The position numbers and the translations under genes are program-made. The notes under the pieces are model-generated. The model saw only the letters and a list, made by a program, of their open reading frames with translations, ran no database searches and was not told where the DNA came from. From Lachnospiraceae bacterium EP-SM-12S-S03 (GTDB taxonomy: Bacteria; Bacillota; Clostridia; Lachnospirales; Lachnospiraceae), in assembly GCA_020540725.1 (NCBI GenBank), contig JAJBSL010000018.1, positions 1-52,922 of the forward strand: DNA of 52,922 nucleotides. Reading direction: 5' to 3'. This document shows positions 1-52,922 of this stretch, in pieces (position 1 is the first letter of the stretch; the number at the start of each line of letters is the position of its first letter).

Positions 1-71
1 GTGTGAGGGAGAACCTCATGCACGGTTTGATGAGGGGAAAGAGGGCAGAAGCCCTCTAACCTACTCTACAT
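1..71 (+). mobile_element. Group II intron 3' end (domains V and VI), truncated by window edge
   Basis: Bases 1-23 fold as the body of a group II intron domain V: GTG and TGAGG on the 5' side pair with CCTCA and CAC on the 3' side, leaving the characteristic two-base TG bulge and a GNRA-like loop. Bases 37-54 form a second hairpin (AGAGGGC / GCCCTCT), followed by an unpaired A-rich segment and an end in CTACAT, as expected of domain VI with a branch-point A and a 3' AY end. The intron end is placed at 71. The reverse transcriptase/maturase, if present, lies outside the window. The boundary is inferred from structure only. Confidence 0.75.
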
Positions 72-86
72 AGGAAAGTTCTGATT

Positions 87-1451
87 TTAATCTGCAATGG
101 CTTTCAATGCCTTTCTGAACTGGAATGTAAAAAGGATTGCAGTAAATGTAACAGCCAGAATATCAGCAATCGGTTCTGCCATATAGACTGCCATGGTCTG
201 GTTGGATTTCAAAATCTGCGGCATGATGTAGATCAATGGAATGAGGAGGATGAACTTTCTCATAACTGCCACTGTAATGGAGGCTGCCGCTTTACCCAGA
301 GAGGTAAAGGTCATCTGGCATGCCATCTGGATTCCGAAAATTACAAGTACTGCGAAGTAAATACGGAGTGCAGATCCTGTGTAATCTAAAAGTGCCGGAT
401 CTGTTGTGAACATTGCCGCAAATGCCTTCGGGAATAAAAGCACGGTAAGCCAAAGGACGGCTGCGTAAAGAAGATCTACTTTTAGCAGAAGTTTAAAGGC
501 AGATTTTACACGGGATGCATTTTTGGCACCGTAGTTATAACTGATGATCGGCTGCGCACCTTGCCCAAGTCCTTGAAGCGGAAGCATAGCAAATTGCATG
601 ACGCTTGTAAGGATTGTCATTGCGCCGACAGCAATATCTCCACCGTATTTCAAAAGTGAAGAGTTAAAGCATACGGAGATGATACTTTCACTTGCCTGCA
701 TAATAAATGTAGCCAGTCCGAGAGCCAGTGTCGGAAGGAATATGGACGGTTTTAACCATAAATATTTTCTCTGAATGCGGAGTGTTGTTTTCTTTCCGAA
801 TAGGAAAGCAAGTACCCAGATACAAGAACACGTTTGGGAGATAATTGTTGCCAAAGCAGCTCCTTTTACGCCCATATCAAATCCAAAGATTAAAATCGGA
901 TCCAAAACAATATTGATCACAGCTCCGATGAGGACAGAAAACATTCCTGTTTTTGCAAAACCCTGGGCGGTGATAAATGCGTTCATACCTAAGGTGAGTT
1001 GTACGAAAATGGTTCCGATGGCGTAAATGTTCATGTAATCTACAGCATATTGGATTGTATTTTCACTTGCACCGAAAGCCATAAGAAACGAACGGTTCCA
1101 AATGAGGAGAACAGCGGTGAGGATGACGGATACAATAATCTGCATAGAGAAACAGTTACCGAGGATATTTTCCGCAGATTCCTTATCACCTTTGCCCATT
1201 GCGATGGATGCCCTTGGTGCACCGCCGGTACTTACGAGGGCGGCGAATGCAGATACGATCATAATGATGGGCATGCATACGCCCACACCTGTAAGGGCAA
1301 GAGAACCTACTTTCGGGATATGGCCGATATAAATACGGTCTACAATGTTGTAAAGCATGTTGATCAGTTGGGCGGCAACTGTCGGAAGAGCAAGCTTTAG
1401 CAAAAGTTTTCCCACAGGTTCCGTACCTAAAAAGTCATTTTCATGATTCAT
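87..1451 (-). CDS. MATE family multidrug/cation efflux transporter (MepA-like)
   Basis: A 454-residue protein with about twelve membrane segments spread over its whole length, the normal size for the MATE family. Such exporters use a sodium or proton gradient to expel cationic drugs and other metabolites across the cytoplasmic membrane. The N-terminal half carries the typical LALPTVAAQLINMLYN helix, and the stretch GQGAQPIISYNYGA (about residues 300-313) is a family signature at the start of the second six-helix bundle. It lies 6 bp downstream of a MarR-type gene on the same strand, so the two are almost certainly co-transcribed, with the regulator controlling the pump. The substrate cannot be told from sequence. 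The stop codon is only 15 bp from the end of a group II intron on the other strand. Confidence 0.9.
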   Translation of the reverse strand: MNHENDFLGTEPVGKLLLKLALPTVAAQLINMLYNIVDRIYIGHIPKVGSLALTGVGVCMPIIMIVSAFAALVSTGGAPRASIAMGKGDKESAENILGNCFSMQIIVSVILTAVLLIWNRSFLMAFGASENTIQYAVDYMNIYAIGTIFVQLTLGMNAFITAQGFAKTGMFSVLIGAVINIVLDPILIFGFDMGVKGAALATIISQTCSCIWVLAFLFGKKTTLRIQRKYLWLKPSIFLPTLALGLATFIMQASESIISVCFNSSLLKYGGDIAVGAMTILTSVMQFAMLPLQGLGQGAQPIISYNYGAKNASRVKSAFKLLLKVDLLYAAVLWLTVLLFPKAFAAMFTTDPALLDYTGSALRIYFAVLVIFGIQMACQMTFTSLGKAAASITVAVMRKFILLIPLIYIMPQILKSNQTMAVYMAEPIADILAVTFTAILFTFQFRKALKAIAD

Positions 1452-1457
1452 GTGTTA

Positions 1458-1901
1458 TTACTTCCTTTCTGCTATTATTTTTAACGCGTTTATGCTCATA
1501 CGCTCGTTCAAAGTTTCTAGAAGGTCGATTTCCTCTTGGGTAAATCCGTCAAAAAGAAGATTGCGAAAATGAAGTTTGGCCGCTTCGATTTCATGGATAA
1601 GAGGACTTGCTTCTTCGAGAAGAGAGAGATGGATTTTTCTACGATCCGTATCGTCAGGGGTACGTGCCAGATAATTTTTCTGAATCAAGGATTCCACACC
1701 TTGGGATACGTTTCCTTTTGGGATCATGCGGAGTGTGGAAATATCTCCTGCCGTATCTCTCCCCGGATTGTTGCTGAGAAAGCTGATAATGGTGACTTCC
1801 ACTTGAGTCAGATGGTATTTCTTACGAAGATCATCTAGAAATAAGTCGTACATCTTGATCATTTGCCGCATATTCAGAAAAATGTTTTTATTAAAGTTCA
1901 T
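1458..1901 (-). CDS. MarR family transcriptional regulator
   Basis: A 147-residue winged-helix protein of normal MarR length. The recognition region (about residues 35-75, LTQVEVTIISFLSNN ... KGNVSQGVESL) is followed by a wing with the family motif DDTDRRKIHLSL near residues 85-100. It is the first gene of a two-gene minus-strand operon with the MATE exporter. By analogy with other MarR-pump pairs it is probably an autorepressor released by a ligand that the pump exports. A strong sigma-A promoter (1961-1989) and AGTT/AACT dyads lie upstream. Confidence 0.9.
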   Translation of the reverse strand: MNFNKNIFLNMRQMIKMYDLFLDDLRKKYHLTQVEVTIISFLSNNPGRDTAGDISTLRMIPKGNVSQGVESLIQKNYLARTPDDTDRRKIHLSLLEEASPLIHEIEAAKLHFRNLLFDGFTQEEIDLLETLNERMSINALKIIAERK

Positions 1902-1926
1902 TCAAATTCCTTCTTTCTGATTGCAA

Positions 1927-1946
1927 ATAGTTTTAAAAAGAACTGT
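1927..1946. promoter_or_regulatory. Candidate MarR operator 1
   Basis: An imperfect dyad, AGTT-N8-AACT (1929-1944), lies between the -10 element and the marR start. It is where an autorepressor would block transcription. It resembles the second dyad at 2007-2025. Assignment to MarR is inference from position. Confidence 0.35.
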
Positions 1947-1960
1947 TTTATTCCAAACTT

Positions 1961-1989
1961 ATTATAGGGTGGATTATTAGAAAAGTCAA
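1961..1989 (-). promoter_or_regulatory. Sigma-A promoter of the marR-MATE operon
   Basis: Read on the minus strand this is TTGACT (1989-1984), a 17-bp spacer and TATAAT (1966-1961), a near-perfect vegetative promoter about 60 bp upstream of the MarR start. Confidence 0.8.
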
Positions 1990-2006
1990 TTAAAAAAATT
2001 GGTTAA

Positions 2007-2025
2007 AGTTTTGTAAAATAAAACT
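2007..2025. promoter_or_regulatory. Inverted repeat AGTTTT-N7-AAAACT in the divergent region
   Basis: A perfect 6-bp dyad with a 7-bp spacer lies between the marR promoter and the start of the phospholipase-family gene. It shares the AGTTTT half-site with the dyad at 1929-1944, so the same regulator may bind both and control both directions. No binding data can be inferred. Confidence 0.35.
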
Positions 2026-2093
2026 CTTCTATATTAAAAAACAGTGTGATGTGGTATATTTGAAATGAAAATACATATAAGGAGGTAACTAAT

Positions 2094-2882
2094 ATGCCGG
2101 CAATTTATGCACACAATCAATTTGGAAATAGAGTATTACAGAAAGTAGACATGGAAAGGCGCGTTATGATCTTGAAATATTTGCGCCAGTTCCGTATAGG
2201 ACTTCAAGGACCGGATTATCTGTTTTTTTATAAACCGTTGTTTCGTAATCCGGTGAGCCAGATTGGATTTCAGATCCATGAAAGGCCTGCCAGAGAATTT
2301 ATGGAGCATGCGAAAGAAGTAATCAAGAAATGCGGAACGGATTCTCCGGAATACGGATATATTATGGGATTTATCTGTCATTTTACATTGGATAGTGAAT
2401 GTCATCCGTTTGTGGCGGCAGAGATTGAACGTACCGGGGTGGGACACATTGAGATTGAAAGTGAGTTTGAGAAATTCATGATGAGAAAGAACGGGGAAGA
2501 GCCTTTATCCTATCCGGTAGGGAAAACATTTCCAACGGATATGGCAACTGCGGAGTGCATCGTGAAATTTTATGAAGGAGTAGAGGCGAAAGAAGCAAGA
2601 TATGCGCTGAAATCCATGAAGAATTATAAATCATTTCTTGTAGCTCCGGGGAAAGTAAAATATACATGTATTGATACAGCAATGAAGCTGACAGGGCACT
2701 ATGATGAATTGCAGGGACATCTTTTAAAGCCTGTAGATAATCCGAAATGCAGGGAGAGCAATGAAGGGTTGTATGAGCGGTTGGTAAAAGCGGTCCCTGT
2801 AGCAGAGCAGTTGATGAAGGATTTTGACGCTTATCTTGACGGAGCGAAGTTGAGTGAGCGATTCGACCGGAACTTTGAATAG
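2094..2882 (+). CDS. Zinc-dependent phospholipase C family protein
   Basis: A 262-residue protein beginning MPAIYAHNQFG, the usual start of the Zn_dep_PLPC family (related to bacterial phospholipase C and S1/P1 nuclease folds). Candidate metal ligands are visible: H7, D41 in LQGPDYLFF, H96 and D100 in CHFTLDSECH, H104 and H118. There is no signal peptide, so it is probably cytoplasmic, and its true substrate is unknown for most Firmicute members. An AGGAGG site at an ideal distance fixes the start at 2094. It is followed 17 bp later by an MFS permease, and the pair may be an operon. The family call is firm; the enzymatic activity is not. Confidence 0.8.
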   Translation: MPAIYAHNQFGNRVLQKVDMERRVMILKYLRQFRIGLQGPDYLFFYKPLFRNPVSQIGFQIHERPAREFMEHAKEVIKKCGTDSPEYGYIMGFICHFTLDSECHPFVAAEIERTGVGHIEIESEFEKFMMRKNGEEPLSYPVGKTFPTDMATAECIVKFYEGVEAKEARYALKSMKNYKSFLVAPGKVKYTCIDTAMKLTGHYDELQGHLLKPVDNPKCRESNEGLYERLVKAVPVAEQLMKDFDAYLDGAKLSERFDRNFE

Positions 2883-2899
2883 CGATGGGGGATATACGA

Positions 2900-4138
2900 A
2901 TGAATGAGAAAAAGCTGACGAAACTTGAGAAATACTGGATACTTTATGATGTGGGGAATTCTGCATTTACCCTTTTGGTAGCAACAATCCTTCCGATTTA
3001 CTTTAACGCCCTTGCAGGCGGGGAGGGGTTGTCGGAAGTGCAGTATCTTGCGTATTGGGGATATGCTGCATCTGTTTCTACATTAATCGTTGCATTGATC
3101 GGACCCATATGCGGAACCATTGCAGATACGAAGGGGTATAAGAAACCCATTTTTATTGTAAGCATGATGGTAGGTGTACTTGGTTGTGCTGCTCTTTCTG
3201 TTCCGACGTCCTGGGTGATTTTCCTTGCAGTATTTGTCATTGCAAAGGTGGGATACTCTTCCAGTCTGATTTTTTGTGATTCTATGCTATCAGATGTGAC
3301 AACACCGGACAGGATGGATATGGTATCATCTCATGGATATGCATGGGGATATATCGGAAGCTGCATTCCGTTTGTAATCAGTCTTCTGTTTGTATTAGGA
3401 AATGAAACCATTGGAATCAGTATGGGAACAGCAATGACAATTGCATTTTTCTTAAATGCGGGATGGTGGTTTGTAGTGACGATTCCGCTTCTTAAAAATT
3501 ATGAGCAGAAGAATTATGTAGAAAAACAGGACCATGTAATACGCTCTAGTTTTGGAAGACTTGCAGGTACATTTAAAGAGATGAAAAAGCATAAGAAGAT
3601 TTTTATTTTCTTATTGGCGTTCTTCTTTTACATTGACGGTGTTTATACGATCATTGAGATGGCAACTGCTTACGGAAGCGCTCTAGGATTAGACTCTACG
3701 GGCTTGCTGCTGGCGCTCTTGGTAACACAGATTGTAGCGTTCCCGTTTGCTTTGTTATTCGGAAGGCTGGCAAAACAATATGAGACCGGAAAGTTGATCA
3801 AGCTATGTATTGCTGCATACACTTGTATTGCTCTTTTTGCAATTCAGCTTGATAAGCAGTGGGAGTTTTGGGTACTTGCCGTATGTGTCGGAATGTTCCA
3901 GGGGGCAGTGCAGGCACTTTCCCGTTCCTATTTTGCGAAGATTATTCCGCCGGAGAAGTCAGGAGAATTCTTTGGAATCTTTGATATCTGTGGAAAAGGA
4001 GCGTCTTTCATGGGAACCGCCCTGATGGGGCTTTTTGCGCAGGTTACGGGAAGCCCGAATGGCGGGGTTGCCATACTTGCAGTGATGTTTGTGATCGGAT
4101 TCATGTTATTCGGAAAAGCGGAGAAAATAGAGGAGTAA
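2900..4138 (+). CDS. MFS transporter, UMF1/Atg22-like family
   Basis: About 412 residues and twelve membrane segments. The N-terminus has the family pattern KYWILYDVGNSAFTLLVATI, followed by a charged loop, GTIADTKGYKKP (about residues 75-86), the MFS A-loop equivalent. This matches the UMF1 branch related to yeast Atg22, whose bacterial substrates are poorly known. An upstream ATG at 2885 has no ribosome site. The ATG at 2900 has GGGGG eight bases upstream, so it is preferred. The gene ends in a bidirectional terminator shared with murF. Confidence 0.85.
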   Translation: MNEKKLTKLEKYWILYDVGNSAFTLLVATILPIYFNALAGGEGLSEVQYLAYWGYAASVSTLIVALIGPICGTIADTKGYKKPIFIVSMMVGVLGCAALSVPTSWVIFLAVFVIAKVGYSSSLIFCDSMLSDVTTPDRMDMVSSHGYAWGYIGSCIPFVISLLFVLGNETIGISMGTAMTIAFFLNAGWWFVVTIPLLKNYEQKNYVEKQDHVIRSSFGRLAGTFKEMKKHKKIFIFLLAFFFYIDGVYTIIEMATAYGSALGLDSTGLLLALLVTQIVAFPFALLFGRLAKQYETGKLIKLCIAAYTCIALFAIQLDKQWEFWVLAVCVGMFQGAVQALSRSYFAKIIPPEKSGEFFGIFDICGKGASFMGTALMGLFAQVTGSPNGGVAILAVMFVIGFMLFGKAEKIEE

Positions 4139-4148
4139 AAAGGTATAT

Positions 4149-4199
4149 AAAACCTTCTTGGATTGTTACGATTATAGATTAGCAATTCAAGAAGGTTTT
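4149..4199. terminator. Bidirectional rho-independent terminator
   Basis: A 12-bp perfect stem, AAAACCTTCTTG (4149-4160) with CAAGAAGGTTTT (4188-4199), bounded by T-rich sequence on the right and A-rich sequence on the left. It sits between the convergent MFS gene and murF and can terminate both. Confidence 0.85.
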
Positions 4200-4211
4200 A
4201 TTTGATACCAT

Positions 4212-5609
4212 TTATAAATTCATCTCCTGCAGTTTTTCCACGATCTCGTTAAACTTCATGCTGTTGGAGGCTTTGACGAGCACCGTGTCGCCTCGGTTGA
4301 TAAGTTTATCGATCTGTCCAAGGAAGTGTTCTTTCGTTTCAAAGTACAGTACGATCTGTTCCTCACTGAAATCCCGGGACTCTTTTGCTTCTCTAGCGCC
4401 CTCTGCCATGTACTTAGCAAGAGGACCGATACAACAGATGATGTTTACCCCTTTCTCTGCGGCATACATTCCGGTTTCAAAATGCAGTGTGTTCTCATTC
4501 TCGCCAAGTTCTTTCATATCGCCAATGACGGCAACGGAGCGTCCAAGAGCATTGGTCAGTACATCAATAGATGCCTTCATCGACACCGGATTGGCGTTGT
4601 AGCAATCATCAATAACAGTCAGACAATTGGTTTTGATCAAGTTGTTACGTCCGGCTACCGGTATAAGATTTGCGATACCGGATTTGATTTCTGTGCGGGT
4701 AAGACCCAGGGCGTATCCGGCAGCAGCTCCGGCAAGAGCATTGTATACCATGTGATTTCCGGGAATATGTATCTCGGCTGTGAGTGTCTCACCATCTGGA
4801 AGATGCAAGGTACATTTTGTTCCGTTTAATCCGAGTGATTTGACATCAGAAGCATAGTAGTCATTTTCTTTGGAGAGACCAAAGAACACTGGTTTCTGTC
4901 CATTTACTTCTTTTACGGTAATAAGTTTGTCATCATCTCCATTTAGGATGATGACCGGATTCTCGTTCATGTAATCGAACATTTCTGTTTTTGCTTTCAA
5001 CACACCGTCACGATCACCCAGTGCCTCCAGATGGCAGTAGCCGATATTGGTGATCACGCAGATGTCCGGACGGGCAATCTTCGCAAGGCAGTGCATCTGT
5101 TCAAATCCATCGATTCCCATTTCAAGAATTGCCACTTCGTGTTCCTCGCGGATATTGAAAATCGTAAGAGGAAGTCCAATCTCGTTGTTGAAGTTTCCCG
5201 CTGTTTTTAACACCGAATATTTCTGTTCCAACACGGAAGCAATCATTTCTTTTGTACTTGTTTTCCCGACGCTTCCGGTAATTCCAACTACCTTGATGTC
5301 AAGAGAACGACGGTAGTATCCTGCAATATCCTGCAGAGCCTGTACTGTAGACTTTACAAGGATATACGGATAATCTGTGTCTGGAAGTTCCTGTTCAGAA
5401 AGTGTACATAATGCACCGTTTTCCATGACTTGAGGAATAAAAGTATGACCATCTACACGTTCCCCTTTGATCGGCACGAAAAGGAAGTCTTTTTCAATTT
5501 TGCGGCTGTCGATTGCCACACCGCTTACTTCCAATCTTTTTTTCGATTCGTCACCGTAGTAAGTGCCGCCGCAGGCACAGGCAATCTGCTCCAATGACAT
5601 ATGTTTCAT
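4212..5609 (-). CDS. murF: UDP-N-acetylmuramoyl-tripeptide--D-alanyl-D-alanine ligase MurF
   Basis: A 465-residue Mur ligase that adds D-Ala-D-Ala to the UDP-MurNAc-tripeptide, the last cytoplasmic step of peptidoglycan precursor synthesis. The P-loop GITGSVGKTSTK lies at residues 109-120, AIDSRKIE (32-39) marks the UDP-binding N-terminal domain, and DDCYNANPVSM marks the start of the C-terminal domain. An AAAGGAGG site 8 bases before the ATG fixes the start. It is the last gene of the minus-strand malQ-plsC-pncB-murF operon, 15 bp after pncB, and stops just before the shared terminator. Confidence 0.95.
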   Translation of the reverse strand: MKHMSLEQIACACGGTYYGDESKKRLEVSGVAIDSRKIEKDFLFVPIKGERVDGHTFIPQVMENGALCTLSEQELPDTDYPYILVKSTVQALQDIAGYYRRSLDIKVVGITGSVGKTSTKEMIASVLEQKYSVLKTAGNFNNEIGLPLTIFNIREEHEVAILEMGIDGFEQMHCLAKIARPDICVITNIGYCHLEALGDRDGVLKAKTEMFDYMNENPVIILNGDDDKLITVKEVNGQKPVFFGLSKENDYYASDVKSLGLNGTKCTLHLPDGETLTAEIHIPGNHMVYNALAGAAAGYALGLTRTEIKSGIANLIPVAGRNNLIKTNCLTVIDDCYNANPVSMKASIDVLTNALGRSVAVIGDMKELGENENTLHFETGMYAAEKGVNIICCIGPLAKYMAEGAREAKESRDFSEEQIVLYFETKEHFLGQIDKLINRGDTVLVKASNSMKFNEIVEKLQEMNL

Positions 5610-5624
5610 AGGAACGCCTCCTTT

Positions 5625-7082
5625 CTAATTGTCCTTTACACTCATTCGATTGAGTAATTTCTGTTTCACATCATAAAGTTTCTGTGAGAGATCCACATAT
5701 ACTTTGTGTGGGTAGAAGAGACGTTTTGTCTCGTCCCAAAGCGTTTCTTTTTCTTTTGCACAATATTCCGCAATTTCCATTACCGATGGAGAGTGGTAGA
5801 CGCATTCGCCGTTAATGAATACCGGGGCAAGAAGCTCGCGTACTTCGTATGTGCCGCCTTCCAGCAATGTTTTCTTCCATGTATCCACCGGATCAAATAA
5901 GAGAAGATCTTCTTCCGGATTGATGACTTCGTCTGCAAAACTGATGAGATCTGCCTTGATCTTGCCGGTTTCTTTCTCATAAATACGGAAAATTGTTTTG
6001 TTGCCCGGATTGGTGATTTTCTCTGTGTTCTCGGACAATTTGATTTTTGGAATAAATTTGCCATTCTCATCTGCAATGGCAGCTAATTTGTATACTCCAC
6101 CAAAAGATGGACAGTCCTTGGAGGTGATTAAGTGAGTACCAACGCCCCAGGCAGTGATCTTGGCGCCCTGCATCTTAAGGTCATGGATCAGATATTCATC
6201 CAGATCGTTGGATGCGGAGATGTAAGCATCTTCAAATCCGGCTGCATCTAACATTTTACGTGCTTTCTTCGATAAATATGCAAGGTCACCACTGTCCAGA
6301 CGGATTCCGTAATTTTTCAATTCGATACCGGACTCTCGCATTTCTGTAAAGACACGGATTGCATTTGGAACACCGGATTTCAACGTATCATATGTGTCCA
6401 CAAGCAGGCAGCAGGATTTCGGATAGAGTTCAGAATATTTTTTAAATGCAGTATATTCATCCGGGAAGCTCATGATCCAGCTATGAGCATGAGTTCCGCT
6501 GATCGGCACATTGAATTCTGCACCAGCCAGTACGTTAGAAGTTGCGGCACATCCGCCGATTATTGCAGCTCTCGCACCGTAGAGCCCTGCATCAGGACCC
6601 TGAGCGCGGCGCAGTCCAAATTCCAGAACACGGTCTTCCCCTGCGGCGAATACGACGCGGGCGGTTTTCGTTGCAATAAGAGACTGGTGGTTGATGATAT
6701 TTAAAATGGCAGTTTCTACAAGTTGTGCTTCCATGATCGGAGCAATGACTTTAATGAGGGGCTCTTTCGGGAATACCACGGTTCCTTCCGGAATGGCGTA
6801 GATGCTTCCGCTGAAATGAAAGCCGCTGATGTAATGAAGAAATTCTTCGCTGAACATGCCGAGACTTCTCAGATAATCCACATCCTCATAAGAGAAGTTT
6901 AAGTTTTTGATATAATCAATGACCTGATCAAGTCCGGCGGCGATAGAATAACCGTTGTTACATGGATTGGATCTGAAAAAGACATCAAACACAACAAGAT
7001 CATTTTCGTTATTTTGGAAATAGCCCTGCATCATGGTAAGTTCATAAAAGTCGGTCAATAAAGTTAAGTTTCTGCTGTTCAT
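5625..7082 (-). CDS. pncB: Nicotinate phosphoribosyltransferase
   Basis: 485 residues. The enzyme makes nicotinate mononucleotide from nicotinate and PRPP in the NAD salvage (Preiss-Handler) pathway. Family motifs are clear: LTDFYELTMMQGYF near the N-terminus, GLRRAQGPDAG, SGTHAHSWIMSF and RLDSGDLAYL. The frame is open further upstream to 7268, but that extension overlaps plsC and reads unlike protein. The ATG at 7082 has an AGAGG site nine bases upstream, matches the family N-terminus, and gives the usual length. It lies in an operon between plsC and murF with short gaps of 25 and 15 bp. Confidence 0.95.
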   Translation of the reverse strand: MNSRNLTLLTDFYELTMMQGYFQNNENDLVVFDVFFRSNPCNNGYSIAAGLDQVIDYIKNLNFSYEDVDYLRSLGMFSEEFLHYISGFHFSGSIYAIPEGTVVFPKEPLIKVIAPIMEAQLVETAILNIINHQSLIATKTARVVFAAGEDRVLEFGLRRAQGPDAGLYGARAAIIGGCAATSNVLAGAEFNVPISGTHAHSWIMSFPDEYTAFKKYSELYPKSCCLLVDTYDTLKSGVPNAIRVFTEMRESGIELKNYGIRLDSGDLAYLSKKARKMLDAAGFEDAYISASNDLDEYLIHDLKMQGAKITAWGVGTHLITSKDCPSFGGVYKLAAIADENGKFIPKIKLSENTEKITNPGNKTIFRIYEKETGKIKADLISFADEVINPEEDLLLFDPVDTWKKTLLEGGTYEVRELLAPVFINGECVYHSPSVMEIAEYCAKEKETLWDETKRLFYPHKVYVDLSQKLYDVKQKLLNRMSVKDN

Positions 7083-7107
7083 ATTTTCATCCTCTTTCGA
7101 GCTGTGC

Positions 7108-7842
7108 TTAAAGCATAGCGGAATTCTTGTTGATGGTTTCCTGGATAATATTCTGACAGTAAGCACCGAAGTGTTTCTGCGTTTCTTTATCCAATTCTTT
7201 ATAGTAGATTGGTTTGCCGTATTCCAAAATGACATGCGTCTTTTTGATTTTCGGAAAATGATTTTCAAAAATCTCGGCGGTATTGTTCAGCGAGATTGGG
7301 ACGACAGCGCATCCGGTTTTGGTAGCAATTTTGAAAGAGCCTTCCTTAAATGGAAGCATGGAAAGCTCATCCCCTTTATTTCGCGTACCTTCCGGGAAAA
7401 TACAGATGGAAATTCCCTTCTTAATATAATCAATGGCTGTCAGGATTGTTTTGAGTCCTTCTTTTGGATTTTCTCTGTCTAAAAACAGACAATAGAGATT
7501 TCGCATCCAGTTATTGAGGAGTGGGAAACGATCCATCTCTTTTTTGGCAATGTATCCGGTCAGCCGTTTGCATCTGGAATAGGTCAGAAGAATGTCGAAG
7601 AAACTTCTGTGGTTCCCAATAAAAAGAACGGCTTCATCCGGTACATTTTCTTCACCGATCACGGTCACTTTCACTCCGGTCATTTTCAATATCAGTTTGA
7701 ATGCATTTTGCACAATCCGCAGGGAACTGTAGTCCTTTTTCTCTTTGTTCCATTTTCCGATAATCCATTCTGCCACAAGAACAGGGCTGAATAAGATCAG
7801 GAATAAAATTACGGTTGATGCAACAAATATAAAGCGTATCAT
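7108..7842 (-). CDS. plsC: 1-acyl-sn-glycerol-3-phosphate acyltransferase
   Basis: A 244-residue membrane-anchored acyltransferase that makes phosphatidic acid from lysophosphatidic acid. The catalytic NHxxxxD motif is GNHRSFFD, with H78 and D83, and the substrate-binding motif is FPEGTRN at 149-155. A hydrophobic N-terminal helix (about residues 3-27) anchors it to the inner face of the membrane. It lies 11 bp after malQ and 25 bp before pncB in the same operon. The exact acyl donor is not visible from sequence. Confidence 0.92.
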   Translation of the reverse strand: MIRFIFVASTVILFLILFSPVLVAEWIIGKWNKEKKDYSSLRIVQNAFKLILKMTGVKVTVIGEENVPDEAVLFIGNHRSFFDILLTYSRCKRLTGYIAKKEMDRFPLLNNWMRNLYCLFLDRENPKEGLKTILTAIDYIKKGISICIFPEGTRNKGDELSMLPFKEGSFKIATKTGCAVVPISLNNTAEIFENHFPKIKKTHVILEYGKPIYYKELDKETQKHFGAYCQNIIQETINKNSAML

Positions 7843-7853
7843 AGTCCGTCCTC

Positions 7854-9380
7854 CTAATATCTCCCATATAAATGTGACAACTCAAGAAGAGTTGTGGCAA
7901 GGTCTTCTGTGAGAGCCCCTTTTCGGTAGCGCCATTCCCAGTTTCCTGAGGCAACTCCCGGTGTATTCATGCGTCCTTCTTTGCCTACGCCGAGAAGATC
8001 CTGAAGAGGAAATACGGCGTAGGAAGCAATAGTGCCCAGGCAGGTGCGAATGAAGTCCATATGCACTATACCACCGTCCGTGTTCATGTACCGGCGCACT
8101 TTGTCGCGGGATTTCTCGTTGACGGAGTCGTACCATCCACGGGTAGTATCGTTATCGTGTGTTCCGGTGTAACAGATACAGTTTGTTGTTGTGAACTGGT
8201 GTGGAAGAAAACTGCTTTCTCCGTCTGCCTCAAATGCAAACTGCAGGACTTTCATTCCCGGAAAACGAAACCGGTCGCGAAGTTTTTCCACTTCCGGGGT
8301 GATGACTCCCAAATCTTCCGCAATGATCGGAAGATCATTGCCAAGTGCTTTCTCAATGGCGAGGAACAGATCCTCGTTTGGGCCAGTTTTCCACTTTCCG
8401 TTTATTGCTGTTTCTTCCCCATAAGGAACCGCCCAGTAGGCTTCAAAGCCACGGAAATGGTCGATTCTCAAGTAATCCACAAGATCCAACTGGTTACGGA
8501 TACGGGAAATCCACCAGCGGTATCCTTCCTTTTTATGTGCTGCCCAGTCATAGAGCGGGTTGCCCCAAAGCTGCCCGGTGGCAGAAAAATAATCAGGCGG
8601 AACGCCGGCTACCACAGTCGGGAATCCCTTGGAATCCAATTGGAACAGATGTTGGTTTGCCCAGACATCTGCACTGTCCATAGAGACAAAAATCGGAATA
8701 TCTCCGATGATTTTCACATCTTTTTTGTTAGCATACTCTTTCAGCGCATACCATTCTTTAAAAAACATGAACTGAATGAACCGATAATAGTCCATGCTGT
8801 CTTTCAGTTCTGCCTTTAATTTGGTAAAAACGGCAGTGGAAGGTATCTTGTATTCTTTCGCCCATTCTGTCCAGGGAGCGCCGTTATGAACATCTTTGCA
8901 TGCCATAAAAAGAGCATAATCCTCCAGCCAGAAGCTGTTATTTTCGCAGAAAGAATCGTATTCTTCCAGAAGCATCTTGTCGGATGTATGGCGGTAGTTT
9001 TCGTAAGCTTTTCTTAGGATGCCCGTTTTCCAAGGAATGATGCTTCCGTAGTCTACCCGGTCTTCATTGCCGGAAGGGCAGGAGTTCAGATCCCATGGTT
9101 CCAGAAGCCCCAATTCTGCAAGGTGCGCCGGGCTTATTAAAAGCGGCTGCCCTGCAAAAGCAGAGAAACTCTGATAAGGGGAGTCACCGAATCCGGTAGG
9201 AGTCAGAGGAAGAACCTGCCATAGATGTTGTCCGGATTTCTCCAGAAAGTCTATAAATTCATAAGCTTCTTTTCCAAGATCACCGATTCCGTAAGAAGAT
9301 GGAAAAGAAGTCGGATGAAGTAAAATACCGGATACACGCGGTTCCGGTTCGTAAGTATTTTCTGCTGTTTCAAATTTCAT
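7854..9380 (-). CDS. malQ: 4-alpha-glucanotransferase (amylomaltase, GH77)
   Basis: 508 residues of a GH77 disproportionating enzyme that transfers alpha-1,4-glucan segments in maltodextrin or glycogen metabolism. Visible GH77 motifs include FSATGQLWGNPLYDW, LRIDHFRGFEAYW with the nucleophilic Asp, IIAEDLG with the acid/base Glu, and YTGTHDNDTTRGW. The frame stays open upstream to 9548, but that part contains the promoter and overlaps a divergent gene. The ATG at 9380 has GGAAGGG about ten bases upstream and starts a normal-length enzyme. It is the first gene of a four-gene operon; the other members are functionally unrelated. Confidence 0.95.
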   Translation of the reverse strand: MKFETAENTYEPEPRVSGILLHPTSFPSSYGIGDLGKEAYEFIDFLEKSGQHLWQVLPLTPTGFGDSPYQSFSAFAGQPLLISPAHLAELGLLEPWDLNSCPSGNEDRVDYGSIIPWKTGILRKAYENYRHTSDKMLLEEYDSFCENNSFWLEDYALFMACKDVHNGAPWTEWAKEYKIPSTAVFTKLKAELKDSMDYYRFIQFMFFKEWYALKEYANKKDVKIIGDIPIFVSMDSADVWANQHLFQLDSKGFPTVVAGVPPDYFSATGQLWGNPLYDWAAHKKEGYRWWISRIRNQLDLVDYLRIDHFRGFEAYWAVPYGEETAINGKWKTGPNEDLFLAIEKALGNDLPIIAEDLGVITPEVEKLRDRFRFPGMKVLQFAFEADGESSFLPHQFTTTNCICYTGTHDNDTTRGWYDSVNEKSRDKVRRYMNTDGGIVHMDFIRTCLGTIASYAVFPLQDLLGVGKEGRMNTPGVASGNWEWRYRKGALTEDLATTLLELSHLYGRY

Positions 9381-9417
9381 AGGTTGTATCCCTTCCTTTT
9401 TGTAAGTTCCATTGATT

Positions 9418-9446
9418 ATTATACTAGAGTGGACATAAAAACACAA
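9418..9446 (-). promoter_or_regulatory. Sigma-A promoter of the malQ-plsC-pncB-murF operon
   Basis: On the minus strand: TTGTGT (9446-9441), a 17-bp spacer, TATAAT (9423-9418). It lies about 40 bp upstream of the malQ ATG. Confidence 0.7.
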
Positions 9447-9490
9447 GAAAGATAATAGGATATAGGGAGGATGCGACGTAGGAAATTGGT

Positions 9491-9898
9491 GTGAAAAAGG
9501 GGATTTTTTGTATAATATGCCTCGGGATTTTACTGACTGTTCCGGCATGCTCTGTCAGAAAGAAAAGTACAGAGAAGATTCAGGATGTGGATTTCACAGT
9601 TCTGGAAAAGGAAGAGATACCGAAGGAATTGGAAGAACGGATTGAAGAAAAGCAGATGGAGGAATTTAAGATCACCTATATGGATCAGGGAAGCCTTTAT
9701 ATTGCCAGAGGGTATGGCGGGAAGGAAACGGACGGATATAGTGTGGAGGTGAAGGCTTGTTATGAGACGGCAGACGGGATTTGTATCCACACGGAATTAT
9801 TAGGTCCGTCCAAAGAGGAGAAGGTAGTGCACGAAGAGACCAATCCTTATGTGGTGGTGAAACTTTCCGCTGTGGATAAGTATGTAATTTTTCAATAG
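9491..9898 (+). CDS. Putative lipoprotein with PrcB C-terminal-like domain
   Basis: A 135-residue secreted lipoprotein candidate. A short positively charged start and hydrophobic helix end in TVPAC (Cys20), a usable lipobox. The rest contains a pattern typical of the PrcB C-terminal domain (about residues 65-130): LYIARGYGGKETDGYSVEV, then a proline-containing loop and NPYVVVKL. PrcB proteins were described beside the dentilisin protease of Treponema; the role in Firmicutes is unknown. The start is a GTG with AGGA seven bases upstream. It is divergent from malQ and lies 37 bp before the sporulation-type SPOCS-LysM gene. Confidence 0.65.
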   Translation: MKKGIFCIICLGILLTVPACSVRKKSTEKIQDVDFTVLEKEEIPKELEERIEEKQMEEFKITYMDQGSLYIARGYGGKETDGYSVEVKACYETADGICIHTELLGPSKEEKVVHEETNPYVVVKLSAVDKYVIFQ

Positions 9899-9935
9899 GA
9901 ATTGTTGTCATAAGGAATATGGAGGGAAAATGTGT

Positions 9936-11495
9936 ATGGAATTAATCAAAAAGCAGATTCACACAAACCGCGTAGGAAAATCAATCGTTGATCAGTTTTA
10001 TATTGATGATGATATCAATGTACCGGATTCTAAAGATGACATCGGCAGAATTGTAATGGGGAAAGGAACAATTGCCGTAGAAGAAATGCAGCGTATGGAG
10101 AATTATATCCGGGTAACCGGAAAACTTCACTACGCAGTACTTTATGTAACAGATGGCGGAGATCCCCATCTTGCATCTTTAGAGGGGAAACATCCTTTTG
10201 AAGAAATGGTATATATAGAAGGAAGGGAAGGGGAACAGTATCTGCTTCGGAATTCTACGGTAGAGTTTTCTGCATCGTTGATTCATTCCAGAAAGATCAG
10301 TTTAAAAGCAATGGCAGAGATTGAGATCGGTTGGGAGAAGATGGAAGATGTATCTTTGCCGACAGATGTGGAAGAGGAAGCGCCTTTGTATAAGAAGACA
10401 AAAAACATGCAGATGCTTACGTTACAAACAACAAAGAAGGATACATACCGGATCAAAGAAGAAATGAAGCTCCCTGGAACAAAAGAAAATATCGGGACAC
10501 TGCTGTGGACGGACGTGGAAAGCCGTAAACTGGATACAAAACTCGGAGAGGATGAACTGAATGTTTCCGGAGAATTGATGGTATTTTGTCTCTATGAATC
10601 TCCGGAAGGAAAAAATGACTGGATGGAGCAGATCATTCCTTACAATGGGCGAGTGGAATGTTCCGGTGCGGATGGCTCTATGTTCCACCATGTGCATGCA
10701 GCGTTGGAAGATGTGAATGTAGAAGTGAGAATGGATGAAGACGGGGAAATGCGTTCTCTTGGAATTGAGGGAACACTGGAACTTCAAATTGCCATTTATG
10801 AGGAAGAGGCGGTAGAGGTGCTGGAAGATACATATTCTATTGAGAAGGAATGTTCTATGGAACGGGAAAAAGTCTGTTGTGAAGAACTGTTGATCCAAAA
10901 TCATTTTAAGTGTAAGTTGTCAGAGCAGCTTTCTCTTCCGGAATTGCGGGAAGATATTTTGCAGATTTGCTGCAATAGCGGCAGGCTGCAGATTGAAAAG
11001 ATGGAAGCGGTAGAACACGGTATTCAAATTGAAGGTGTACTGCATCTGCGGATTCTGTATGTGAAGGAAAATGATGAGGTCCCATTTGCCGTATGGCAGG
11101 GAATGGTTCCGTTTGCTTATTTTCTGGAATGTGAAAATATGACAGAGGACGCAGTGTTTGAGATCCAGCATGTTTTGGAGCAGCTATCTGTTTCGCTGCT
11201 TGGAAGCGGAGAAGTAGAGGTGAAAGCAGTACTTGCATTTCACAGTCTTGTAAAAAGACCGGTAAGCGAAGAGGTGATGACAAGGCTTGATTTAGAAGAT
11301 CCGGTTGTGGATGAAAATGCCAGAATACCGGGGATTATCGGCTATACGGTAAAAGAAGGAGAAGAGCTTTGGGATCTTGCAAAACGCTATCATACGACAA
11401 TGGAGCGTGTGAAAGAGGTGAACGGACTGGAGACGGATGTAATAAAAGAAGGGGATCGGATATTGATTTTTAAAGAAAATATGAGTATACTCTAG
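9936..11495 (+). CDS. SPOCS (DUF3794) and LysM domain protein, probably spore-associated
   Basis: About 519 residues. The N-terminal and middle parts contain repeated SPOCS/DUF3794-like regions (roughly residues 30-120, 170-260 and 310-430). The last 50 residues are a LysM domain, YTVKEGEELWDLAKRYHT ... GDRILIF, that binds glycan chains. This architecture is common in clostridial proteins linked to spore coat or cortex assembly. Two ATGs are possible. The one at 9930 is only 3 bases from GGAGGG; the one at 9936 is 9 bases away and is preferred. ispE follows 33 bp downstream. The spore role is family knowledge, not shown here. Confidence 0.8.
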   Translation: MELIKKQIHTNRVGKSIVDQFYIDDDINVPDSKDDIGRIVMGKGTIAVEEMQRMENYIRVTGKLHYAVLYVTDGGDPHLASLEGKHPFEEMVYIEGREGEQYLLRNSTVEFSASLIHSRKISLKAMAEIEIGWEKMEDVSLPTDVEEEAPLYKKTKNMQMLTLQTTKKDTYRIKEEMKLPGTKENIGTLLWTDVESRKLDTKLGEDELNVSGELMVFCLYESPEGKNDWMEQIIPYNGRVECSGADGSMFHHVHAALEDVNVEVRMDEDGEMRSLGIEGTLELQIAIYEEEAVEVLEDTYSIEKECSMEREKVCCEELLIQNHFKCKLSEQLSLPELREDILQICCNSGRLQIEKMEAVEHGIQIEGVLHLRILYVKENDEVPFAVWQGMVPFAYFLECENMTEDAVFEIQHVLEQLSVSLLGSGEVEVKAVLAFHSLVKRPVSEEVMTRLDLEDPVVDENARIPGIIGYTVKEGEELWDLAKRYHTTMERVKEVNGLETDVIKEGDRILIFKENMSIL

Positions 11496-11528
11496 GTATC
11501 ATGTATACAAGATACAAAGGAGCGGATT

Positions 11529-12404
11529 ATGGATAAATTAGAACTGAAGGCACTGGCAAAGATTAATTTAGGGCTTGATGTACTTGGGAGAAGAGAGAAC
11601 GGATACCATGATGTGAGAATGGTGATGCAGACCATTTATCTCTATGATGATGTGATCCTGGAGAAAACAAAAGAACCGGGGATCCATCTGGAGACAAATC
11701 TTCCTTATCTTCCGGTGGATGAGAATAATATTGCCTATAAAGCGGCAAGAATACTAATGGATGAATTCGATATTCAGACCGGAATGAACATACGGCTTAG
11801 AAAATTCATTCCGGTGTCTGCAGGTATGGCAGGAGGAAGTACGAATGCAGCCGCGGTACTTTTCGGAATGAATCGGATGTTTGATCTCCAACTTTCCGAG
11901 CAGCAATTGAAAGACCGGGGTGTGAAACTGGGAGCGGATGTGCCGTACTGTATTATGCGGGGAACCGTGCTGGCAGAGGGAATCGGGGAGATCCTGACTC
12001 CCCTTTCTCCGATGCCGAAGTGCTATGTTCTGATTGCAAAGCCCGGAATCAGTGTATCCACAAAAACGGTATACGAGAAATTTGATGCATTGACAGAGGT
12101 GCCGCATCCGGATATTGATGGCCTCATCCAAGGATTGGATGTGGGAGATCTTCAACGGGTTGCCGCTTCTATGGGAAATGTACTGGAAGGGGTTACGATC
12201 GGGGAATATCCGGTTATTGAAGAAATCAAAAACGTGATGAAGCAGGAGGGAGCTCTGAATGCCATGATGAGTGGAAGCGGTCCAACGGTGTTCGGTATTT
12301 TTGCGGATAGAAGAACTGCAAAGAAGGCCTGCTATGCAATCCGGGAGAAGAAACTGGCCAGACAGATTTATCTGACCAATATACACAATACGAGAAGGAG
12401 ATAA
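11529..12404 (+). CDS. ispE: 4-diphosphocytidyl-2-C-methyl-D-erythritol kinase
   Basis: A 291-residue GHMP kinase that phosphorylates CDP-ME in the methylerythritol phosphate pathway to isoprenoids. KALAKINLGLDVLGRRENGYH at the N-terminus supplies substrate-binding residues, the ATP-binding GHMP motif is PVSAGMAGGSTNAAAV (95-110), and MMSGSGPTVFGIF near residue 255 is the third motif. It is followed 8 bp later by a GntR regulator gene, a common pairing in Lachnospiraceae. Confidence 0.95.
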   Translation: MDKLELKALAKINLGLDVLGRRENGYHDVRMVMQTIYLYDDVILEKTKEPGIHLETNLPYLPVDENNIAYKAARILMDEFDIQTGMNIRLRKFIPVSAGMAGGSTNAAAVLFGMNRMFDLQLSEQQLKDRGVKLGADVPYCIMRGTVLAEGIGEILTPLSPMPKCYVLIAKPGISVSTKTVYEKFDALTEVPHPDIDGLIQGLDVGDLQRVAASMGNVLEGVTIGEYPVIEEIKNVMKQEGALNAMMSGSGPTVFGIFADRRTAKKACYAIREKKLARQIYLTNIHNTRRR

Positions 12405-12412
12405 CAGGAAGT

Positions 12413-13087
12413 ATGGAAGCAAATTTTACTTTGAATATGAATGAATATCTGCCTCTTCGTGACGTGGTATTCCAAACACTTCGTCAAGCGATTTTAAGAG
12501 GAGAACTGAAGCCGGGAGAGCGGTTGATGGAGATCCAGCTTGCCAATAAGCTTGGGGTGAGCCGTACACCGATCCGCGAAGCGATCCGGAAGCTGGAACT
12601 GGAAGGACTTGTGCTTGTCATTCCAAGAAGAGGAGCCGAAGTGGCGGATATTACGGAGAAGAGTCTGCGGGATGTTCTGGAAGTGCGTAAAGCGCTGGAA
12701 GAGCTTGCAGTGAACCTTGCATGTGACCGAATGACAAAGGCACAGATCAAAGAACTCAAGGAAGCTGCCAAGGAATTTGAAGAGATATTGAAGATTGATG
12801 ATGTGACGAAGATCGCAGAGGTGGATGTGAAATTTCACGATGTCATTTTCATGGCGACGGATAACGAACGTCTGATACAACTTCTGAACAATTTTAGGGA
12901 GCAGATGTATCGCTACCGTGTGGAACATTTAAAGAAAAAAGAGGTACATCCGACTCTGATCGCAGAGCATCAGGAGATTATAGAGAGTATTGAGAACCGT
13001 AGGAAGAAAGAAGCGGCAGAAGTAGTGTGCCGTCATATTGATAATCAGGTTGCAGCGGTGATCGATTCCATCCGCACAAAAAAATAA
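12413..13087 (+). CDS. GntR family transcriptional regulator, FCD (FadR) subfamily
   Basis: 224 residues. The N-terminal winged helix (about residues 12-75) contains LRGELKPGERLMEIQLANKL and SRTPIREAIRKLELEGLV, the classic GntR pattern. The C-terminal all-helical FCD domain shows metal-ligand positions in DVKFHDVIF, EHQEII and CRHIDNQ. FCD regulators usually sense small organic acids. It overlaps no neighbour but lies 8 bp after ispE, so it is probably co-transcribed. The target is unknown. Confidence 0.9.
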   Translation: MEANFTLNMNEYLPLRDVVFQTLRQAILRGELKPGERLMEIQLANKLGVSRTPIREAIRKLELEGLVLVIPRRGAEVADITEKSLRDVLEVRKALEELAVNLACDRMTKAQIKELKEAAKEFEEILKIDDVTKIAEVDVKFHDVIFMATDNERLIQLLNNFREQMYRYRVEHLKKKEVHPTLIAEHQEIIESIENRRKKEAAEVVCRHIDNQVAAVIDSIRTKK

Positions 13088-13090
13088 ATT

Positions 13091-13108
13091 TTCTGTTTGC
13101 ATAAACAG
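13091..13108 (+). terminator. Weak terminator-like hairpin after the GntR gene
   Basis: TCTGTTT (13091-13097) and AAACAGA (13102-13108) pair around a GCAT loop and are followed by GTCTTTTC. The stem is short and AT-rich, so termination would be partial. It overlaps the sigma-F-type -35 of spoIIR. Confidence 0.4.
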
Positions 13109-13125
13109 AGTCTTTTCGGTAACAC
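13098..13125 (+). promoter_or_regulatory. Sigma-F-type promoter of spoIIR
   Basis: GCATA (13098-13102), a 14-bp spacer and GGTAACACT (13117-13125) match the sigma-F consensus GYATA and GGNNANANT. It lies 35 bp upstream of spoIIR, which in Bacillus subtilis is a forespore sigma-F gene. The agreement of motif and gene makes the call fairly safe. Confidence 0.7.
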
Positions 13126-13159
13126 TTTCTTTAAATGATAGAAGAGAGGGTTACATAAT

Positions 13160-13816
13160 ATGAGAGAATTATCAGAGAAGAATAAAATGCGGACAGGCAT
13201 CTGTATCGCAATTGCCATTTTGATTGCAGGAGTATCCACCGGAATGCTGATGGAGCGAAGAATCTGGAAGGTAGAAGCGAAAATGGCGGCTACGCAGCAG
13301 AAACTGGCAGATGAGGTGCTTCGTTTTCATGTGTTGGCAAATAGTGACAGCGAAGAAGATCAGAAACTCAAAATGAAAGTGAAAGAGAGCGTCATTTCTT
13401 ATATGAAGAAACAGCTTCCGGATGCGGGAAGTGTGGAGGAAACGAAACAGTGGACAGGCGATCACGTAAGGGAACTGGAAGCAGTCGCGCAGGAAGTGAT
13501 AGAGAAAGAGGGATATGACTATTCTGTAGAGGCCAAACTTACAACAAGCTATTTCCCGGACAAGACTTACGGGGATGTTACATTTCCGGCAGGGAACTAT
13601 GAGGCGCTTCGAATTGAAATCGGACAGGCGAAAGGGCAGAACTGGTGGTGTGTTCTTTACCCGAATCTGTGCTTTATAGATGCGGTACATGCAGTTGTGC
13701 CGGAAGAAGGAAAGCAGGAACTTGAGGCGGTACTTCAGGAAGATGAGTACGAGATGGTGACAGCCACATCAAAATTTAAGATAAAGTGGTTCTTTTTTGG
13801 AGAGGACATGGACTAG
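13160..13816 (+). CDS. spoIIR: Stage II sporulation protein R
   Basis: 218 residues. SpoIIR is made in the forespore, exported, and triggers processing of pro-sigma-E in the mother cell through SpoIIGA. An N-terminal membrane or signal helix spans about residues 12-30. The family core is easily seen: ADEVLRFHVLANSDSEEDQK, then TTSYFPDKTYGDVTFPAGNYEALRI split by the substrate strand, and GQNWWCVLYPNLCF. The start has GAGAGGG upstream. It stands alone behind a sigma-F-type promoter. The thioesterase follows 11 bp later and may be read through. Confidence 0.95.
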   Translation: MRELSEKNKMRTGICIAIAILIAGVSTGMLMERRIWKVEAKMAATQQKLADEVLRFHVLANSDSEEDQKLKMKVKESVISYMKKQLPDAGSVEETKQWTGDHVRELEAVAQEVIEKEGYDYSVEAKLTTSYFPDKTYGDVTFPAGNYEALRIEIGQAKGQNWWCVLYPNLCFIDAVHAVVPEEGKQELEAVLQEDEYEMVTATSKFKIKWFFFGEDMD

Positions 13817-13827
13817 GAGGAACAGAT

Positions 13828-14541
13828 ATGTATGTGATAAAACAAAGAGTACGTTACAGCGAAGCAGACCATACAAAACATCTGACATTGACCGGGATTG
13901 TGAATTATTTTCAGGATTGCAGTACATTTCAATCGGAAGATATTGGATTGGAAATAGAATTTCTGGAGTCACATAAGAGGGGATGGGTACTTTCTTCCTG
14001 GCAGATCATAGTGAAACGTTATCCGAAAATCGGAGAGAATATTGAGGTGGGCACATGGCCGACAAGCTTTCACGGACTCTATGGAACGAGAAATTTTGTA
14101 ATGAAAGATGAAAGCGGAGAGACTTTGGCATATGCCAATTCAATCTGGGTATTTATGGATATGGAGAAAGGCCGCCCGACAAAACCGACAGAAGAGGAAA
14201 TCCGTGCCTATGTGCCGGAACCGGAACTTGCTATGGATTATGCGCCAAGAAAGATTGCTCTTCCAAAAGAATGGAAAGAGCTTTCCGCATTTTCGGTGCG
14301 GAAATCCCAGATTGATACAAATGGTCATGTGAATAACAGCAGGTACATAGAGATGGCATTGGAGATTCTTCCAAAAGAACTGTATCGGGGACAGATCCGT
14401 GTAGAATATAAGAAATCGGCAGTATACGGAGATATCATTTGGCCGATGATCCATGAAGAAGAAACAAAGACGATAGTGAAACTTTGCGATGAAGAGGGAC
14501 ATCTCTTCGCAGCAGTAGAATTTACAGGAGAAATAGTATGA
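13828..14541 (+). CDS. Acyl-ACP thioesterase family protein
   Basis: 237 residues forming two hot-dog domains. It is predicted to release fatty acids from acyl carrier protein in the cytoplasm. The first domain begins YSEADHTKHLTLTGIVNYFQ. The second holds the catalytic-type motif DTNGHVNNSRY. An upstream in-frame ATG at 13786 overlaps spoIIR. The ATG at 13828 has AGGAGG seven bases before it and is preferred. The stop overlaps the next start by 4 bp (ATGA), so translation of the two is probably coupled. Confidence 0.88.
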   Translation: MYVIKQRVRYSEADHTKHLTLTGIVNYFQDCSTFQSEDIGLEIEFLESHKRGWVLSSWQIIVKRYPKIGENIEVGTWPTSFHGLYGTRNFVMKDESGETLAYANSIWVFMDMEKGRPTKPTEEEIRAYVPEPELAMDYAPRKIALPKEWKELSAFSVRKSQIDTNGHVNNSRYIEMALEILPKELYRGQIRVEYKKSAVYGDIIWPMIHEEETKTIVKLCDEEGHLFAAVEFTGEIV

Positions 14542-15377
14542 TGAAATTAGGAAAAAAACAGATGTTAATGGTAGTGAAGAAGGTGGACTTTGGTGTATAC
14601 CTCGGTAATGAGGAGGAGCGTGTACTTCTTCCGAAAAAACAGGTACCGGAAGGGATTGAGATCGGAGACCCTGTGGAAGTGTTCTTATACAAAGATTCTG
14701 CAGACCGTTTGATTGCAACGACAAACGAGCCGAAACTTACACTCGGAGAACTGGCGGTTCTTACTGTGGCAGACACAGGGAAATACGGGGCTTTTCTTGA
14801 CTGGGGTCTTGAAAAAGATCTGTTTCTTCCATTTAAGCAGCAGACTGCGAAAGTGGCGAAAGGGGACAAATGTCTTGTAACTCTTTATATTGATAAAAGT
14901 GAACGATTATGTGCGACTATGAAAGTATATGAACTTTTGCGCAAGGATTCTCCATATAAGAAAAATGACCATGTAAGTGGAATTATTTACGAAACCAGCC
15001 CGGAATTCGGAGTGTTTGTGGCAGTGGACAATCTTTATTCGGCGCTCATTCCGAAGAAAGAAGTGTACGGGAAACTCCATGTCGGACAGGTGGTAGAGGC
15101 CCGTGTGACAGATGTGAAGGAAGATGGGAAACTGGATTTAAGTGTTAGAGAGCGAATTCCGGAGCAGATGGATAAAGATGCGAAACTGATCTGGGAGAGA
15201 TTGGAAGAGTATGGAGGAATCCTTCCATTCACAGATAAAGCAGATCCGGAAGTGATCAAAAGAGAATTCGGATTAAGCAAGAATGCATTTAAACGCGCAG
15301 TAGGCCGTCTTTTGAAAGAAGAAAAAATTGAAATTACGGAGAAAAGCATTGTTGTCAGAAAGAAATCTCTGATTTAG
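14538..15377 (+). CDS. CvfB/YitL-like S1 RNA-binding protein
   Basis: 279 residues with repeated S1-type OB folds and a C-terminal winged helix, the arrangement of Staphylococcus aureus CvfB and Bacillus YitL. Motifs are VVKKVDFGVYLG at the start, TGKYGAFLDWGLEKDLFLP in the second S1 unit, ETSPEFGVFVAVDN in the third, and a helix-turn pattern EFGLSKNAFKRAVGRLLKE near the end. CvfB binds RNA and affects expression of several genes. The start overlaps the thioesterase stop, with AGGAG seven bases upstream. dnaE follows 15 bp later. Confidence 0.88.
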   Translation: MMKLGKKQMLMVVKKVDFGVYLGNEEERVLLPKKQVPEGIEIGDPVEVFLYKDSADRLIATTNEPKLTLGELAVLTVADTGKYGAFLDWGLEKDLFLPFKQQTAKVAKGDKCLVTLYIDKSERLCATMKVYELLRKDSPYKKNDHVSGIIYETSPEFGVFVAVDNLYSALIPKKEVYGKLHVGQVVEARVTDVKEDGKLDLSVRERIPEQMDKDAKLIWERLEEYGGILPFTDKADPEVIKREFGLSKNAFKRAVGRLLKEEKIEITEKSIVVRKKSLI

Positions 15378-15392
15378 AAAAAGAGGAAAGCT

Positions 15393-18300
15393 ATGAATTT
15401 TGCACATTTACACGTCCATACAGAGTACAGTCTCCTGGATGGGTCTAATAAGATAAAAGAATATGTTGCAAGAGTGAAAGAACTTGGGATGAACAGCGCG
15501 GCAATCACAGATCATGGAGTAATGTTTGGTGTGATTGATTTTTACCGTGCGGCAAAAGCAGAAGGAATCAAACCGATTCTCGGGTGTGAAGTGTATGTAG
15601 CTCCAGGTTCCCGATTTGAGAAGGAAGCGGGAACAAATGAGGACAGGTATTACCATCTTGTACTTCTTGCAGAGAATAATCAGGGATATGCCAATCTTGT
15701 AAAGATTGTATCCAAAGGATTTGTGGAGGGATATTACTACAAACCCCGCGTGGATCTGGAACTTTTGGAACAGTATCATGAGGGAATCATAGCGCTAAGT
15801 GCATGTCTTGCGGGAGAAGTACAGAGAAACCTTGCGAGAACTATGTATGAAGAGGCACAAAGAGCAGCAGAACGGTATGAAAATATCTTTGGTAAAGACA
15901 ACTTTTTCCTGGAACTTCAGGATCATGGGATCCCGGAGCAGGGAATGGTAAACCAGCAGCTTTTAAGACTTTCCCAGGAGACGGGAATTGCCTTGGTTGC
16001 TACCAATGATGTCCACTATACATTTGCGGAAGATGAGAAACCACACGATATTCTTCTTTGTATTCAGACCGGGAAGAAACTGGATGATGAGAATAGAATG
16101 CGTTATGAAGGCGGCCAATATTATGTGAAATCACCGGAGGAGATGGCGGCCTTGTTTCCGTATGCTTTGCAGGCGCTTGAAAATACGCAAAAGATTGCGG
16201 ACCGCTGCAATGTAGAAATTGAATTCGGTGTAACAAAGCTTCCAAGATATGATGTTCCGGAAGGTTACACTTCCTGGGAATATTTGAATAAGCTTTGTTT
16301 TGAAGGGCTGGAGTCAAGATATGTTCCGGTGACAGAGGAATTGAAGGAGAGACTGACGTATGAATTGGATGTGATCCGGACTATGGGATATGTGGACTAT
16401 TTCCTCATTGTGTGGGACTTCATCAAATACGCCAGGGATCATGACATTATGGTAGGTCCGGGACGAGGAAGTGCGGCGGGAAGCATCGTTTCCTATACCC
16501 TTGGAATTACAGACATCGATCCGATCAAATATCAGCTTCTTTTTGAGCGTTTCTTAAATCCGGAACGTGTATCCATGCCGGATATTGATATTGATTTCTG
16601 CTTCGAGAGAAGACAGGAAGTCATTGACTATGTGGTGAGAAAATACGGGGCGGACAGGGTCGTACAGATTGTAACATTTGGTACTATGGCAGCCCGCGGT
16701 GTCATCCGGGATGTGGGACGCGTTATGGATCTTCCGTATGCGTTCGTGGACAGCATTGCGAAAATGATCCCGACGGAATTGAATATTACGCTTACAAAAG
16801 CGTTGAATATGAATCCGGAACTGAAGAATGTTTATGACAATGATCCTCAGGTAAAAGAATTGATTGATATGTCTCTGCGTCTGGAAGGTCTGCCGAGACA
16901 TACCTCCATGCACGCAGCAGGAGTTGTCATCAGTCAGAAGTCAGTAGATGAATATGTGCCGTTGTCCCTTGGGGCAGATGGGGCGGTCACAACACAATTC
17001 ACCATGACTACACTGGAAGAACTGGGACTTTTAAAAATGGATTTTCTTGGACTTCGTACATTGACGGTGATCCAGAATGCTACGAGGCTTGCGGAAAAAA
17101 GTGCGGGAAAAATCATCGATATGCATGCCATTGATTATAATGATAAGGCGGTGCTTGACTCCATCGGAACGGGGAAAACGGACGGTGTGTTCCAGTTGGA
17201 AAGCAATGGGATGAAGAGTTTCATGAAAGAGCTGAAACCACAGAATCTGGAAGATATTATAGCCGGAATTTCGTTGTATCGTCCGGGACCTATGGATTTT
17301 ATTCCGCAGTACATCAAAGGAAAGAACGACAAGGATTCTATTACGTATGATTGTCCACAGCTTGAGGCGATCTTGAAGCCGACTTACGGATGTATCGTAT
17401 ATCAGGAACAGGTTATGCAGATTGTGCGTGACCTTGCCGGCTATACCCTTGGAAGAAGTGACTTGGTGCGTCGTGCCATGTCGAAGAAAAAAGGGGATGT
17501 CATGCAGAGGGAGCGGCAGAATTTCGTATACGGGAACGAAGAAGAAGGCGTGCCGGGGTGTATCGCAAATGGTATTTCCGAGCAGATTGCCAATAAAATC
17601 TATGATGAAATGATTGATTTTGCCAAATATGCTTTTAATAAATCCCATGCGGCAGCTTATGCGGTAGTGGCATATCAGACGGCGTATCTGAAATATTATT
17701 ATCCGGTAGAGTTTATGGCGGCACTTATGACATCGGTTATTGATAATCCCGGAAAAGTTTCGGAATATATTTATGCGTGCCGGCAGATGGGGATTAAAAT
17801 TCTTCCTCCGGATATCAATGAAGGAGAGGGAAATTTTTCCGTAGATGGGGGAAATATCCGTTATGGACTTGCGGCGATTAAAAGTATCGGGCGCCCTGTG
17901 ATCGAGTCGATCATAAAAGAACGGGAAATCGGAGGACGGTATACGACGCTTAAGAATTTTATTGAGCGGCTAAGTTCCAAAGAGGTAAATAAACGAACAA
18001 TAGAAAACTTTATCAAATCCGGTGCTTTTGACAGTCTTGCAGGAACAAGAAAACAGAAGATGATGATCTACATTCAGATTCTGGAGCAGGTGAACCAGGA
18101 GAAGAAGTATTCCATGAGTGGGCAGATGAGTTTGTTTGATCTCGTGGAGGAAGATCAAAAAAGTGATTTTGACATTCCACTTCCGGATGTGGGGGAATAT
18201 GAAAAGGCGAACTTATTTGCTTTTGAAAAAGAAGTGCTTGGTGTTTATGTAAGCGGCCATCCTTTGGAGGAATATGAAGCCCGTTGGAGAAAGAGCATTT

Positions 18301-18863
18301 CTGCCACTACTTTGGATTTTCAGCCGGACGAAGATACGGGGCACTCCAAAGTGAGGGACGGTGCAAGAGAAGTAGTCGGGGGAATCATTGCGGCCAAGAC
18401 GATCAAACATACAAAAACGAACAAAGTGATGGCTTTTCTGACACTGGAAGATTTGCTTGGAACAGTGGAGATTGTTGTGTTCCCGAAAGATTATGAGAAA
18501 AATAAATTATATTTAGAGGAAGATAACAAGGTCTTCGTAAGAGGCCGGGTTTCTGAGGAAGATGAAAGTGCAAGTAAACTGATTTGTGAAACGATCGTAC
18601 CTTTTGATCAGGTAAAGAGAGAACTTTGGATTCAATATGAAGATAAAGCGGAATTTTTGCGGGAAGAACGGAATCTGTACCAGATGATAAATGCTTCCGA
18701 AGGTGAAGATACGGTGGTGATCTATTGTAAGGCAGAGAAAGCCATCAAACGTCTTCCGGCCAACAGGAATGTAGGAATTGACAATATTCTACTTGGCAGA
18801 TTGACCAACTGTTATGGTGAGAAGCGGGTAAAAGTAGTGGAAAAATCCATTGAAAAACAATGA
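15393..18863 (+). CDS. dnaE: DNA polymerase III subunit alpha, DnaE type
   Basis: 1156 residues, full length for DnaE1. The N-terminal PHP domain begins HLHVHTEYSLLDG. The polymerase core holds GPGRGSAAGS and the catalytic acidic motif MPDIDIDF (about residues 395-402). YRPGPMDFIPQYI and the thumb/fingers region follow, and the C-terminus has an OB fold with an NKVMAFLTLEDLLG pattern. The enzyme acts in chromosomal replication, and in Firmicutes with PolC it extends primers on the lagging strand. The adjacency to pfkA is a conserved Clostridia arrangement. A structured spacer follows. Confidence 0.96.
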   Translation: MNFAHLHVHTEYSLLDGSNKIKEYVARVKELGMNSAAITDHGVMFGVIDFYRAAKAEGIKPILGCEVYVAPGSRFEKEAGTNEDRYYHLVLLAENNQGYANLVKIVSKGFVEGYYYKPRVDLELLEQYHEGIIALSACLAGEVQRNLARTMYEEAQRAAERYENIFGKDNFFLELQDHGIPEQGMVNQQLLRLSQETGIALVATNDVHYTFAEDEKPHDILLCIQTGKKLDDENRMRYEGGQYYVKSPEEMAALFPYALQALENTQKIADRCNVEIEFGVTKLPRYDVPEGYTSWEYLNKLCFEGLESRYVPVTEELKERLTYELDVIRTMGYVDYFLIVWDFIKYARDHDIMVGPGRGSAAGSIVSYTLGITDIDPIKYQLLFERFLNPERVSMPDIDIDFCFERRQEVIDYVVRKYGADRVVQIVTFGTMAARGVIRDVGRVMDLPYAFVDSIAKMIPTELNITLTKALNMNPELKNVYDNDPQVKELIDMSLRLEGLPRHTSMHAAGVVISQKSVDEYVPLSLGADGAVTTQFTMTTLEELGLLKMDFLGLRTLTVIQNATRLAEKSAGKIIDMHAIDYNDKAVLDSIGTGKTDGVFQLESNGMKSFMKELKPQNLEDIIAGISLYRPGPMDFIPQYIKGKNDKDSITYDCPQLEAILKPTYGCIVYQEQVMQIVRDLAGYTLGRSDLVRRAMSKKKGDVMQRERQNFVYGNEEEGVPGCIANGISEQIANKIYDEMIDFAKYAFNKSHAAAYAVVAYQTAYLKYYYPVEFMAALMTSVIDNPGKVSEYIYACRQMGIKILPPDINEGEGNFSVDGGNIRYGLAAIKSIGRPVIESIIKEREIGGRYTTLKNFIERLSSKEVNKRTIENFIKSGAFDSLAGTRKQKMMIYIQILEQVNQEKKYSMSGQMSLFDLVEEDQKSDFDIPLPDVGEYEKANLFAFEKEVLGVYVSGHPLEEYEARWRKSISATTLDFQPDEDTGHSKVRDGAREVVGGIIAAKTIKHTKTNKVMAFLTLEDLLGTVEIVVFPKDYEKNKLYLEEDNKVFVRGRVSEEDESASKLICETIVPFDQVKRELWIQYEDKAEFLREERNLYQMINASEGEDTVVIYCKAEKAIKRLPANRNVGIDNILLGRLTNCYGEKRVKVVEKSIEKQ

Positions 18864-18868
18864 TAGAT

Positions 18869-18955
18869 AAGGTACAATATGCACAGAGTGCGTATTGTAC
18901 CTTGCACATTTAGCGATTTCTGCGGAACCGCAGAAAGTCGTTGTGCATATTGTAC
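18869..18955 (+). promoter_or_regulatory. Structured dnaE-pfkA spacer with mutually exclusive hairpins
   Basis: AAGGTACAATATGCAC (18869-18884) pairs with GTGCGTATTGTACCTT (18888-18903) around a 3-base loop. The same left arm (18872-18884) also pairs perfectly over 13 bases with GTGCATATTGTAC (18943-18955). Between them is another hairpin, TTCTGCGG/CCGCAGAA, and TGCAC (18903-18907) can pair with GTGCA (18943-18947). No T-run follows the first stem, so it is not a standard terminator. It could be an attenuator, an RNA processing site or a leftover repeat element. Confidence 0.6.
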
Positions 18956-19015
18956 TCAAAATATGGACAGAAGGAAATTATAACTTGATTTTACTCAGGG
19001 GATGGAGGAAAACAG

Positions 19016-19990
19016 ATGGAGAACCAGATTAAGACAATCGGAGTTTTGACAAGCGGTGGAGATGCTCCGGGGATGAATGCTGCCATTCGTGCGGTAGTAA
19101 GAACAGCTTTAGGAAGAGGACTGAATGTACAGGGAATCAGAAGAGGATACCACGGACTTTTGAAAGAAGAGATCATAAGTATGAATGCCAGAGATGTATC
19201 GGATACGATTCAGAGAGGTGGAACAATTCTGCAGACAGCACGCTGCCAGGCGATGCGTACAGAAGAAGGTCAGAGAAAAGCAGCAGGCATCTTGAAGAAA
19301 TACGGTATTGACGGTCTCGTAGTAATCGGTGGCGACGGTTCATTTGCGGGAGCGCAGAAGCTTTCCAATCTGGGAATCAACACAATCGGTATTCCGGGAA
19401 CCATCGACCTTGATATAGATTGTACAGAATATACCATTGGTTTTGACACAGCAGTGAATACAGCCATGGAAGCAATCGATAAAGTACGTGATACATCGAC
19501 ATCCCACGAAAGATGCAGCATCATTGAAGTTATGGGTAGAGATGCAGGGTATCTTGCATTGTGGTGTGGAATTGCCAACGGTGCAGAACAGATCCTGATG
19601 CCAGAAGAGCATGACTATGATGAAGAGCAGATCATTGCCAATATCATGGAGAACAGAAAACGTGGCAAGAAGCACTACATTATTATCAATGCAGAAGGCA
19701 TTGGCGATTCTATGAACATGGCAAAAAGAATTGAGGAAGCTACCGGAATGGAGACTCGCGCCACTATTTTAGGTCATATGCAGCGCGGCGGAAGCCCGAC
19801 ATGTAAGGACAGAGTATATGCTTCTATTATGGGAGCAAAAGCTGTTGAACTGCTTTGTGAAGGGAAAACAAACCGTGTTGTAGGATATAAACACGGAGAA
19901 TATATGGATTTTGATATTGATGAAGCGTTGAGCATGAAAAAAGTAATTCCGGAATATCAGTATAAGATCGCAAAAGATTTATCAATTTAG
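19016..19990 (+). CDS. pfkA: ATP-dependent 6-phosphofructokinase
   Basis: 324 residues, the normal PfkA length. The enzyme phosphorylates fructose 6-phosphate, the committed glycolytic step. Motifs include GVLTSGGDAPGMNAAIRA, GGDGSFAGA for ATP binding, PGTIDLDID with the catalytic Asp region, and MGRDAGYLAL. GGAGG eight bases upstream sets the start. murI follows with a 21-bp gap. Confidence 0.96.
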   Translation: MENQIKTIGVLTSGGDAPGMNAAIRAVVRTALGRGLNVQGIRRGYHGLLKEEIISMNARDVSDTIQRGGTILQTARCQAMRTEEGQRKAAGILKKYGIDGLVVIGGDGSFAGAQKLSNLGINTIGIPGTIDLDIDCTEYTIGFDTAVNTAMEAIDKVRDTSTSHERCSIIEVMGRDAGYLALWCGIANGAEQILMPEEHDYDEEQIIANIMENRKRGKKHYIIINAEGIGDSMNMAKRIEEATGMETRATILGHMQRGGSPTCKDRVYASIMGAKAVELLCEGKTNRVVGYKHGEYMDFDIDEALSMKKVIPEYQYKIAKDLSI

Positions 19991-20011
19991 TGATAAAGGA
20001 GACAGGGAATC

Positions 20012-20827
20012 TTGTGTAATAAAAGCAATGCACCGATCGGGGTGTTCGATTCGGGCGTGGGAGGATTGACAGTTGTAAGAGAAATCATGCGTCATCTTCC
20101 AAATGAAAATTTAATATACTTCGGAGATACGGCAAGAGTACCATATGGAAGTAAATCTAAGGACACAATCATCCGGTTTTCAAGGCAGATCATTCGGTTT
20201 CTTCGGACGAAGCATGTGAAAGCCATTGTGATCGCATGCAATACCGCAAGTGCCCTTGCTCTTGATATTGTAAGACAAGAAACGGATGTTCCGGTTATTG
20301 GCGTAGTTGTTCCGGGGGCGCGGGCCGCAGTTCGGGAGACAAGAAATAAGAAAATCGGTGTTCTGGGAACCGAAGCTACAATAAAGAGCGACATGTATAC
20401 GAAACTGATGCAGCAGGAAGATTCGGAGGTATCTGTGAAAGGAAAGGCATGTCCGCTGTTTGTTCCGTTGATTGAAGAAGGATTTGCCAAACATAAGATC
20501 ACAAAAGAAGTGATCGATATCTATTTGCATGATGTAAAACAATCCGGAATCGATACGCTTATTCTTGGGTGTACACATTATCCGCTTCTTCGTTCCAGTA
20601 TCGGGGAATATATGGGAGAAGCGATACATATTGTAAATCCGGCATATGAGACGGCAATGGATTTGAAAAAGATATTAAAAGAAGGCAAAATGGAAAATCA
20701 AGAAGAGGGAGAAGCACATTACGAGTTTTATTCCAGTGACGCTCCTGTAAAATTTAAAAATTTTGCCAATGCCATTCTTCCGTGTAACATTAACTGGATT
20801 GAACATATTAATATAGAAGAGTATTAG
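20012..20827 (+). CDS. murI: Glutamate racemase
   Basis: 271 residues. The enzyme makes D-glutamate for peptidoglycan. GVFDSGVGGLTVV carries the substrate-binding Asp and Ser, and the two catalytic cysteines lie in ACNTASALA and LGCTHYPLL. The start is a TTG at 20012 with AGGG and AAGGAG sites upstream; no in-frame ATG precedes the essential N-terminal motif. DUF1934 follows 8 bp later. Confidence 0.94.
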   Translation: MCNKSNAPIGVFDSGVGGLTVVREIMRHLPNENLIYFGDTARVPYGSKSKDTIIRFSRQIIRFLRTKHVKAIVIACNTASALALDIVRQETDVPVIGVVVPGARAAVRETRNKKIGVLGTEATIKSDMYTKLMQQEDSEVSVKGKACPLFVPLIEEGFAKHKITKEVIDIYLHDVKQSGIDTLILGCTHYPLLRSSIGEYMGEAIHIVNPAYETAMDLKKILKEGKMENQEEGEAHYEFYSSDAPVKFKNFANAILPCNINWIEHINIEEY

Positions 20828-20835
20828 GAGACAAA

Positions 20836-21291
20836 ATGACAAAAGAGGTATTGATCACCATAGCAGGAATGCATACGGATGCCATTGATAAAGGAGAATT
20901 AAACGATGGGCCAATTGAAGTCGTTACTCCTGCTAGCTATTTCTGCAAAAACGGGAAGCATTATATCCTATATGACGAAGTTGCAGAGGGCATACCGGGA
21001 GTTACAAAAAATAAAATAAAAATCACCGGAGATAAGGTGGTTGAGATCATGAAAAGCGGGATCACCAACACACATATGGTTTTTGAAAAAGAAAAAGAAC
21101 ATCTCACCAATTACAAAACACCATATGGGCAGCTTATGATGGGCATTCATACGAAACATATTGAGATTTTGGAAGAAGAAGACCGGATTTTTGCGGAGAT
21201 TCATTATAATCTGGATGTGAATGAAGAAGCCATTGCTGAGTGTGAGATACAGATCAATGTACAGCCGAAGAGTGTAGGACTTACCGTATAA
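20836..21291 (+). CDS. DUF1934 (YwiB-like) protein
   Basis: A 151-residue beta-rich protein of the DUF1934 family, related to YwiB, a calycin-like barrel of unknown function. Typical pieces are VLITIAGMH, the strand HYILYDE, and TPYGQLMMGIHT followed by LDVNEEAIAECEIQINV. It is cytoplasmic with no signal. It follows murI closely and ends in a strong terminator, so it closes the transcript that includes murI and probably pfkA. Confidence 0.85.
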   Translation: MTKEVLITIAGMHTDAIDKGELNDGPIEVVTPASYFCKNGKHYILYDEVAEGIPGVTKNKIKITGDKVVEIMKSGITNTHMVFEKEKEHLTNYKTPYGQLMMGIHTKHIEILEEEDRIFAEIHYNLDVNEEAIAECEIQINVQPKSVGLTV

Positions 21292-21301
21292 AAACAAGAA
21301 A

Positions 21302-21331
21302 GAAACGGCATCGGATTTCCGATGCCGTTTC
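21302..21331. terminator. Strong bidirectional terminator
   Basis: A 14-bp perfect stem, GAAACGGCATCGGA (21302-21315) with TCCGATGCCGTTTC (21318-21331), closed by a two-base loop. T-rich sequence follows on both strands. It separates the DUF1934 gene from the convergent gene at 21334. Confidence 0.9.
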
Positions 21332-21333
21332 CT

Positions 21334-21780
21334 TTATTTGCTTTCTTTTTTAAATCTTGCAAAGAATCCTTTTTTCTTCTTTGGAGCTTCAAGTGCACCT
21401 CTTAAGCCCTTCACATTGGTAATGTAAATACCGCTTACAACAGCTTTTACTTCTTTCTTAACCGGAATCAGTGGGAAAATAGATTCTTCACACATAAGAG
21501 TCATAATCTTAGGTCCCACTTTCGCCTTTACCACAGGAACCTTGGAACCGCGGAGATATCTTGGAGTATTCTCCACCACCATTGCCGGGAAACCGGCTTC
21601 CTTAAGTTTCATTCGCTTTTTGTCAATAATGAGCATGGTTACATTCTGTGCAACTGCATCCAGCTTCTCCTGCTGTTCTGCCTGTTTCTTTTCCGCTTTC
21701 TTGCCAAAGAAATATAATACAACCAAAGCAATCAATAAAACAGCGGTAATCACAAGGAGTACGATTGTCCATGTTTTCAC
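21334..21780 (-). CDS. Conserved single-pass membrane protein of unknown function
   Basis: 148 residues. An N-terminal transmembrane helix (about residues 5-25) is followed by a lysine-rich linker and a small soluble domain with KVPVVKAKVGPKIMTLM, then a basic tail rich in Lys and Phe. I do not recognise a named family, although similar short proteins occur in Lachnospiraceae. The start is a GTG (21780) with AGGAGG at normal spacing. A minus-strand promoter, TTACAA-17-TAGTAT, is visible upstream. It is convergent with DUF1934 and divergent from the trigger-factor-like gene. Confidence 0.7.
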   Translation of the reverse strand: MKTWTIVLLVITAVLLIALVVLYFFGKKAEKKQAEQQEKLDAVAQNVTMLIIDKKRMKLKEAGFPAMVVENTPRYLRGSKVPVVKAKVGPKIMTLMCEESIFPLIPVKKEVKAVVSGIYITNVKGLRGALEAPKKKKGFFARFKKESK

Positions 21781-21925
21781 GATAAAATCCTCCTGAACAT
21801 ATACTATGTATTATTTTTTACACTTGTAATATTGTACCATTCTTTTTCATTGAGCGCAAGTCCTTTCCTTTTCCCCTGGGATATGATATAGTATGCAAAG
21901 GAATAAAAATATAAGAGGTAAAATC

Positions 21926-23029
21926 ATGAAAAGAAAAAGTATAGTAGCACTGTTGCTTGCAGGCTGTATGTTGTTCACAGCAGGTTGTGGAGCGAATGGA
22001 AAAGGAACAAAAGGAATCTCTAATAAATATGTGAAAATCTCACAGTACAAAGGGATTGAAGTAGAGAAGGAAGAAGCCCAGAAAGTAACAGACGAGGAAG
22101 TGAACAATTATATAGAGTCTGTTCTGAACCAGCAGACAAAAGAAGTTACGGACCGCCCTTTAAAGGAGGGAGATATTGCACAGGTGGATTATAAAGGAAA
22201 ATTAAAATCCACAGGAGAAGTATTCGATGAAGGAACTTTAAGCATCGGGAATGGAGAGACTTATGTAGATGGATTTGAAGAAGGTCTTTACGGGCATAAG
22301 CTGAATGAAACGTTCGATATAGAAGTAACATTTCCGGAAGGATATGGTGGAGAGAGCAAACCGGAATTGTCCAATGCGGATGTCATCTTCACGGCTACGA
22401 TCACATCCATTCAGGAACGTGTGGAATCGGAACTTACGGATGAGCTGGTAAAGAAAATATCTGAGAAATCAGATACTGTCGATGAATACAAAAAGGAAGT
22501 TCGCAAAACTTTAGAGGAAAGCAATGAGCAGACAGCAGAAGGGACTATGACACAAGATGCATGGAATGCGGTTATGGATAATGTGAAAGTTGTCAAATAT
22601 CCGGAAGACGAGCTGAAAGAAAAGGAAAAACAGCTTGACGAACAGATGAAGATGATTCTGGAACAGTCTTATCAGATTGAATTCGAAGATTATCTGGAGC
22701 AGGCCGGAATTACGGAAGAAGAGTATAATAAGCAGATTACAGAGATGGCGAAAGAATATTTGAAACAGAATCTTACCATAGAAGCAATTGCAAAGGAAGA
22801 GGGACTGGAACTTTCTGATAAGGAATATAAGAAGGAAATAAAGGTCTTTGCAAAAGAGAATGGATATTCGGATGAGAAAACGATGCTGGAGACATTAGGA
22901 GAAGATCAGGTAAAAGAAGCAATCCTCCAAAACAAAGTCATGGAGTGGATTGTAGACAACAGCAAGTTTGTGAAAGCAAAACAAGAGGATACTTCTACTA
23001 AGAATACAGAAGAGAAAACGGCAGAGTAG
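21926..23029 (+). CDS. Exported trigger-factor-like peptidyl-prolyl isomerase lipoprotein
   Basis: 367 residues. A lipoprotein signal peptide (KRKSIVALLLAGCMLF, then TAGC at the lipid-anchored Cys) precedes an FKBP-type isomerase domain (EGDIAQVDYKGKLKSTGEVF, about residues 85-170) and a helical C-terminal part like trigger factor (LKEKEKQLDEQMKM, EEEYNKQITEMAKEYL). It has no ribosome-binding N-terminal domain, so it is probably a surface foldase rather than the cytoplasmic chaperone. An AGAGGT site six bases before 21926 sets the start; an upstream ATG at 21893 lacks one. Confidence 0.88.
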   Translation: MKRKSIVALLLAGCMLFTAGCGANGKGTKGISNKYVKISQYKGIEVEKEEAQKVTDEEVNNYIESVLNQQTKEVTDRPLKEGDIAQVDYKGKLKSTGEVFDEGTLSIGNGETYVDGFEEGLYGHKLNETFDIEVTFPEGYGGESKPELSNADVIFTATITSIQERVESELTDELVKKISEKSDTVDEYKKEVRKTLEESNEQTAEGTMTQDAWNAVMDNVKVVKYPEDELKEKEKQLDEQMKMILEQSYQIEFEDYLEQAGITEEEYNKQITEMAKEYLKQNLTIEAIAKEEGLELSDKEYKKEIKVFAKENGYSDEKTMLETLGEDQVKEAILQNKVMEWIVDNSKFVKAKQEDTSTKNTEEKTAE

Positions 23030-23096
23030 AATAGACAATCCGGTATATCACAACCATATAGTTTTTCGTTCAACTTTTTAAGGAGGAATGTACAGG

Positions 23097-23723
23097 ATGA
23101 TGCTGGAACAAAAAGCGACGGAATTTCTGGAAGTGTTGTCTTCTTCAGAACCGGTTCCCGGAGGCGGAGGTGCTTCCGCAGCGGTGGGGGCTTTTGCGGT
23201 AGCTCTCGGTATGATGGTGGCAAACTTAACCGTAGGGAAGAAGCGATACGCGGATGTGGAAGAGGAGATACTCGCAATGCGGGAGCATCTTGAGAAGCTT
23301 AGAGAGGATCTGATTGCACTGACAGATAAAGATGCGGAAAGTTTTGCTCCCCTGGCAAGGGTTTACTCCCTTCCGAAAGAAACGGAAGAACAAAGAGTGA
23401 AGAAAGAACGTGTGATGGAGGCTGCCCTCTATGAAGCGAGTATAGTGCCCCTTCACATTATGGAAAAAGTATTGGAATCTATGAAGATTTTGGAGATTCT
23501 TGGGGAAAAGGGAAGTAAACTGGCAGTCAGTGATGTAGGAGTCGGTATTTTGTTTGCGAGAGCAGCTTTGGAAGGAGCTTCACTGAATATCTTCATCAAT
23601 ACGAAAATGATGAAATGCCGGGAAAAGGCAGATGAACTGAATGAAAAAGCAGATGATCTGATTGCAGAGAGCAGAAAACTACAGGAAAGGGTCTATGCGG
23701 GAGTGCTGGCAAAGATCCGCTAG
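23097..23723 (+). CDS. fchA: Formimidoyl-tetrahydrofolate cyclodeaminase family protein
   Basis: 208 residues, all-helical, with PVPGGGGASAAVGAFAVALG at the N-terminus, the signature of the FTCD-C/FchA family. Members release ammonia from formimino-THF or act as methenyl-THF cyclohydrolase in one-carbon metabolism. The close downstream folD, which works on the same folate pool, supports the role. The ATG at 23088 is only one base from AGGAGG; the ATG at 23097 is 10 bases away and is preferred. Confidence 0.88.
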   Translation: MMLEQKATEFLEVLSSSEPVPGGGGASAAVGAFAVALGMMVANLTVGKKRYADVEEEILAMREHLEKLREDLIALTDKDAESFAPLARVYSLPKETEEQRVKKERVMEAALYEASIVPLHIMEKVLESMKILEILGEKGSKLAVSDVGVGILFARAALEGASLNIFINTKMMKCREKADELNEKADDLIAESRKLQERVYAGVLAKIR

Positions 23724-23756
23724 AGAAACAGGAAGAATGCAGACGGGAGGGGACAT

Positions 23757-24608
23757 ATGAGTGTATTGATGAAAGGCATGGATGTAGTCAATGCCATGAA
23801 AGAAACATTGATAACAAGAGCAGAAAAGCTAAAAGAAAAGGGAGTCACCCCTTGTCTTACGATCGTAAGAGTCGGTAGCCGTCCGGATGATCTCTCCTAC
23901 GAACGCGGAGCGAAAAAGAGAATGGAGTCGGTTGGAATAACATGCCATGTCGTAGAACTTCCGGAAGATATTTCTCAGGAGAAGTTTGAACAGGAATTTC
24001 AAAGAGTGAATGATGATCCGGATGTTCACGGTATTCTGCTTTTCAGGCCGTTGCCGAAACATTTGGATGAGGAACCTGTTAAGAACATGCTGAATCCGCA
24101 AAAAGACATAGATTGTATGACTCCGGTTAATATTGCCAAGGTTTTCGCCGGAGATGAAAGTGGATATGCCCCTTGTACGGCAGAGGCAGTGATGGAGATG
24201 CTTTGCTATCATCAAATTGATCTGACAGGAAGAGAAGTTGTGGTGGTAGGGCGCAGTATGGTTGTAGGAAGGCCACTTTCCATGATGCTTCTGAAGAAGA
24301 ATGCAACAGTCACTTTATGTCATACAAAGACGGTGGATCTGGAAGAAATCTGCAAAAAGGCAGAAGTTCTCATAGCGGCGGCAGGCAAGGCAGGAATGAT
24401 CACAGAAAATATGGTTGGCGATCAAGCAGTCGTTGTAGATGTGGGAATTAATGTGGATCAAAATGGAAATCTCTGCGGAGATGTGGATTTTGAACATGTA
24501 GAACCCAAAGTATCTTATATCAGCCCGGTGCCGAGAGGAGTGGGAAGTATTACGACTTCGATTTTGGCAAAGCACGTAGTGCGGGCGGCTGAAAGCTTTG
24601 TGAGATGA
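23757..24608 (+). CDS. folD: Bifunctional methylenetetrahydrofolate dehydrogenase / methenyltetrahydrofolate cyclohydrolase
   Basis: 283 residues. FolD interconverts methylene-, methenyl- and formyl-THF. YERGAKKRMESVG carries the catalytic Tyr-x3-Lys, RPLPKHLDEE is the conserved loop, VVGRSMVVGRPLSMML binds NADP, and SPVPRGVGSITTSIL is the C-terminal signature. It lies 33 bp after the fchA-like gene with GGGAGGGG upstream, and a hairpin terminator follows. All catalytic motifs are intact. Confidence 0.95.
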   Translation: MSVLMKGMDVVNAMKETLITRAEKLKEKGVTPCLTIVRVGSRPDDLSYERGAKKRMESVGITCHVVELPEDISQEKFEQEFQRVNDDPDVHGILLFRPLPKHLDEEPVKNMLNPQKDIDCMTPVNIAKVFAGDESGYAPCTAEAVMEMLCYHQIDLTGREVVVVGRSMVVGRPLSMMLLKKNATVTLCHTKTVDLEEICKKAEVLIAAAGKAGMITENMVGDQAVVVDVGINVDQNGNLCGDVDFEHVEPKVSYISPVPRGVGSITTSILAKHVVRAAESFVR

Positions 24609-24622
24609 GAAATTTCTTATAG

Positions 24623-24662
24623 GATTTTGTAGGACATAGGGATTCCTATGTCATACAAAATC
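24623..24662 (+). terminator. Terminator after folD
   Basis: GATTTTGTAGGACATAGG (24623-24640) pairs with CCTATGTCATACAAAATC (24645-24662) with one internal mismatch, followed by ATTCTTTT. It also reads as a hairpin on the other strand. Confidence 0.8.
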
Positions 24663-24771
24663 ATTCTTTTATCCATTTACTTCAAAATATCTAAGTATTA
24701 TCACGATATCCGGTTCCGGATAGAATAGTAATCCCATTTATTTGTTTGTAAAATATATTCTAATGTAATAA

Positions 24772-24799
24772 TTTGACCGTTTTTGCGCAAAAAGTCAAA
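24772..24799. promoter_or_regulatory. Long inverted repeat TTTGAC..GTCAAA
   Basis: TTTGAC-CG-TTTTTGC (24772-24786) is followed directly by GCAAAAAGTCAAA (24787-24799). This is a 13-bp dyad with a two-base bulge and no loop, better suited to a protein-binding or cruciform site than an RNA hairpin. Confidence 0.5.
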
Positions 24800-24842
24800 G
24801 AATATGATTGAAAATGATTTTTTTGAAAAAATGTGACCGATA

Positions 24843-24871
24843 TTGACTTGTTTTTCCTAGTTTTATATAAT
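24843..24871 (+). promoter_or_regulatory. Orphan sigma-A promoter, plus strand
   Basis: TTGACT (24843-24848), a 17-bp spacer and TATAAT (24866-24871). The transcript would run immediately into the hairpin at 24883-24909 and then antisense to the nucleotidyltransferase gene. No plus-strand gene lies within 1.3 kb. Confidence 0.6.
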
Positions 24872-24882
24872 GATTTTATAAG

Positions 24883-24909
24883 AAACGGATGCAAGATATG
24901 CACCGTTTT
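24883..24909. terminator. Hairpin with T-run at the 3' end of the nucleotidyltransferase gene
   Basis: AAACGG-A-TGCA (24883-24893) pairs with TGCA-CCGTTT (24899-24908) and is followed by T and TC. It could terminate the very short transcript from the orphan promoter. On the minus strand it lies just beyond the nucleotidyltransferase stop. Confidence 0.5.
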
Positions 24910-24918
24910 CAAGCAGGA

Positions 24919-26100
24919 TCAGTGGTCTTTGCTGTTATCAAATACCTGAATAAGCCGGGAGGCATGGTTACTGTCTTTGAAGTCCCGCAGTGTCTGTTTC
25001 AAAGTAGTATGTCGTATGCGATAGGTATTGCGAAGGAAATAGCCATAGGTAATTACCCAGAGGATCGGCCATAGCAGAAGGATCTTCCCAAGTTTTGGGA
25101 ATCGCACATGCATCTGCAGATGTCCTTCCTTGAAGTAGGTACGCAGCGTGACTTTTTTGTAAGAGCCACCGTTTACAAGTGCACGGTCTTCATTGGTGCC
25201 CATATCACTGTCGGACAGAACTTTTTCCATAAAGTCTTTGCAGTCTTTTTTATTACAGTGGATCTCCGGGTCGATGGCAGGGGAAAGTCCGAGCCATAGA
25301 CGGCAGGATTCCAGGATGATTTCGTATAAATGAAAGATGTGGGAATCCTTACACCAGGTATGAATTTGAGGAAAATCAATTTCTGTGTGGCGGGCTTTCA
25401 CGTAAAATGCAAAGTCACACAAAAGCCGGATGCCGAAACCGCTGTATAAATAGTATTTGAGCATATGGTGGATCATATAAAAAGTATATTCTGTTGGCGG
25501 CAATACCTGATATGCTTTGTCGTGGATTGTTTGAATGTGTGAAGATAACGCATGTGCGTTATATACAGAATCCACAACTTGATTAGCTCTATCGTACTGA
25601 TATTTTCCGACAATACGGAAGTGCAGCTCCAAAATGTATGTACGTCCGGTTTTCGGGAATGTATAGGTATAAGTTATATGGTGATCGCTGACTTCTGGAT
25701 CCAGAATATAACCATTGATTTCCAATAACTTCCTGGCTTCGGCAACTTTATCCGGATCCGGTATGTAGAGATCCAGATCTCCGAGTTTACGGTGTTCCGG
25801 TAACGGATAATAAGCAGCCAGACTAATTCCTTTTAATAGGAAATAAGGGATGTTCTGTTTTTCCAAAAGACAGACGGTTATATTTGTAAAATGTTCAATC
25901 TGGTAATAGTGGAACATCATCATTTTCGTCTGGTACTTCAAATCCTGAAAAGAAGCGCCGCTGTCCAGATAAGGCAGTAAAAATGGCGCGGTAAAATGTT
26001 TTCGGGCAAGATCGAAAAGCGCTGCTTCGTCTTGTGATTGTATTTTTCCTTCAAAAGTATGCTCTATCATTTGCAGATAGGTGTGGTATATGTGATGCAT
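24919..26100 (-). CDS. Nucleotidyltransferase family protein (NTP_transf_5-like)
   Basis: 393 residues. The segment PYFLLKGISLAAYYPLPEHR followed by LGDLDLYIP (about residues 89-120) is the Rossmann-like nucleotidyltransferase core of the NTP_transf_5 family, with DLDLY as the metal-binding acidic pair. ILELHFRIVG (about 157-166) is another conserved block. Function is not established for most members; several sit beside PqqD-like chaperones in peptide-modification or surface polysaccharide loci. Here it diverges from a PqqD-like gene across 140 bp. An AAGGAG site precedes the ATG. Confidence 0.75.
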   Translation of the reverse strand: MHHIYHTYLQMIEHTFEGKIQSQDEAALFDLARKHFTAPFLLPYLDSGASFQDLKYQTKMMMFHYYQIEHFTNITVCLLEKQNIPYFLLKGISLAAYYPLPEHRKLGDLDLYIPDPDKVAEARKLLEINGYILDPEVSDHHITYTYTFPKTGRTYILELHFRIVGKYQYDRANQVVDSVYNAHALSSHIQTIHDKAYQVLPPTEYTFYMIHHMLKYYLYSGFGIRLLCDFAFYVKARHTEIDFPQIHTWCKDSHIFHLYEIILESCRLWLGLSPAIDPEIHCNKKDCKDFMEKVLSDSDMGTNEDRALVNGGSYKKVTLRTYFKEGHLQMHVRFPKLGKILLLWPILWVITYGYFLRNTYRIRHTTLKQTLRDFKDSNHASRLIQVFDNSKDH

Positions 26101-26179
26101 AGAATACTCCTTATTTAAAACGTATGACTATCCAAATAGCAATCTAAGTATATCACAAAATACGAGAAAGAAAAGAAGG

Positions 26180-26209
26180 TTTACAATCGGGGCGGAAAAA
26201 GACTATACT
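26180..26209 (+). promoter_or_regulatory. Promoter of the PqqD-like gene cluster
   Basis: TTTACA (26180-26185), an 18-bp spacer and TATACT (26204-26209), 31 bp before the PqqD-like start. Confidence 0.6.
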
Positions 26210-26240
26210 ATTGGCGAAATAAGTTTTAAGGGAGAGAGAA

Positions 26241-26528
26241 TTGAAAAAGACAAATCATTTTGTACTGCGTAAACTGGGAGATGAGACGGTATTGATCCCA
26301 AGAGGCAGAATGGCGGAAGAGATAAATGGAGTGATTACATTAAGCGACACGGCGGCGTTCATTTACAATATGGCGGCTAAAGCAGCAGATTTTGAAGAAC
26401 TGGCCATGTGGTTAAGCGATAAATATGGAGTAACACCGGAAGAGAGCCGTGAAGATTTGCGTGAAACTTTAGAACAAATGAAAAAGAATGGAATGTTAGA
26501 AGAGGCGAATAAAGAAAAATTATGGTAG
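26241..26528 (+). CDS. PqqD-like peptide chaperone family protein
   Basis: 95 residues with the PqqD fold pattern: a DETVLIPRG beta strand start, GVITLSDTAAFIYNMAAKAA in the middle, and a winged-helix end with EDLRETLEQMKKNGML. PqqD domains bind a precursor peptide for modifying enzymes, but single-domain homologues also occur away from such systems. No precursor peptide or radical SAM gene is visible nearby. The start is a TTG with GGAGAG just upstream. Its last 7 bases overlap the start of the broken SDR-type gene, suggesting coupled translation. Confidence 0.75.
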   Translation: MKKTNHFVLRKLGDETVLIPRGRMAEEINGVITLSDTAAFIYNMAAKAADFEELAMWLSDKYGVTPEESREDLRETLEQMKKNGMLEEANKEKLW

Positions 26529-27939
26529 TATTGTTGGTTGGCGGAGAAAGCAATTTTATGGATATGCTCATTCACAAATTGAGTAAAGAAAGCATAGAGT
26601 CTATCTGCTTACAGGAAATAGACATAGTAGGGGAGCATATCCGCATGTGTTTGAAAAATTTAATTTTTCATATGATAGTGGCAGTGTAGGAGAGATATTT
26701 GCCAGTATAGATTCGGATGTGACGATTTTCTTCGGAGCATTTGATACAAATTTCAACTGGACGGATGAGAGGAAAGAGTCGGTTCGCTATACTGCATGTT
26801 TGTCCAATATTTTGTCGGCACAGTCATCAAATAAAAGGGGACGTTTTTTGTATTTTTCATCCCAGGAAGTATACGGAAAGAATTATCCGGAAGATATATC
26901 AGAAGATACTCGGGTGTCTACAAACAATTTCCGGGCGATGGCAGTGGCCCAGGGAGAAGAAATCTGCCATAGTTATCGGGAGACAAGCGGAGTGGATGCA
27001 GTGGTTTTAAGATATGACCATCTTTACGGCATACCGAAGAAAGGACAGCAGGAAGAAAATCCATGTTTTCAGATGATATTGGAAGCGCTTAGGAGCCAAA
27101 AAATCTCTGCAAACAGCAGGCATGAGTATTCATTGTTGTATTTAAGTGATGCTGTGGAATTTACTTACCGGGATCATTCGGGAGTGTATGGGAAAAGAGG
27201 TGGAGTGTCGGACCATACGGTAGGAGAGAAGTACAGAAAGGTGTTGAGTTCTTCACGTTATGAAGAAGAGTTTCCCCATACTGTTTTTGTAACGGCTCAG
27301 AAAGGCGTGAAAAAAACAGTACAATATATGCAAAAGCATAGCAGCCTTTTTCTGAAAAAGGAGGAAAAGGAAGGAATTGGAAGTAAAACCTGGCGTACGA
27401 TAAAAACGATCTTCGTTTGCCTGATCCCATATATTGAAAATCTGATTTGTTTTATTCCGTTTTTTATGTTAAATAATCGGGCGGTGTCAAGCCAGTATTA
27501 TAATAAATTGGATTTTTATTTATTGTATGTGCTGCTATTTGCCATTGTATACGGACAGCAGCAGGCGGTGTTTTCTTCGGTACTGGCTGTTTTGGGATAT
27601 TGCTTCCGGCAAATGTATACGAAAAGCGGATTTGAGGTTTTGCTGGATTATGGAACCTATATCTGGATCGCGCAATTATTTATATTAGGAATGGTAGTCG
27701 GTTATATGCGGGATCAGATACAACATATCAGGCAGGAAGATAAAGAAGCGATTCAATATCTGAACGGGCAGCTTGAAGATATGACAGATATCAACGACAG
27801 CAATGTCCGGATGAAACATATGTTTGAACGCCAGCTTGTTAATCAAAAGGATAGTCTTGGAAAGATCTATTCCATTACGTCAGAGTTGGATCAGTATGGC
27901 CCGGAGGAAATCATCGAAGATGGAGAAATGGTTTCTTAA
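26522..27939 (+). pseudogene. Frameshifted and truncated SDR - membrane - coiled-coil protein
   Basis: The ATG at 26522 opens a degenerate NAD-epimerase-like Rossmann start (VVLLVGGESNFMDML) that runs in frame to about 26630 and then stops at 26689. The continuation, PHVFEKFNFSYDSGS, lies in another frame from about 26632. Adding one G to the GGGG run at 26630-26633 joins them as IVGGAYPHVFEKF. The rest runs to 27939: an SDR body (FLYFSSQEVYGKNY, with the Tyr-x3-Lys pair lost), about four membrane segments near 27400-27720, and a coiled coil. After GPEEII the protein runs into glycosyltransferase sequence and stops, so a C-terminal sensory region is missing. The layout recalls PelD-type proteins of Gram-positive pel loci, as inference only. 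Confidence 0.7.
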
Positions 27940-28130
27940 TTCCGGCATTTGATTTACAGCAAATGCCGGAGAAGATAGAACTTCTGATAGAGGATCACTT
28001 TTTGCGGCAGGAATTTTCAAACAATACAGCAAAAAATAAAGAAAAATTTGACTTACATGGAATTACAGATCAGTGGGAAGTACTTTTAGAGAAGATGTTT
28101 TCGGGAAAACGGGGGAATAGGCGAAAATAG
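27913..28130 (+). pseudogene. C-terminal stump of a GT4-type glycosyltransferase
   Basis: Past a one-base slip in the A-run near 27926-27928, the sequence reads EDGENGFLIPAFDLQQM and then PEKIELLIEDHFLRQEF ... FDLHGITDQWEVLLEKMF. This is the usual C-terminal end of a group 1 (GT4) glycosyltransferase: the ENGFLVP loop, DFDL, LIxxxxLRxxF, and a final WExLL helix. Only about 65 residues are left and the catalytic part is gone. The stump is joined directly to the upstream SDR-type gene, so an internal deletion fused the two. It ends at TAG 28128-28130. Confidence 0.7.
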
Positions 28131-28226
28131 AGTGGACATTCAGTTGTTTGTGAAATATACTTGAACTAAATGATTTAAAAAGAATGGAAATCCGTGATGC
28201 CTGATGTGAAATATAAGGAGAACGAT

Positions 28227-28604
28227 ATGACATTGGAAGAATGCTATAGATTGATAGATGGAGACTATGAAGGAACGGTGAAAAGACTGTATAGTGAAAG
28301 TTTCCTGCAAAAAATGATTTTTAAGTTTTTAGAAGACTAGAGTTTTTGGAATTTAGCGGATGCCTTGCAACGAGAGGAAAGAGAGGAAGCATTTCGTGCG
28401 GTGTATACTTTAAAAGGGGTTTGTCAGAACTTAGGATTTACCCGCTTGTATGAATGGAGTGCAGAGTTGACAGAAGGATTGAGAGAGGAATGGAACGAAG
28501 AGGTGCCTTCACTATTTGATAAGGCAGAACTGGAATACAGAAGGATCATAGAAGTTATAAAAGCCTTTCAGGTGGAGACTTTAAATAGAGAGGTCGAAAT
28601 ATAG
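28227..28604 (+). pseudogene. Hpt domain protein with internal amber stop and lost phospho-acceptor His
   Basis: The ATG at 28227 has AAGGAG six bases upstream. The frame reads MTLEECYRLIDGDYEG ... FKFLED, then TAG at 28338-28340 (codon 38), and continues in the same frame as SFWNLADALQREEREEAF to 28604. The core YTLKGVCQNLGF matches the Hpt motif HxLKG...LG, but the phospho-accepting His is Tyr. Both lesions fit single C-to-T transitions. A downstream start at 28365 could make a fragment, but it would not be phosphorylated at the usual place. Confidence 0.75.
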
Positions 28605-28684
28605 CATGTCCGGTTCAAGGATATATGTGGAGACATCTGGTAAAAGAGCGTGCAGAGAATTCAATGTGGGGGAGGAAAATGAGT

Positions 28685-29817
28685 ATGAAGAATCAACCCA
28701 GGAATAGAGAAACGATTTTGATAGTGGATGATATGGAGATAAACCGGGATATTCTCGGAGAGATGCTAAGAAATGACTATCATCTTATCGAAGCTTCGGA
28801 TGGCGAAGAGGCGCTTGCACTTTTGCATACGAATAGAACTAAGATAGACCTGATTCTTCTGGATCTTATCATGCCTAAGAAAGATGGTTTTGAAGTTCTG
28901 CAAGAGATGAATCAGAAGGGGTGGATCGAGCAGATTCCTGTGATTATGATCTCTTCCGAGACTTCTCCTGATTTTATGAAACGAGTATATGAATTGGGAG
29001 GGACGGATTATATTTTCCGGCCGTTTGACATGTCAGTCGTACAGCAGAGGGTAAAGAACACACTTATGTTGTATGCAAAAAAGAAAAGGTTGGAGCAGAT
29101 GGTTGCTATACAGGTGTATGAAAGAGAAAAGCATAACGATATGAGATGCTCAGTATCTTCAGCAACATCGTAGAATTCAGAAATGGAGAGAGCGATCTTC
29201 ATGTACTTCACATTCGCATGATTACAGAAATGCTTTGCAGATATCTGTCGGAAAGGACAAAACAGTTTCCGTTATCGCAGAAAGAGATTTCAGCCATTAC
29301 GACGGCTTCGTCCCTTCATGATATCGGGAAAATCGCAATTGCAGAAGAAATTCTGAATAAGCCGGGGAAATTAACCGAAGAAGAATTTGAAATTATGAAA
29401 ACACATGCTGCAATCGGTGCAGCTATGATAGAAAATCTGAAACAATACCGGGGGGAACCGCTGATAAAACTGGCTCATGATATCTGTCGGTGGCATCATG
29501 AACGGTGGGATGGCAAAGGCTACCCGGATGGTCTGAAAGGAAACGAAATTCCGATCGCAGCGCAAATTGTTGCATTAGCAGATGTGTATGATGCATTGAC
29601 CAGTGAACGGGTATATAAGAAGGCATTTTCGGCAGAAGAGGCAGTTGCTATGATCTTAGAAGGCAAATGCGGGGCATTTAATCCGGTTTTGTTAGATGCA
29701 TTGAAAGAATTGCAACAAGAGATTGATGAGAATTTGCGAAAAGGAGATGCCGGGGACGGTGAGAGAGTTTTCGGTTCGGTCAAAGAAATTGTACGCGAAC
29801 TGGAAATAAATTATTAA
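28685..29817 (+). pseudogene. Receiver - HD-GYP response regulator split by a frameshift
   Basis: The first part (28685 to about 29145) is a receiver domain: ETILIVDDMEINRDIL with the acidic pair, LILLDLIMPKKDG with the phospho-accepting Asp, and a C-terminal DYIFRPFD. It ends out of frame at 29173. The second part, in the -1 frame from about 29146, is MLSIFSNIVEFRNGE followed by an HD-GYP phosphodiesterase domain with HDIGKIAI and HHERWDGKGYPDGLKG. One missing base around 29142-29146 accounts for the break. HD-GYP domains hydrolyse cyclic di-GMP. The preferred start, ATG 28685, is 9 bases from GGAGG. Confidence 0.8.
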
Positions 29818-29856
29818 ACTATAAGAAAGGGGGTTAGACGTAAGGGGGAAGACAAT

Positions 29857-31074
29857 ATGATAATTTGTGCCAAAACAATCATTACAGGAGACGGAGAGAT
29901 TGTGTTAAAAGACGCGGCGGTGATGGTGGATGGATCAGGAAAGATTCAGAAAGTCGGAGCGAAAGATGAAGTTGTACAGGCATATCCGCAGGAAGAAGTT
30001 ACAGACTATGGAGAGGCAACTATTTTTCCGGGAATGTTTGATATGCACTGCCACCTCGGATATTGGTATAGCCAGCCGGACAGCTTTAACTATAATGACC
30101 AGATGATTATGATGTACGCACTGCAACATGCGCAGGCTGCATTTACAAAAGGTATTACAAGTGTGCGTGATTGCTATTCTCCGGAAGGAGTATGCAAGAC
30201 TTTGAAGCTTGCAGAAGAGAAAGGATTTGTTACAATCCCGAGAATTACCCATGTAAATGCGGGAATGTGTATGACAGGAGGGCATTGTTGGGATGAAGTT
30301 ATTGAAGTGGACGGGCCATGGGCGATTCGAAAAGAAATTCGTCGTCAGGTAAGAGACGGAGCTGAGTGGGTGAAAATACTTACAAGCCATCGTTCACATA
30401 TTCCGGAGTATACACAGGAAGAATTGGATGCGGCGGTAGATGAGTGTCATAGAAGAGGAATCAAATGTGTGGTGCATGCAGGTACCCACCCATCCATTCA
30501 GATGTGTATCGATGCCGGTTTTGATACGATTGAGCATGGAACATTCCTTACGGTTGAACAGGCGCAGCAGATGAAAGAAAAAGGGATCGCATGGACACCG
30601 ACAATTATGGCATACACTTATCTGTATGAAGTGTGCAAGAAAAATATAGAAGAGGGAAATGCAGATGTATTCAATGATCCGGTAGCAGCAAAAGAACAGA
30701 GAGATTATGCATATTATGAGCCGGCTTACAAAGCATACAGAGACAACTTCAAGAAATTATATGATACAGGCGTTACAGTTTGTACAGGAAGTGATATGGT
30801 AATGTACGGTTCTCCGGTTCTTCCGGTTCAGCAGGAACTGAATTACATGGTAGAGTATGGAATTACTCCGGTTCAGGCAATTCAGACAGCAACTTCTAAT
30901 CCGGCAAAAGTACTTGGAAAAGAAAATGAACTGGGATTGATTCAGGAAGGATTCATTGGAGATATTGCTATCGTAGACGGCGACCTCAGTGAAGACATTA
31001 AAAATATCTATAATATTCATACTGTATATTTGAATGGAAAGAAAGTATACGATGAAGGGGTAAGATACGTATAA
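29857..31074 (+). CDS. Amidohydrolase family protein (imidazolonepropionase / Xaa-Pro dipeptidase-like)
   Basis: 405 residues of the metal-dependent amidohydrolase superfamily. The metal motif DMHCHLG lies near residue 62, the bridging-Lys position is EWVKILTS (about 169), metal His residues lie in VVHAGTH and IEHGTFL, and the catalytic Asp is in GSDMVMYG (about 308). Members hydrolyse cyclic amides or prolyl dipeptides, and the substrate here is not determinable. It stands 39 bp after the broken HD-GYP gene and ends in a hairpin. The gene itself is intact. Confidence 0.85.
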   Translation: MIICAKTIITGDGEIVLKDAAVMVDGSGKIQKVGAKDEVVQAYPQEEVTDYGEATIFPGMFDMHCHLGYWYSQPDSFNYNDQMIMMYALQHAQAAFTKGITSVRDCYSPEGVCKTLKLAEEKGFVTIPRITHVNAGMCMTGGHCWDEVIEVDGPWAIRKEIRRQVRDGAEWVKILTSHRSHIPEYTQEELDAAVDECHRRGIKCVVHAGTHPSIQMCIDAGFDTIEHGTFLTVEQAQQMKEKGIAWTPTIMAYTYLYEVCKKNIEEGNADVFNDPVAAKEQRDYAYYEPAYKAYRDNFKKLYDTGVTVCTGSDMVMYGSPVLPVQQELNYMVEYGITPVQAIQTATSNPAKVLGKENELGLIQEGFIGDIAIVDGDLSEDIKNIYNIHTVYLNGKKVYDEGVRYV

Positions 31075-31086
31075 AGATACATAGAA

Positions 31087-31121
31087 AAGGGATATTCTAA
31101 TTTAAATTTGGAATATCCCTT
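31087..31121 (+). terminator. Hairpin terminator after the amidohydrolase gene
   Basis: AAGGGATATTC (31087-31097) pairs with GAATATCCCTT (31111-31121), with an AT-rich palindromic loop. The T-run after it is weak (GATCACTTTT). Confidence 0.65.
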
Positions 31122-31139
31122 GATCACTTTTGAAACCAT

Positions 31140-31167
31140 TTGTAACTTTTTGTAACTGGTATATTAT
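31140..31167 (+). promoter_or_regulatory. Promoter of the symporter gene
   Basis: TTGTAA (31140-31145), a 16-bp spacer and TATTAT (31162-31167). A direct repeat, GTAACT, occurs twice in this stretch (31142-31147 and 31152-31157). Confidence 0.5.
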
Positions 31168-31229
31168 AGTTCTTCCAGATAAAAGTTCAATATAAAAAAC
31201 CATTGAACAACTAGGAAGGAGAGGCAATT

Positions 31230-32701
31230 ATGAATGGTTTTAATGAGGTGATTTTGGCAATCCAGGATCTGCTGGCAGGAAAGGTTCTGCTGGTTGTCCT
31301 TGTGGGAGCAGGGCTTTGGTTTACGTTTCAGACTGGTTTTGTACGATCAGAGAATTTGGAAATGGCTGGAAACGCTTGGCGGGAGGTCTTTTTGGAGGAA
31401 AGAAAAAAGGCGGAAAAAGTGAAGAAGGTGGTTTGTCTCCCTTTCAGGCTGTTACAACTGCGATTGCAGGACAGGTGGGTACAGGAAATATAGCAGGTGT
31501 TGCAACCGCAATTGCAGCAGGTGGACCGGGAGCTATTTTCTGGATGTGGGTATCCGCATTCTTGGGAATGGCAACAATTTTCTGTGAAGCAGTACTTGCT
31601 CAAGTCTATAGAAAAGAAGCAGAAGACGGCACATATGTGGGAGGCCCTGTATATTATATCAAGGCGGCGTTCAAAGGAACGTTTGGAAAGGTATTGGCAG
31701 CAATTTTTGCCATTCTTATTACATTGGCTTTGGGACTTTGTGGTAATGCCGTACAGGCAAACTCAATCAGTGATGCGTTCCATACGGCTTTCTTCAGTAA
31801 TTTTAATGCCGGTTTTGAACTGATGGGGCAGCATGTTACATGGGACAGACTGCTTTGCGGTATTTTGATCGCAGCTCTTGCATGGATTATTTTTGCAGGG
31901 GGTGTTAAGAGAATCGGTTCTGTTACAGAGAAACTCGTTCCGATCATGGCAATTTTTTACTTGATCGGTGGACTGATCATTGTTCTTGTGAACATTAAAG
32001 AAGTTCCATATGTATTTGTCATGATCTTCAAAGGTGCTTTCACACCGGAAGGAATTGCAGGTGGTATTTTTGGTATTTCCGTAAAAGAAGCAGTAAAACT
32101 TGGTATTGCAAGAGGATTGTTTAATAACGAGGCAGGTCTTGGTTCTACTCCGAATGCCCATGCGCAGGCGAGAGTTGATCATCCAGTACAGCAGGGACAG
32201 CTTGCAGTTGTATCTGTATTTATCTGTACAATGGTACTTACAACTTTAACAGCAATCGTTATTATCATTACAGGAATGTGTGAACCGGGATCTATCGGAC
32301 GCGACAGTTCCGGAGCGCTCTATCAAGGTGTGAAACTGACACAGATTGCGTTCAGTACTTTATATGGTAATTTCGGTAACATATTTATTGCGATTGCAAT
32401 GTTCTTCTTTGCATTTTCTACTGTACTTGGATGGTATTTTTACGGAGAGTCCAATGTGAGATACCTTTTTGGTAAAAAAGGTGTGAAACCGTATCTGATC
32501 GTTGTATGTGTGATCATTATTATTGGATCTCTTGTACAGGTAGAGACTGTATGGAATCTCGCGGACTGCTTTAACTCTTTGATGGTACTGCCGAATATTG
32601 TGGGCGTGCTTGCATTGACGGGAGTTGTGAAAAAGTATTATAAAGACTACAAAGAGAATTTCCTGCCGAACCATCCGGAGGATGTAGCAAGTAAAAAATA
32701 A
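31230..32701 (+). pseudogene. Sodium:alanine symporter (AGCS family), frameshifted near the N-terminus
   Basis: The ATG at 31230 has a GGAGAGG site and opens FNEVILAIQDLLAGK ... GLWFTFQTGFVR, a proper AGCS start, then falls out of frame. The rest continues in the -1 frame as REFGNGWKRLAGGLFGG and runs intact to 32701: SPFQAVTTAIAGQVGTGNIA, GGPGAIFWMW, NNEAGLGSTPNAHA and about ten membrane segments. One base is missing around 31342-31346; restoring it gives FVxIREFGNGWKR as in the family. Otherwise the gene looks healthy, so this is either a recent mutation or a sequence error. Confidence 0.8.
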
Positions 32702-32745
32702 TAAGGTGAGCTTTTCGCGGAGGTAAAGAAGTAGAGAAACAACCC

Positions 32746-32774
32746 GCATATTGACTTATTCCCCTGCATAAACT
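32746..32774 (+). promoter_or_regulatory. Sigma-E-type promoter of spoIIID
   Basis: GCATATT (32746-32752), a 14-bp spacer and CATAAACT (32767-32774) match the Bacillus sigma-E consensus KMATATT / CATACAHT except for one -10 base. spoIIID is a mother-cell sigma-E gene in known spore formers, so the match has biological support. Transcription would begin near 32781. Confidence 0.75.
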
Positions 32775-32796
32775 GTAAAAACAGTGAATGTAGGGG
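32761..32796 (+). promoter_or_regulatory. Hairpin masking the spoIIID ribosome site in read-through transcripts
   Basis: CCCCT-GCAT-AA-ACTGT (32761-32776) pairs with ACAGT-GA-ATGT-AGGGG (32781-32796). The 3' arm contains AGGGG of the spoIIID ribosome site. The 5' arm lies upstream of the predicted sigma-E start, so only longer transcripts from the symporter side could form it. Confidence 0.5.
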
Positions 32797-32802
32797 ATTT
32801 TT

Positions 32803-32946
32803 ATGAAAGATTATATCGAAGAGCGCGCGGTGGAGATTGCGAATTATATTATTGAGAATCAGGCGACAGTTCGGCAGACGGCAAAACAGTTTGGAGTGTC
32901 TAAGAGTACGATACATATGGATGTAACAAAAGAGATGGTTTTGTGA
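32803..32946 (+). pseudogene. spoIIID: spoIIID 5' part (codons 1-38) plus 9 element-encoded codons
   Basis: ATG 32803 with AGGGGA five bases upstream begins MKDYIEERAVEIANYIIEN and the helix-turn-helix TVRQTAKQFGVSKSTIH, a textbook SpoIIID N-terminus. After His38 (CAT 32914-32916) the reading frame enters the inserted element, adds MDVTKEMVL and stops at 32944-32946. The 47-residue product keeps most of the DNA-reading helix but lacks the basic C-terminal helix. The missing part is at 40763-40906. This is probably a split gene rather than a dead one: no lesion is seen in either half. Confidence 0.9.
32913..32931 (+). other. attL: left junction repeat
   Basis: ACATA-TG-GATGT-A-ACA-A-AA at 32913-32931 matches the right junction (40759-40777) at 15 of 19 positions. 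ACATA is the most likely crossover core, because joining there restores Lys39 of SpoIIID. Confidence 0.75.
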
Positions 32947-33044
32947 AGGTTGTTTATGAGGTGAGGTGAAGATAGGAAAAGGATATTGTATATAAGGAGT
33001 ATTTGGTTTTGGGATAAGTATTTACAGAATCAAATGTATGGTGC

Positions 33045-33070
33045 AAAAGCTCGGTGATGACCGGGCTTTT
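33045..33070 (+). terminator. Terminator just inside the left end of the element
   Basis: AAAAGCTCGGT (33045-33055) pairs over 11 bp with ACCGGGCTTTT (33060-33070) around GATG. It would stop transcripts that enter the element from the spoIIID promoter. Confidence 0.8.
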
Positions 33071-33168
33071 CATATGTGGAAATAAGTAAGAGTAGAAAAG
33101 TATGGTTGTGAGTGAAAATGTTGTAGTGAGTCTTTTATTTATAAGTGATATTTTGTTAGGAAGAATTG

Positions 33169-33177
33169 TGGTATAAT
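33169..33177 (+). promoter_or_regulatory. Extended -10 promoter for the first element genes
   Basis: TG-G-TATAAT (33169-33177) is an extended -10 element. The -35 region 17 bp upstream (TATTTT) is weak. It lies about 90 bp before the gene at 33267. Confidence 0.55.
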
Positions 33178-33266
33178 CTAATTGATTATTATCAGGTTTA
33201 GGTAGATAAATAAGATTTTTCGCAAATTCTACAAAGGATATTAAGAATAATATTGGGGGAGGGCCT

Positions 33267-34499
33267 ATGAGTGATATAATAAAATTTAATTCTGACAGAG
33301 AAATAGTTACAGAACAGAATGGTGAAATCGTAAGAGAATGCAATGATTTAGCCGAGATGACAGAAGAAATGTTGCTGGATGCACGAAAAGAAATTGCAAA
33401 TACTAAAACACTTAGTGTGCCGATTGCTGAACTGGCTTTATTAGGAACTGGAGTAGCGTCTTTAATCCCGGCTTTAAGGAAAGTAACACAAACAACAACA
33501 TTTAATACTCAGGGATTATATCAGCTTGCAAATGCAGGAGTAGGAGACACTTTAAAGATAGCAAAGAATGGCAATTTTTGGGGAGCATTCAAAACTGCAG
33601 ATGGGTCATCGAAATTTGCACAGCTTCAAGCGGCAGAGCCTCTTTCAACTACCAGTACTGCGGTAATGCCTATTGATCCGGCAACAATGATGATGGCAGT
33701 AGCGTTGTTTGCAATAGAGCAACAGTTAAAAGGTATAGAGGAAAAACAGAAGCAGATTCTGTCATTCCTTGAAATTGAGAAAGAATCAGAGACTGAAGCA
33801 GATGTAGAGATTCTGTCAAAGATGATTACTACATATAAGCATAATTGGAATAATGAGCATTTTATTGCAAGCAATCATAAGATGGTGTTGGATATTCAAA
33901 GAACAGCCAGAAAGAATATGCTTTCATATAAAAAGAAGGTTGCAGAACTACTAGATTCAAAAAAAATGATTGTTGCTCAGGCAAAAGTAAAATCAACTTT
34001 GAGCGATTTACAGAAGAAATTCAAATATTACAGATTGTCACTATATACTTTTTCTATGGCTTCATTGATTGAAATTATGCTTAGTGGTAATTTCAAAGAG
34101 GCATATATTTCTGAGATAAAGACAGAAATTAAGAAATTTTCATTGGAATACAGAGATTTATTTACAGAATGTTCCATGTATCTTGAGAAAATGGCTTCAG
34201 TATCTGTAGAAGCAAATGTTATGAAAGGTATTGGTATTGCAAGTAAGGCAGTAGGAAAGTTTATAGGAAGTATTCCAGTTGTAAAAGAAAAGCAAGTGGA
34301 CGAGTTCTTACAAGATGGAGGTGCACATTTGAAAGAAAATGCCCAGGATATGCAGAAGAATATATTAGAATCACTTGCAACCCTTCATAATCCGGGAACT
34401 GGTGTCTTTATGGACAAAATGGAGGATATGATTCGAATCTATAATCATACTGACAGAATTTGTTTTGATGATAAGAAGATCTATCTTATTGCAGGATAA
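33267..34499 (+). CDS. Element-encoded helical protein of unknown function
   Basis: 410 residues, not recognised. It has a polar N-terminus, two hydrophobic helices (about residues 50-68, PIAELALLGTGVASLIPAL, and about 134-152, DPATMMMAVALFAIEQQL), then a long helical, lysine- and glutamate-rich region with coiled-coil character (about 155-330). The two hydrophobic hairpin-like helices within a helical bundle are the kind of layout seen in some pore-forming or membrane-associating proteins, but no family can be claimed. It sits at the left, cargo-like end of the element and is followed closely by the GIY-YIG gene. Confidence 0.75.
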   Translation: MSDIIKFNSDREIVTEQNGEIVRECNDLAEMTEEMLLDARKEIANTKTLSVPIAELALLGTGVASLIPALRKVTQTTTFNTQGLYQLANAGVGDTLKIAKNGNFWGAFKTADGSSKFAQLQAAEPLSTTSTAVMPIDPATMMMAVALFAIEQQLKGIEEKQKQILSFLEIEKESETEADVEILSKMITTYKHNWNNEHFIASNHKMVLDIQRTARKNMLSYKKKVAELLDSKKMIVAQAKVKSTLSDLQKKFKYYRLSLYTFSMASLIEIMLSGNFKEAYISEIKTEIKKFSLEYRDLFTECSMYLEKMASVSVEANVMKGIGIASKAVGKFIGSIPVVKEKQVDEFLQDGGAHLKENAQDMQKNILESLATLHNPGTGVFMDKMEDMIRIYNHTDRICFDDKKIYLIAG

Positions 34500-34533
34500 G
34501 ATAAGGAGAAATTCGAACAAGAAGGAGCAAAAT

Positions 34534-35331
34534 GTGGAGAAGTTTTCAGAGAAAAGTTTATTATCGCTTGGAGACTATTATGTCTATGGTCTGATTGATC
34601 CTAGAAATAGGAAAATATTTTATATTGGCAAGGGAACCGGAAATCGGATTTTTGAACATGAATTGGAAAGTCAGGGAAATCCTGAGAGCGAAAAATCGAA
34701 GTTAAAGATGATAGCAGAGATTAAAGCAGCTGGTTTGGAAGTTGAAAAAGTTATGATTAACTGCAATCTGACAGAAGCGGAAGCATTTGCAGTAGAAGCG
34801 GCACTAATTAATGCGTTTAATTATGTTGAAGATACCTGTTTGACAAACATTGTTGCAGGACATCATTCGGTGGAGGCTTTGACAGTAGATGATTTTGAAA
34901 AGATATATGGAGCAGAAGAGTTACAGGAATCAGATATCCGACACAAGATAATGATTATCAAGATAAATAAACTTTATCAAAAAGGAATGACGGAAGAAGC
35001 TCTGTATGATTCGGTACGTGGTATTTGGCGAGCATCACTAGAACGCGTGAAGACAGTGGAATATGTTTTTGGGGTTTACAATTCGTTAATAGTTGCGGTA
35101 TATAAACCGACAACGTGGTATGTCTGTAAAGAAGCGTTAGAAAAGTTACCAAGTCATGTTACACAGTTGACTTCGAAAACGGAGAACAGAGTATTTTTTA
35201 TAGATGAAGGATTTGAGAATCACGGATTGTTGGATGAAGCAGGGAAGTTTTATTTGTATAAATCCATTGCTGGTTTGAAAGTAAATCAAAGCGCACAGAA
35301 TCCAATTACATATTTAGGAATTAAGGAATAG
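34534..35331 (+). CDS. GIY-YIG domain protein (LEM3-like)
   Basis: 265 residues. The N-terminal nuclease-type domain shows YYVYGLIDPRNRKIFYIGKG, so the GIY and YIG positions are YVYGL and FYIGKG, followed by the Arg in GNRIFEHE and a Glu in the LTEAEAFAVEAALI helix. This resembles the LEM3/ANKLE1-like GIY-YIG subgroup. The C-terminal half is not recognised. The best start is GTG 34534, six bases after AAGGAG; the longer open frame overlaps the preceding gene. Its TAG stop lies inside the left arm of a 15-bp inverted repeat. It could be a nuclease with a defence or element-maintenance role. Confidence 0.75.
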   Translation: MEKFSEKSLLSLGDYYVYGLIDPRNRKIFYIGKGTGNRIFEHELESQGNPESEKSKLKMIAEIKAAGLEVEKVMINCNLTEAEAFAVEAALINAFNYVEDTCLTNIVAGHHSVEALTVDDFEKIYGAEELQESDIRHKIMIIKINKLYQKGMTEEALYDSVRGIWRASLERVKTVEYVFGVYNSLIVAVYKPTTWYVCKEALEKLPSHVTQLTSKTENRVFFIDEGFENHGLLDEAGKFYLYKSIAGLKVNQSAQNPITYLGIKE

Positions 35332-35648
35332 AGCAAGATCCACTCCGGTATTACCATATTGCAATTATTTGCATATGGATACGTGGAGTAATCTTATTGT
35401 GGGGAACATCCCCATCCCCGTTGTTTGGCTTTCGCAGAGAAAAACAGAATATGATTTTACAGAGCATCTGACAGAAGTTGGGTGCTCTTATTTTGCCTCA
35501 AAAAGATGATTTCCACGAAGTGTTGCGATTACATTTGTAAAAGCCAAATAAAATATCAGGGTATGGGGAAATGTAATCCCCATCAAGAAGACATAGGTTT
35601 GGCATTGAGGAAATTCGATAATGTTAAACACAGGTGGATCTTGCTCTA
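35329..35648. repeat. 320-bp non-coding block bounded by 15-bp perfect inverted repeats
   Basis: TAGAGCAAGATCCAC (35329-35343) and GTGGATCTTGCTCTA (35634-35648) are exact reverse complements. Inside are further hairpins: GGGGAACATCCCC near 35401-35414, AGAGCA..TGCTCT near 35461-35493, and ATGGGG..CCCCAT near 35554-35582. No believable gene is inside. It could be a MITE, a replication origin for the RepA gene downstream, or a transfer origin. No target duplication is obvious. Confidence 0.65.
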
Positions 35649-35828
35649 GTGAAAAACAATGAAAAATGCATTTCAAATTTGGTTAAAATATATAAAAAAT
35701 ATTTTTTGGAGGAAATTACCCTGTAAAATGCCGTTTCGTCCTTTCGTTATATAGAAGGGGAAATATCAAAAGTGAAAATTTTTGATTTAATAAAACTCTT
35801 CTAAACAAAGCAGAGGAGGTACAGATGC
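35649..35828. other. Spacer before the replication genes
   Basis: AT-rich, no gene seen. It ends with AGGAGG at 35814-35819, nine bases before the RepA-like start. Being next to an initiator gene, it could contain part of an origin, but no iterons are evident to the eye. Confidence 0.4.
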
Positions 35829-36398
35829 ATGAAATTTTCTTATATGAAAGAAAGTGAAGAACAAATCCAATATTATCAGTTTCCTAAAATATTATTAAGA
35901 ATGAAATTGAGCCAAAATGCTCGGATTATTTACATGCTTTTATATGATCGTTCCAGGATTTCTCAAAAGAATAAATGGTTGGATGAAGAAAAACGAGTAT
36001 TTGCTATATTTCCGCTTGATAAGTTATCGAAAGAATCTGGGATTTGTCAAACATCTACGAAGAAAGCGTTGAAGGAGTTATCGGAGAATGGATTATTAAT
36101 TCGTAAATCTGTTGGATTTTCGAAACCAAAGCATTTATATGTTCTTCTTCCTGATGAAGAGTCTTATATAAGAGGCGAAAATGAGACGGATGAGAATAAG
36201 GCTGCCATAAAGTCTGAATCCCAACTTTCAGATAGTCGAGATGATGACTGTATGAAAGTCGCAAAAGAGGCATCTAGTAAAGTAATAGAAAAAGAAAATA
36301 TAAATAATAACAATAGAGTAATTGGCGGAAAGGGAAAACGGAAGAAAGAATACTCGAAGGAAGTGGATTATTCTTGCGAGGAAGGTGAAAGTTTATGA
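35829..36398 (+). CDS. Replication initiator protein A (RepA_N family)
   Basis: 189 residues. The N-terminal domain has the RepA_N pattern: YYQFPKILLRMKLSQNARII, YMLLYDRSRIS, KNKWLDEEKRVFAIF and then STKKALKELSENGLLIRK, a winged-helix. RepA_N proteins start replication of Firmicute plasmids and are common in integrative elements. The C-terminal half is low-complexity and polar. AGGAGG nine bases upstream sets the start. The stop overlaps the DnaC-like start by 4 bp, so the two are translated together. Confidence 0.85.
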   Translation: MKFSYMKESEEQIQYYQFPKILLRMKLSQNARIIYMLLYDRSRISQKNKWLDEEKRVFAIFPLDKLSKESGICQTSTKKALKELSENGLLIRKSVGFSKPKHLYVLLPDEESYIRGENETDENKAAIKSESQLSDSRDDDCMKVAKEASSKVIEKENINNNNRVIGGKGKRKKEYSKEVDYSCEEGESL

Positions 36399-37186
36399 TG
36401 AATGAGAAGAGTACATTTTTAGGAGAAGATGGATTGATTTATTGCTCTGTTTGCAAAGAATCCAAGGAGGCTTTTTATCCATCAGACTTTCTGTTTGGAT
36501 TGAAAAAACATCCAAGGCAATGTGCGTGTGACAGAAAAGAACGAGAAGAAATGGAAAGATATTTTAGAGAAAAAGAACGAAAACAGTTGATTGAGCGAAA
36601 TCGGAAAAATTGCTTTGAGGAACTGGAAATGCTTCAGTGCACATTTCAGAATTCAACGGAAGATAATTTTGCATTTCAAACAGCGAAGAAGTATGTTTCA
36701 AATTGGAAAGAAATGAAGAAAAAACGAATGGGTTATTTGCTATGGGGACCGGTTGGAACTGGAAAAAGTTATTTGGCGAGGTGTGTCGCAAATGCTTTAT
36801 TGGATTGCGGGGTAACCGTGAAGATGATGAATTTCAGCGGGATTCTAAATGATCTATTTGCTGCTGAAGATAAGACGGAATATATAAGATGCCTGATGAA
36901 ATATGATCTTTTAATAATTGATGATCTTGGAGCAGAACGAAATAGCGAATATGCTACTGAAATTGTATTTAGTGTAGTAGATGCCAGGTATCGCTCAGGG
37001 AAACCATTAATTATAACGACAAACTTATCGTTGGTGAAAATGAAATCAGAGACAGATGCAGGAAAATGTCGGATTTATGATCGGATATTGGAAATGTGTG
37101 TTCCGATGAAAATGGATGGCGATAGTAAAAGAGAAAAACTTGCGACGAATAAAATGCACGACATGAAAGAAATTTTGAATCTATAG
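36395..37186 (+). CDS. DnaC/IstB-like ATP-binding protein (helicase loader type)
   Basis: 263 residues. The N-terminus has a cysteine cluster CSVCKE ... CACDRKE that may bind zinc. The AAA+ domain shows Walker A GPVGTGKS (about residues 123-130), Walker B LLIIDDLGAE (about 170-179) and sensor 1 PLIITTNLS. DnaC-like loaders bring the replicative helicase to an initiator-opened origin. The coupled RepA-like gene just upstream supports this role over the transposase-helper IstB role, and no IstA is present. Confidence 0.87.
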   Translation: MMNEKSTFLGEDGLIYCSVCKESKEAFYPSDFLFGLKKHPRQCACDRKEREEMERYFREKERKQLIERNRKNCFEELEMLQCTFQNSTEDNFAFQTAKKYVSNWKEMKKKRMGYLLWGPVGTGKSYLARCVANALLDCGVTVKMMNFSGILNDLFAAEDKTEYIRCLMKYDLLIIDDLGAERNSEYATEIVFSVVDARYRSGKPLIITTNLSLVKMKSETDAGKCRIYDRILEMCVPMKMDGDSKREKLATNKMHDMKEILNL

Positions 37187-37253
37187 GACTATTTATTCAG
37201 AAAAATTCATAGACATGGACAAAGAGTACAGGAAGAGAGGTAGTTTGTTTATC

Positions 37254-37436
37254 GTGGCAAGAAAAAAATTGAACTATCGGTTTCATAATCCGAATACGGT
37301 AGAAACTACCGCCGATTACATATTGAAGGTTTTTATGGAAGTGAATGAAAAGAAGGTGGAGCGGGCAATGCAGGAGGCGGCCGAGAATGTTTGGGAAGAA
37401 AATGACTATGGCGAAAAACGAGAGATTTTGGACTAG
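37254..37436 (+). CDS. Small conserved element protein
   Basis: 60 residues from GTG 37254, or 73 from ATG 37215. The core ARKKLNYRFHNPNTVETTAD is well conserved in small proteins of Firmicute integrative elements, many of which start at the first residue of that block, so the later start is favoured. The upstream ATG has no ribosome site; the GTG has AGAGG at a long distance of about 13 bases. Function unknown. It follows the DnaC-like gene by about 70 bp. Confidence 0.6.
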   Translation: MARKKLNYRFHNPNTVETTADYILKVFMEVNEKKVERAMQEAAENVWEENDYGEKREILD

Positions 37437-37533
37437 AAGTCCACTTGTGCTGTTGGAAAAAACAAGGTAAAATTAGGTGCAGATACTAATATAAAAGTTA
37501 TGGTTACATTTTTAAATGGGATGGTGCTTTATT

Positions 37534-39027
37534 GTGAGAAAAGAATTTGATATTTCACAGTTCGATAAATATAGAGAAGATAACAGAAGAGAAGTGAAGA
37601 AAGCAAACGGAGGATTGCCGGTTTCGTTATGGGACACATATTCTTCTTTTGCAAACTGTTATGGCGGTGTCATTATTTTAGGGATTAAAGAGGAAAAAGA
37701 TGGAAGTTGGCGAACAACTGGATTGCAAAATGAATCGAAATTGCGTAAAGATTTTTGGGATACGATTAATAATCCGAAGAAAGTAAACCTCAATTTATTA
37801 ACGGATGACGATATAGAGACCTATACAATAGGTGAAAGAAAAGATGTCATCATGGTGATATATGTTCCTATGGCAAAGAGAGAGCAAAAGCCGATTTATA
37901 TTAATAATGATATTTTTAACGGAACGTTCCGTAGAAACTATGAAGGAGATTACCATTGTACCAGATTGCAAGTAAAAGCAATGCTTCGCGATCAGACAGA
38001 GAGAACGATGGACATGGAGATTTTGGACAAGGTTCCTATGGAAGATTTGAATTATGATACAATTCATGGGTATCGTAACAGCCATAGAACTTTGAAGGAA
38101 GGGCATCCTTTTGAACGACTGAACGATCATGAGTATTTAAGAAGTATTGGAGCGGCAGCTGTTTCTGAAGAAGATGGGAAATTGCATCCAACAGCAGCGG
38201 GTATGCTTATGTTTGGAAATGAATATGATATTGTGCGGCATTTTCCGGAGTACTTCTTGGATTATAGAGAAGAAATGGATTCTGCAATTCGTTGGACTGA
38301 CAGATTACAATCCAGTTCAGGCGAGTGGTCGGGTAATGTTTGTGATTTTTATTTCAGAGTTTATAATAAGATAATCAAGGATATCAAAGTACCGTTTAAA
38401 ATGGTCGGAGGAGAACGTGTGGACGATACGCCGGTTCATAAAGCACTCCGCGAGGCTTTGGCAAATTGTTTGATTAATGCGGATTATCATGGTGTTCGAG
38501 GTGTGGTAATCAGGAAAGAGACGGATAAAATTACTTTTGCAAATCCAGGCTATGTCCGAACCGGTAAAAAACAGATGCGTTTAGGCGGAGAATCTGATCC
38601 GCGGAATAAATCTCTCATGAAAATGTTTAACTTGATTAATATAGGTGAACGTGCCGGAAGTGGAGTCCCGAATATTTTCAATGTATGGAATGATGAAGGA
38701 TTTGTTGAACCAGAGATAGAAGAAAGATTCGATCCGGACAGAACAATTTTGACGCTTTCTTTTGCGAAAAAAGCGACGAAAAAAAGCGACGAAAAAAAAG
38801 CGACGAAAAAAAGCGACGGAAAAAGAGTGACGAAAAAGCGACAAGAGCAGTATGAAAAAATCCTTACTTTTATGCAGCCTGATGTATGGTACAAAGCAAG
38901 TGATTTAATGAATGTGTTGGGAGTGAAAGAAACAAGAACAAAAGAATTGTTGCGAGCGTTAATTATTGCTGAAAAACTTGTAGATGACGGAGCAACAAAA
39001 GGAAAACGATATAAAAGAGTCGATTAA
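37534..39027 (+). CDS. AlbA_2 (Schlafen-type) DNA-binding / ATP-binding regulator
   Basis: About 497 residues from GTG 37534; an ATG at 37516 is possible but lacks a ribosome site. The N-terminal AlbA_2 domain includes LPVSLWDTYSSFANCYGGVI and ILGIKEEKDGSW. The middle has a GHKL-like ATPase segment with HKALREALANCLINADYHG and GERAGSGVPNIF. A Lys/Thr/Ser-rich linker with three 9-residue repeats joins a C-terminal winged helix (WYKASDLMNVLG). Such proteins are frequent on mobile elements and are taken for regulators, sometimes linked to defence. It lies before the recombinase gene and could control it. Confidence 0.8.
   Translation: MRKEFDISQFDKYREDNRREVKKANGGLPVSLWDTYSSFANCYGGVIILGIKEEKDGSWRTTGLQNESKLRKDFWDTINNPKKVNLNLLTDDDIETYTIGERKDVIMVIYVPMAKREQKPIYINNDIFNGTFRRNYEGDYHCTRLQVKAMLRDQTERTMDMEILDKVPMEDLNYDTIHGYRNSHRTLKEGHPFERLNDHEYLRSIGAAAVSEEDGKLHPTAAGMLMFGNEYDIVRHFPEYFLDYREEMDSAIRWTDRLQSSSGEWSGNVCDFYFRVYNKIIKDIKVPFKMVGGERVDDTPVHKALREALANCLINADYHGVRGVVIRKETDKITFANPGYVRTGKKQMRLGGESDPRNKSLMKMFNLINIGERAGSGVPNIFNVWNDEGFVEPEIEERFDPDRTILTLSFAKKATKKSDEKKATKKSDGKRVTKKRQEQYEKILTFMQPDVWYKASDLMNVLGVKETRTKELLRALIIAEKLVDDGATKGKRYKRVD
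38764..38843 (+). repeat. In-frame tandem repeat with poly-A runs in the AlbA_2 regulator
   Basis: Three 27-bp units encode KKATKKSDE, KKATKKSDG and KRVTKKRQE. The units contain A-runs of 7-8, prone to slippage, so copy number or frame may vary between strains. Confidence 0.75.
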
Positions 39028-39122
39028 TATAATTAGATAAAATTTTATTCGAGGTTATTCAAGAATTTATCCAAACTTAGGCAAGGTATTATTGAGTTTA
39101 TCAGTAATATCTTGTTTTTCTG

Positions 39123-39150
39123 TTTACGAATCTTTATTTTGATATATAAT
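39123..39150 (+). promoter_or_regulatory. Promoter of the serine recombinase gene
   Basis: TTTACG (39123-39128), a 16-bp spacer and TATAAT (39145-39150), about 45 bp before the ATG. It looks like a sigma-A promoter. No sigma-E match was found here. Confidence 0.55.
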
Positions 39151-39153
39151 ATA

Positions 39154-39165
39154 GATGTAACAGAA
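39154..39165 (+). promoter_or_regulatory. Att-like site at the recombinase transcription start
   Basis: GATGTAACAGAA matches attL GATGTAACAAAA (32920-32931) and attR GATGTTACAGAA (40766-40777) at 11 of 12 positions each. It lies where transcription from the promoter above should begin, so the recombinase may bind it and limit its own expression. Inference only. Confidence 0.45.
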
Positions 39166-39194
39166 AAGGAATTTGATACAGAAAGGATAATCCT

Positions 39195-40748
39195 ATGAAG
39201 ATAGCAGCCTATTGTCGTGTTTCTACCGATAAAGCCGATCAGCTCAACAGTTTAGAATCCCAAAAGGAATTTTTCTCCGAATATACGCAGCGTACCGGAG
39301 ATGTTTTAGTGAAATTATATGCAGATGAAGGGATTTCCGGAACAAAAATCAAAAATCGTAAAGAATTTCTTCGTATGATGTCCGATGCAGAAAAGGGAAT
39401 GTTTGATATGGTCGTTGTAAAGGATATTTCTCGTTTTGCCAGAAATACCGTAGATCTTTTACAGAATGTTCGTAAGTTGAAAGCCTTAGGTATAGAGACA
39501 CAATTCCTTACAGCGAATATGACGAGCATGGGAAACAGTGAGTTTGTTCTTACTATTTTTGGTGCGTTGGCTCAGGAAGAAAGCGCTAATACATCTAAGC
39601 GAGTGAAATTTGGAAAGAAACTGAATGCAGAAAAGGGACGAGTTCCTAATATTGTGTACGGTTATGATAAAACGATCGGGGATTATTTTAACCTTGAGAT
39701 TAACAAAGAAGAATCAAAGGTTGTCAAACAAATTTACAAGTGGTACACAGAAGAAGGTTACGGTGCTGCCAAGATTTCTAATATGCTGAATGAAAAGGGG
39801 TATCGAACAAAGCGAAATTGCAAGTGGAGTCAGAATGCAATTTGCCGGATTCTGACGAATGAGATTTATACCGGGAAGATTATCAATGGAAAACAGGAAA
39901 TCAGCGATTTTCTGACCGGGCAGAGAAGAGAGAAAGATGAAACGGAATGGCTTGTTGTGGAACGTCCGGAACTTCGAATTATTGAAGATGAAGTATTTGA
40001 AAATGCACAGGAAATTCTTCATGGAAGAAACGATGCTTTTAACCTGAATCATGAACGTCAAAGCAACAAATATTTGTTTTCTACATTGATTAAATGTAAA
40101 GAATGTGGTTGGTCGTTTAGAAGAACGGTCCGCACTTACAAAAATACGTATGTGCGTTGGGTTTGCTCTGGAAGAAACGGAAAAGGAGCAGATAGCTGTC
40201 CAAATAAAACTGTCGTGGATGAAGAGGAATTAATCCAGGTTTTACAGGGATATTTCAATCGGATTCTACAGCAAAAAAATAAAGTGATTGACTATGTAGT
40301 GAAAGAATTTCAAAGAGTGTACAAAGCAAAAGATGAAAATGCAGAGTACGAAAAGGAATTAAACTTACAAGTTGCCAGATTACAGAGAATGAGACAGAAA
40401 TACATGGATATGTACACCGATGATTTGATTTCCAGAGAAGAATTGAATGATAAAGTAGGTGGCACACGGCAAGAATTGGAGCGTCTGGAAAATGAGTTGA
40501 AAATGGTATCCAGCAATTTGACAAAGGGGGATCAGATGGAAAAAATTCTAAACGATACCTTTAAGCAGATTGAGGATATTACCGATGTTCATGAAATGAC
40601 TAATGTGCAGTTAAAGCGACTAATCAAGAAAATCGAAGTGGACAAGGATGGAAATGTGGATATTTACCTTCGTTTGTTAGGTGATTTGGGATTAAATGAA
40701 AGTATTTTAGTGGCAGATGAATGTGAAAATCGAAAAAACTCTAAATAG
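39195..40748 (+). CDS. Large serine recombinase
   Basis: 517 residues. The resolvase domain opens MKIAAYCRVSTDKADQLNS, with the nucleophile Ser10, and continues with DEGISGTKIKNRKEF and VVVKDISRFARNTVDLL. A recombinase domain follows (YGYDKTIGDYFNLEI to the NGKQEISDF region), then a zinc ribbon (CKECGWSF ... CSGRNGKGADSC) and a coiled coil near residues 395-440. This is the architecture of phage integrases and of SpoIVCA, the sigK-skin recombinase. AAAGGA seven bases upstream sets the start. The stop is 10 bp from the right junction core, as expected of the enzyme that excises the element. Confidence 0.95.
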   Translation: MKIAAYCRVSTDKADQLNSLESQKEFFSEYTQRTGDVLVKLYADEGISGTKIKNRKEFLRMMSDAEKGMFDMVVVKDISRFARNTVDLLQNVRKLKALGIETQFLTANMTSMGNSEFVLTIFGALAQEESANTSKRVKFGKKLNAEKGRVPNIVYGYDKTIGDYFNLEINKEESKVVKQIYKWYTEEGYGAAKISNMLNEKGYRTKRNCKWSQNAICRILTNEIYTGKIINGKQEISDFLTGQRREKDETEWLVVERPELRIIEDEVFENAQEILHGRNDAFNLNHERQSNKYLFSTLIKCKECGWSFRRTVRTYKNTYVRWVCSGRNGKGADSCPNKTVVDEEELIQVLQGYFNRILQQKNKVIDYVVKEFQRVYKAKDENAEYEKELNLQVARLQRMRQKYMDMYTDDLISREELNDKVGGTRQELERLENELKMVSSNLTKGDQMEKILNDTFKQIEDITDVHEMTNVQLKRLIKKIEVDKDGNVDIYLRLLGDLGLNESILVADECENRKNSK

Positions 40749-40758
40749 TAACGACCAA

Positions 40759-40777
40759 ACATAAAGATGTTACAGAA
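40759..40777 (+). other. attR: right junction repeat
   Basis: ACATA-AA-GATGT-T-ACA-G-AA at 40759-40777, the right-hand copy of the junction repeat. From AAA at 40763 onward it is SpoIIID coding sequence (KDVTE). Confidence 0.75.
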
Positions 40778-40906
40778 CGTTTGCAACAAATCAATCCACC
40801 ACTTGCAGGTCAGGCAAGAAAAGTACTTGATATGAATAAAGCAGAGCGCCATATAAGAGGCGGAATGGCAACGCGAGAAAAATATTTACATCAACATGAA
40901 TGTTAA
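40760..40906 (+). pseudogene. spoIIID: spoIIID 3' part (codons 39-85)
   Basis: In the frame beginning CAT 40760 the sequence reads HKDVTERLQQINPPLAGQ, then ARKVLDMNKAERHIRGGMA and TREKYLHQHEC, with a TAA at 40904-40906. This is the complete C-terminal half of SpoIIID, including the basic helix region AERHIRGG that contributes to DNA binding. It has no start codon or ribosome site of its own, so it is silent unless the element is removed. Joined to codons 1-38 it gives an 85-residue protein of normal SpoIIID length. The sequence shows no decay. Confidence 0.92.
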
Positions 40907-40908
40907 GG

Positions 40909-40942
40909 AAAAAGAATCTGTCCAGGAGGGCAGATTCTTTTT
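40909..40942 (+). terminator. Terminator of spoIIID
   Basis: AAAGAATCTGTCC (40911-40923) pairs with GGGCAGATTCTTT (40928-40940) and is followed by TT. It stands 4 bp after the spoIIID stop, so the native transcription unit ends here. Confidence 0.85.
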
Positions 40943-40968
40943 GCGTGAGAAAAATAAAACAATGTTTT

Positions 40969-41865
40969 CTATTCCAAGTATTTTTGTTTTAATTCAGCAC
41001 GATATTTTGCAGGAGACTTTTGATAAAAAGATTTAAATTGTTTAATGAAATAGGAGCAAGAAGTAAATCCTGTCATTTCACTAATTTCTTGAATACTGGC
41101 TGTAGAAGTTGTAAGCAATTCTTTGGCTTTTTCCATTCGAATAGTAGTCAAAGCCTGAACCGGTGTTACATGATATGAGTTTTTCATACACCGAATAATA
41201 TGGACTGGATGAAAATTATAAAGTTTGGCCAGATCTTGAATTGTAAAGTTTTTGTCATAGTTATTTTGCAGGTATTGCATAATTTCTGATGCAAGAGTAT
41301 CTGGTGCATTACTGAATTTGGAATCCAGATTCAATATATTAAGTATATTTAAAAAGCGTTGTTGCAGCATAAGAGGGTTGAGAGTTGTGTGAAGTTTTTT
41401 TGTCTGATTTTCGTATTTGTTAATATAAAACATCAATAAAGGTTCTATATAGTTACACAGCTTTATTCCCTCCTCTTCCGAAAGTTGCGTATATTTAGGG
41501 ATAGAGATATAAAATGGGGCATCGCGAAAAAGAGACTTATTAAAAACGCGATTTACAGGATGAATATGTTCTGATTCGTGATATGCACCGGTGAATCCCA
41601 TATGTATCCAATAAAAACTAGTTTCTCGATCACAAACGCGGTAACTGCTATGCGTTTTGTCAGGAGACAGAATAAGTAGTTGATTTTCACTTATAGTATA
41701 ATGTTCATTTTCTTCTACTATATATAAGCTTCCGGAAAGGACATACAGTATGTCAAATACACCAATATTCGATCTTTTAGTATGCCTATCTCCCTTTCTA
41801 TATAGCGCTTTACCGGCTGCTATGAAATGTGGTGTCGGTGGACTTTCAAAATGCAAATAAATCAT
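40969..41865 (-). CDS. AraC family transcriptional regulator
   Basis: 298 residues. An N-terminal cupin-type sensing domain (ILYVLSGSLYIVEENEHYTI, about residues 40-60) is followed by the C-terminal pair of helix-turn-helix motifs: FTIQDLAKLYNFHPVHIIR and SIQEISEMTGFTSCSYFIKQ with the final FYQKSPAKYR. The ATG at 41874 touches its ribosome site; the ATG at 41865 is nine bases from AAAGG and is preferred. It diverges from the sugar importer and arabinofuranosidase genes and very likely activates them in response to their substrate. Confidence 0.88.
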   Translation of the reverse strand: MIYLHFESPPTPHFIAAGKALYRKGDRHTKRSNIGVFDILYVLSGSLYIVEENEHYTISENQLLILSPDKTHSSYRVCDRETSFYWIHMGFTGAYHESEHIHPVNRVFNKSLFRDAPFYISIPKYTQLSEEEGIKLCNYIEPLLMFYINKYENQTKKLHTTLNPLMLQQRFLNILNILNLDSKFSNAPDTLASEIMQYLQNNYDKNFTIQDLAKLYNFHPVHIIRCMKNSYHVTPVQALTTIRMEKAKELLTTSTASIQEISEMTGFTSCSYFIKQFKSFYQKSPAKYRAELKQKYLE

Positions 41866-41960
41866 GGTGTTCATCCTTTCTTATAAATAATGTTAAAAAT
41901 ATACAATTTTTAAAGAGAAAAAATGATAAATTTATTATATTTTCCTGTTAATAGTGTATC

Positions 41961-41989
41961 TTGAAGTGAAGAAATATGCAAGATATAAT
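41961..41989 (+). promoter_or_regulatory. Promoter of the sugar importer operon
   Basis: TTGAAG (41961-41966), a 17-bp spacer and TATAAT (41984-41989), about 70 bp before the binding-protein gene. Confidence 0.65.
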
Positions 41990-42059
41990 TTGACTATAAA
42001 GTAACCGAACAAGAAATTTTATGAAAATTTCGACAATCACAATGAGAAGGAGGAAAAGT

Positions 42060-43325
42060 ATGAGAAAGAGAAGGACAAGGTTGATAGCAGCAGGGCTTAG
42101 TCTGGTGATGTTGGGTTCTTGCGTAGGCTGTGGAGAGAGAAAAAGTGACAAGAAATCTGGTGAAGATGGTAAAACAGAACTTACCATTTGGGTGCGTGAA
42201 CAGATGGAAGATCCGATTATGGCGGCGGTAAAACAGTATAATGAAAAACAAGATAAAGTAAAAGTGAATGCAGTTGTATATCCCGATAATGAGTTGACGG
42301 ATCAACTTACACTTGCATTGTCCTCTGGAGATGTACCTGATATGGTTTCATTAGATGATATTTTAGCCCCATATTACAATTCGCAAAAAGCATTGGCTGA
42401 TGTTACGGAGAAATTTAATGATTTGGAATTTAAGGATGCTTTTAGCAAGGGAATGGTTGAACTGGGAACGTATGAGGGAAAACAATATGCCATTCCATTC
42501 GCTCCGGATGTATCTGTACTTTTTTATAACAAGGAGCATTTTAGACAAGCAGGATTGGATCCTGAAAAAGGACCAGAAACATGGACGGATCTGATAGAGT
42601 ATTCCAAAAAGTTGACAACAGATGAGCACTACGGATACACATATAACGGTGGCGGTGGACAGATGTTTACATTTGTTCCGTTTATTTGGAGTAATGGTGG
42701 GGATCTTCTTTCAGAAGATGGAAAGAAATGTCTTCTTGATCAGCCAGAGGCAGTAGAGGCATTGCAACTTTATGATGATTTGACAAATAAATATAAAGTA
42801 ACTCCGGAAGGTGTTACGACATATTCGTGGTCAGAATCGCAGGATGCATTCCTTTCCGGAAAGGCAAGTATGACAATACTTGGAAACTCGCAACTGTATA
42901 CATTTAAAACAGAATATCCGGATTTTGATTTTGGTGTAAGTCTGATTTCGAAAAAGGATGGAAAGGAACATTCCTCATTCGGTGGGGGAGATTTGATTGC
43001 AATTATGGAACAGTCTAAAAATAAAGAAGCAGCATGGGACTTTGTCGAGTATGTTTTGAGTGAAGAGGTTCAAGTGGAATTATTTGCTAAAAATGGTTTA
43101 TTACCGGCCAGAACAGATTTGTTCGATAACGAATATTTTAATGAAGATAATAAATATCAGGTAATGCAACAGGCATTAGAGGTTTCCCGGGCATCTTGGT
43201 CAGAAAAATATAATGAAATGAATCAACCGCTCGTAAATGCTACACAGAGTTGTTTAATGCAGAAACAGACAGCTGAGGAAGCATTTAAGACAGCAACAGA
43301 AGAGATTAATCGGATTATGAACTGA
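42060..43325 (+). CDS. ABC sugar transporter substrate-binding lipoprotein
   Basis: 421 residues. The basic signal peptide MRKRRTRLIAAGLSLVML leads to cysteines in GSCVGCGERK that can be lipidated. The mature part is a type 1 extracellular sugar-binding protein: LTIWVREQMEDPIMAAVKQY at the start, LALSSGDVPDMVSLDD, and the helical WSNGGDLLSEDGK and ASMTILGNSQ segments. AAGGAGG six bases upstream fixes the start. It delivers an oligosaccharide, probably arabinose-containing given the downstream GH127 gene, to the two permeases. Confidence 0.9.
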   Translation: MRKRRTRLIAAGLSLVMLGSCVGCGERKSDKKSGEDGKTELTIWVREQMEDPIMAAVKQYNEKQDKVKVNAVVYPDNELTDQLTLALSSGDVPDMVSLDDILAPYYNSQKALADVTEKFNDLEFKDAFSKGMVELGTYEGKQYAIPFAPDVSVLFYNKEHFRQAGLDPEKGPETWTDLIEYSKKLTTDEHYGYTYNGGGGQMFTFVPFIWSNGGDLLSEDGKKCLLDQPEAVEALQLYDDLTNKYKVTPEGVTTYSWSESQDAFLSGKASMTILGNSQLYTFKTEYPDFDFGVSLISKKDGKEHSSFGGGDLIAIMEQSKNKEAAWDFVEYVLSEEVQVELFAKNGLLPARTDLFDNEYFNEDNKYQVMQQALEVSRASWSEKYNEMNQPLVNATQSCLMQKQTAEEAFKTATEEINRIMN

Positions 43326-43340
43326 TAAACAAAAGAAGAT

Positions 43341-43377
43341 TGCCCGCAGAGTTTCAGAAATGATACGTTTGCGGGCA
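43341..43377 (+). promoter_or_regulatory. Intercistronic hairpin between binding protein and permease genes
   Basis: TGCCCGCA (43341-43348) pairs with TGCGGGCA (43370-43377). There is no T-run, so it probably stabilises the upstream mRNA so that the binding protein is made in excess over the permeases. Confidence 0.55.
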
Positions 43378-43406
43378 TGCTAAATAATAGAAAAGGACAT
43401 AGTTAT

Positions 43407-44294
43407 ATGAAAAATAACACAATAAGAAAAATAAAAAAATTAGTGGTACCGTTTATGTTTATTGCACCGGTTTTGATCATTAATATCTTGTTCTTTTGTC
43501 TTCCGTTTTTGCAGTCGCTTTTAATGTCCTTTTTTGAGTGGCCGCTTCTTGGAGAAAAGACATTTATAGGTTTTGAAAACTATAAACAACTATTTTTAGA
43601 TGAACAATTTCGTGTATCACTTATATTTACATTAAAATATACACTTCTCGTCACACCGGCACTTTTTCTTGTAGCGTTTGTTTTAGCGCTCTTGATTGAT
43701 GGAAGATTTAAAGGAGCTACATTATTTCGGAGTATTTATTTTTCGCCGGTTGTAATTTCAATGACTTCTTGTAGTTTGATATGGCTTTGGATCTATAATG
43801 ATTTATATGGTATTTTAAATTATATTTTGCTGAAGTTTCATATCATTGACGAATCCATTTTGTGGATGGGAGAAGAAAAAACATCCTTGCCGGCAATTGT
43901 TTTTATGATAACTTGGAAGATGGCAGGATTTTCGATGCTGATTATTTTGGCGGCATTTCAATCTGTGGATACGCAGGTATATGAATCAGCCAGCATAGAT
44001 GGGGCATCAAAGTTGAAACAGTTTTTTCACATAACGCTTCCAATCATACGCCCTCAAGTCGGGCTTGCGCTGATCATGTCGGTCATAGGTTCGGTTCTCG
44101 CTTTTGAACAATTCTTGATCATGACAAAGGGGGGACCTACGGAAACAACGACAACGCTTGTACATTATATTTATAACACATCGTTTAAATATTATAACTT
44201 TGGATATGGTTCTGCTATGACAATGATTCTCTTAATCATTATGCTGGTTTTGAGCGTGGCGCAAATGCGGTTGCTAAAAGATCCGACAGAGTAG
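43407..44294 (+). CDS. ABC sugar transporter permease, MalF type
   Basis: 295 residues and six membrane segments. The cytoplasmic EAA loop is YESASIDGASKLKQFFHITL (about residues 190-209), the contact site for the ATPase. ATG 43407 with AAAGGA nine bases upstream is preferred to an ATG at 43377 inside the hairpin. It is the second gene of the importer operon. The ATPase gene is absent here, as is usual for Firmicute carbohydrate importers that share a general MsmK-type ATPase. Confidence 0.9.
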   Translation: MKNNTIRKIKKLVVPFMFIAPVLIINILFFCLPFLQSLLMSFFEWPLLGEKTFIGFENYKQLFLDEQFRVSLIFTLKYTLLVTPALFLVAFVLALLIDGRFKGATLFRSIYFSPVVISMTSCSLIWLWIYNDLYGILNYILLKFHIIDESILWMGEEKTSLPAIVFMITWKMAGFSMLIILAAFQSVDTQVYESASIDGASKLKQFFHITLPIIRPQVGLALIMSVIGSVLAFEQFLIMTKGGPTETTTTLVHYIYNTSFKYYNFGYGSAMTMILLIIMLVLSVAQMRLLKDPTE

Positions 44295-44304
44295 GAGGGA
44301 ACAT

Positions 44305-45138
44305 ATGGGAAAAGAAAAAACACATATTGGAAGAATTGTGACAAATAGTATATTGGCTATTATTATGTTGCTTCCGATTTATTGGACATTGATTACATCC
44401 TTAAAAGGGAAACAGGAAATATATGAACAACCTCCTTCTTTTTTCCCGAAGGCGGTAAGTTTAGACAATTTTAAAGAAATACTATTGCGTAATGATGGAG
44501 TGTTTCTTACCTATTTAAAAAACTCTATTTTAACTACGATTATTACAATGATATTTGTTGCGGCTATTAGTTTGATGGCAGGGTATGCATTTTCAAAGAT
44601 GAAAATAAAAGGGAAAAAATTTTTAATGATGCTGATTATTGCAGCCTTGATGATACCATTTCAGACATTGATGATACCACTTTATTCAATTATGTCAGGA
44701 TTGCATCTAACAAACACAAGGCTAGCAATGATTTTAATATATGCAACATTTCAAACTCCGTTTGCTGTTTATATGATGAAAAATGCGTTTGATATGATAC
44801 CAAATGAACTCCGTGAGGCAGCTAAGATTGATGGGGCAGGAGAAGGGAAAATCTTTTGGCGAGTGATGCTTCCAATTACGTGGTCCTCTATTGCAACAAT
44901 TTTTATCTATTCTGCTTATACGACATGGAATGACTATTTGATTGCGGTAGTATTTGCAAATAACGATGCGATAAAAACATTTAATGTTGGGTTAACGAAT
45001 ATGGCTATCGGACAGTATGGAACAGAATGGGGATTATTGACGGCGGGATCGCTCATAGGCTTGTTGCCAATTATGATCCTATTTGTTTTTATGCAGAAAT
45101 ATTTTATAAAAGGAATGCTTGGCGGAGCAGTGAAGTAA
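44305..45138 (+). CDS. ABC sugar transporter permease, MalG type
   Basis: 277 residues with six membrane segments, LPIYWTLITSLKGKQEIYEQ near the N-terminus, and the EAA loop LREAAKIDGAGEGKIFWRVM (about residues 172-191). It pairs with the preceding MalF-type permease to form the membrane channel. It starts 10 bp after that gene with GGAGGG upstream and is followed 14 bp later by the arabinofuranosidase gene. Confidence 0.9.
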   Translation: MGKEKTHIGRIVTNSILAIIMLLPIYWTLITSLKGKQEIYEQPPSFFPKAVSLDNFKEILLRNDGVFLTYLKNSILTTIITMIFVAAISLMAGYAFSKMKIKGKKFLMMLIIAALMIPFQTLMIPLYSIMSGLHLTNTRLAMILIYATFQTPFAVYMMKNAFDMIPNELREAAKIDGAGEGKIFWRVMLPITWSSIATIFIYSAYTTWNDYLIAVVFANNDAIKTFNVGLTNMAIGQYGTEWGLLTAGSLIGLLPIMILFVFMQKYFIKGMLGGAVK

Positions 45139-45152
45139 AGGGGGAATTTTAA

Positions 45153-47027
45153 ATGAGTAAAAAGAAATTTCAAATGCTTGAATTGACAGAAGTAACCCCA
45201 TCCGGCTGGTTGAAAGAACAACTCAAGATACAGGCATCTGGTCTTTCCGGTATTCTTTATGATGTATGGGATAGTGTGGGAAGTTATAATGGATGGCTTG
45301 GAGGAACGGGAGATAATTGGGAAAGAGCACCATATTTTCTTGATGGAATTTTACCGTTGGCATATTATTTAAAAGATAAAAAGTTATGGGAAATAGCCCA
45401 AAAATACATAGACTGTATACTGGATAGCCAGGATGAAGAAGGTAATTTTGGACCACAAGATACAAAAGATGATTGGTGGTCGCGTATGGTTGCATTAAAA
45501 GTATTGGTTCAATATTATGAAATTACAAAAGAAGAAAGAGTACTTGATTTTATGCATCGTTATTATCATTTTCAGCAAAAGAAGTTACCGGAAAACCCAT
45601 TGACGGAGTGGGGAAAAGCGAGATGTGCAGATCTTCTTTATTGTATAAAATGGCTATATGAGCGACAACCGCAAGTCTATTTGCTGGAGTTAGCGAATGT
45701 GATTGTAAAGCAAGGAGATAAATGGAATGAGTTATTTGAACGATTTCCTTTTGTATATCCAACAGAGTACTATTATGATTGGGGAATAATGGAAAATTAT
45801 ACAAGAAATGAGTTGTTAAAATTAATGAGATTCCATCATACTCATATTGTAAACGTAACTATGGCACTAAAATATCCGGCTATGACCACATGGCTAAAAG
45901 AGAATAATGATGAAAAAGTCTTGGAAGAAGCAATGAAGACTTTGAATAAGTATCATGGAGTTGCAACTGGAATGATTAATGGGGATGAGCATCTTGCAGG
46001 AAATAGCCCGAGCAGAGGAACCGAACTTTGTGCAGTTGTTGAATATATGTTTAGCCTACATCTTATCTTGGAAGTATTTGGAAAACCAGAATATGCAGAT
46101 TTGTTAGAACGATTAACTTATAATGCATTTCCAGCGATGTTTTCGGAAGACTACATGGGGCATCAATATTTACAACAAGTAAATCAGATTAAAGCAACAA
46201 ATGAGAAAAGGATATGGTATAACAATTTAAATGATTCTAATACATACGGATTAGAACCTAATTTTGGATGTTGTACAGCAAATATGCATCAAGGATGGCC
46301 GAAATTTGTAAGAAGTCTTTGGTATAAGGACGGGGGAGGAATTGTATCTACTGTATTTGCACCAAATGAATTGCATACAAGATTGAATGGAGAGGAATTA
46401 TGGGTAGAAGAAAGAACAGAATATCCTTCGAAATTAGAGGTTCAGTATCATATTTATAAAGCACCGACTATGCCATTTACTTTTAGAATTAGAATTCCTA
46501 AATGGTGCAGGAGCTATATTTTGACTTCCGATGGTATGGAGATTCAGCACTCTCGAGAAGGCGGATATATTAAACTTTGTCAGAGATTTAGGGAGGGCCA
46601 GACAATAGTAATTCGATTTGAAGCGGAAGTAGAATTTTCAAAATGGTATCATGATAGTATTGCTGTAGAAAGGGGACCATTTATTTTTGTTCTTGATATG
46701 TCTGAAAAATGGAAAGAATATAAGGTGAGGGATTCGGTATCGGATTATGAGGTGATATCGGATACTCCTTGGAATTACGCTCTTATAAGAAATCAGACTC
46801 CGCACGTGGAAGAAAAAGATACAGAAATGCCATTTAGAAAAGAGGAACCACCAGTTATTATGACAATGAAAGCGCGTAGGGTTAAAGAATGGAAAGAAGA
46901 AAAAGGAAGTGCTGGAGATATTCCTCAAAGTCCTGTATCAACAAATCTTTCAGAAGAGATTATCCGTCTCGTTCCGTTTGGGTGTACACATTTGAGAATA
47001 GGTCAATTTCCATTTTGTGAAAAATAA
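45153..47027 (+). CDS. GH127-type beta-L-arabinofuranosidase (DUF1680 family)
   Basis: 624 residues, cytoplasmic, no signal peptide. The N-terminal alpha/alpha barrel shows GWLGGTGDNWERAPYFLDG. Zinc-site residues known from Bifidobacterium HypBA1 have matches here: ELC (Glu291, Cys293) and the Cys pair in NFGCCTANMHQGWPKF (Cys373, Cys374), one of which is the nucleophile in that enzyme. Glu279 in GDEHL may be the acid/base. Beta-sandwich domains follow. Such enzymes release arabinofuranose from plant glycoproteins and glycans. It ends the operon, so imported oligosaccharides are probably cleaved inside the cell. GH146-like specificity is possible. Confidence 0.85.
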   Translation: MSKKKFQMLELTEVTPSGWLKEQLKIQASGLSGILYDVWDSVGSYNGWLGGTGDNWERAPYFLDGILPLAYYLKDKKLWEIAQKYIDCILDSQDEEGNFGPQDTKDDWWSRMVALKVLVQYYEITKEERVLDFMHRYYHFQQKKLPENPLTEWGKARCADLLYCIKWLYERQPQVYLLELANVIVKQGDKWNELFERFPFVYPTEYYYDWGIMENYTRNELLKLMRFHHTHIVNVTMALKYPAMTTWLKENNDEKVLEEAMKTLNKYHGVATGMINGDEHLAGNSPSRGTELCAVVEYMFSLHLILEVFGKPEYADLLERLTYNAFPAMFSEDYMGHQYLQQVNQIKATNEKRIWYNNLNDSNTYGLEPNFGCCTANMHQGWPKFVRSLWYKDGGGIVSTVFAPNELHTRLNGEELWVEERTEYPSKLEVQYHIYKAPTMPFTFRIRIPKWCRSYILTSDGMEIQHSREGGYIKLCQRFREGQTIVIRFEAEVEFSKWYHDSIAVERGPFIFVLDMSEKWKEYKVRDSVSDYEVISDTPWNYALIRNQTPHVEEKDTEMPFRKEEPPVIMTMKARRVKEWKEEKGSAGDIPQSPVSTNLSEEIIRLVPFGCTHLRIGQFPFCEK

Positions 47028-47033
47028 TCGGTT

Positions 47034-47054
47034 AAGGGGCCATTTCAGCCCCTT
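47034..47054. terminator. Terminator between the arabinofuranosidase gene and LysR gene
   Basis: AAGGGGC (47034-47040) pairs with GCCCCTT (47048-47054), followed by TATCTTTT. It overlaps the end of the convergent LysR gene. Confidence 0.75.
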
Positions 47055-47968
47055 TATCTTTTCAAACATGTTTTCGCGATTTTAATAAAATCCAATGCGT
47101 AGGTGGATAGATAAGAATTTTTGCGGTAAGCAAGAACCAGCCGATTTACAATCGGCTTTTCTCCTACGGAACATATGGAAATTGGGAGCATGGAAGAACT
47201 ATGAAGCGCATACGTTTCAGGCGCCAGACATACTCCTAAGTTTTCCGCGGTTAACTGGATACAAAGCTGGCTGTTCCTTGTGCGGAAAGGAACAGGAGGC
47301 TGAATATTGTATTGTTCAAAAAGTTGTTCAGAAGAACGCCCGGTATTTTGGTCAGGAAAATGCAAAATAAAAGGCGTGTCTGCCAATAACTTCAAGTCAA
47401 TCCACGGATACCGAAAACCGTCACGATATACAGCTTTTTCAGTCAGCTCATGATTTTTCGGTAAGATCAGAACGATTTCTTCATCAATCAAATGTTCATA
47501 ACTCAGATTAGGATGAGGCTGCCATTCACTGAAGATAGCAAAATCTAATTTGCCATCACTTAAAACAGAATCCTGAATATTATGTCCTTGTTCGTAAAAA
47601 TTGATGTGAACAGCAGGGTGAAGTTTATGAAATTCAGGGAGAATCTGAGGAATGATACACATACTTCTCATCGGGGGAAATGAGATATTGAGTTCCCCTT
47701 TGAAAGAAGACCGCATATCAAGTAATTCTTTTTCCCAATCCTGGTTTAATGTAACAACTTTTTGGGCATAGGCAAGATAACGTTGACCTAAAAAGGTTAA
47801 GTTATAAGTATGTCCGTCTTTTCTGAAAAGTTTTCCGCCAAGATTTTTCTCCAGCTTTTGAAGAAATTTTGTGATAGTGGGTTGCGAAACATATAGTTCT
47901 TGTGCGGCTTTTGTCAGATTTTTGTGTTTGGCAATGGCAAGAAAATATTCTTGTTCCTGAAAATACAT
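47054..47968 (-). CDS. LysR family transcriptional regulator
   Basis: 304 residues. The N-terminal helix-turn-helix reads KNLTKAAQELYVSQPTITKF followed by LQKLEKNLGGKLFRKDGH, the standard LysR pattern (about residues 14-55). The remainder is a two-lobed ligand-binding domain (GELNISFPP, DFAIFSEWQPHP). AAAGGA precedes the ATG. It diverges from a nucleoside hydrolase and a DcuC-family carrier, which it probably controls. A TTC/GAA dyad lies in the shared promoter region. Confidence 0.9.
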   Translation of the reverse strand: MYFQEQEYFLAIAKHKNLTKAAQELYVSQPTITKFLQKLEKNLGGKLFRKDGHTYNLTFLGQRYLAYAQKVVTLNQDWEKELLDMRSSFKGELNISFPPMRSMCIIPQILPEFHKLHPAVHINFYEQGHNIQDSVLSDGKLDFAIFSEWQPHPNLSYEHLIDEEIVLILPKNHELTEKAVYRDGFRYPWIDLKLLADTPFILHFPDQNTGRSSEQLFEQYNIQPPVPFRTRNSQLCIQLTAENLGVCLAPETYALHSSSMLPISICSVGEKPIVNRLVLAYRKNSYLSTYALDFIKIAKTCLKR

Positions 47969-47982
47969 GGCAAATCCTTTCT

Positions 47983-48005
47983 AACTATTCCTAAAATGAA
48001 TAGTT
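47983..48005. promoter_or_regulatory. Candidate LysR binding dyad
   Basis: AACTATTC (47983-47990) and GAATAGTT (47998-48005) form a perfect 8-bp dyad with a 7-bp spacer, just upstream of the LysR start and in the shared divergent region. Confidence 0.6.
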
Positions 48006-48092
48006 TTCATGATAAATATGAATTAGACAACAAGTTTATAACATAATACAATGAAAAGAAAGAAAAGACAAGAGATAAAGGAGAAAGGAAAA

Positions 48093-49013
48093 GTGAAGAA
48101 AAGACCAATTATTATTGATACAGATCCAGGTATTGATGATGCACTCGCGATTGCGATTGCACTATTTTCTGAAGAGTTGGATGTGAAGCTGATTACAACT
48201 GTGGCTGGAAATGTTTCTTTGGAAAATGTAACATTAAATACACTTCGCCTATTGAACTTTTTTGGAAAAGATGTTCCGGTAGCAAAAGGTGCAGAGAAAC
48301 CGTTGATTGTGGAGTTTGTCGATGCTTCTAACGTGCATGGAAAGACTGGAATGGAAGGATACGATTTTCCTGAGCCTAAGGAGGAGTTACTTCTCTCTGA
48401 ACATGCGGTAAATGCAATGAGAAGAGTGATTATGGAAAGTGAAGAACCGATTACGCTTGTGCCGATTGCAACACTGACAAATATTGCATTATTGTTTGCT
48501 ATGTATCCGGAAGTAAAGAGCAACATCAAAGAGATTGTTATGATGGGAGGTTCTGCAGCAAGAGGAAACAAAGGAGTTATGTCGGAATTTAATATTGCCA
48601 CTGACCCGGAGGCAGCGCAGATGGTATTCCAAAGTGGAGTGCCTATTGTGATGGCAGGTTTGGATGTAGGATTAAAAGCTCTTGTTATGCCGGAAGACAG
48701 CGAAGAAATCAAACAGATGGGAAAAGTCGGGGATATGGCATATCATTTATTCAAAAAGTATCGAGGAGGAAGTTTTTCTACCGGGCTTAAAATGTATGAT
48801 AGCTGTGCCATTGCTTACCTTCTTTGTCCGGAACTTTACAATGTGGAAGAAACTTATGTAGGGGTGGAACTGCGTGGTACAATGACAACCGGATGTACGG
48901 TTGTAGATTTGAGAGGATACTTGAAACGTGAACCGAATGCAAAGGTTTGCATGGACATTGATGGCAAGAAATTCCGCGAATGGTTCAAAGAATCCATAGC
49001 GAAATGTATTTAA
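48093..49013 (+). CDS. Nucleoside hydrolase (inosine/uridine-preferring family)
   Basis: 306 residues. The N-terminal IIIDTDPGIDDALAI binds calcium through its aspartates, a signature of the family that splits ribonucleosides into base and ribose. Further conserved parts are VVMMGGSAARGNKG-type (here IVMMGGSAARGNKG) and SEFNIATDPEAAQMV. The C-terminal KMYDSCAIAYLLCP contains an Asp at the usual metal position. An ATG at 48051 has no ribosome site; GTG 48093 is nine bases from AAAGGAG and starts right before the strand, so it is preferred. A DcuC-like carrier follows 21 bp later. Confidence 0.9.
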   Translation: MKKRPIIIDTDPGIDDALAIAIALFSEELDVKLITTVAGNVSLENVTLNTLRLLNFFGKDVPVAKGAEKPLIVEFVDASNVHGKTGMEGYDFPEPKEELLLSEHAVNAMRRVIMESEEPITLVPIATLTNIALLFAMYPEVKSNIKEIVMMGGSAARGNKGVMSEFNIATDPEAAQMVFQSGVPIVMAGLDVGLKALVMPEDSEEIKQMGKVGDMAYHLFKKYRGGSFSTGLKMYDSCAIAYLLCPELYNVEETYVGVELRGTMTTGCTVVDLRGYLKREPNAKVCMDIDGKKFREWFKESIAKCI

Positions 49014-49034
49014 GGCTGAGAGAGGAGAAAAGAA

Positions 49035-50450
49035 ATGTCTAACGTAATTATGTATGCAACAGCGCTTCTGGCGGTTCTTATTGTAGTCGTCATGCTGATT
49101 AAAAAAATGGATATAAAGATCACACTGTTTCTTATGGGAATTGTTTTGATGTTTGTTGGAGTTCTTCTGGGAAATCCGATCGGTGGAGAGGAATTTGTGT
49201 CTACCGGTATGGTTTGGCTGGATCCGTTGAAAGTGATCGCGGAACAGTTTAAAGAAACGATTTCCGGTGCAGGATTTATTATCTTGATTCTAGGTGGATA
49301 TTCCGCTTATATGAACGCAATTAAAGCAAATAACGTTACGATCAGTGTGCTGACAAAACCGATTGGGAAAATCAAATCTGTTTATACGTTTGTACCGATC
49401 GTATTCTTGCTAGGAAACTTATTATCTCTCGTTGTTCCAAGTGCGTCGAATCTTGCAATTATTTTGCTTGCGACATTGTATCCGATCTTGATTCAATCTG
49501 GTATGAGCGCATTAACAGCCGGAGGAATTATTGCAACTACGGCAACAATCGTCCCGACACCACTTGGAAGTGATAATGTGGCGATTGCGGCAGAATTGGC
49601 AAAAACAACAGAATTTGCCGGTATGACAGCAACAGACTATGTATTCCGCTATCATGCCATTGTTTCTATTCCTACATTGATTCTTATTGCAGTAGTGCAT
49701 TATTTTTGGCAGAAACATTGTGATAAAAAACTGACAAATGTACAGACGGAAATGAGTGATGTAAAACAGATGGAAGAAGTAACAGGTGGAAAATTATATC
49801 GCGCAGTATATGCCATTCTTCCGCTGTTACCAATTTTACTTTTGATCGGGGTATTTGCAGTTCAGAAAATTGCGGGAATCCAGGTGGAAATCAGTGTAGA
49901 AGTGGCAACATTATTCTCATTTATCATTGCAATTATTTGTGAATGGATTCGTAACAGAAACGGAAAAGCTACGTTAGATATGACGGAAACATTCTTCAAA
50001 GGCATGGGAAGTTCTATGCCGATCGTAGCACTTTTGGTAGCAGGAACAGTATTTGTAACCGGTTTAAAATCAATTGGATTGATTTCGGCATTACAGGGCG
50101 CTATGACCGGAATGCACAGCAGCGGGATGGGATTTGTATTGCCGTTAGTACTTGTAGGTCTTACCGCTTTGATCGTATTATTAAGCGGAAGTGGAACAGC
50201 ATTATTCTTTGCGATGGTACCGCTTATGATTCCGCTTGCAGAAGCGGCAGGAATTTCAGTGTTGGCAGTTTCTATCCCGATGGGATTGGCAGGAAATCTG
50301 TTAAGAGCGGTTTCTCCGGTATCTGCAGTAGTGATGATTGTAGCAGGAAGCGTGAAAAAAGAACCATTGGAAATCGTAAAAAGAGCATCGGTTCCAATGA
50401 TAGCAGGAACAATCTGTATGTTTATACTTTCTATGATCCTGTTTTTATAG
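49035..50450 (+). CDS. DcuC/C4-dicarboxylate-carrier family membrane protein
   Basis: 471 residues with about twelve membrane segments, the length and pattern of the DcuC family: GGYSAYMNAIKANN, VPSASNLAIILLATLYPIL, TATIVPTPLGSDN and SGSGTALFFAMVPL. DcuC proteins exchange C4-dicarboxylates anaerobically, but distant members carry other substrates. Co-location with a nucleoside hydrolase under one LysR gene suggests that this one may move a nucleoside or base, or an acid related to its breakdown. That is inference. It ends at a strong terminator. Confidence 0.8.
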   Translation: MSNVIMYATALLAVLIVVVMLIKKMDIKITLFLMGIVLMFVGVLLGNPIGGEEFVSTGMVWLDPLKVIAEQFKETISGAGFIILILGGYSAYMNAIKANNVTISVLTKPIGKIKSVYTFVPIVFLLGNLLSLVVPSASNLAIILLATLYPILIQSGMSALTAGGIIATTATIVPTPLGSDNVAIAAELAKTTEFAGMTATDYVFRYHAIVSIPTLILIAVVHYFWQKHCDKKLTNVQTEMSDVKQMEEVTGGKLYRAVYAILPLLPILLLIGVFAVQKIAGIQVEISVEVATLFSFIIAIICEWIRNRNGKATLDMTETFFKGMGSSMPIVALLVAGTVFVTGLKSIGLISALQGAMTGMHSSGMGFVLPLVLVGLTALIVLLSGSGTALFFAMVPLMIPLAEAAGISVLAVSIPMGLAGNLLRAVSPVSAVVMIVAGSVKKEPLEIVKRASVPMIAGTICMFILSMILFL

Positions 50451-50462
50451 TTAGATAGAAAG

Positions 50463-50507
50463 AAAAGCTTTTACTGAAGCGCGAAGAGCGTTTTGGTAAA
50501 AGCTTTT
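50463..50507 (+). terminator. Terminator after the DcuC-family gene
   Basis: AAAAGCTTTTAC (50463-50474) pairs with GTAAAAGCTTTT (50496-50507), followed by TAT. An inner CGC/GCG pair extends the stem. Confidence 0.85.
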
Positions 50508-50608
50508 TATGATACGGGAAATCCCTTCATAATCCTATCTCGTAAAACACACATTTTGCGTAAGAGTGAACAGTCACAGTGCACAATCTTTTTTGAGGGA
50601 TAAAAATA

Positions 50609-50637
50609 TTGTAAGTTTTTGTGGATGGTTTTATAAT
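50609..50637 (+). promoter_or_regulatory. Promoter of the second MATE gene
   Basis: TTGTAA (50609-50614), a 17-bp spacer and TATAAT (50632-50637), about 24 bp before the ATG. Confidence 0.7.
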
Positions 50638-50660
50638 AAGGTACGTGAAGGAGTGAGAAT

Positions 50661-52016
50661 ATGAAAGAAAAAAAAGACAGAAGTCACTATTTATTTGACA
50701 ATAAGGCACTGACAGCATTGATTATTCCGCTTATTATCGAGCAATTTCTTGCGGTACTAGTAGGTATGGCAGATTCTATTATGATAGCCAATGTTGGGGA
50801 AGCGGCAGTATCCGGAGTCTCATTGGTAGATCAGGTTATGCTTCTTATCATTAATCTTTTTGGAGCGCTTGCTACCGGAGGAGCGGTAGTTGCCGGACAG
50901 TATTTAGGGCGGCAAAAGACGGAAGAGGCGGATAAGGCAGCCAATCAGCTCATTTGGTTTATCACCATTCTGGCAATCGGAGTCATGGTAGTCGTTTATA
51001 TTGGAAAGGATTTTATTTTACATGGTATTTTTGGACAGATTGAAGAAGACGTTATGGGATATGCGAATACTTATCTTTTAATTGTTGCGGCATCCATCCC
51101 GTTTATTGCCCTTTATAATGGTGGGGCGGCAATCTTCCGTACTATGGGAAATTCTAAGATCACGATGACCGTTTCTTTGATTATGAATGCGATTAATGTG
51201 GTAGGCAATGCAATTCTAATCTATGGGTTTCAGTGTGGTGCGGAAGGTGTGGCAATTCCGACACTTGTCTCACGTATGACGGCGGCTGTTTTAATTACAG
51301 TTCTTCTGCTGAATGAGAAACAGGTCCTGCATTTACAGAAAACTTTAAAGTATCGTCCGGAAAAGGATACGATCAAAAGGATTCTCGGAATCGGAATTCC
51401 AAATGGCTTGGAAAACAGTATGTTTCAGCTCGGGAAAATTCTTGTATTAAGCCTTGTTTCCACATTCGGAACTTATGCGATCGCTGCAAATGCAGTGAGC
51501 AATGTGGTGGCATCATTCCAAATTCTTCCGGGAATGGCGATTTCACTGGCGGTAACGACGGTGATATCACGATGTGTGGGGGCAAAAGACTACGAACAGG
51601 TGTCTTACTATACAAAGAAATTGCTGGCCATTTCGTATGTCTGTATTTTTATTACAAACGCAATTATATATTTTGCTTTACCGACTATTATGAGAGCTTA
51701 TCATCTATCTGCAAAAACAGCCAGGGTGACAGAAGATATTTTGGTGTTTCATAGTATCAGTTGTATGATTATTTGGACGATTGCGTTTACTCTGCCATCT
51801 GCACTGCGTGCAGCAGGGGATGCAAAAACGAGTATGATGATTTCCATTCCGTCCATGTGGATCTTCCGTATTGGATTCAGTTATATTTTAGGAAAATATT
51901 TTGGTATGGGCGTATTTGGTGTCTGGGTTGCTATGATTATTGACTGGGTTGTTCGTGCGGTTCTGTTTACTATCAGGTACTGTGGAGGAAAATGGAAAGA
52001 GATCCGAACAATTTAG
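50661..52016 (+). CDS. MATE family efflux transporter
   Basis: 451 residues with about twelve membrane segments. The N-terminal LIIPLIIEQFLAVLVGMADS and VGEAAVSGVSLVDQV, and the repeat LGIGIPNGLENSMFQLGKI in the second half, are typical MATE blocks. It is only distantly like the MATE protein at the start of the window (different loop motifs; no GQGAQP signature) and has no regulator beside it. GAAGGAG upstream sets the start. The peptidase C26 gene follows 30 bp later, so the two may be co-transcribed. Confidence 0.9.
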   Translation: MKEKKDRSHYLFDNKALTALIIPLIIEQFLAVLVGMADSIMIANVGEAAVSGVSLVDQVMLLIINLFGALATGGAVVAGQYLGRQKTEEADKAANQLIWFITILAIGVMVVVYIGKDFILHGIFGQIEEDVMGYANTYLLIVAASIPFIALYNGGAAIFRTMGNSKITMTVSLIMNAINVVGNAILIYGFQCGAEGVAIPTLVSRMTAAVLITVLLLNEKQVLHLQKTLKYRPEKDTIKRILGIGIPNGLENSMFQLGKILVLSLVSTFGTYAIAANAVSNVVASFQILPGMAISLAVTTVISRCVGAKDYEQVSYYTKKLLAISYVCIFITNAIIYFALPTIMRAYHLSAKTARVTEDILVFHSISCMIIWTIAFTLPSALRAAGDAKTSMMISIPSMWIFRIGFSYILGKYFGMGVFGVWVAMIIDWVVRAVLFTIRYCGGKWKEIRTI

Positions 52017-52046
52017 AGAGAAGCAAAATAACGGGAGGCAAAAGCT

Positions 52047-52787
52047 ATGGGAAAACCAGTGATTGGAATATTAGGAAATGTAGGATTTATAAACGAGCCG
52101 GAAATTCAGAATGCGCAATACAGGATGTATATGAATCAATCTTATGTGGAAAGTATAAAAAGAAGCGGAGGGAATCCGGTTGTTTTTCCACCAACGAAAG
52201 AATTTGACAAAGAAGCGCTTGAACAATTTTTGAAAATGACAGATGGAATTTTACTTCCGGGCGGCGATGATATTGCTCCTTGCTTCTACGGAGAAGAACC
52301 ACATCCGAAAGTGGGATATTTTCTTTCGTGGATGGATATGGCGCATCTTGAGGCTGCGAAGATAGCAGCAGAATTAGGGAAACCAGTGCTTGGAATTTGC
52401 AGAGGAATGCAGATTCTTAATATTGCATTTGGGGGAAATCTATATCAGGATCTTCCTTCTCAAAAACAAGGAAGCATCCAACATGCACAGAAAGCACCGC
52501 GTTGCGAAGGCTCACATTATATTGAAGTCCAGGAAAATACATTCCTTAGAAAGTGGACACAAAAGACAAGAATATATGTAAATAGCCACCATCATCAGGC
52601 AGTGAAAAGTTTGGCGGAAAGATTTTACATTACGGCGGAATCAGCGGATGGTGTGATCGAGGCGATTGAGAGCACAGGAGAGACACCTATGATCGGAGTG
52701 CAATGGCACCCGGAGGCTTTGATGATGAGCGGAATAGAAGAGCAGAAGAGAATCTTTGAAGGATTTGTGGAAGTATGTGGAAGATAG
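52047..52787 (+). CDS. Gamma-glutamyl-gamma-aminobutyrate hydrolase family protein (peptidase C26)
   Basis: 246 residues of the class I glutamine-amidotransferase fold. The catalytic triad is Cys118 in LGICRGMQILN and His221/Glu223 in VQWHPE. LLPGGDDIAP (about residues 69-78) and NSHHHQAVK (about 179-187) are further PuuD-type signatures. Such enzymes hydrolyse gamma-glutamyl amides such as gamma-Glu-GABA. The gene stands behind a MATE exporter with GGGAGG upstream. No puu pathway gene is near, so the substrate stays open. Confidence 0.88.
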   Translation: MGKPVIGILGNVGFINEPEIQNAQYRMYMNQSYVESIKRSGGNPVVFPPTKEFDKEALEQFLKMTDGILLPGGDDIAPCFYGEEPHPKVGYFLSWMDMAHLEAAKIAAELGKPVLGICRGMQILNIAFGGNLYQDLPSQKQGSIQHAQKAPRCEGSHYIEVQENTFLRKWTQKTRIYVNSHHHQAVKSLAERFYITAESADGVIEAIESTGETPMIGVQWHPEALMMSGIEEQKRIFEGFVEVCGR

Positions 52788-52922
52788 AAATATCATCTGT
52801 TAATATTAGGTTTAGATACTTGTAAAGCAGATGAAATTATTTTATAATCTATAAATGAGCAAATTTGAAAAATTGCACAAAACTACACTGCGAATTTCAT
52901 AAATGAATCAAAATCATTACTT
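52788..52922. other. Non-coding tail of the window
   Basis: No gene, terminator or recognisable RNA is visible in these 135 AT-rich bases. Confidence 0.5.

Follow-up and report, generated by a model that had tools for sequence, protein, structure and literature searches.

Many gut anaerobes move from one host to the next as spores, and a sporulation gene interrupted by a mobile element raises the question of whether that gene has been lost or is rebuilt when it is needed. We addressed this question for spoIIID of Lachnospiraceae bacterium EP-SM-12S-S03, in a stretch of 52,922 nucleotides (contig JAJBSL010000018.1, hereafter the window) for which an initial annotation had proposed a skin-like intervening element. 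With a probability of roughly 0.83, we conclude that this element would be excised precisely, and in the mother cell only, once sigma-E switches on a directionality factor encoded by the element itself.

The split of spoIIID and its recurrence

The interrupted gene and the element that divides it are arranged in the window as follows:
32746 to 32774, + strand: sigma-E-type promoter of spoIIID, GCATATT-N14-CATAAACT (sequence; layout recurring in relatives)
32803 to 32916, + strand: spoIIID codons 1 to 38, N half (Pfam SpoIIID and TIGR02844 profiles, joint comparison)
32917 to 40762, + strand: spoIIID-intervening element, 7,846 bp (joint comparison across 27 elements)
40763 to 40906, + strand: spoIIID codons 39 to 85 and stop, C half (Pfam SpoIIID, TIGR02844, joint comparison)

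The split is confirmed. Out of the 80 positions of TIGR02844, the N half (32803-32916) matches positions 1-37 and the C half (40763-40903) positions 38-79, with likewise matches to Pfam SpoIIID, placing the break between codons 38 and 39 (32916/40763) as initially annotated. The extent of the element, the sigma-E-type promoter before the first half, the lesion-free state of the halves (both without stop codons) and the in-frame product of precise removal (38 + 47 = 85 residues) all proved to be as that annotation had described them. Two details fared less well: the recombinase, said to end 10 bp from the right joint, ends 14 bp from it, and the terminator proposed after the C half, which the eye picks out at about 40913-40942, is absent from the output of a simple scan.

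The same joint was found in all 27 complete elements examined, whose sizes range from 3.8 to 19.4 kb, and this identity argues against a chance split. In-silico removal of the element leaves 80 open SpoIIID codons in each of the 27 and both halves are without lesions throughout, while NG86 dN/dS medians of 0.10 and 0.11 (168 and 97 of 351 pairs usable) indicate that both halves are under purifying selection. In 23 of the 27 loci, namely those on which the promoter matrix used below was trained, a sigma-E-type layout lies upstream of spoIIID. Together with the sporulation genes of the carriers (see below), the exact in-frame rejoining and the purifying selection support the skin-like character put forward in the annotation, and the features that can be checked in sequence fit a skin-type sporulation-gene intervening element.

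When the recombinase was used to retrieve 80 genome loci, it adjoined the same spoIIID half in 76 and was located elsewhere in 3, and comparison of sequences indicates that spoIIID is split at the same codon in dozens of other, mostly gut, species. Cultured carriers include Schaedlerella arabinosiphila DSM 106076, with an element of 5.3 kb, and Extibacter muris DSM 28560. In these 80 genomes, which do not include the window's own, a whole spoIIID exceeded the cut-off in two and was near-whole in one more (G014, G058, G068); most carriers thus appear to hold no other whole copy, i.e. they would need excision. In a sample of 150 family genomes, 102 bear spoIIID, as a whole gene in 89 and as two halves only in nine (one of which is the search centre); the recombinase at E<=1e-120 is absent from three of these nine. 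Among the matches listed from 397 family genomes, the best DNA matches to the left flank (29857-32916) reached 77-78% over its first gene, and none held the whole flank on one contig. A search of plasmid records gave no match.

The recombination module and a candidate directionality factor

The features of the element that relate to recombination are:
32913 to 32942, + strand: attL, core ACAT (32913-32916) with the left element arm (same position in 27/27; arm dyad)
37187 to 37215, + strand: sigma-E-like promoter of a small gene, GACTATT-N14-CATAGACA (spacing conserved among the small ORFs)
37254 to 37436, + strand: small protein, predicted recombination directionality factor, 60 aa from GTG (27/27 elements)
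39123 to 39150, + strand: sigma-A-type promoter-like site of the recombinase, TTTACG-16-TATAAT (scan; alignment)
39153 to 39165, + strand: attB-like half-site in the recombinase promoter, AGATGTAACAGAA (half-site scoring, alignment)
39195 to 40748, + strand: large serine recombinase, 517 aa (PF00239, PF07508, PF13408; 27/27 elements)
40733 to 40782, + strand: attR, right element arm, core ACAT (40759-40762) and attB right arm formed by the codons for KDVTER (joint comparison; arm dyad)

Resolvase, Recombinase and zinc-ribbon domains occur together in the 517-aa protein, which identifies it as a large serine recombinase, as annotated, and its integrase match in PHROGs reaches 1.8e-114. Brought together, the ends of the element form an attP dyad, and the arm dyad is significant (p<0.01) in 24 of the 27 elements. 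At most one mismatch is seen in the attP left arm in 21/27 and in the right arm in 18/27, the window itself having 2 and 3, and the attB right arm has two or fewer in 20/27; across the 27 elements the attB left arm did not match the motif (3-6 mismatches). Here the attP and attB spacings are offset by 5 bp (GTNAY-N5-AGAACG versus GTNACNGAACG), so that the predicted half-sites have the shifted geometry of serine integrases.

Sorted by a register-fixed test with shuffles, 120 recombinase-homologue tails comprised 66 leading into spoIIID, 33 ending at att, 6 attP, 13 fitting neither spoIIID nor attP, and 2 unparsed. Because of these 13 tails and of the three loci located elsewhere, spoIIID is not an exclusive target. 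The six attP tails read as right-end-to-left-end joints (circle or tandem junctions), an indirect sign of excision; one is on a 72.9-kb contig, and they could be tandem copies instead of circles. A strict attP pattern had no match in the loci searched with it.

Only two genes are common to all 27 elements, that of the recombinase and that of the small protein, for which a longer reading (37215-37436) is possible. In 26 carrier genomes the small protein has no copy outside the element, and two copies lie inside it in G037. It occurs in 5 of the 150 sampled family genomes, all five with a split spoIIID, in none of the 89 with a whole spoIIID, and is absent from four of the nine split-spoIIID genomes. 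Its AlphaFold model consists of two helices (mean pLDDT 77), and a comparison with solved structures returned nothing credible. A conserved ATGGACAAAG before the small gene was considered as coding sequence and rejected by eye, its frame being stopped in one locus (L119).

Sigma-E sites were scored with a matrix trained on 23 spoIIID upstream regions and with a sigma-E consensus. Upstream of the small ORFs, the best site has a CATAG element at a spacing of 14 from a -35-like block in 28/28 cases. Mean consensus scores were 11.2 for the small gene, 12.0 for spoIIID, 9.4 for spoIVA, 5.3 for the recombinase and 6.2 for random element sequence. Taken individually, the small-gene match is significant in 12 of the 28 with the trained matrix and in 14 with the consensus, the 28 being related sequences; by the latter measure the spoIVA promoter itself reaches significance in only 7/25. 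Since it is present in every element, absent from the sampled genomes with a whole spoIIID and preceded by a sigma-E-like promoter, we predict that the small protein, which the initial annotation does not mention, is the excision (directionality) factor, and it is probably the control point of the system.

Sigma-E control of the recombinase itself was rejected, the match being significant in 0/27 elements (trained matrix) and 1/27 (consensus). Sigma-A-type sites number 20 in the region, below the 28 expected by shuffling, and it is the alignment, not this count, that supports the one before the recombinase. The attB-like half-site next to it (p=0.04 in the window; p<0.05 in 21/27 elements) is a possible autoregulatory site.

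Cargo, host genomes and competing explanations

The remaining genes of the window element are cargo:
33267 to 34499, + strand: 410-aa protein of unknown family (no Pfam, PADLOC or PHROGs match)
34465 to 35331, + strand: GIY-YIG protein resembling phage-defence protein PD-T4-3 (Pfam PF22945 2e-15; PADLOC PD-T4-3 2.2e-41)
35829 to 36398, + strand: RepA_N/DnaD-like replication protein (PF06970 6e-14; PHROG 7882 1.1e-20)
36395 to 37186, + strand: DnaC-like helicase loader (NF005992 6.7e-81; PHROG 50 6.8e-56)
37516 to 39027, + strand: Schlafen/AlbA_2 protein (PF04326, PF13749; PHROG 12156)

Phage-defence-like genes are found in several members of the element family, and an Rfam scan of five small-element loci gave no match. 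Over 351 pairs, recombinase similarity is not correlated with spoIIID similarity (rho 0.09); this led us to reject an ancient, vertically inherited element and indicates that the family, which is widespread, is horizontally mobile, so that its upkeep could be selfish.

Such frequent transfer would also suit a plain site-specific mobile element with spoIIID as its attB, inactivating the gene in lineages that have ceased to sporulate or can tolerate the loss, and excising at random or for transfer only. The defence-like cargo, suggestive of selection for the element, and the minority of recombinase homologues located elsewhere agree with this explanation, as do four viral contigs (50-119 kb) whose recombinase, 69-71% identical, is followed by an attP-like dyad (18-19 of 26 positions). 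A dead spoIIID should decay, however, and the lesion-free halves with dN/dS near 0.1 count against it, together with the conserved sigma-E-like promoter of the small gene and the sporulation genes of the hosts: all 26 carrier genomes tested have sigma-E/sigma-K-type genes (one sigma gene broken in G011) and SpoIVA, the latter whole, over the cut-off, in 25 and split in G047. We therefore hold a plain insertion to be quite improbable. The same viral contigs and the replication-type genes of the window element would fit a defective or satellite prophage, timed by phage induction and not by sporulation. Yet no phage structural family was detected among the seven proteins of the window element (Pfam, NCBIfam, PHROGs), which does not classify as a prophage on this basis, nor was any noticed in five small elements with listed ORFs (Pfam on some proteins; the screen covers the window element and these small ones), leaving the prophage explanation very improbable.

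Excision could also be real but constitutive, low-level and free of developmental control, giving a mixed population in which the cells with a restored spoIIID are those that sporulate, as may be compared with yin in yabG, whose excised forms were present at every time point according to PMC10747680. The sigma-A look of the recombinase promoter and the circle-type homologue tails (6/120) are compatible with this possibility, which we nevertheless consider rather unlikely because the likely direction-setter, the small gene, carries the invariant CATAG spacing in 28/28 cases.

Proposed excision and comparison with known systems

Under developmentally controlled excision, the recombinase would be made from its sigma-A-type promoter and would integrate attP into the codons for KDVTER, with no excision expected as long as the small protein is missing. 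Sigma-E would direct transcription of spoIIID and of the small gene alike in the mother cell, where recombinase and small protein would then join attL to attR, restoring spoIIID and releasing a circle that would disappear together with that cell. As it lacks sigma-E, the forespore would keep the element, and the germ line would therefore stay interrupted. Two events driven by sigma-E would be required for SpoIIID, and this requirement would postpone the SpoIIID step that precedes sigma-K. More broadly, and with somewhat less assurance, we favour the view of a horizontally spreading, phage-defence-carrying family that has the spoIIID of many Clostridia as its standard home, takes the sigma-E of its host as the cue for leaving the chromosome of a doomed mother cell and is kept in that of the spore, making SpoIIID synthesis a DNA-rearrangement checkpoint ahead of sigma-K.

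The literature searched contained no printed case of an interrupted spoIIID, in line with the annotation, which knew of none. Species with a split gene could be annotated as spoIIID-negative though they may well sporulate. If our reading is true, DNA rearrangement is what switches on spoIIID and, with it, late spore development. It would then also show that programmed DNA rearrangements of sporulating cells are common and mobile among Clostridia, that a gate of this kind can be placed above sigma-K, and that an important developmental gene can harbour defence islands at low cost. The integrase, the candidate directionality factor and the att sets are ready for test.

SP-beta reportedly splits the sporulation gene spsM. 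Similarly, PMC10747680 describes sporulation genes split by intervening elements, yin in yabG of Clostridium botulinum and vfbin in spoVFB; the target genes differ from ours, and yin is presented there as unique to one strain, whereas here spoIIID is adjoined in 76/80 loci. The gin element in gerE of Bacillus cereus is, according to PMC5595907, also a non-prophage element within the gene of a short mother-cell transcription factor, although gerE acts later in the cascade. In Bacillus subtilis, the recombinase SpoIVCA likewise rebuilds the gene of a mother-cell transcription factor, but the skin element, given as 48 kb in PMC3416734, lies in another gene, sigK. The 5-bp offset between our half-sites recalls A118-type large serine integrases, not a sporulation system, in which the zinc-domain motif lies 5 bp nearer the centre in the attB than in the attP half-site according to the paper on the Listeria integrase structure (PMC3783163).

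A close parallel is the skin of Clostridioides difficile, for which PMC5025042 describes a serine recombinase (CD1231) expressed from a sigma-A promoter and a 72-residue directionality factor (CD1234) under sigma-E. It further describes sporulation as less severely impaired in the spoIIID mutant than in mutants of sigE or sigK, and the gate proposed here may therefore be partial. Our small protein is likened to CD1234 by description, not by sequence. The C. difficile factor also needs SpoIIID, a dependence that would be circular here. Both systems would combine a sigma-A serine recombinase with a sigma-E directionality factor to restore in frame the gene of a mother-cell regulator; the target there is sigK, whereas 25 of the 26 carriers here have two uninterrupted sigma-E/sigma-K-type genes and the interruption falls one step earlier, in spoIIID.

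The interrupted spoIIID and its joint

The initial annotation had described a spoIIID gene in two undamaged pieces around a 7,846-bp element, an organization confirmed in the window by matches to the SpoIIID profile TIGR02844 (80 positions).

Features of the split spoIIID in the window
32803-32916: spoIIID N half (codons 1-38), TIGR02844 positions 1-37, lesion-free
32917-40762: intervening element, starting after ACAT and ending with ACAT (the same ACAT on both sides)
37254-37436: small protein, predicted recombination directionality factor (RDF)
39195-40748: large serine recombinase ORF
40763-40906: spoIIID C half (codons 39-85 and stop), TIGR02844 positions 38-79, lesion-free

A gap of 14 bp, and not 10 bp as first given, separates the end of the recombinase ORF from the right joint. 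In the window and 26 genomes, the halves break at the identical nucleotide, with the N half ending in ..(G/A)TACAT, the element in ..ACAT and the C half opening with AARGAY.., the variants being ACAC on one side at two loci (L128 and L139) and ATGGAT past the joint at a third (L142). These 26 genomes are all the one-contig cases among the first 50, both halves sharing a contig in 37 genomes overall. The prediction that exact removal restores the frame was borne out, as joined spoIIID gave 80 open codons in 27/27 elements, with median NG86 dN/dS of 0.10 and 0.11 for the two halves (168 and 97 usable among 351 pairs). The 27 elements range from 3,818 to 19,387 bp, and half-pairs outside this set span up to about 35 kb.

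Distribution, attachment sites and movement

On sequence comparison, the spoIIID-splitting element is a member of a family. Scanning species genomes with the recombinase alignment confirmed 105 relatives, the best 80 of which were used. Searching with both halves (tblastn) placed the spoIIID C half within ~170 bp past the recombinase match at 75 of these 80 loci, including those of Blautia massiliensis GD8, B. glucerasea, B. schinkii, [Ruminococcus] torques ATCC 27756, Schaedlerella arabinosiphila, Extibacter muris, Agathobaculum butyriciproducens, Flavonifractor sp. An82 and Angelakisella massiliensis, and the N half inside the available flank at 16. At the remaining five loci, the tails showed one further spoIIID joint, truncated where the contig ends (L024), a contig stopping at the joint (L058) and three recombinases at sites other than spoIIID (L014, L038 and L048; 3/80), in genomes with a whole spoIIID copy (G014) or without any spoIIID match (G038, G048).

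A second intact spoIIID, taken by the initial annotation as the mark of a plain insertion, was sought with TIGR02844 in the 80 recombinase genomes: two of them hold a whole copy over the cut-off (G014 and G058), and one (G068) a near-whole copy (positions 5-79) along with a C half located on a different contig. No match at all was obtained in two, and in the rest the matches are halves (N-type, C-type or both), accompanied by weak ones to other helix-turn-helix proteins. Among 150 genomes drawn evenly from the family of carrier G003 (taken as Lachnospiraceae), spoIIID was matched in 102; the gene was whole in 89 of them, present only as two halves in 9 and partial in another way in 4. The recombinase occurred at E<=1e-120 in seven, namely six of the nine split-spoIIID genomes and G097. 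In G097, a recombinase of 48% identity splits spoIIID, and a whole but divergent paralogue (58% identity) is present as well; spoIIID is therefore the target of more than one recombinase lineage.

At L159:17333-17875, a whole divergent SpoIIID paralogue (58% identity) immediately adjoins the same genome's split spoIIID. Additional N or C halves lie close to the element or its remnants at four loci (L160, L161, L146 and L075) and may be read as tandem, decayed or repaired events; at L161, a recombinase fragment stands just 5' of a whole spoIIID.

The element ends are inverted repeats (p<0.01 in 24/27). The arms of attP, the joined ends, follow GTNAY-N5-AGAACG with at most one mismatch in 21/27 and 18/27, the window's arms having 2 and 3. 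In attB, the spoIIID target, the right arm corresponds to codons KDVTER and carries GTNACNGAACG (at most two mismatches in 20/27), shifted by 5 bp relative to attP, and the motif was not seen in the left arm (3-6 mismatches).

When the tails past att of the best-listed 120 recombinase homologues were compared in a fixed register, 66 read, with a shift of frame, as spoIIID (p<0.01), 33 stop at att, fitting spoIIID, and six read as the element's left end (a circle or tandem joint); two were unparsed. Some of the 13 matching neither spoIIID nor left end are probably other insertion sites, and in one of them (homologue P0017) the sequence continues into a small-protein copy. In four viral contigs (L081-L084, 50-119 kb), an attP-like dyad (18-19 of 26 positions) comes after a recombinase match of 69-71%, one sequence being common to three and the fourth having core GCAT; these phage-like contigs are candidate temperate phages with spoIIID as a possible integration site. 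Recombinase and spoIIID identities were uncorrelated over 351 pairs (rho 0.09), with L119 and L120 sharing 98.9% of recombinase residues and 75.8% of spoIIID nucleotides; the element thus moves between species, landing in the same codon.

Gene content and sporulation genes of the carriers

A tblastn comparison of the ORFs of nine elements (45 aa or longer; the window's element and eight small ones) with all 27 left only two sense genes present in 27/27, the recombinase and the small protein, whose alignment displays the motif KLNYRxHNPNT. A profile built from such proteins detected none outside the element in the 26 carrier genomes, G037 having two copies, both inside. The small protein adjoins the recombinase in G048 and lies on a different contig in G014. 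It was found in 5/150 sampled genomes, all among the nine with split spoIIID; the G141 match is partial. Five small ORFs (L127, L130, L131, L132 and L135) show no ATG, GTG or TTG where expected past the ribosome site, and ATC is a possible start codon.

Cargo of the window's element includes PD-T4-3-like GIY-YIG, RepA_N/DnaD-like, DnaC-like and Schlafen/AlbA_2 proteins. PADLOC identified AbiLi and AbiLii (RloB) in L123 and L132; in L127 it named AbiLi, and in L136 a methyl-directed restriction enzyme. It gave no match for the L143 AAA-ATPase/PD-(D/E)XK protein among the eight proteins scanned. RloB-like proteins occur in 8/27 elements.

Sigma-E/sigma-K-type genes were present in 26/26 carriers searched. 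In 25 there are two uninterrupted matches, while G011 has a single whole match plus two pieces lying on different contigs; a match passes the cut-off for sigma-K itself in 6/26, so we infer which match is sigma-K. SpoIVA was whole in 25/26 and split in G047. This gene content argues against non-sporulating relics, short of proof of sporulation.

The two sigma-K-type pieces of G011 (L157 and L158) have no recombinase among the ORFs listed nearby and represent a split gene or an assembly break; spoIIID is split there as well. In Pseudoflavonifractor sp. Marseille-P3106 (genome of L047), the spoIVA pieces (N, L155:1031-1492; C, L156:6986-8038) are separated by about 252 kb on a single contig and the same strand. 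The C part overlaps at its start with a serine recombinase-like ORF of 644 aa (L156:5187-7121), and the N part is followed by ORFs that by eye resemble holin and lysin genes; a very large prophage in spoIVA is possible.

Control sequences and comparison with known elements

A conserved block, typically GGACTATTT-..-TTCATAG..AT, aligns 5' of 28 small ORFs. The sigma-E consensus is KMATATT, CATACAAT, and the best sites of the small ORFs against it have spacing 14 in 28/28.

Scores against the sigma-E consensus: mean (number of sequences); individually significant
Small gene: 11.18 (28); 14/28
spoIIID: 12.0 (27); 19/27
spoIVA: 9.4 (25); 7/25
Recombinase: 5.3 (27); 1/27
Random element pieces: 6.15 (54); 4/54

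When 23 spoIIID promoters served to train a matrix, sites were significant in 12/28 small genes and 0/27 recombinase genes; as the sequences are related, the scores with consensus and matrix are not independent tests. Upstream of the recombinase, alignment supports a sigma-A-type site (TTTACG-16-TATAAT), a type no commoner in the region than in shuffles. Past it, window:39153-39165 and its equivalents resemble the attB half-site (p<0.05 in 21/27) and have attB, not attP, spacing, making autoregulation by the recombinase possible.

We infer a scheme in which sigma-E would drive synthesis of the small protein, as putative directionality factor, in the mother cell only. Together with the standing recombinase, it would excise the element at that stage and restore spoIIID, whose product would then act on late genes, sigK among them. 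The architecture, the joint, the conservation, the linkage and the promoter-like sequences are observed; the factor's activity, its dependence on sigma-E, the timing and the confinement to the mother cell are predicted.

The initial annotation knew of no spoIIID case, and none is reported in literature listings exclusive of subscription papers and bioRxiv. The yin paper gives sigK, spsM, spoVFB and gerE as interrupted genes, besides its own yabG (PMC10747680), and the main text of a large recombinase survey does not mention spoIIID (PMC10083194). The 5-bp attP/attB shift is shared with the Listeria integrase, for which it was modelled and tested (PMC3783163). In skinCd, the C. difficile skin element in sigK, the recombinase is sigma-A driven and the 72-residue RDF is under sigma-E (PMC5025042). 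The spoIIID element resembles it in the sigma-A-type site of the recombinase and the sigma-E-like site of the small gene, but the skinCd RDF needs SpoIIID besides sigma-E.
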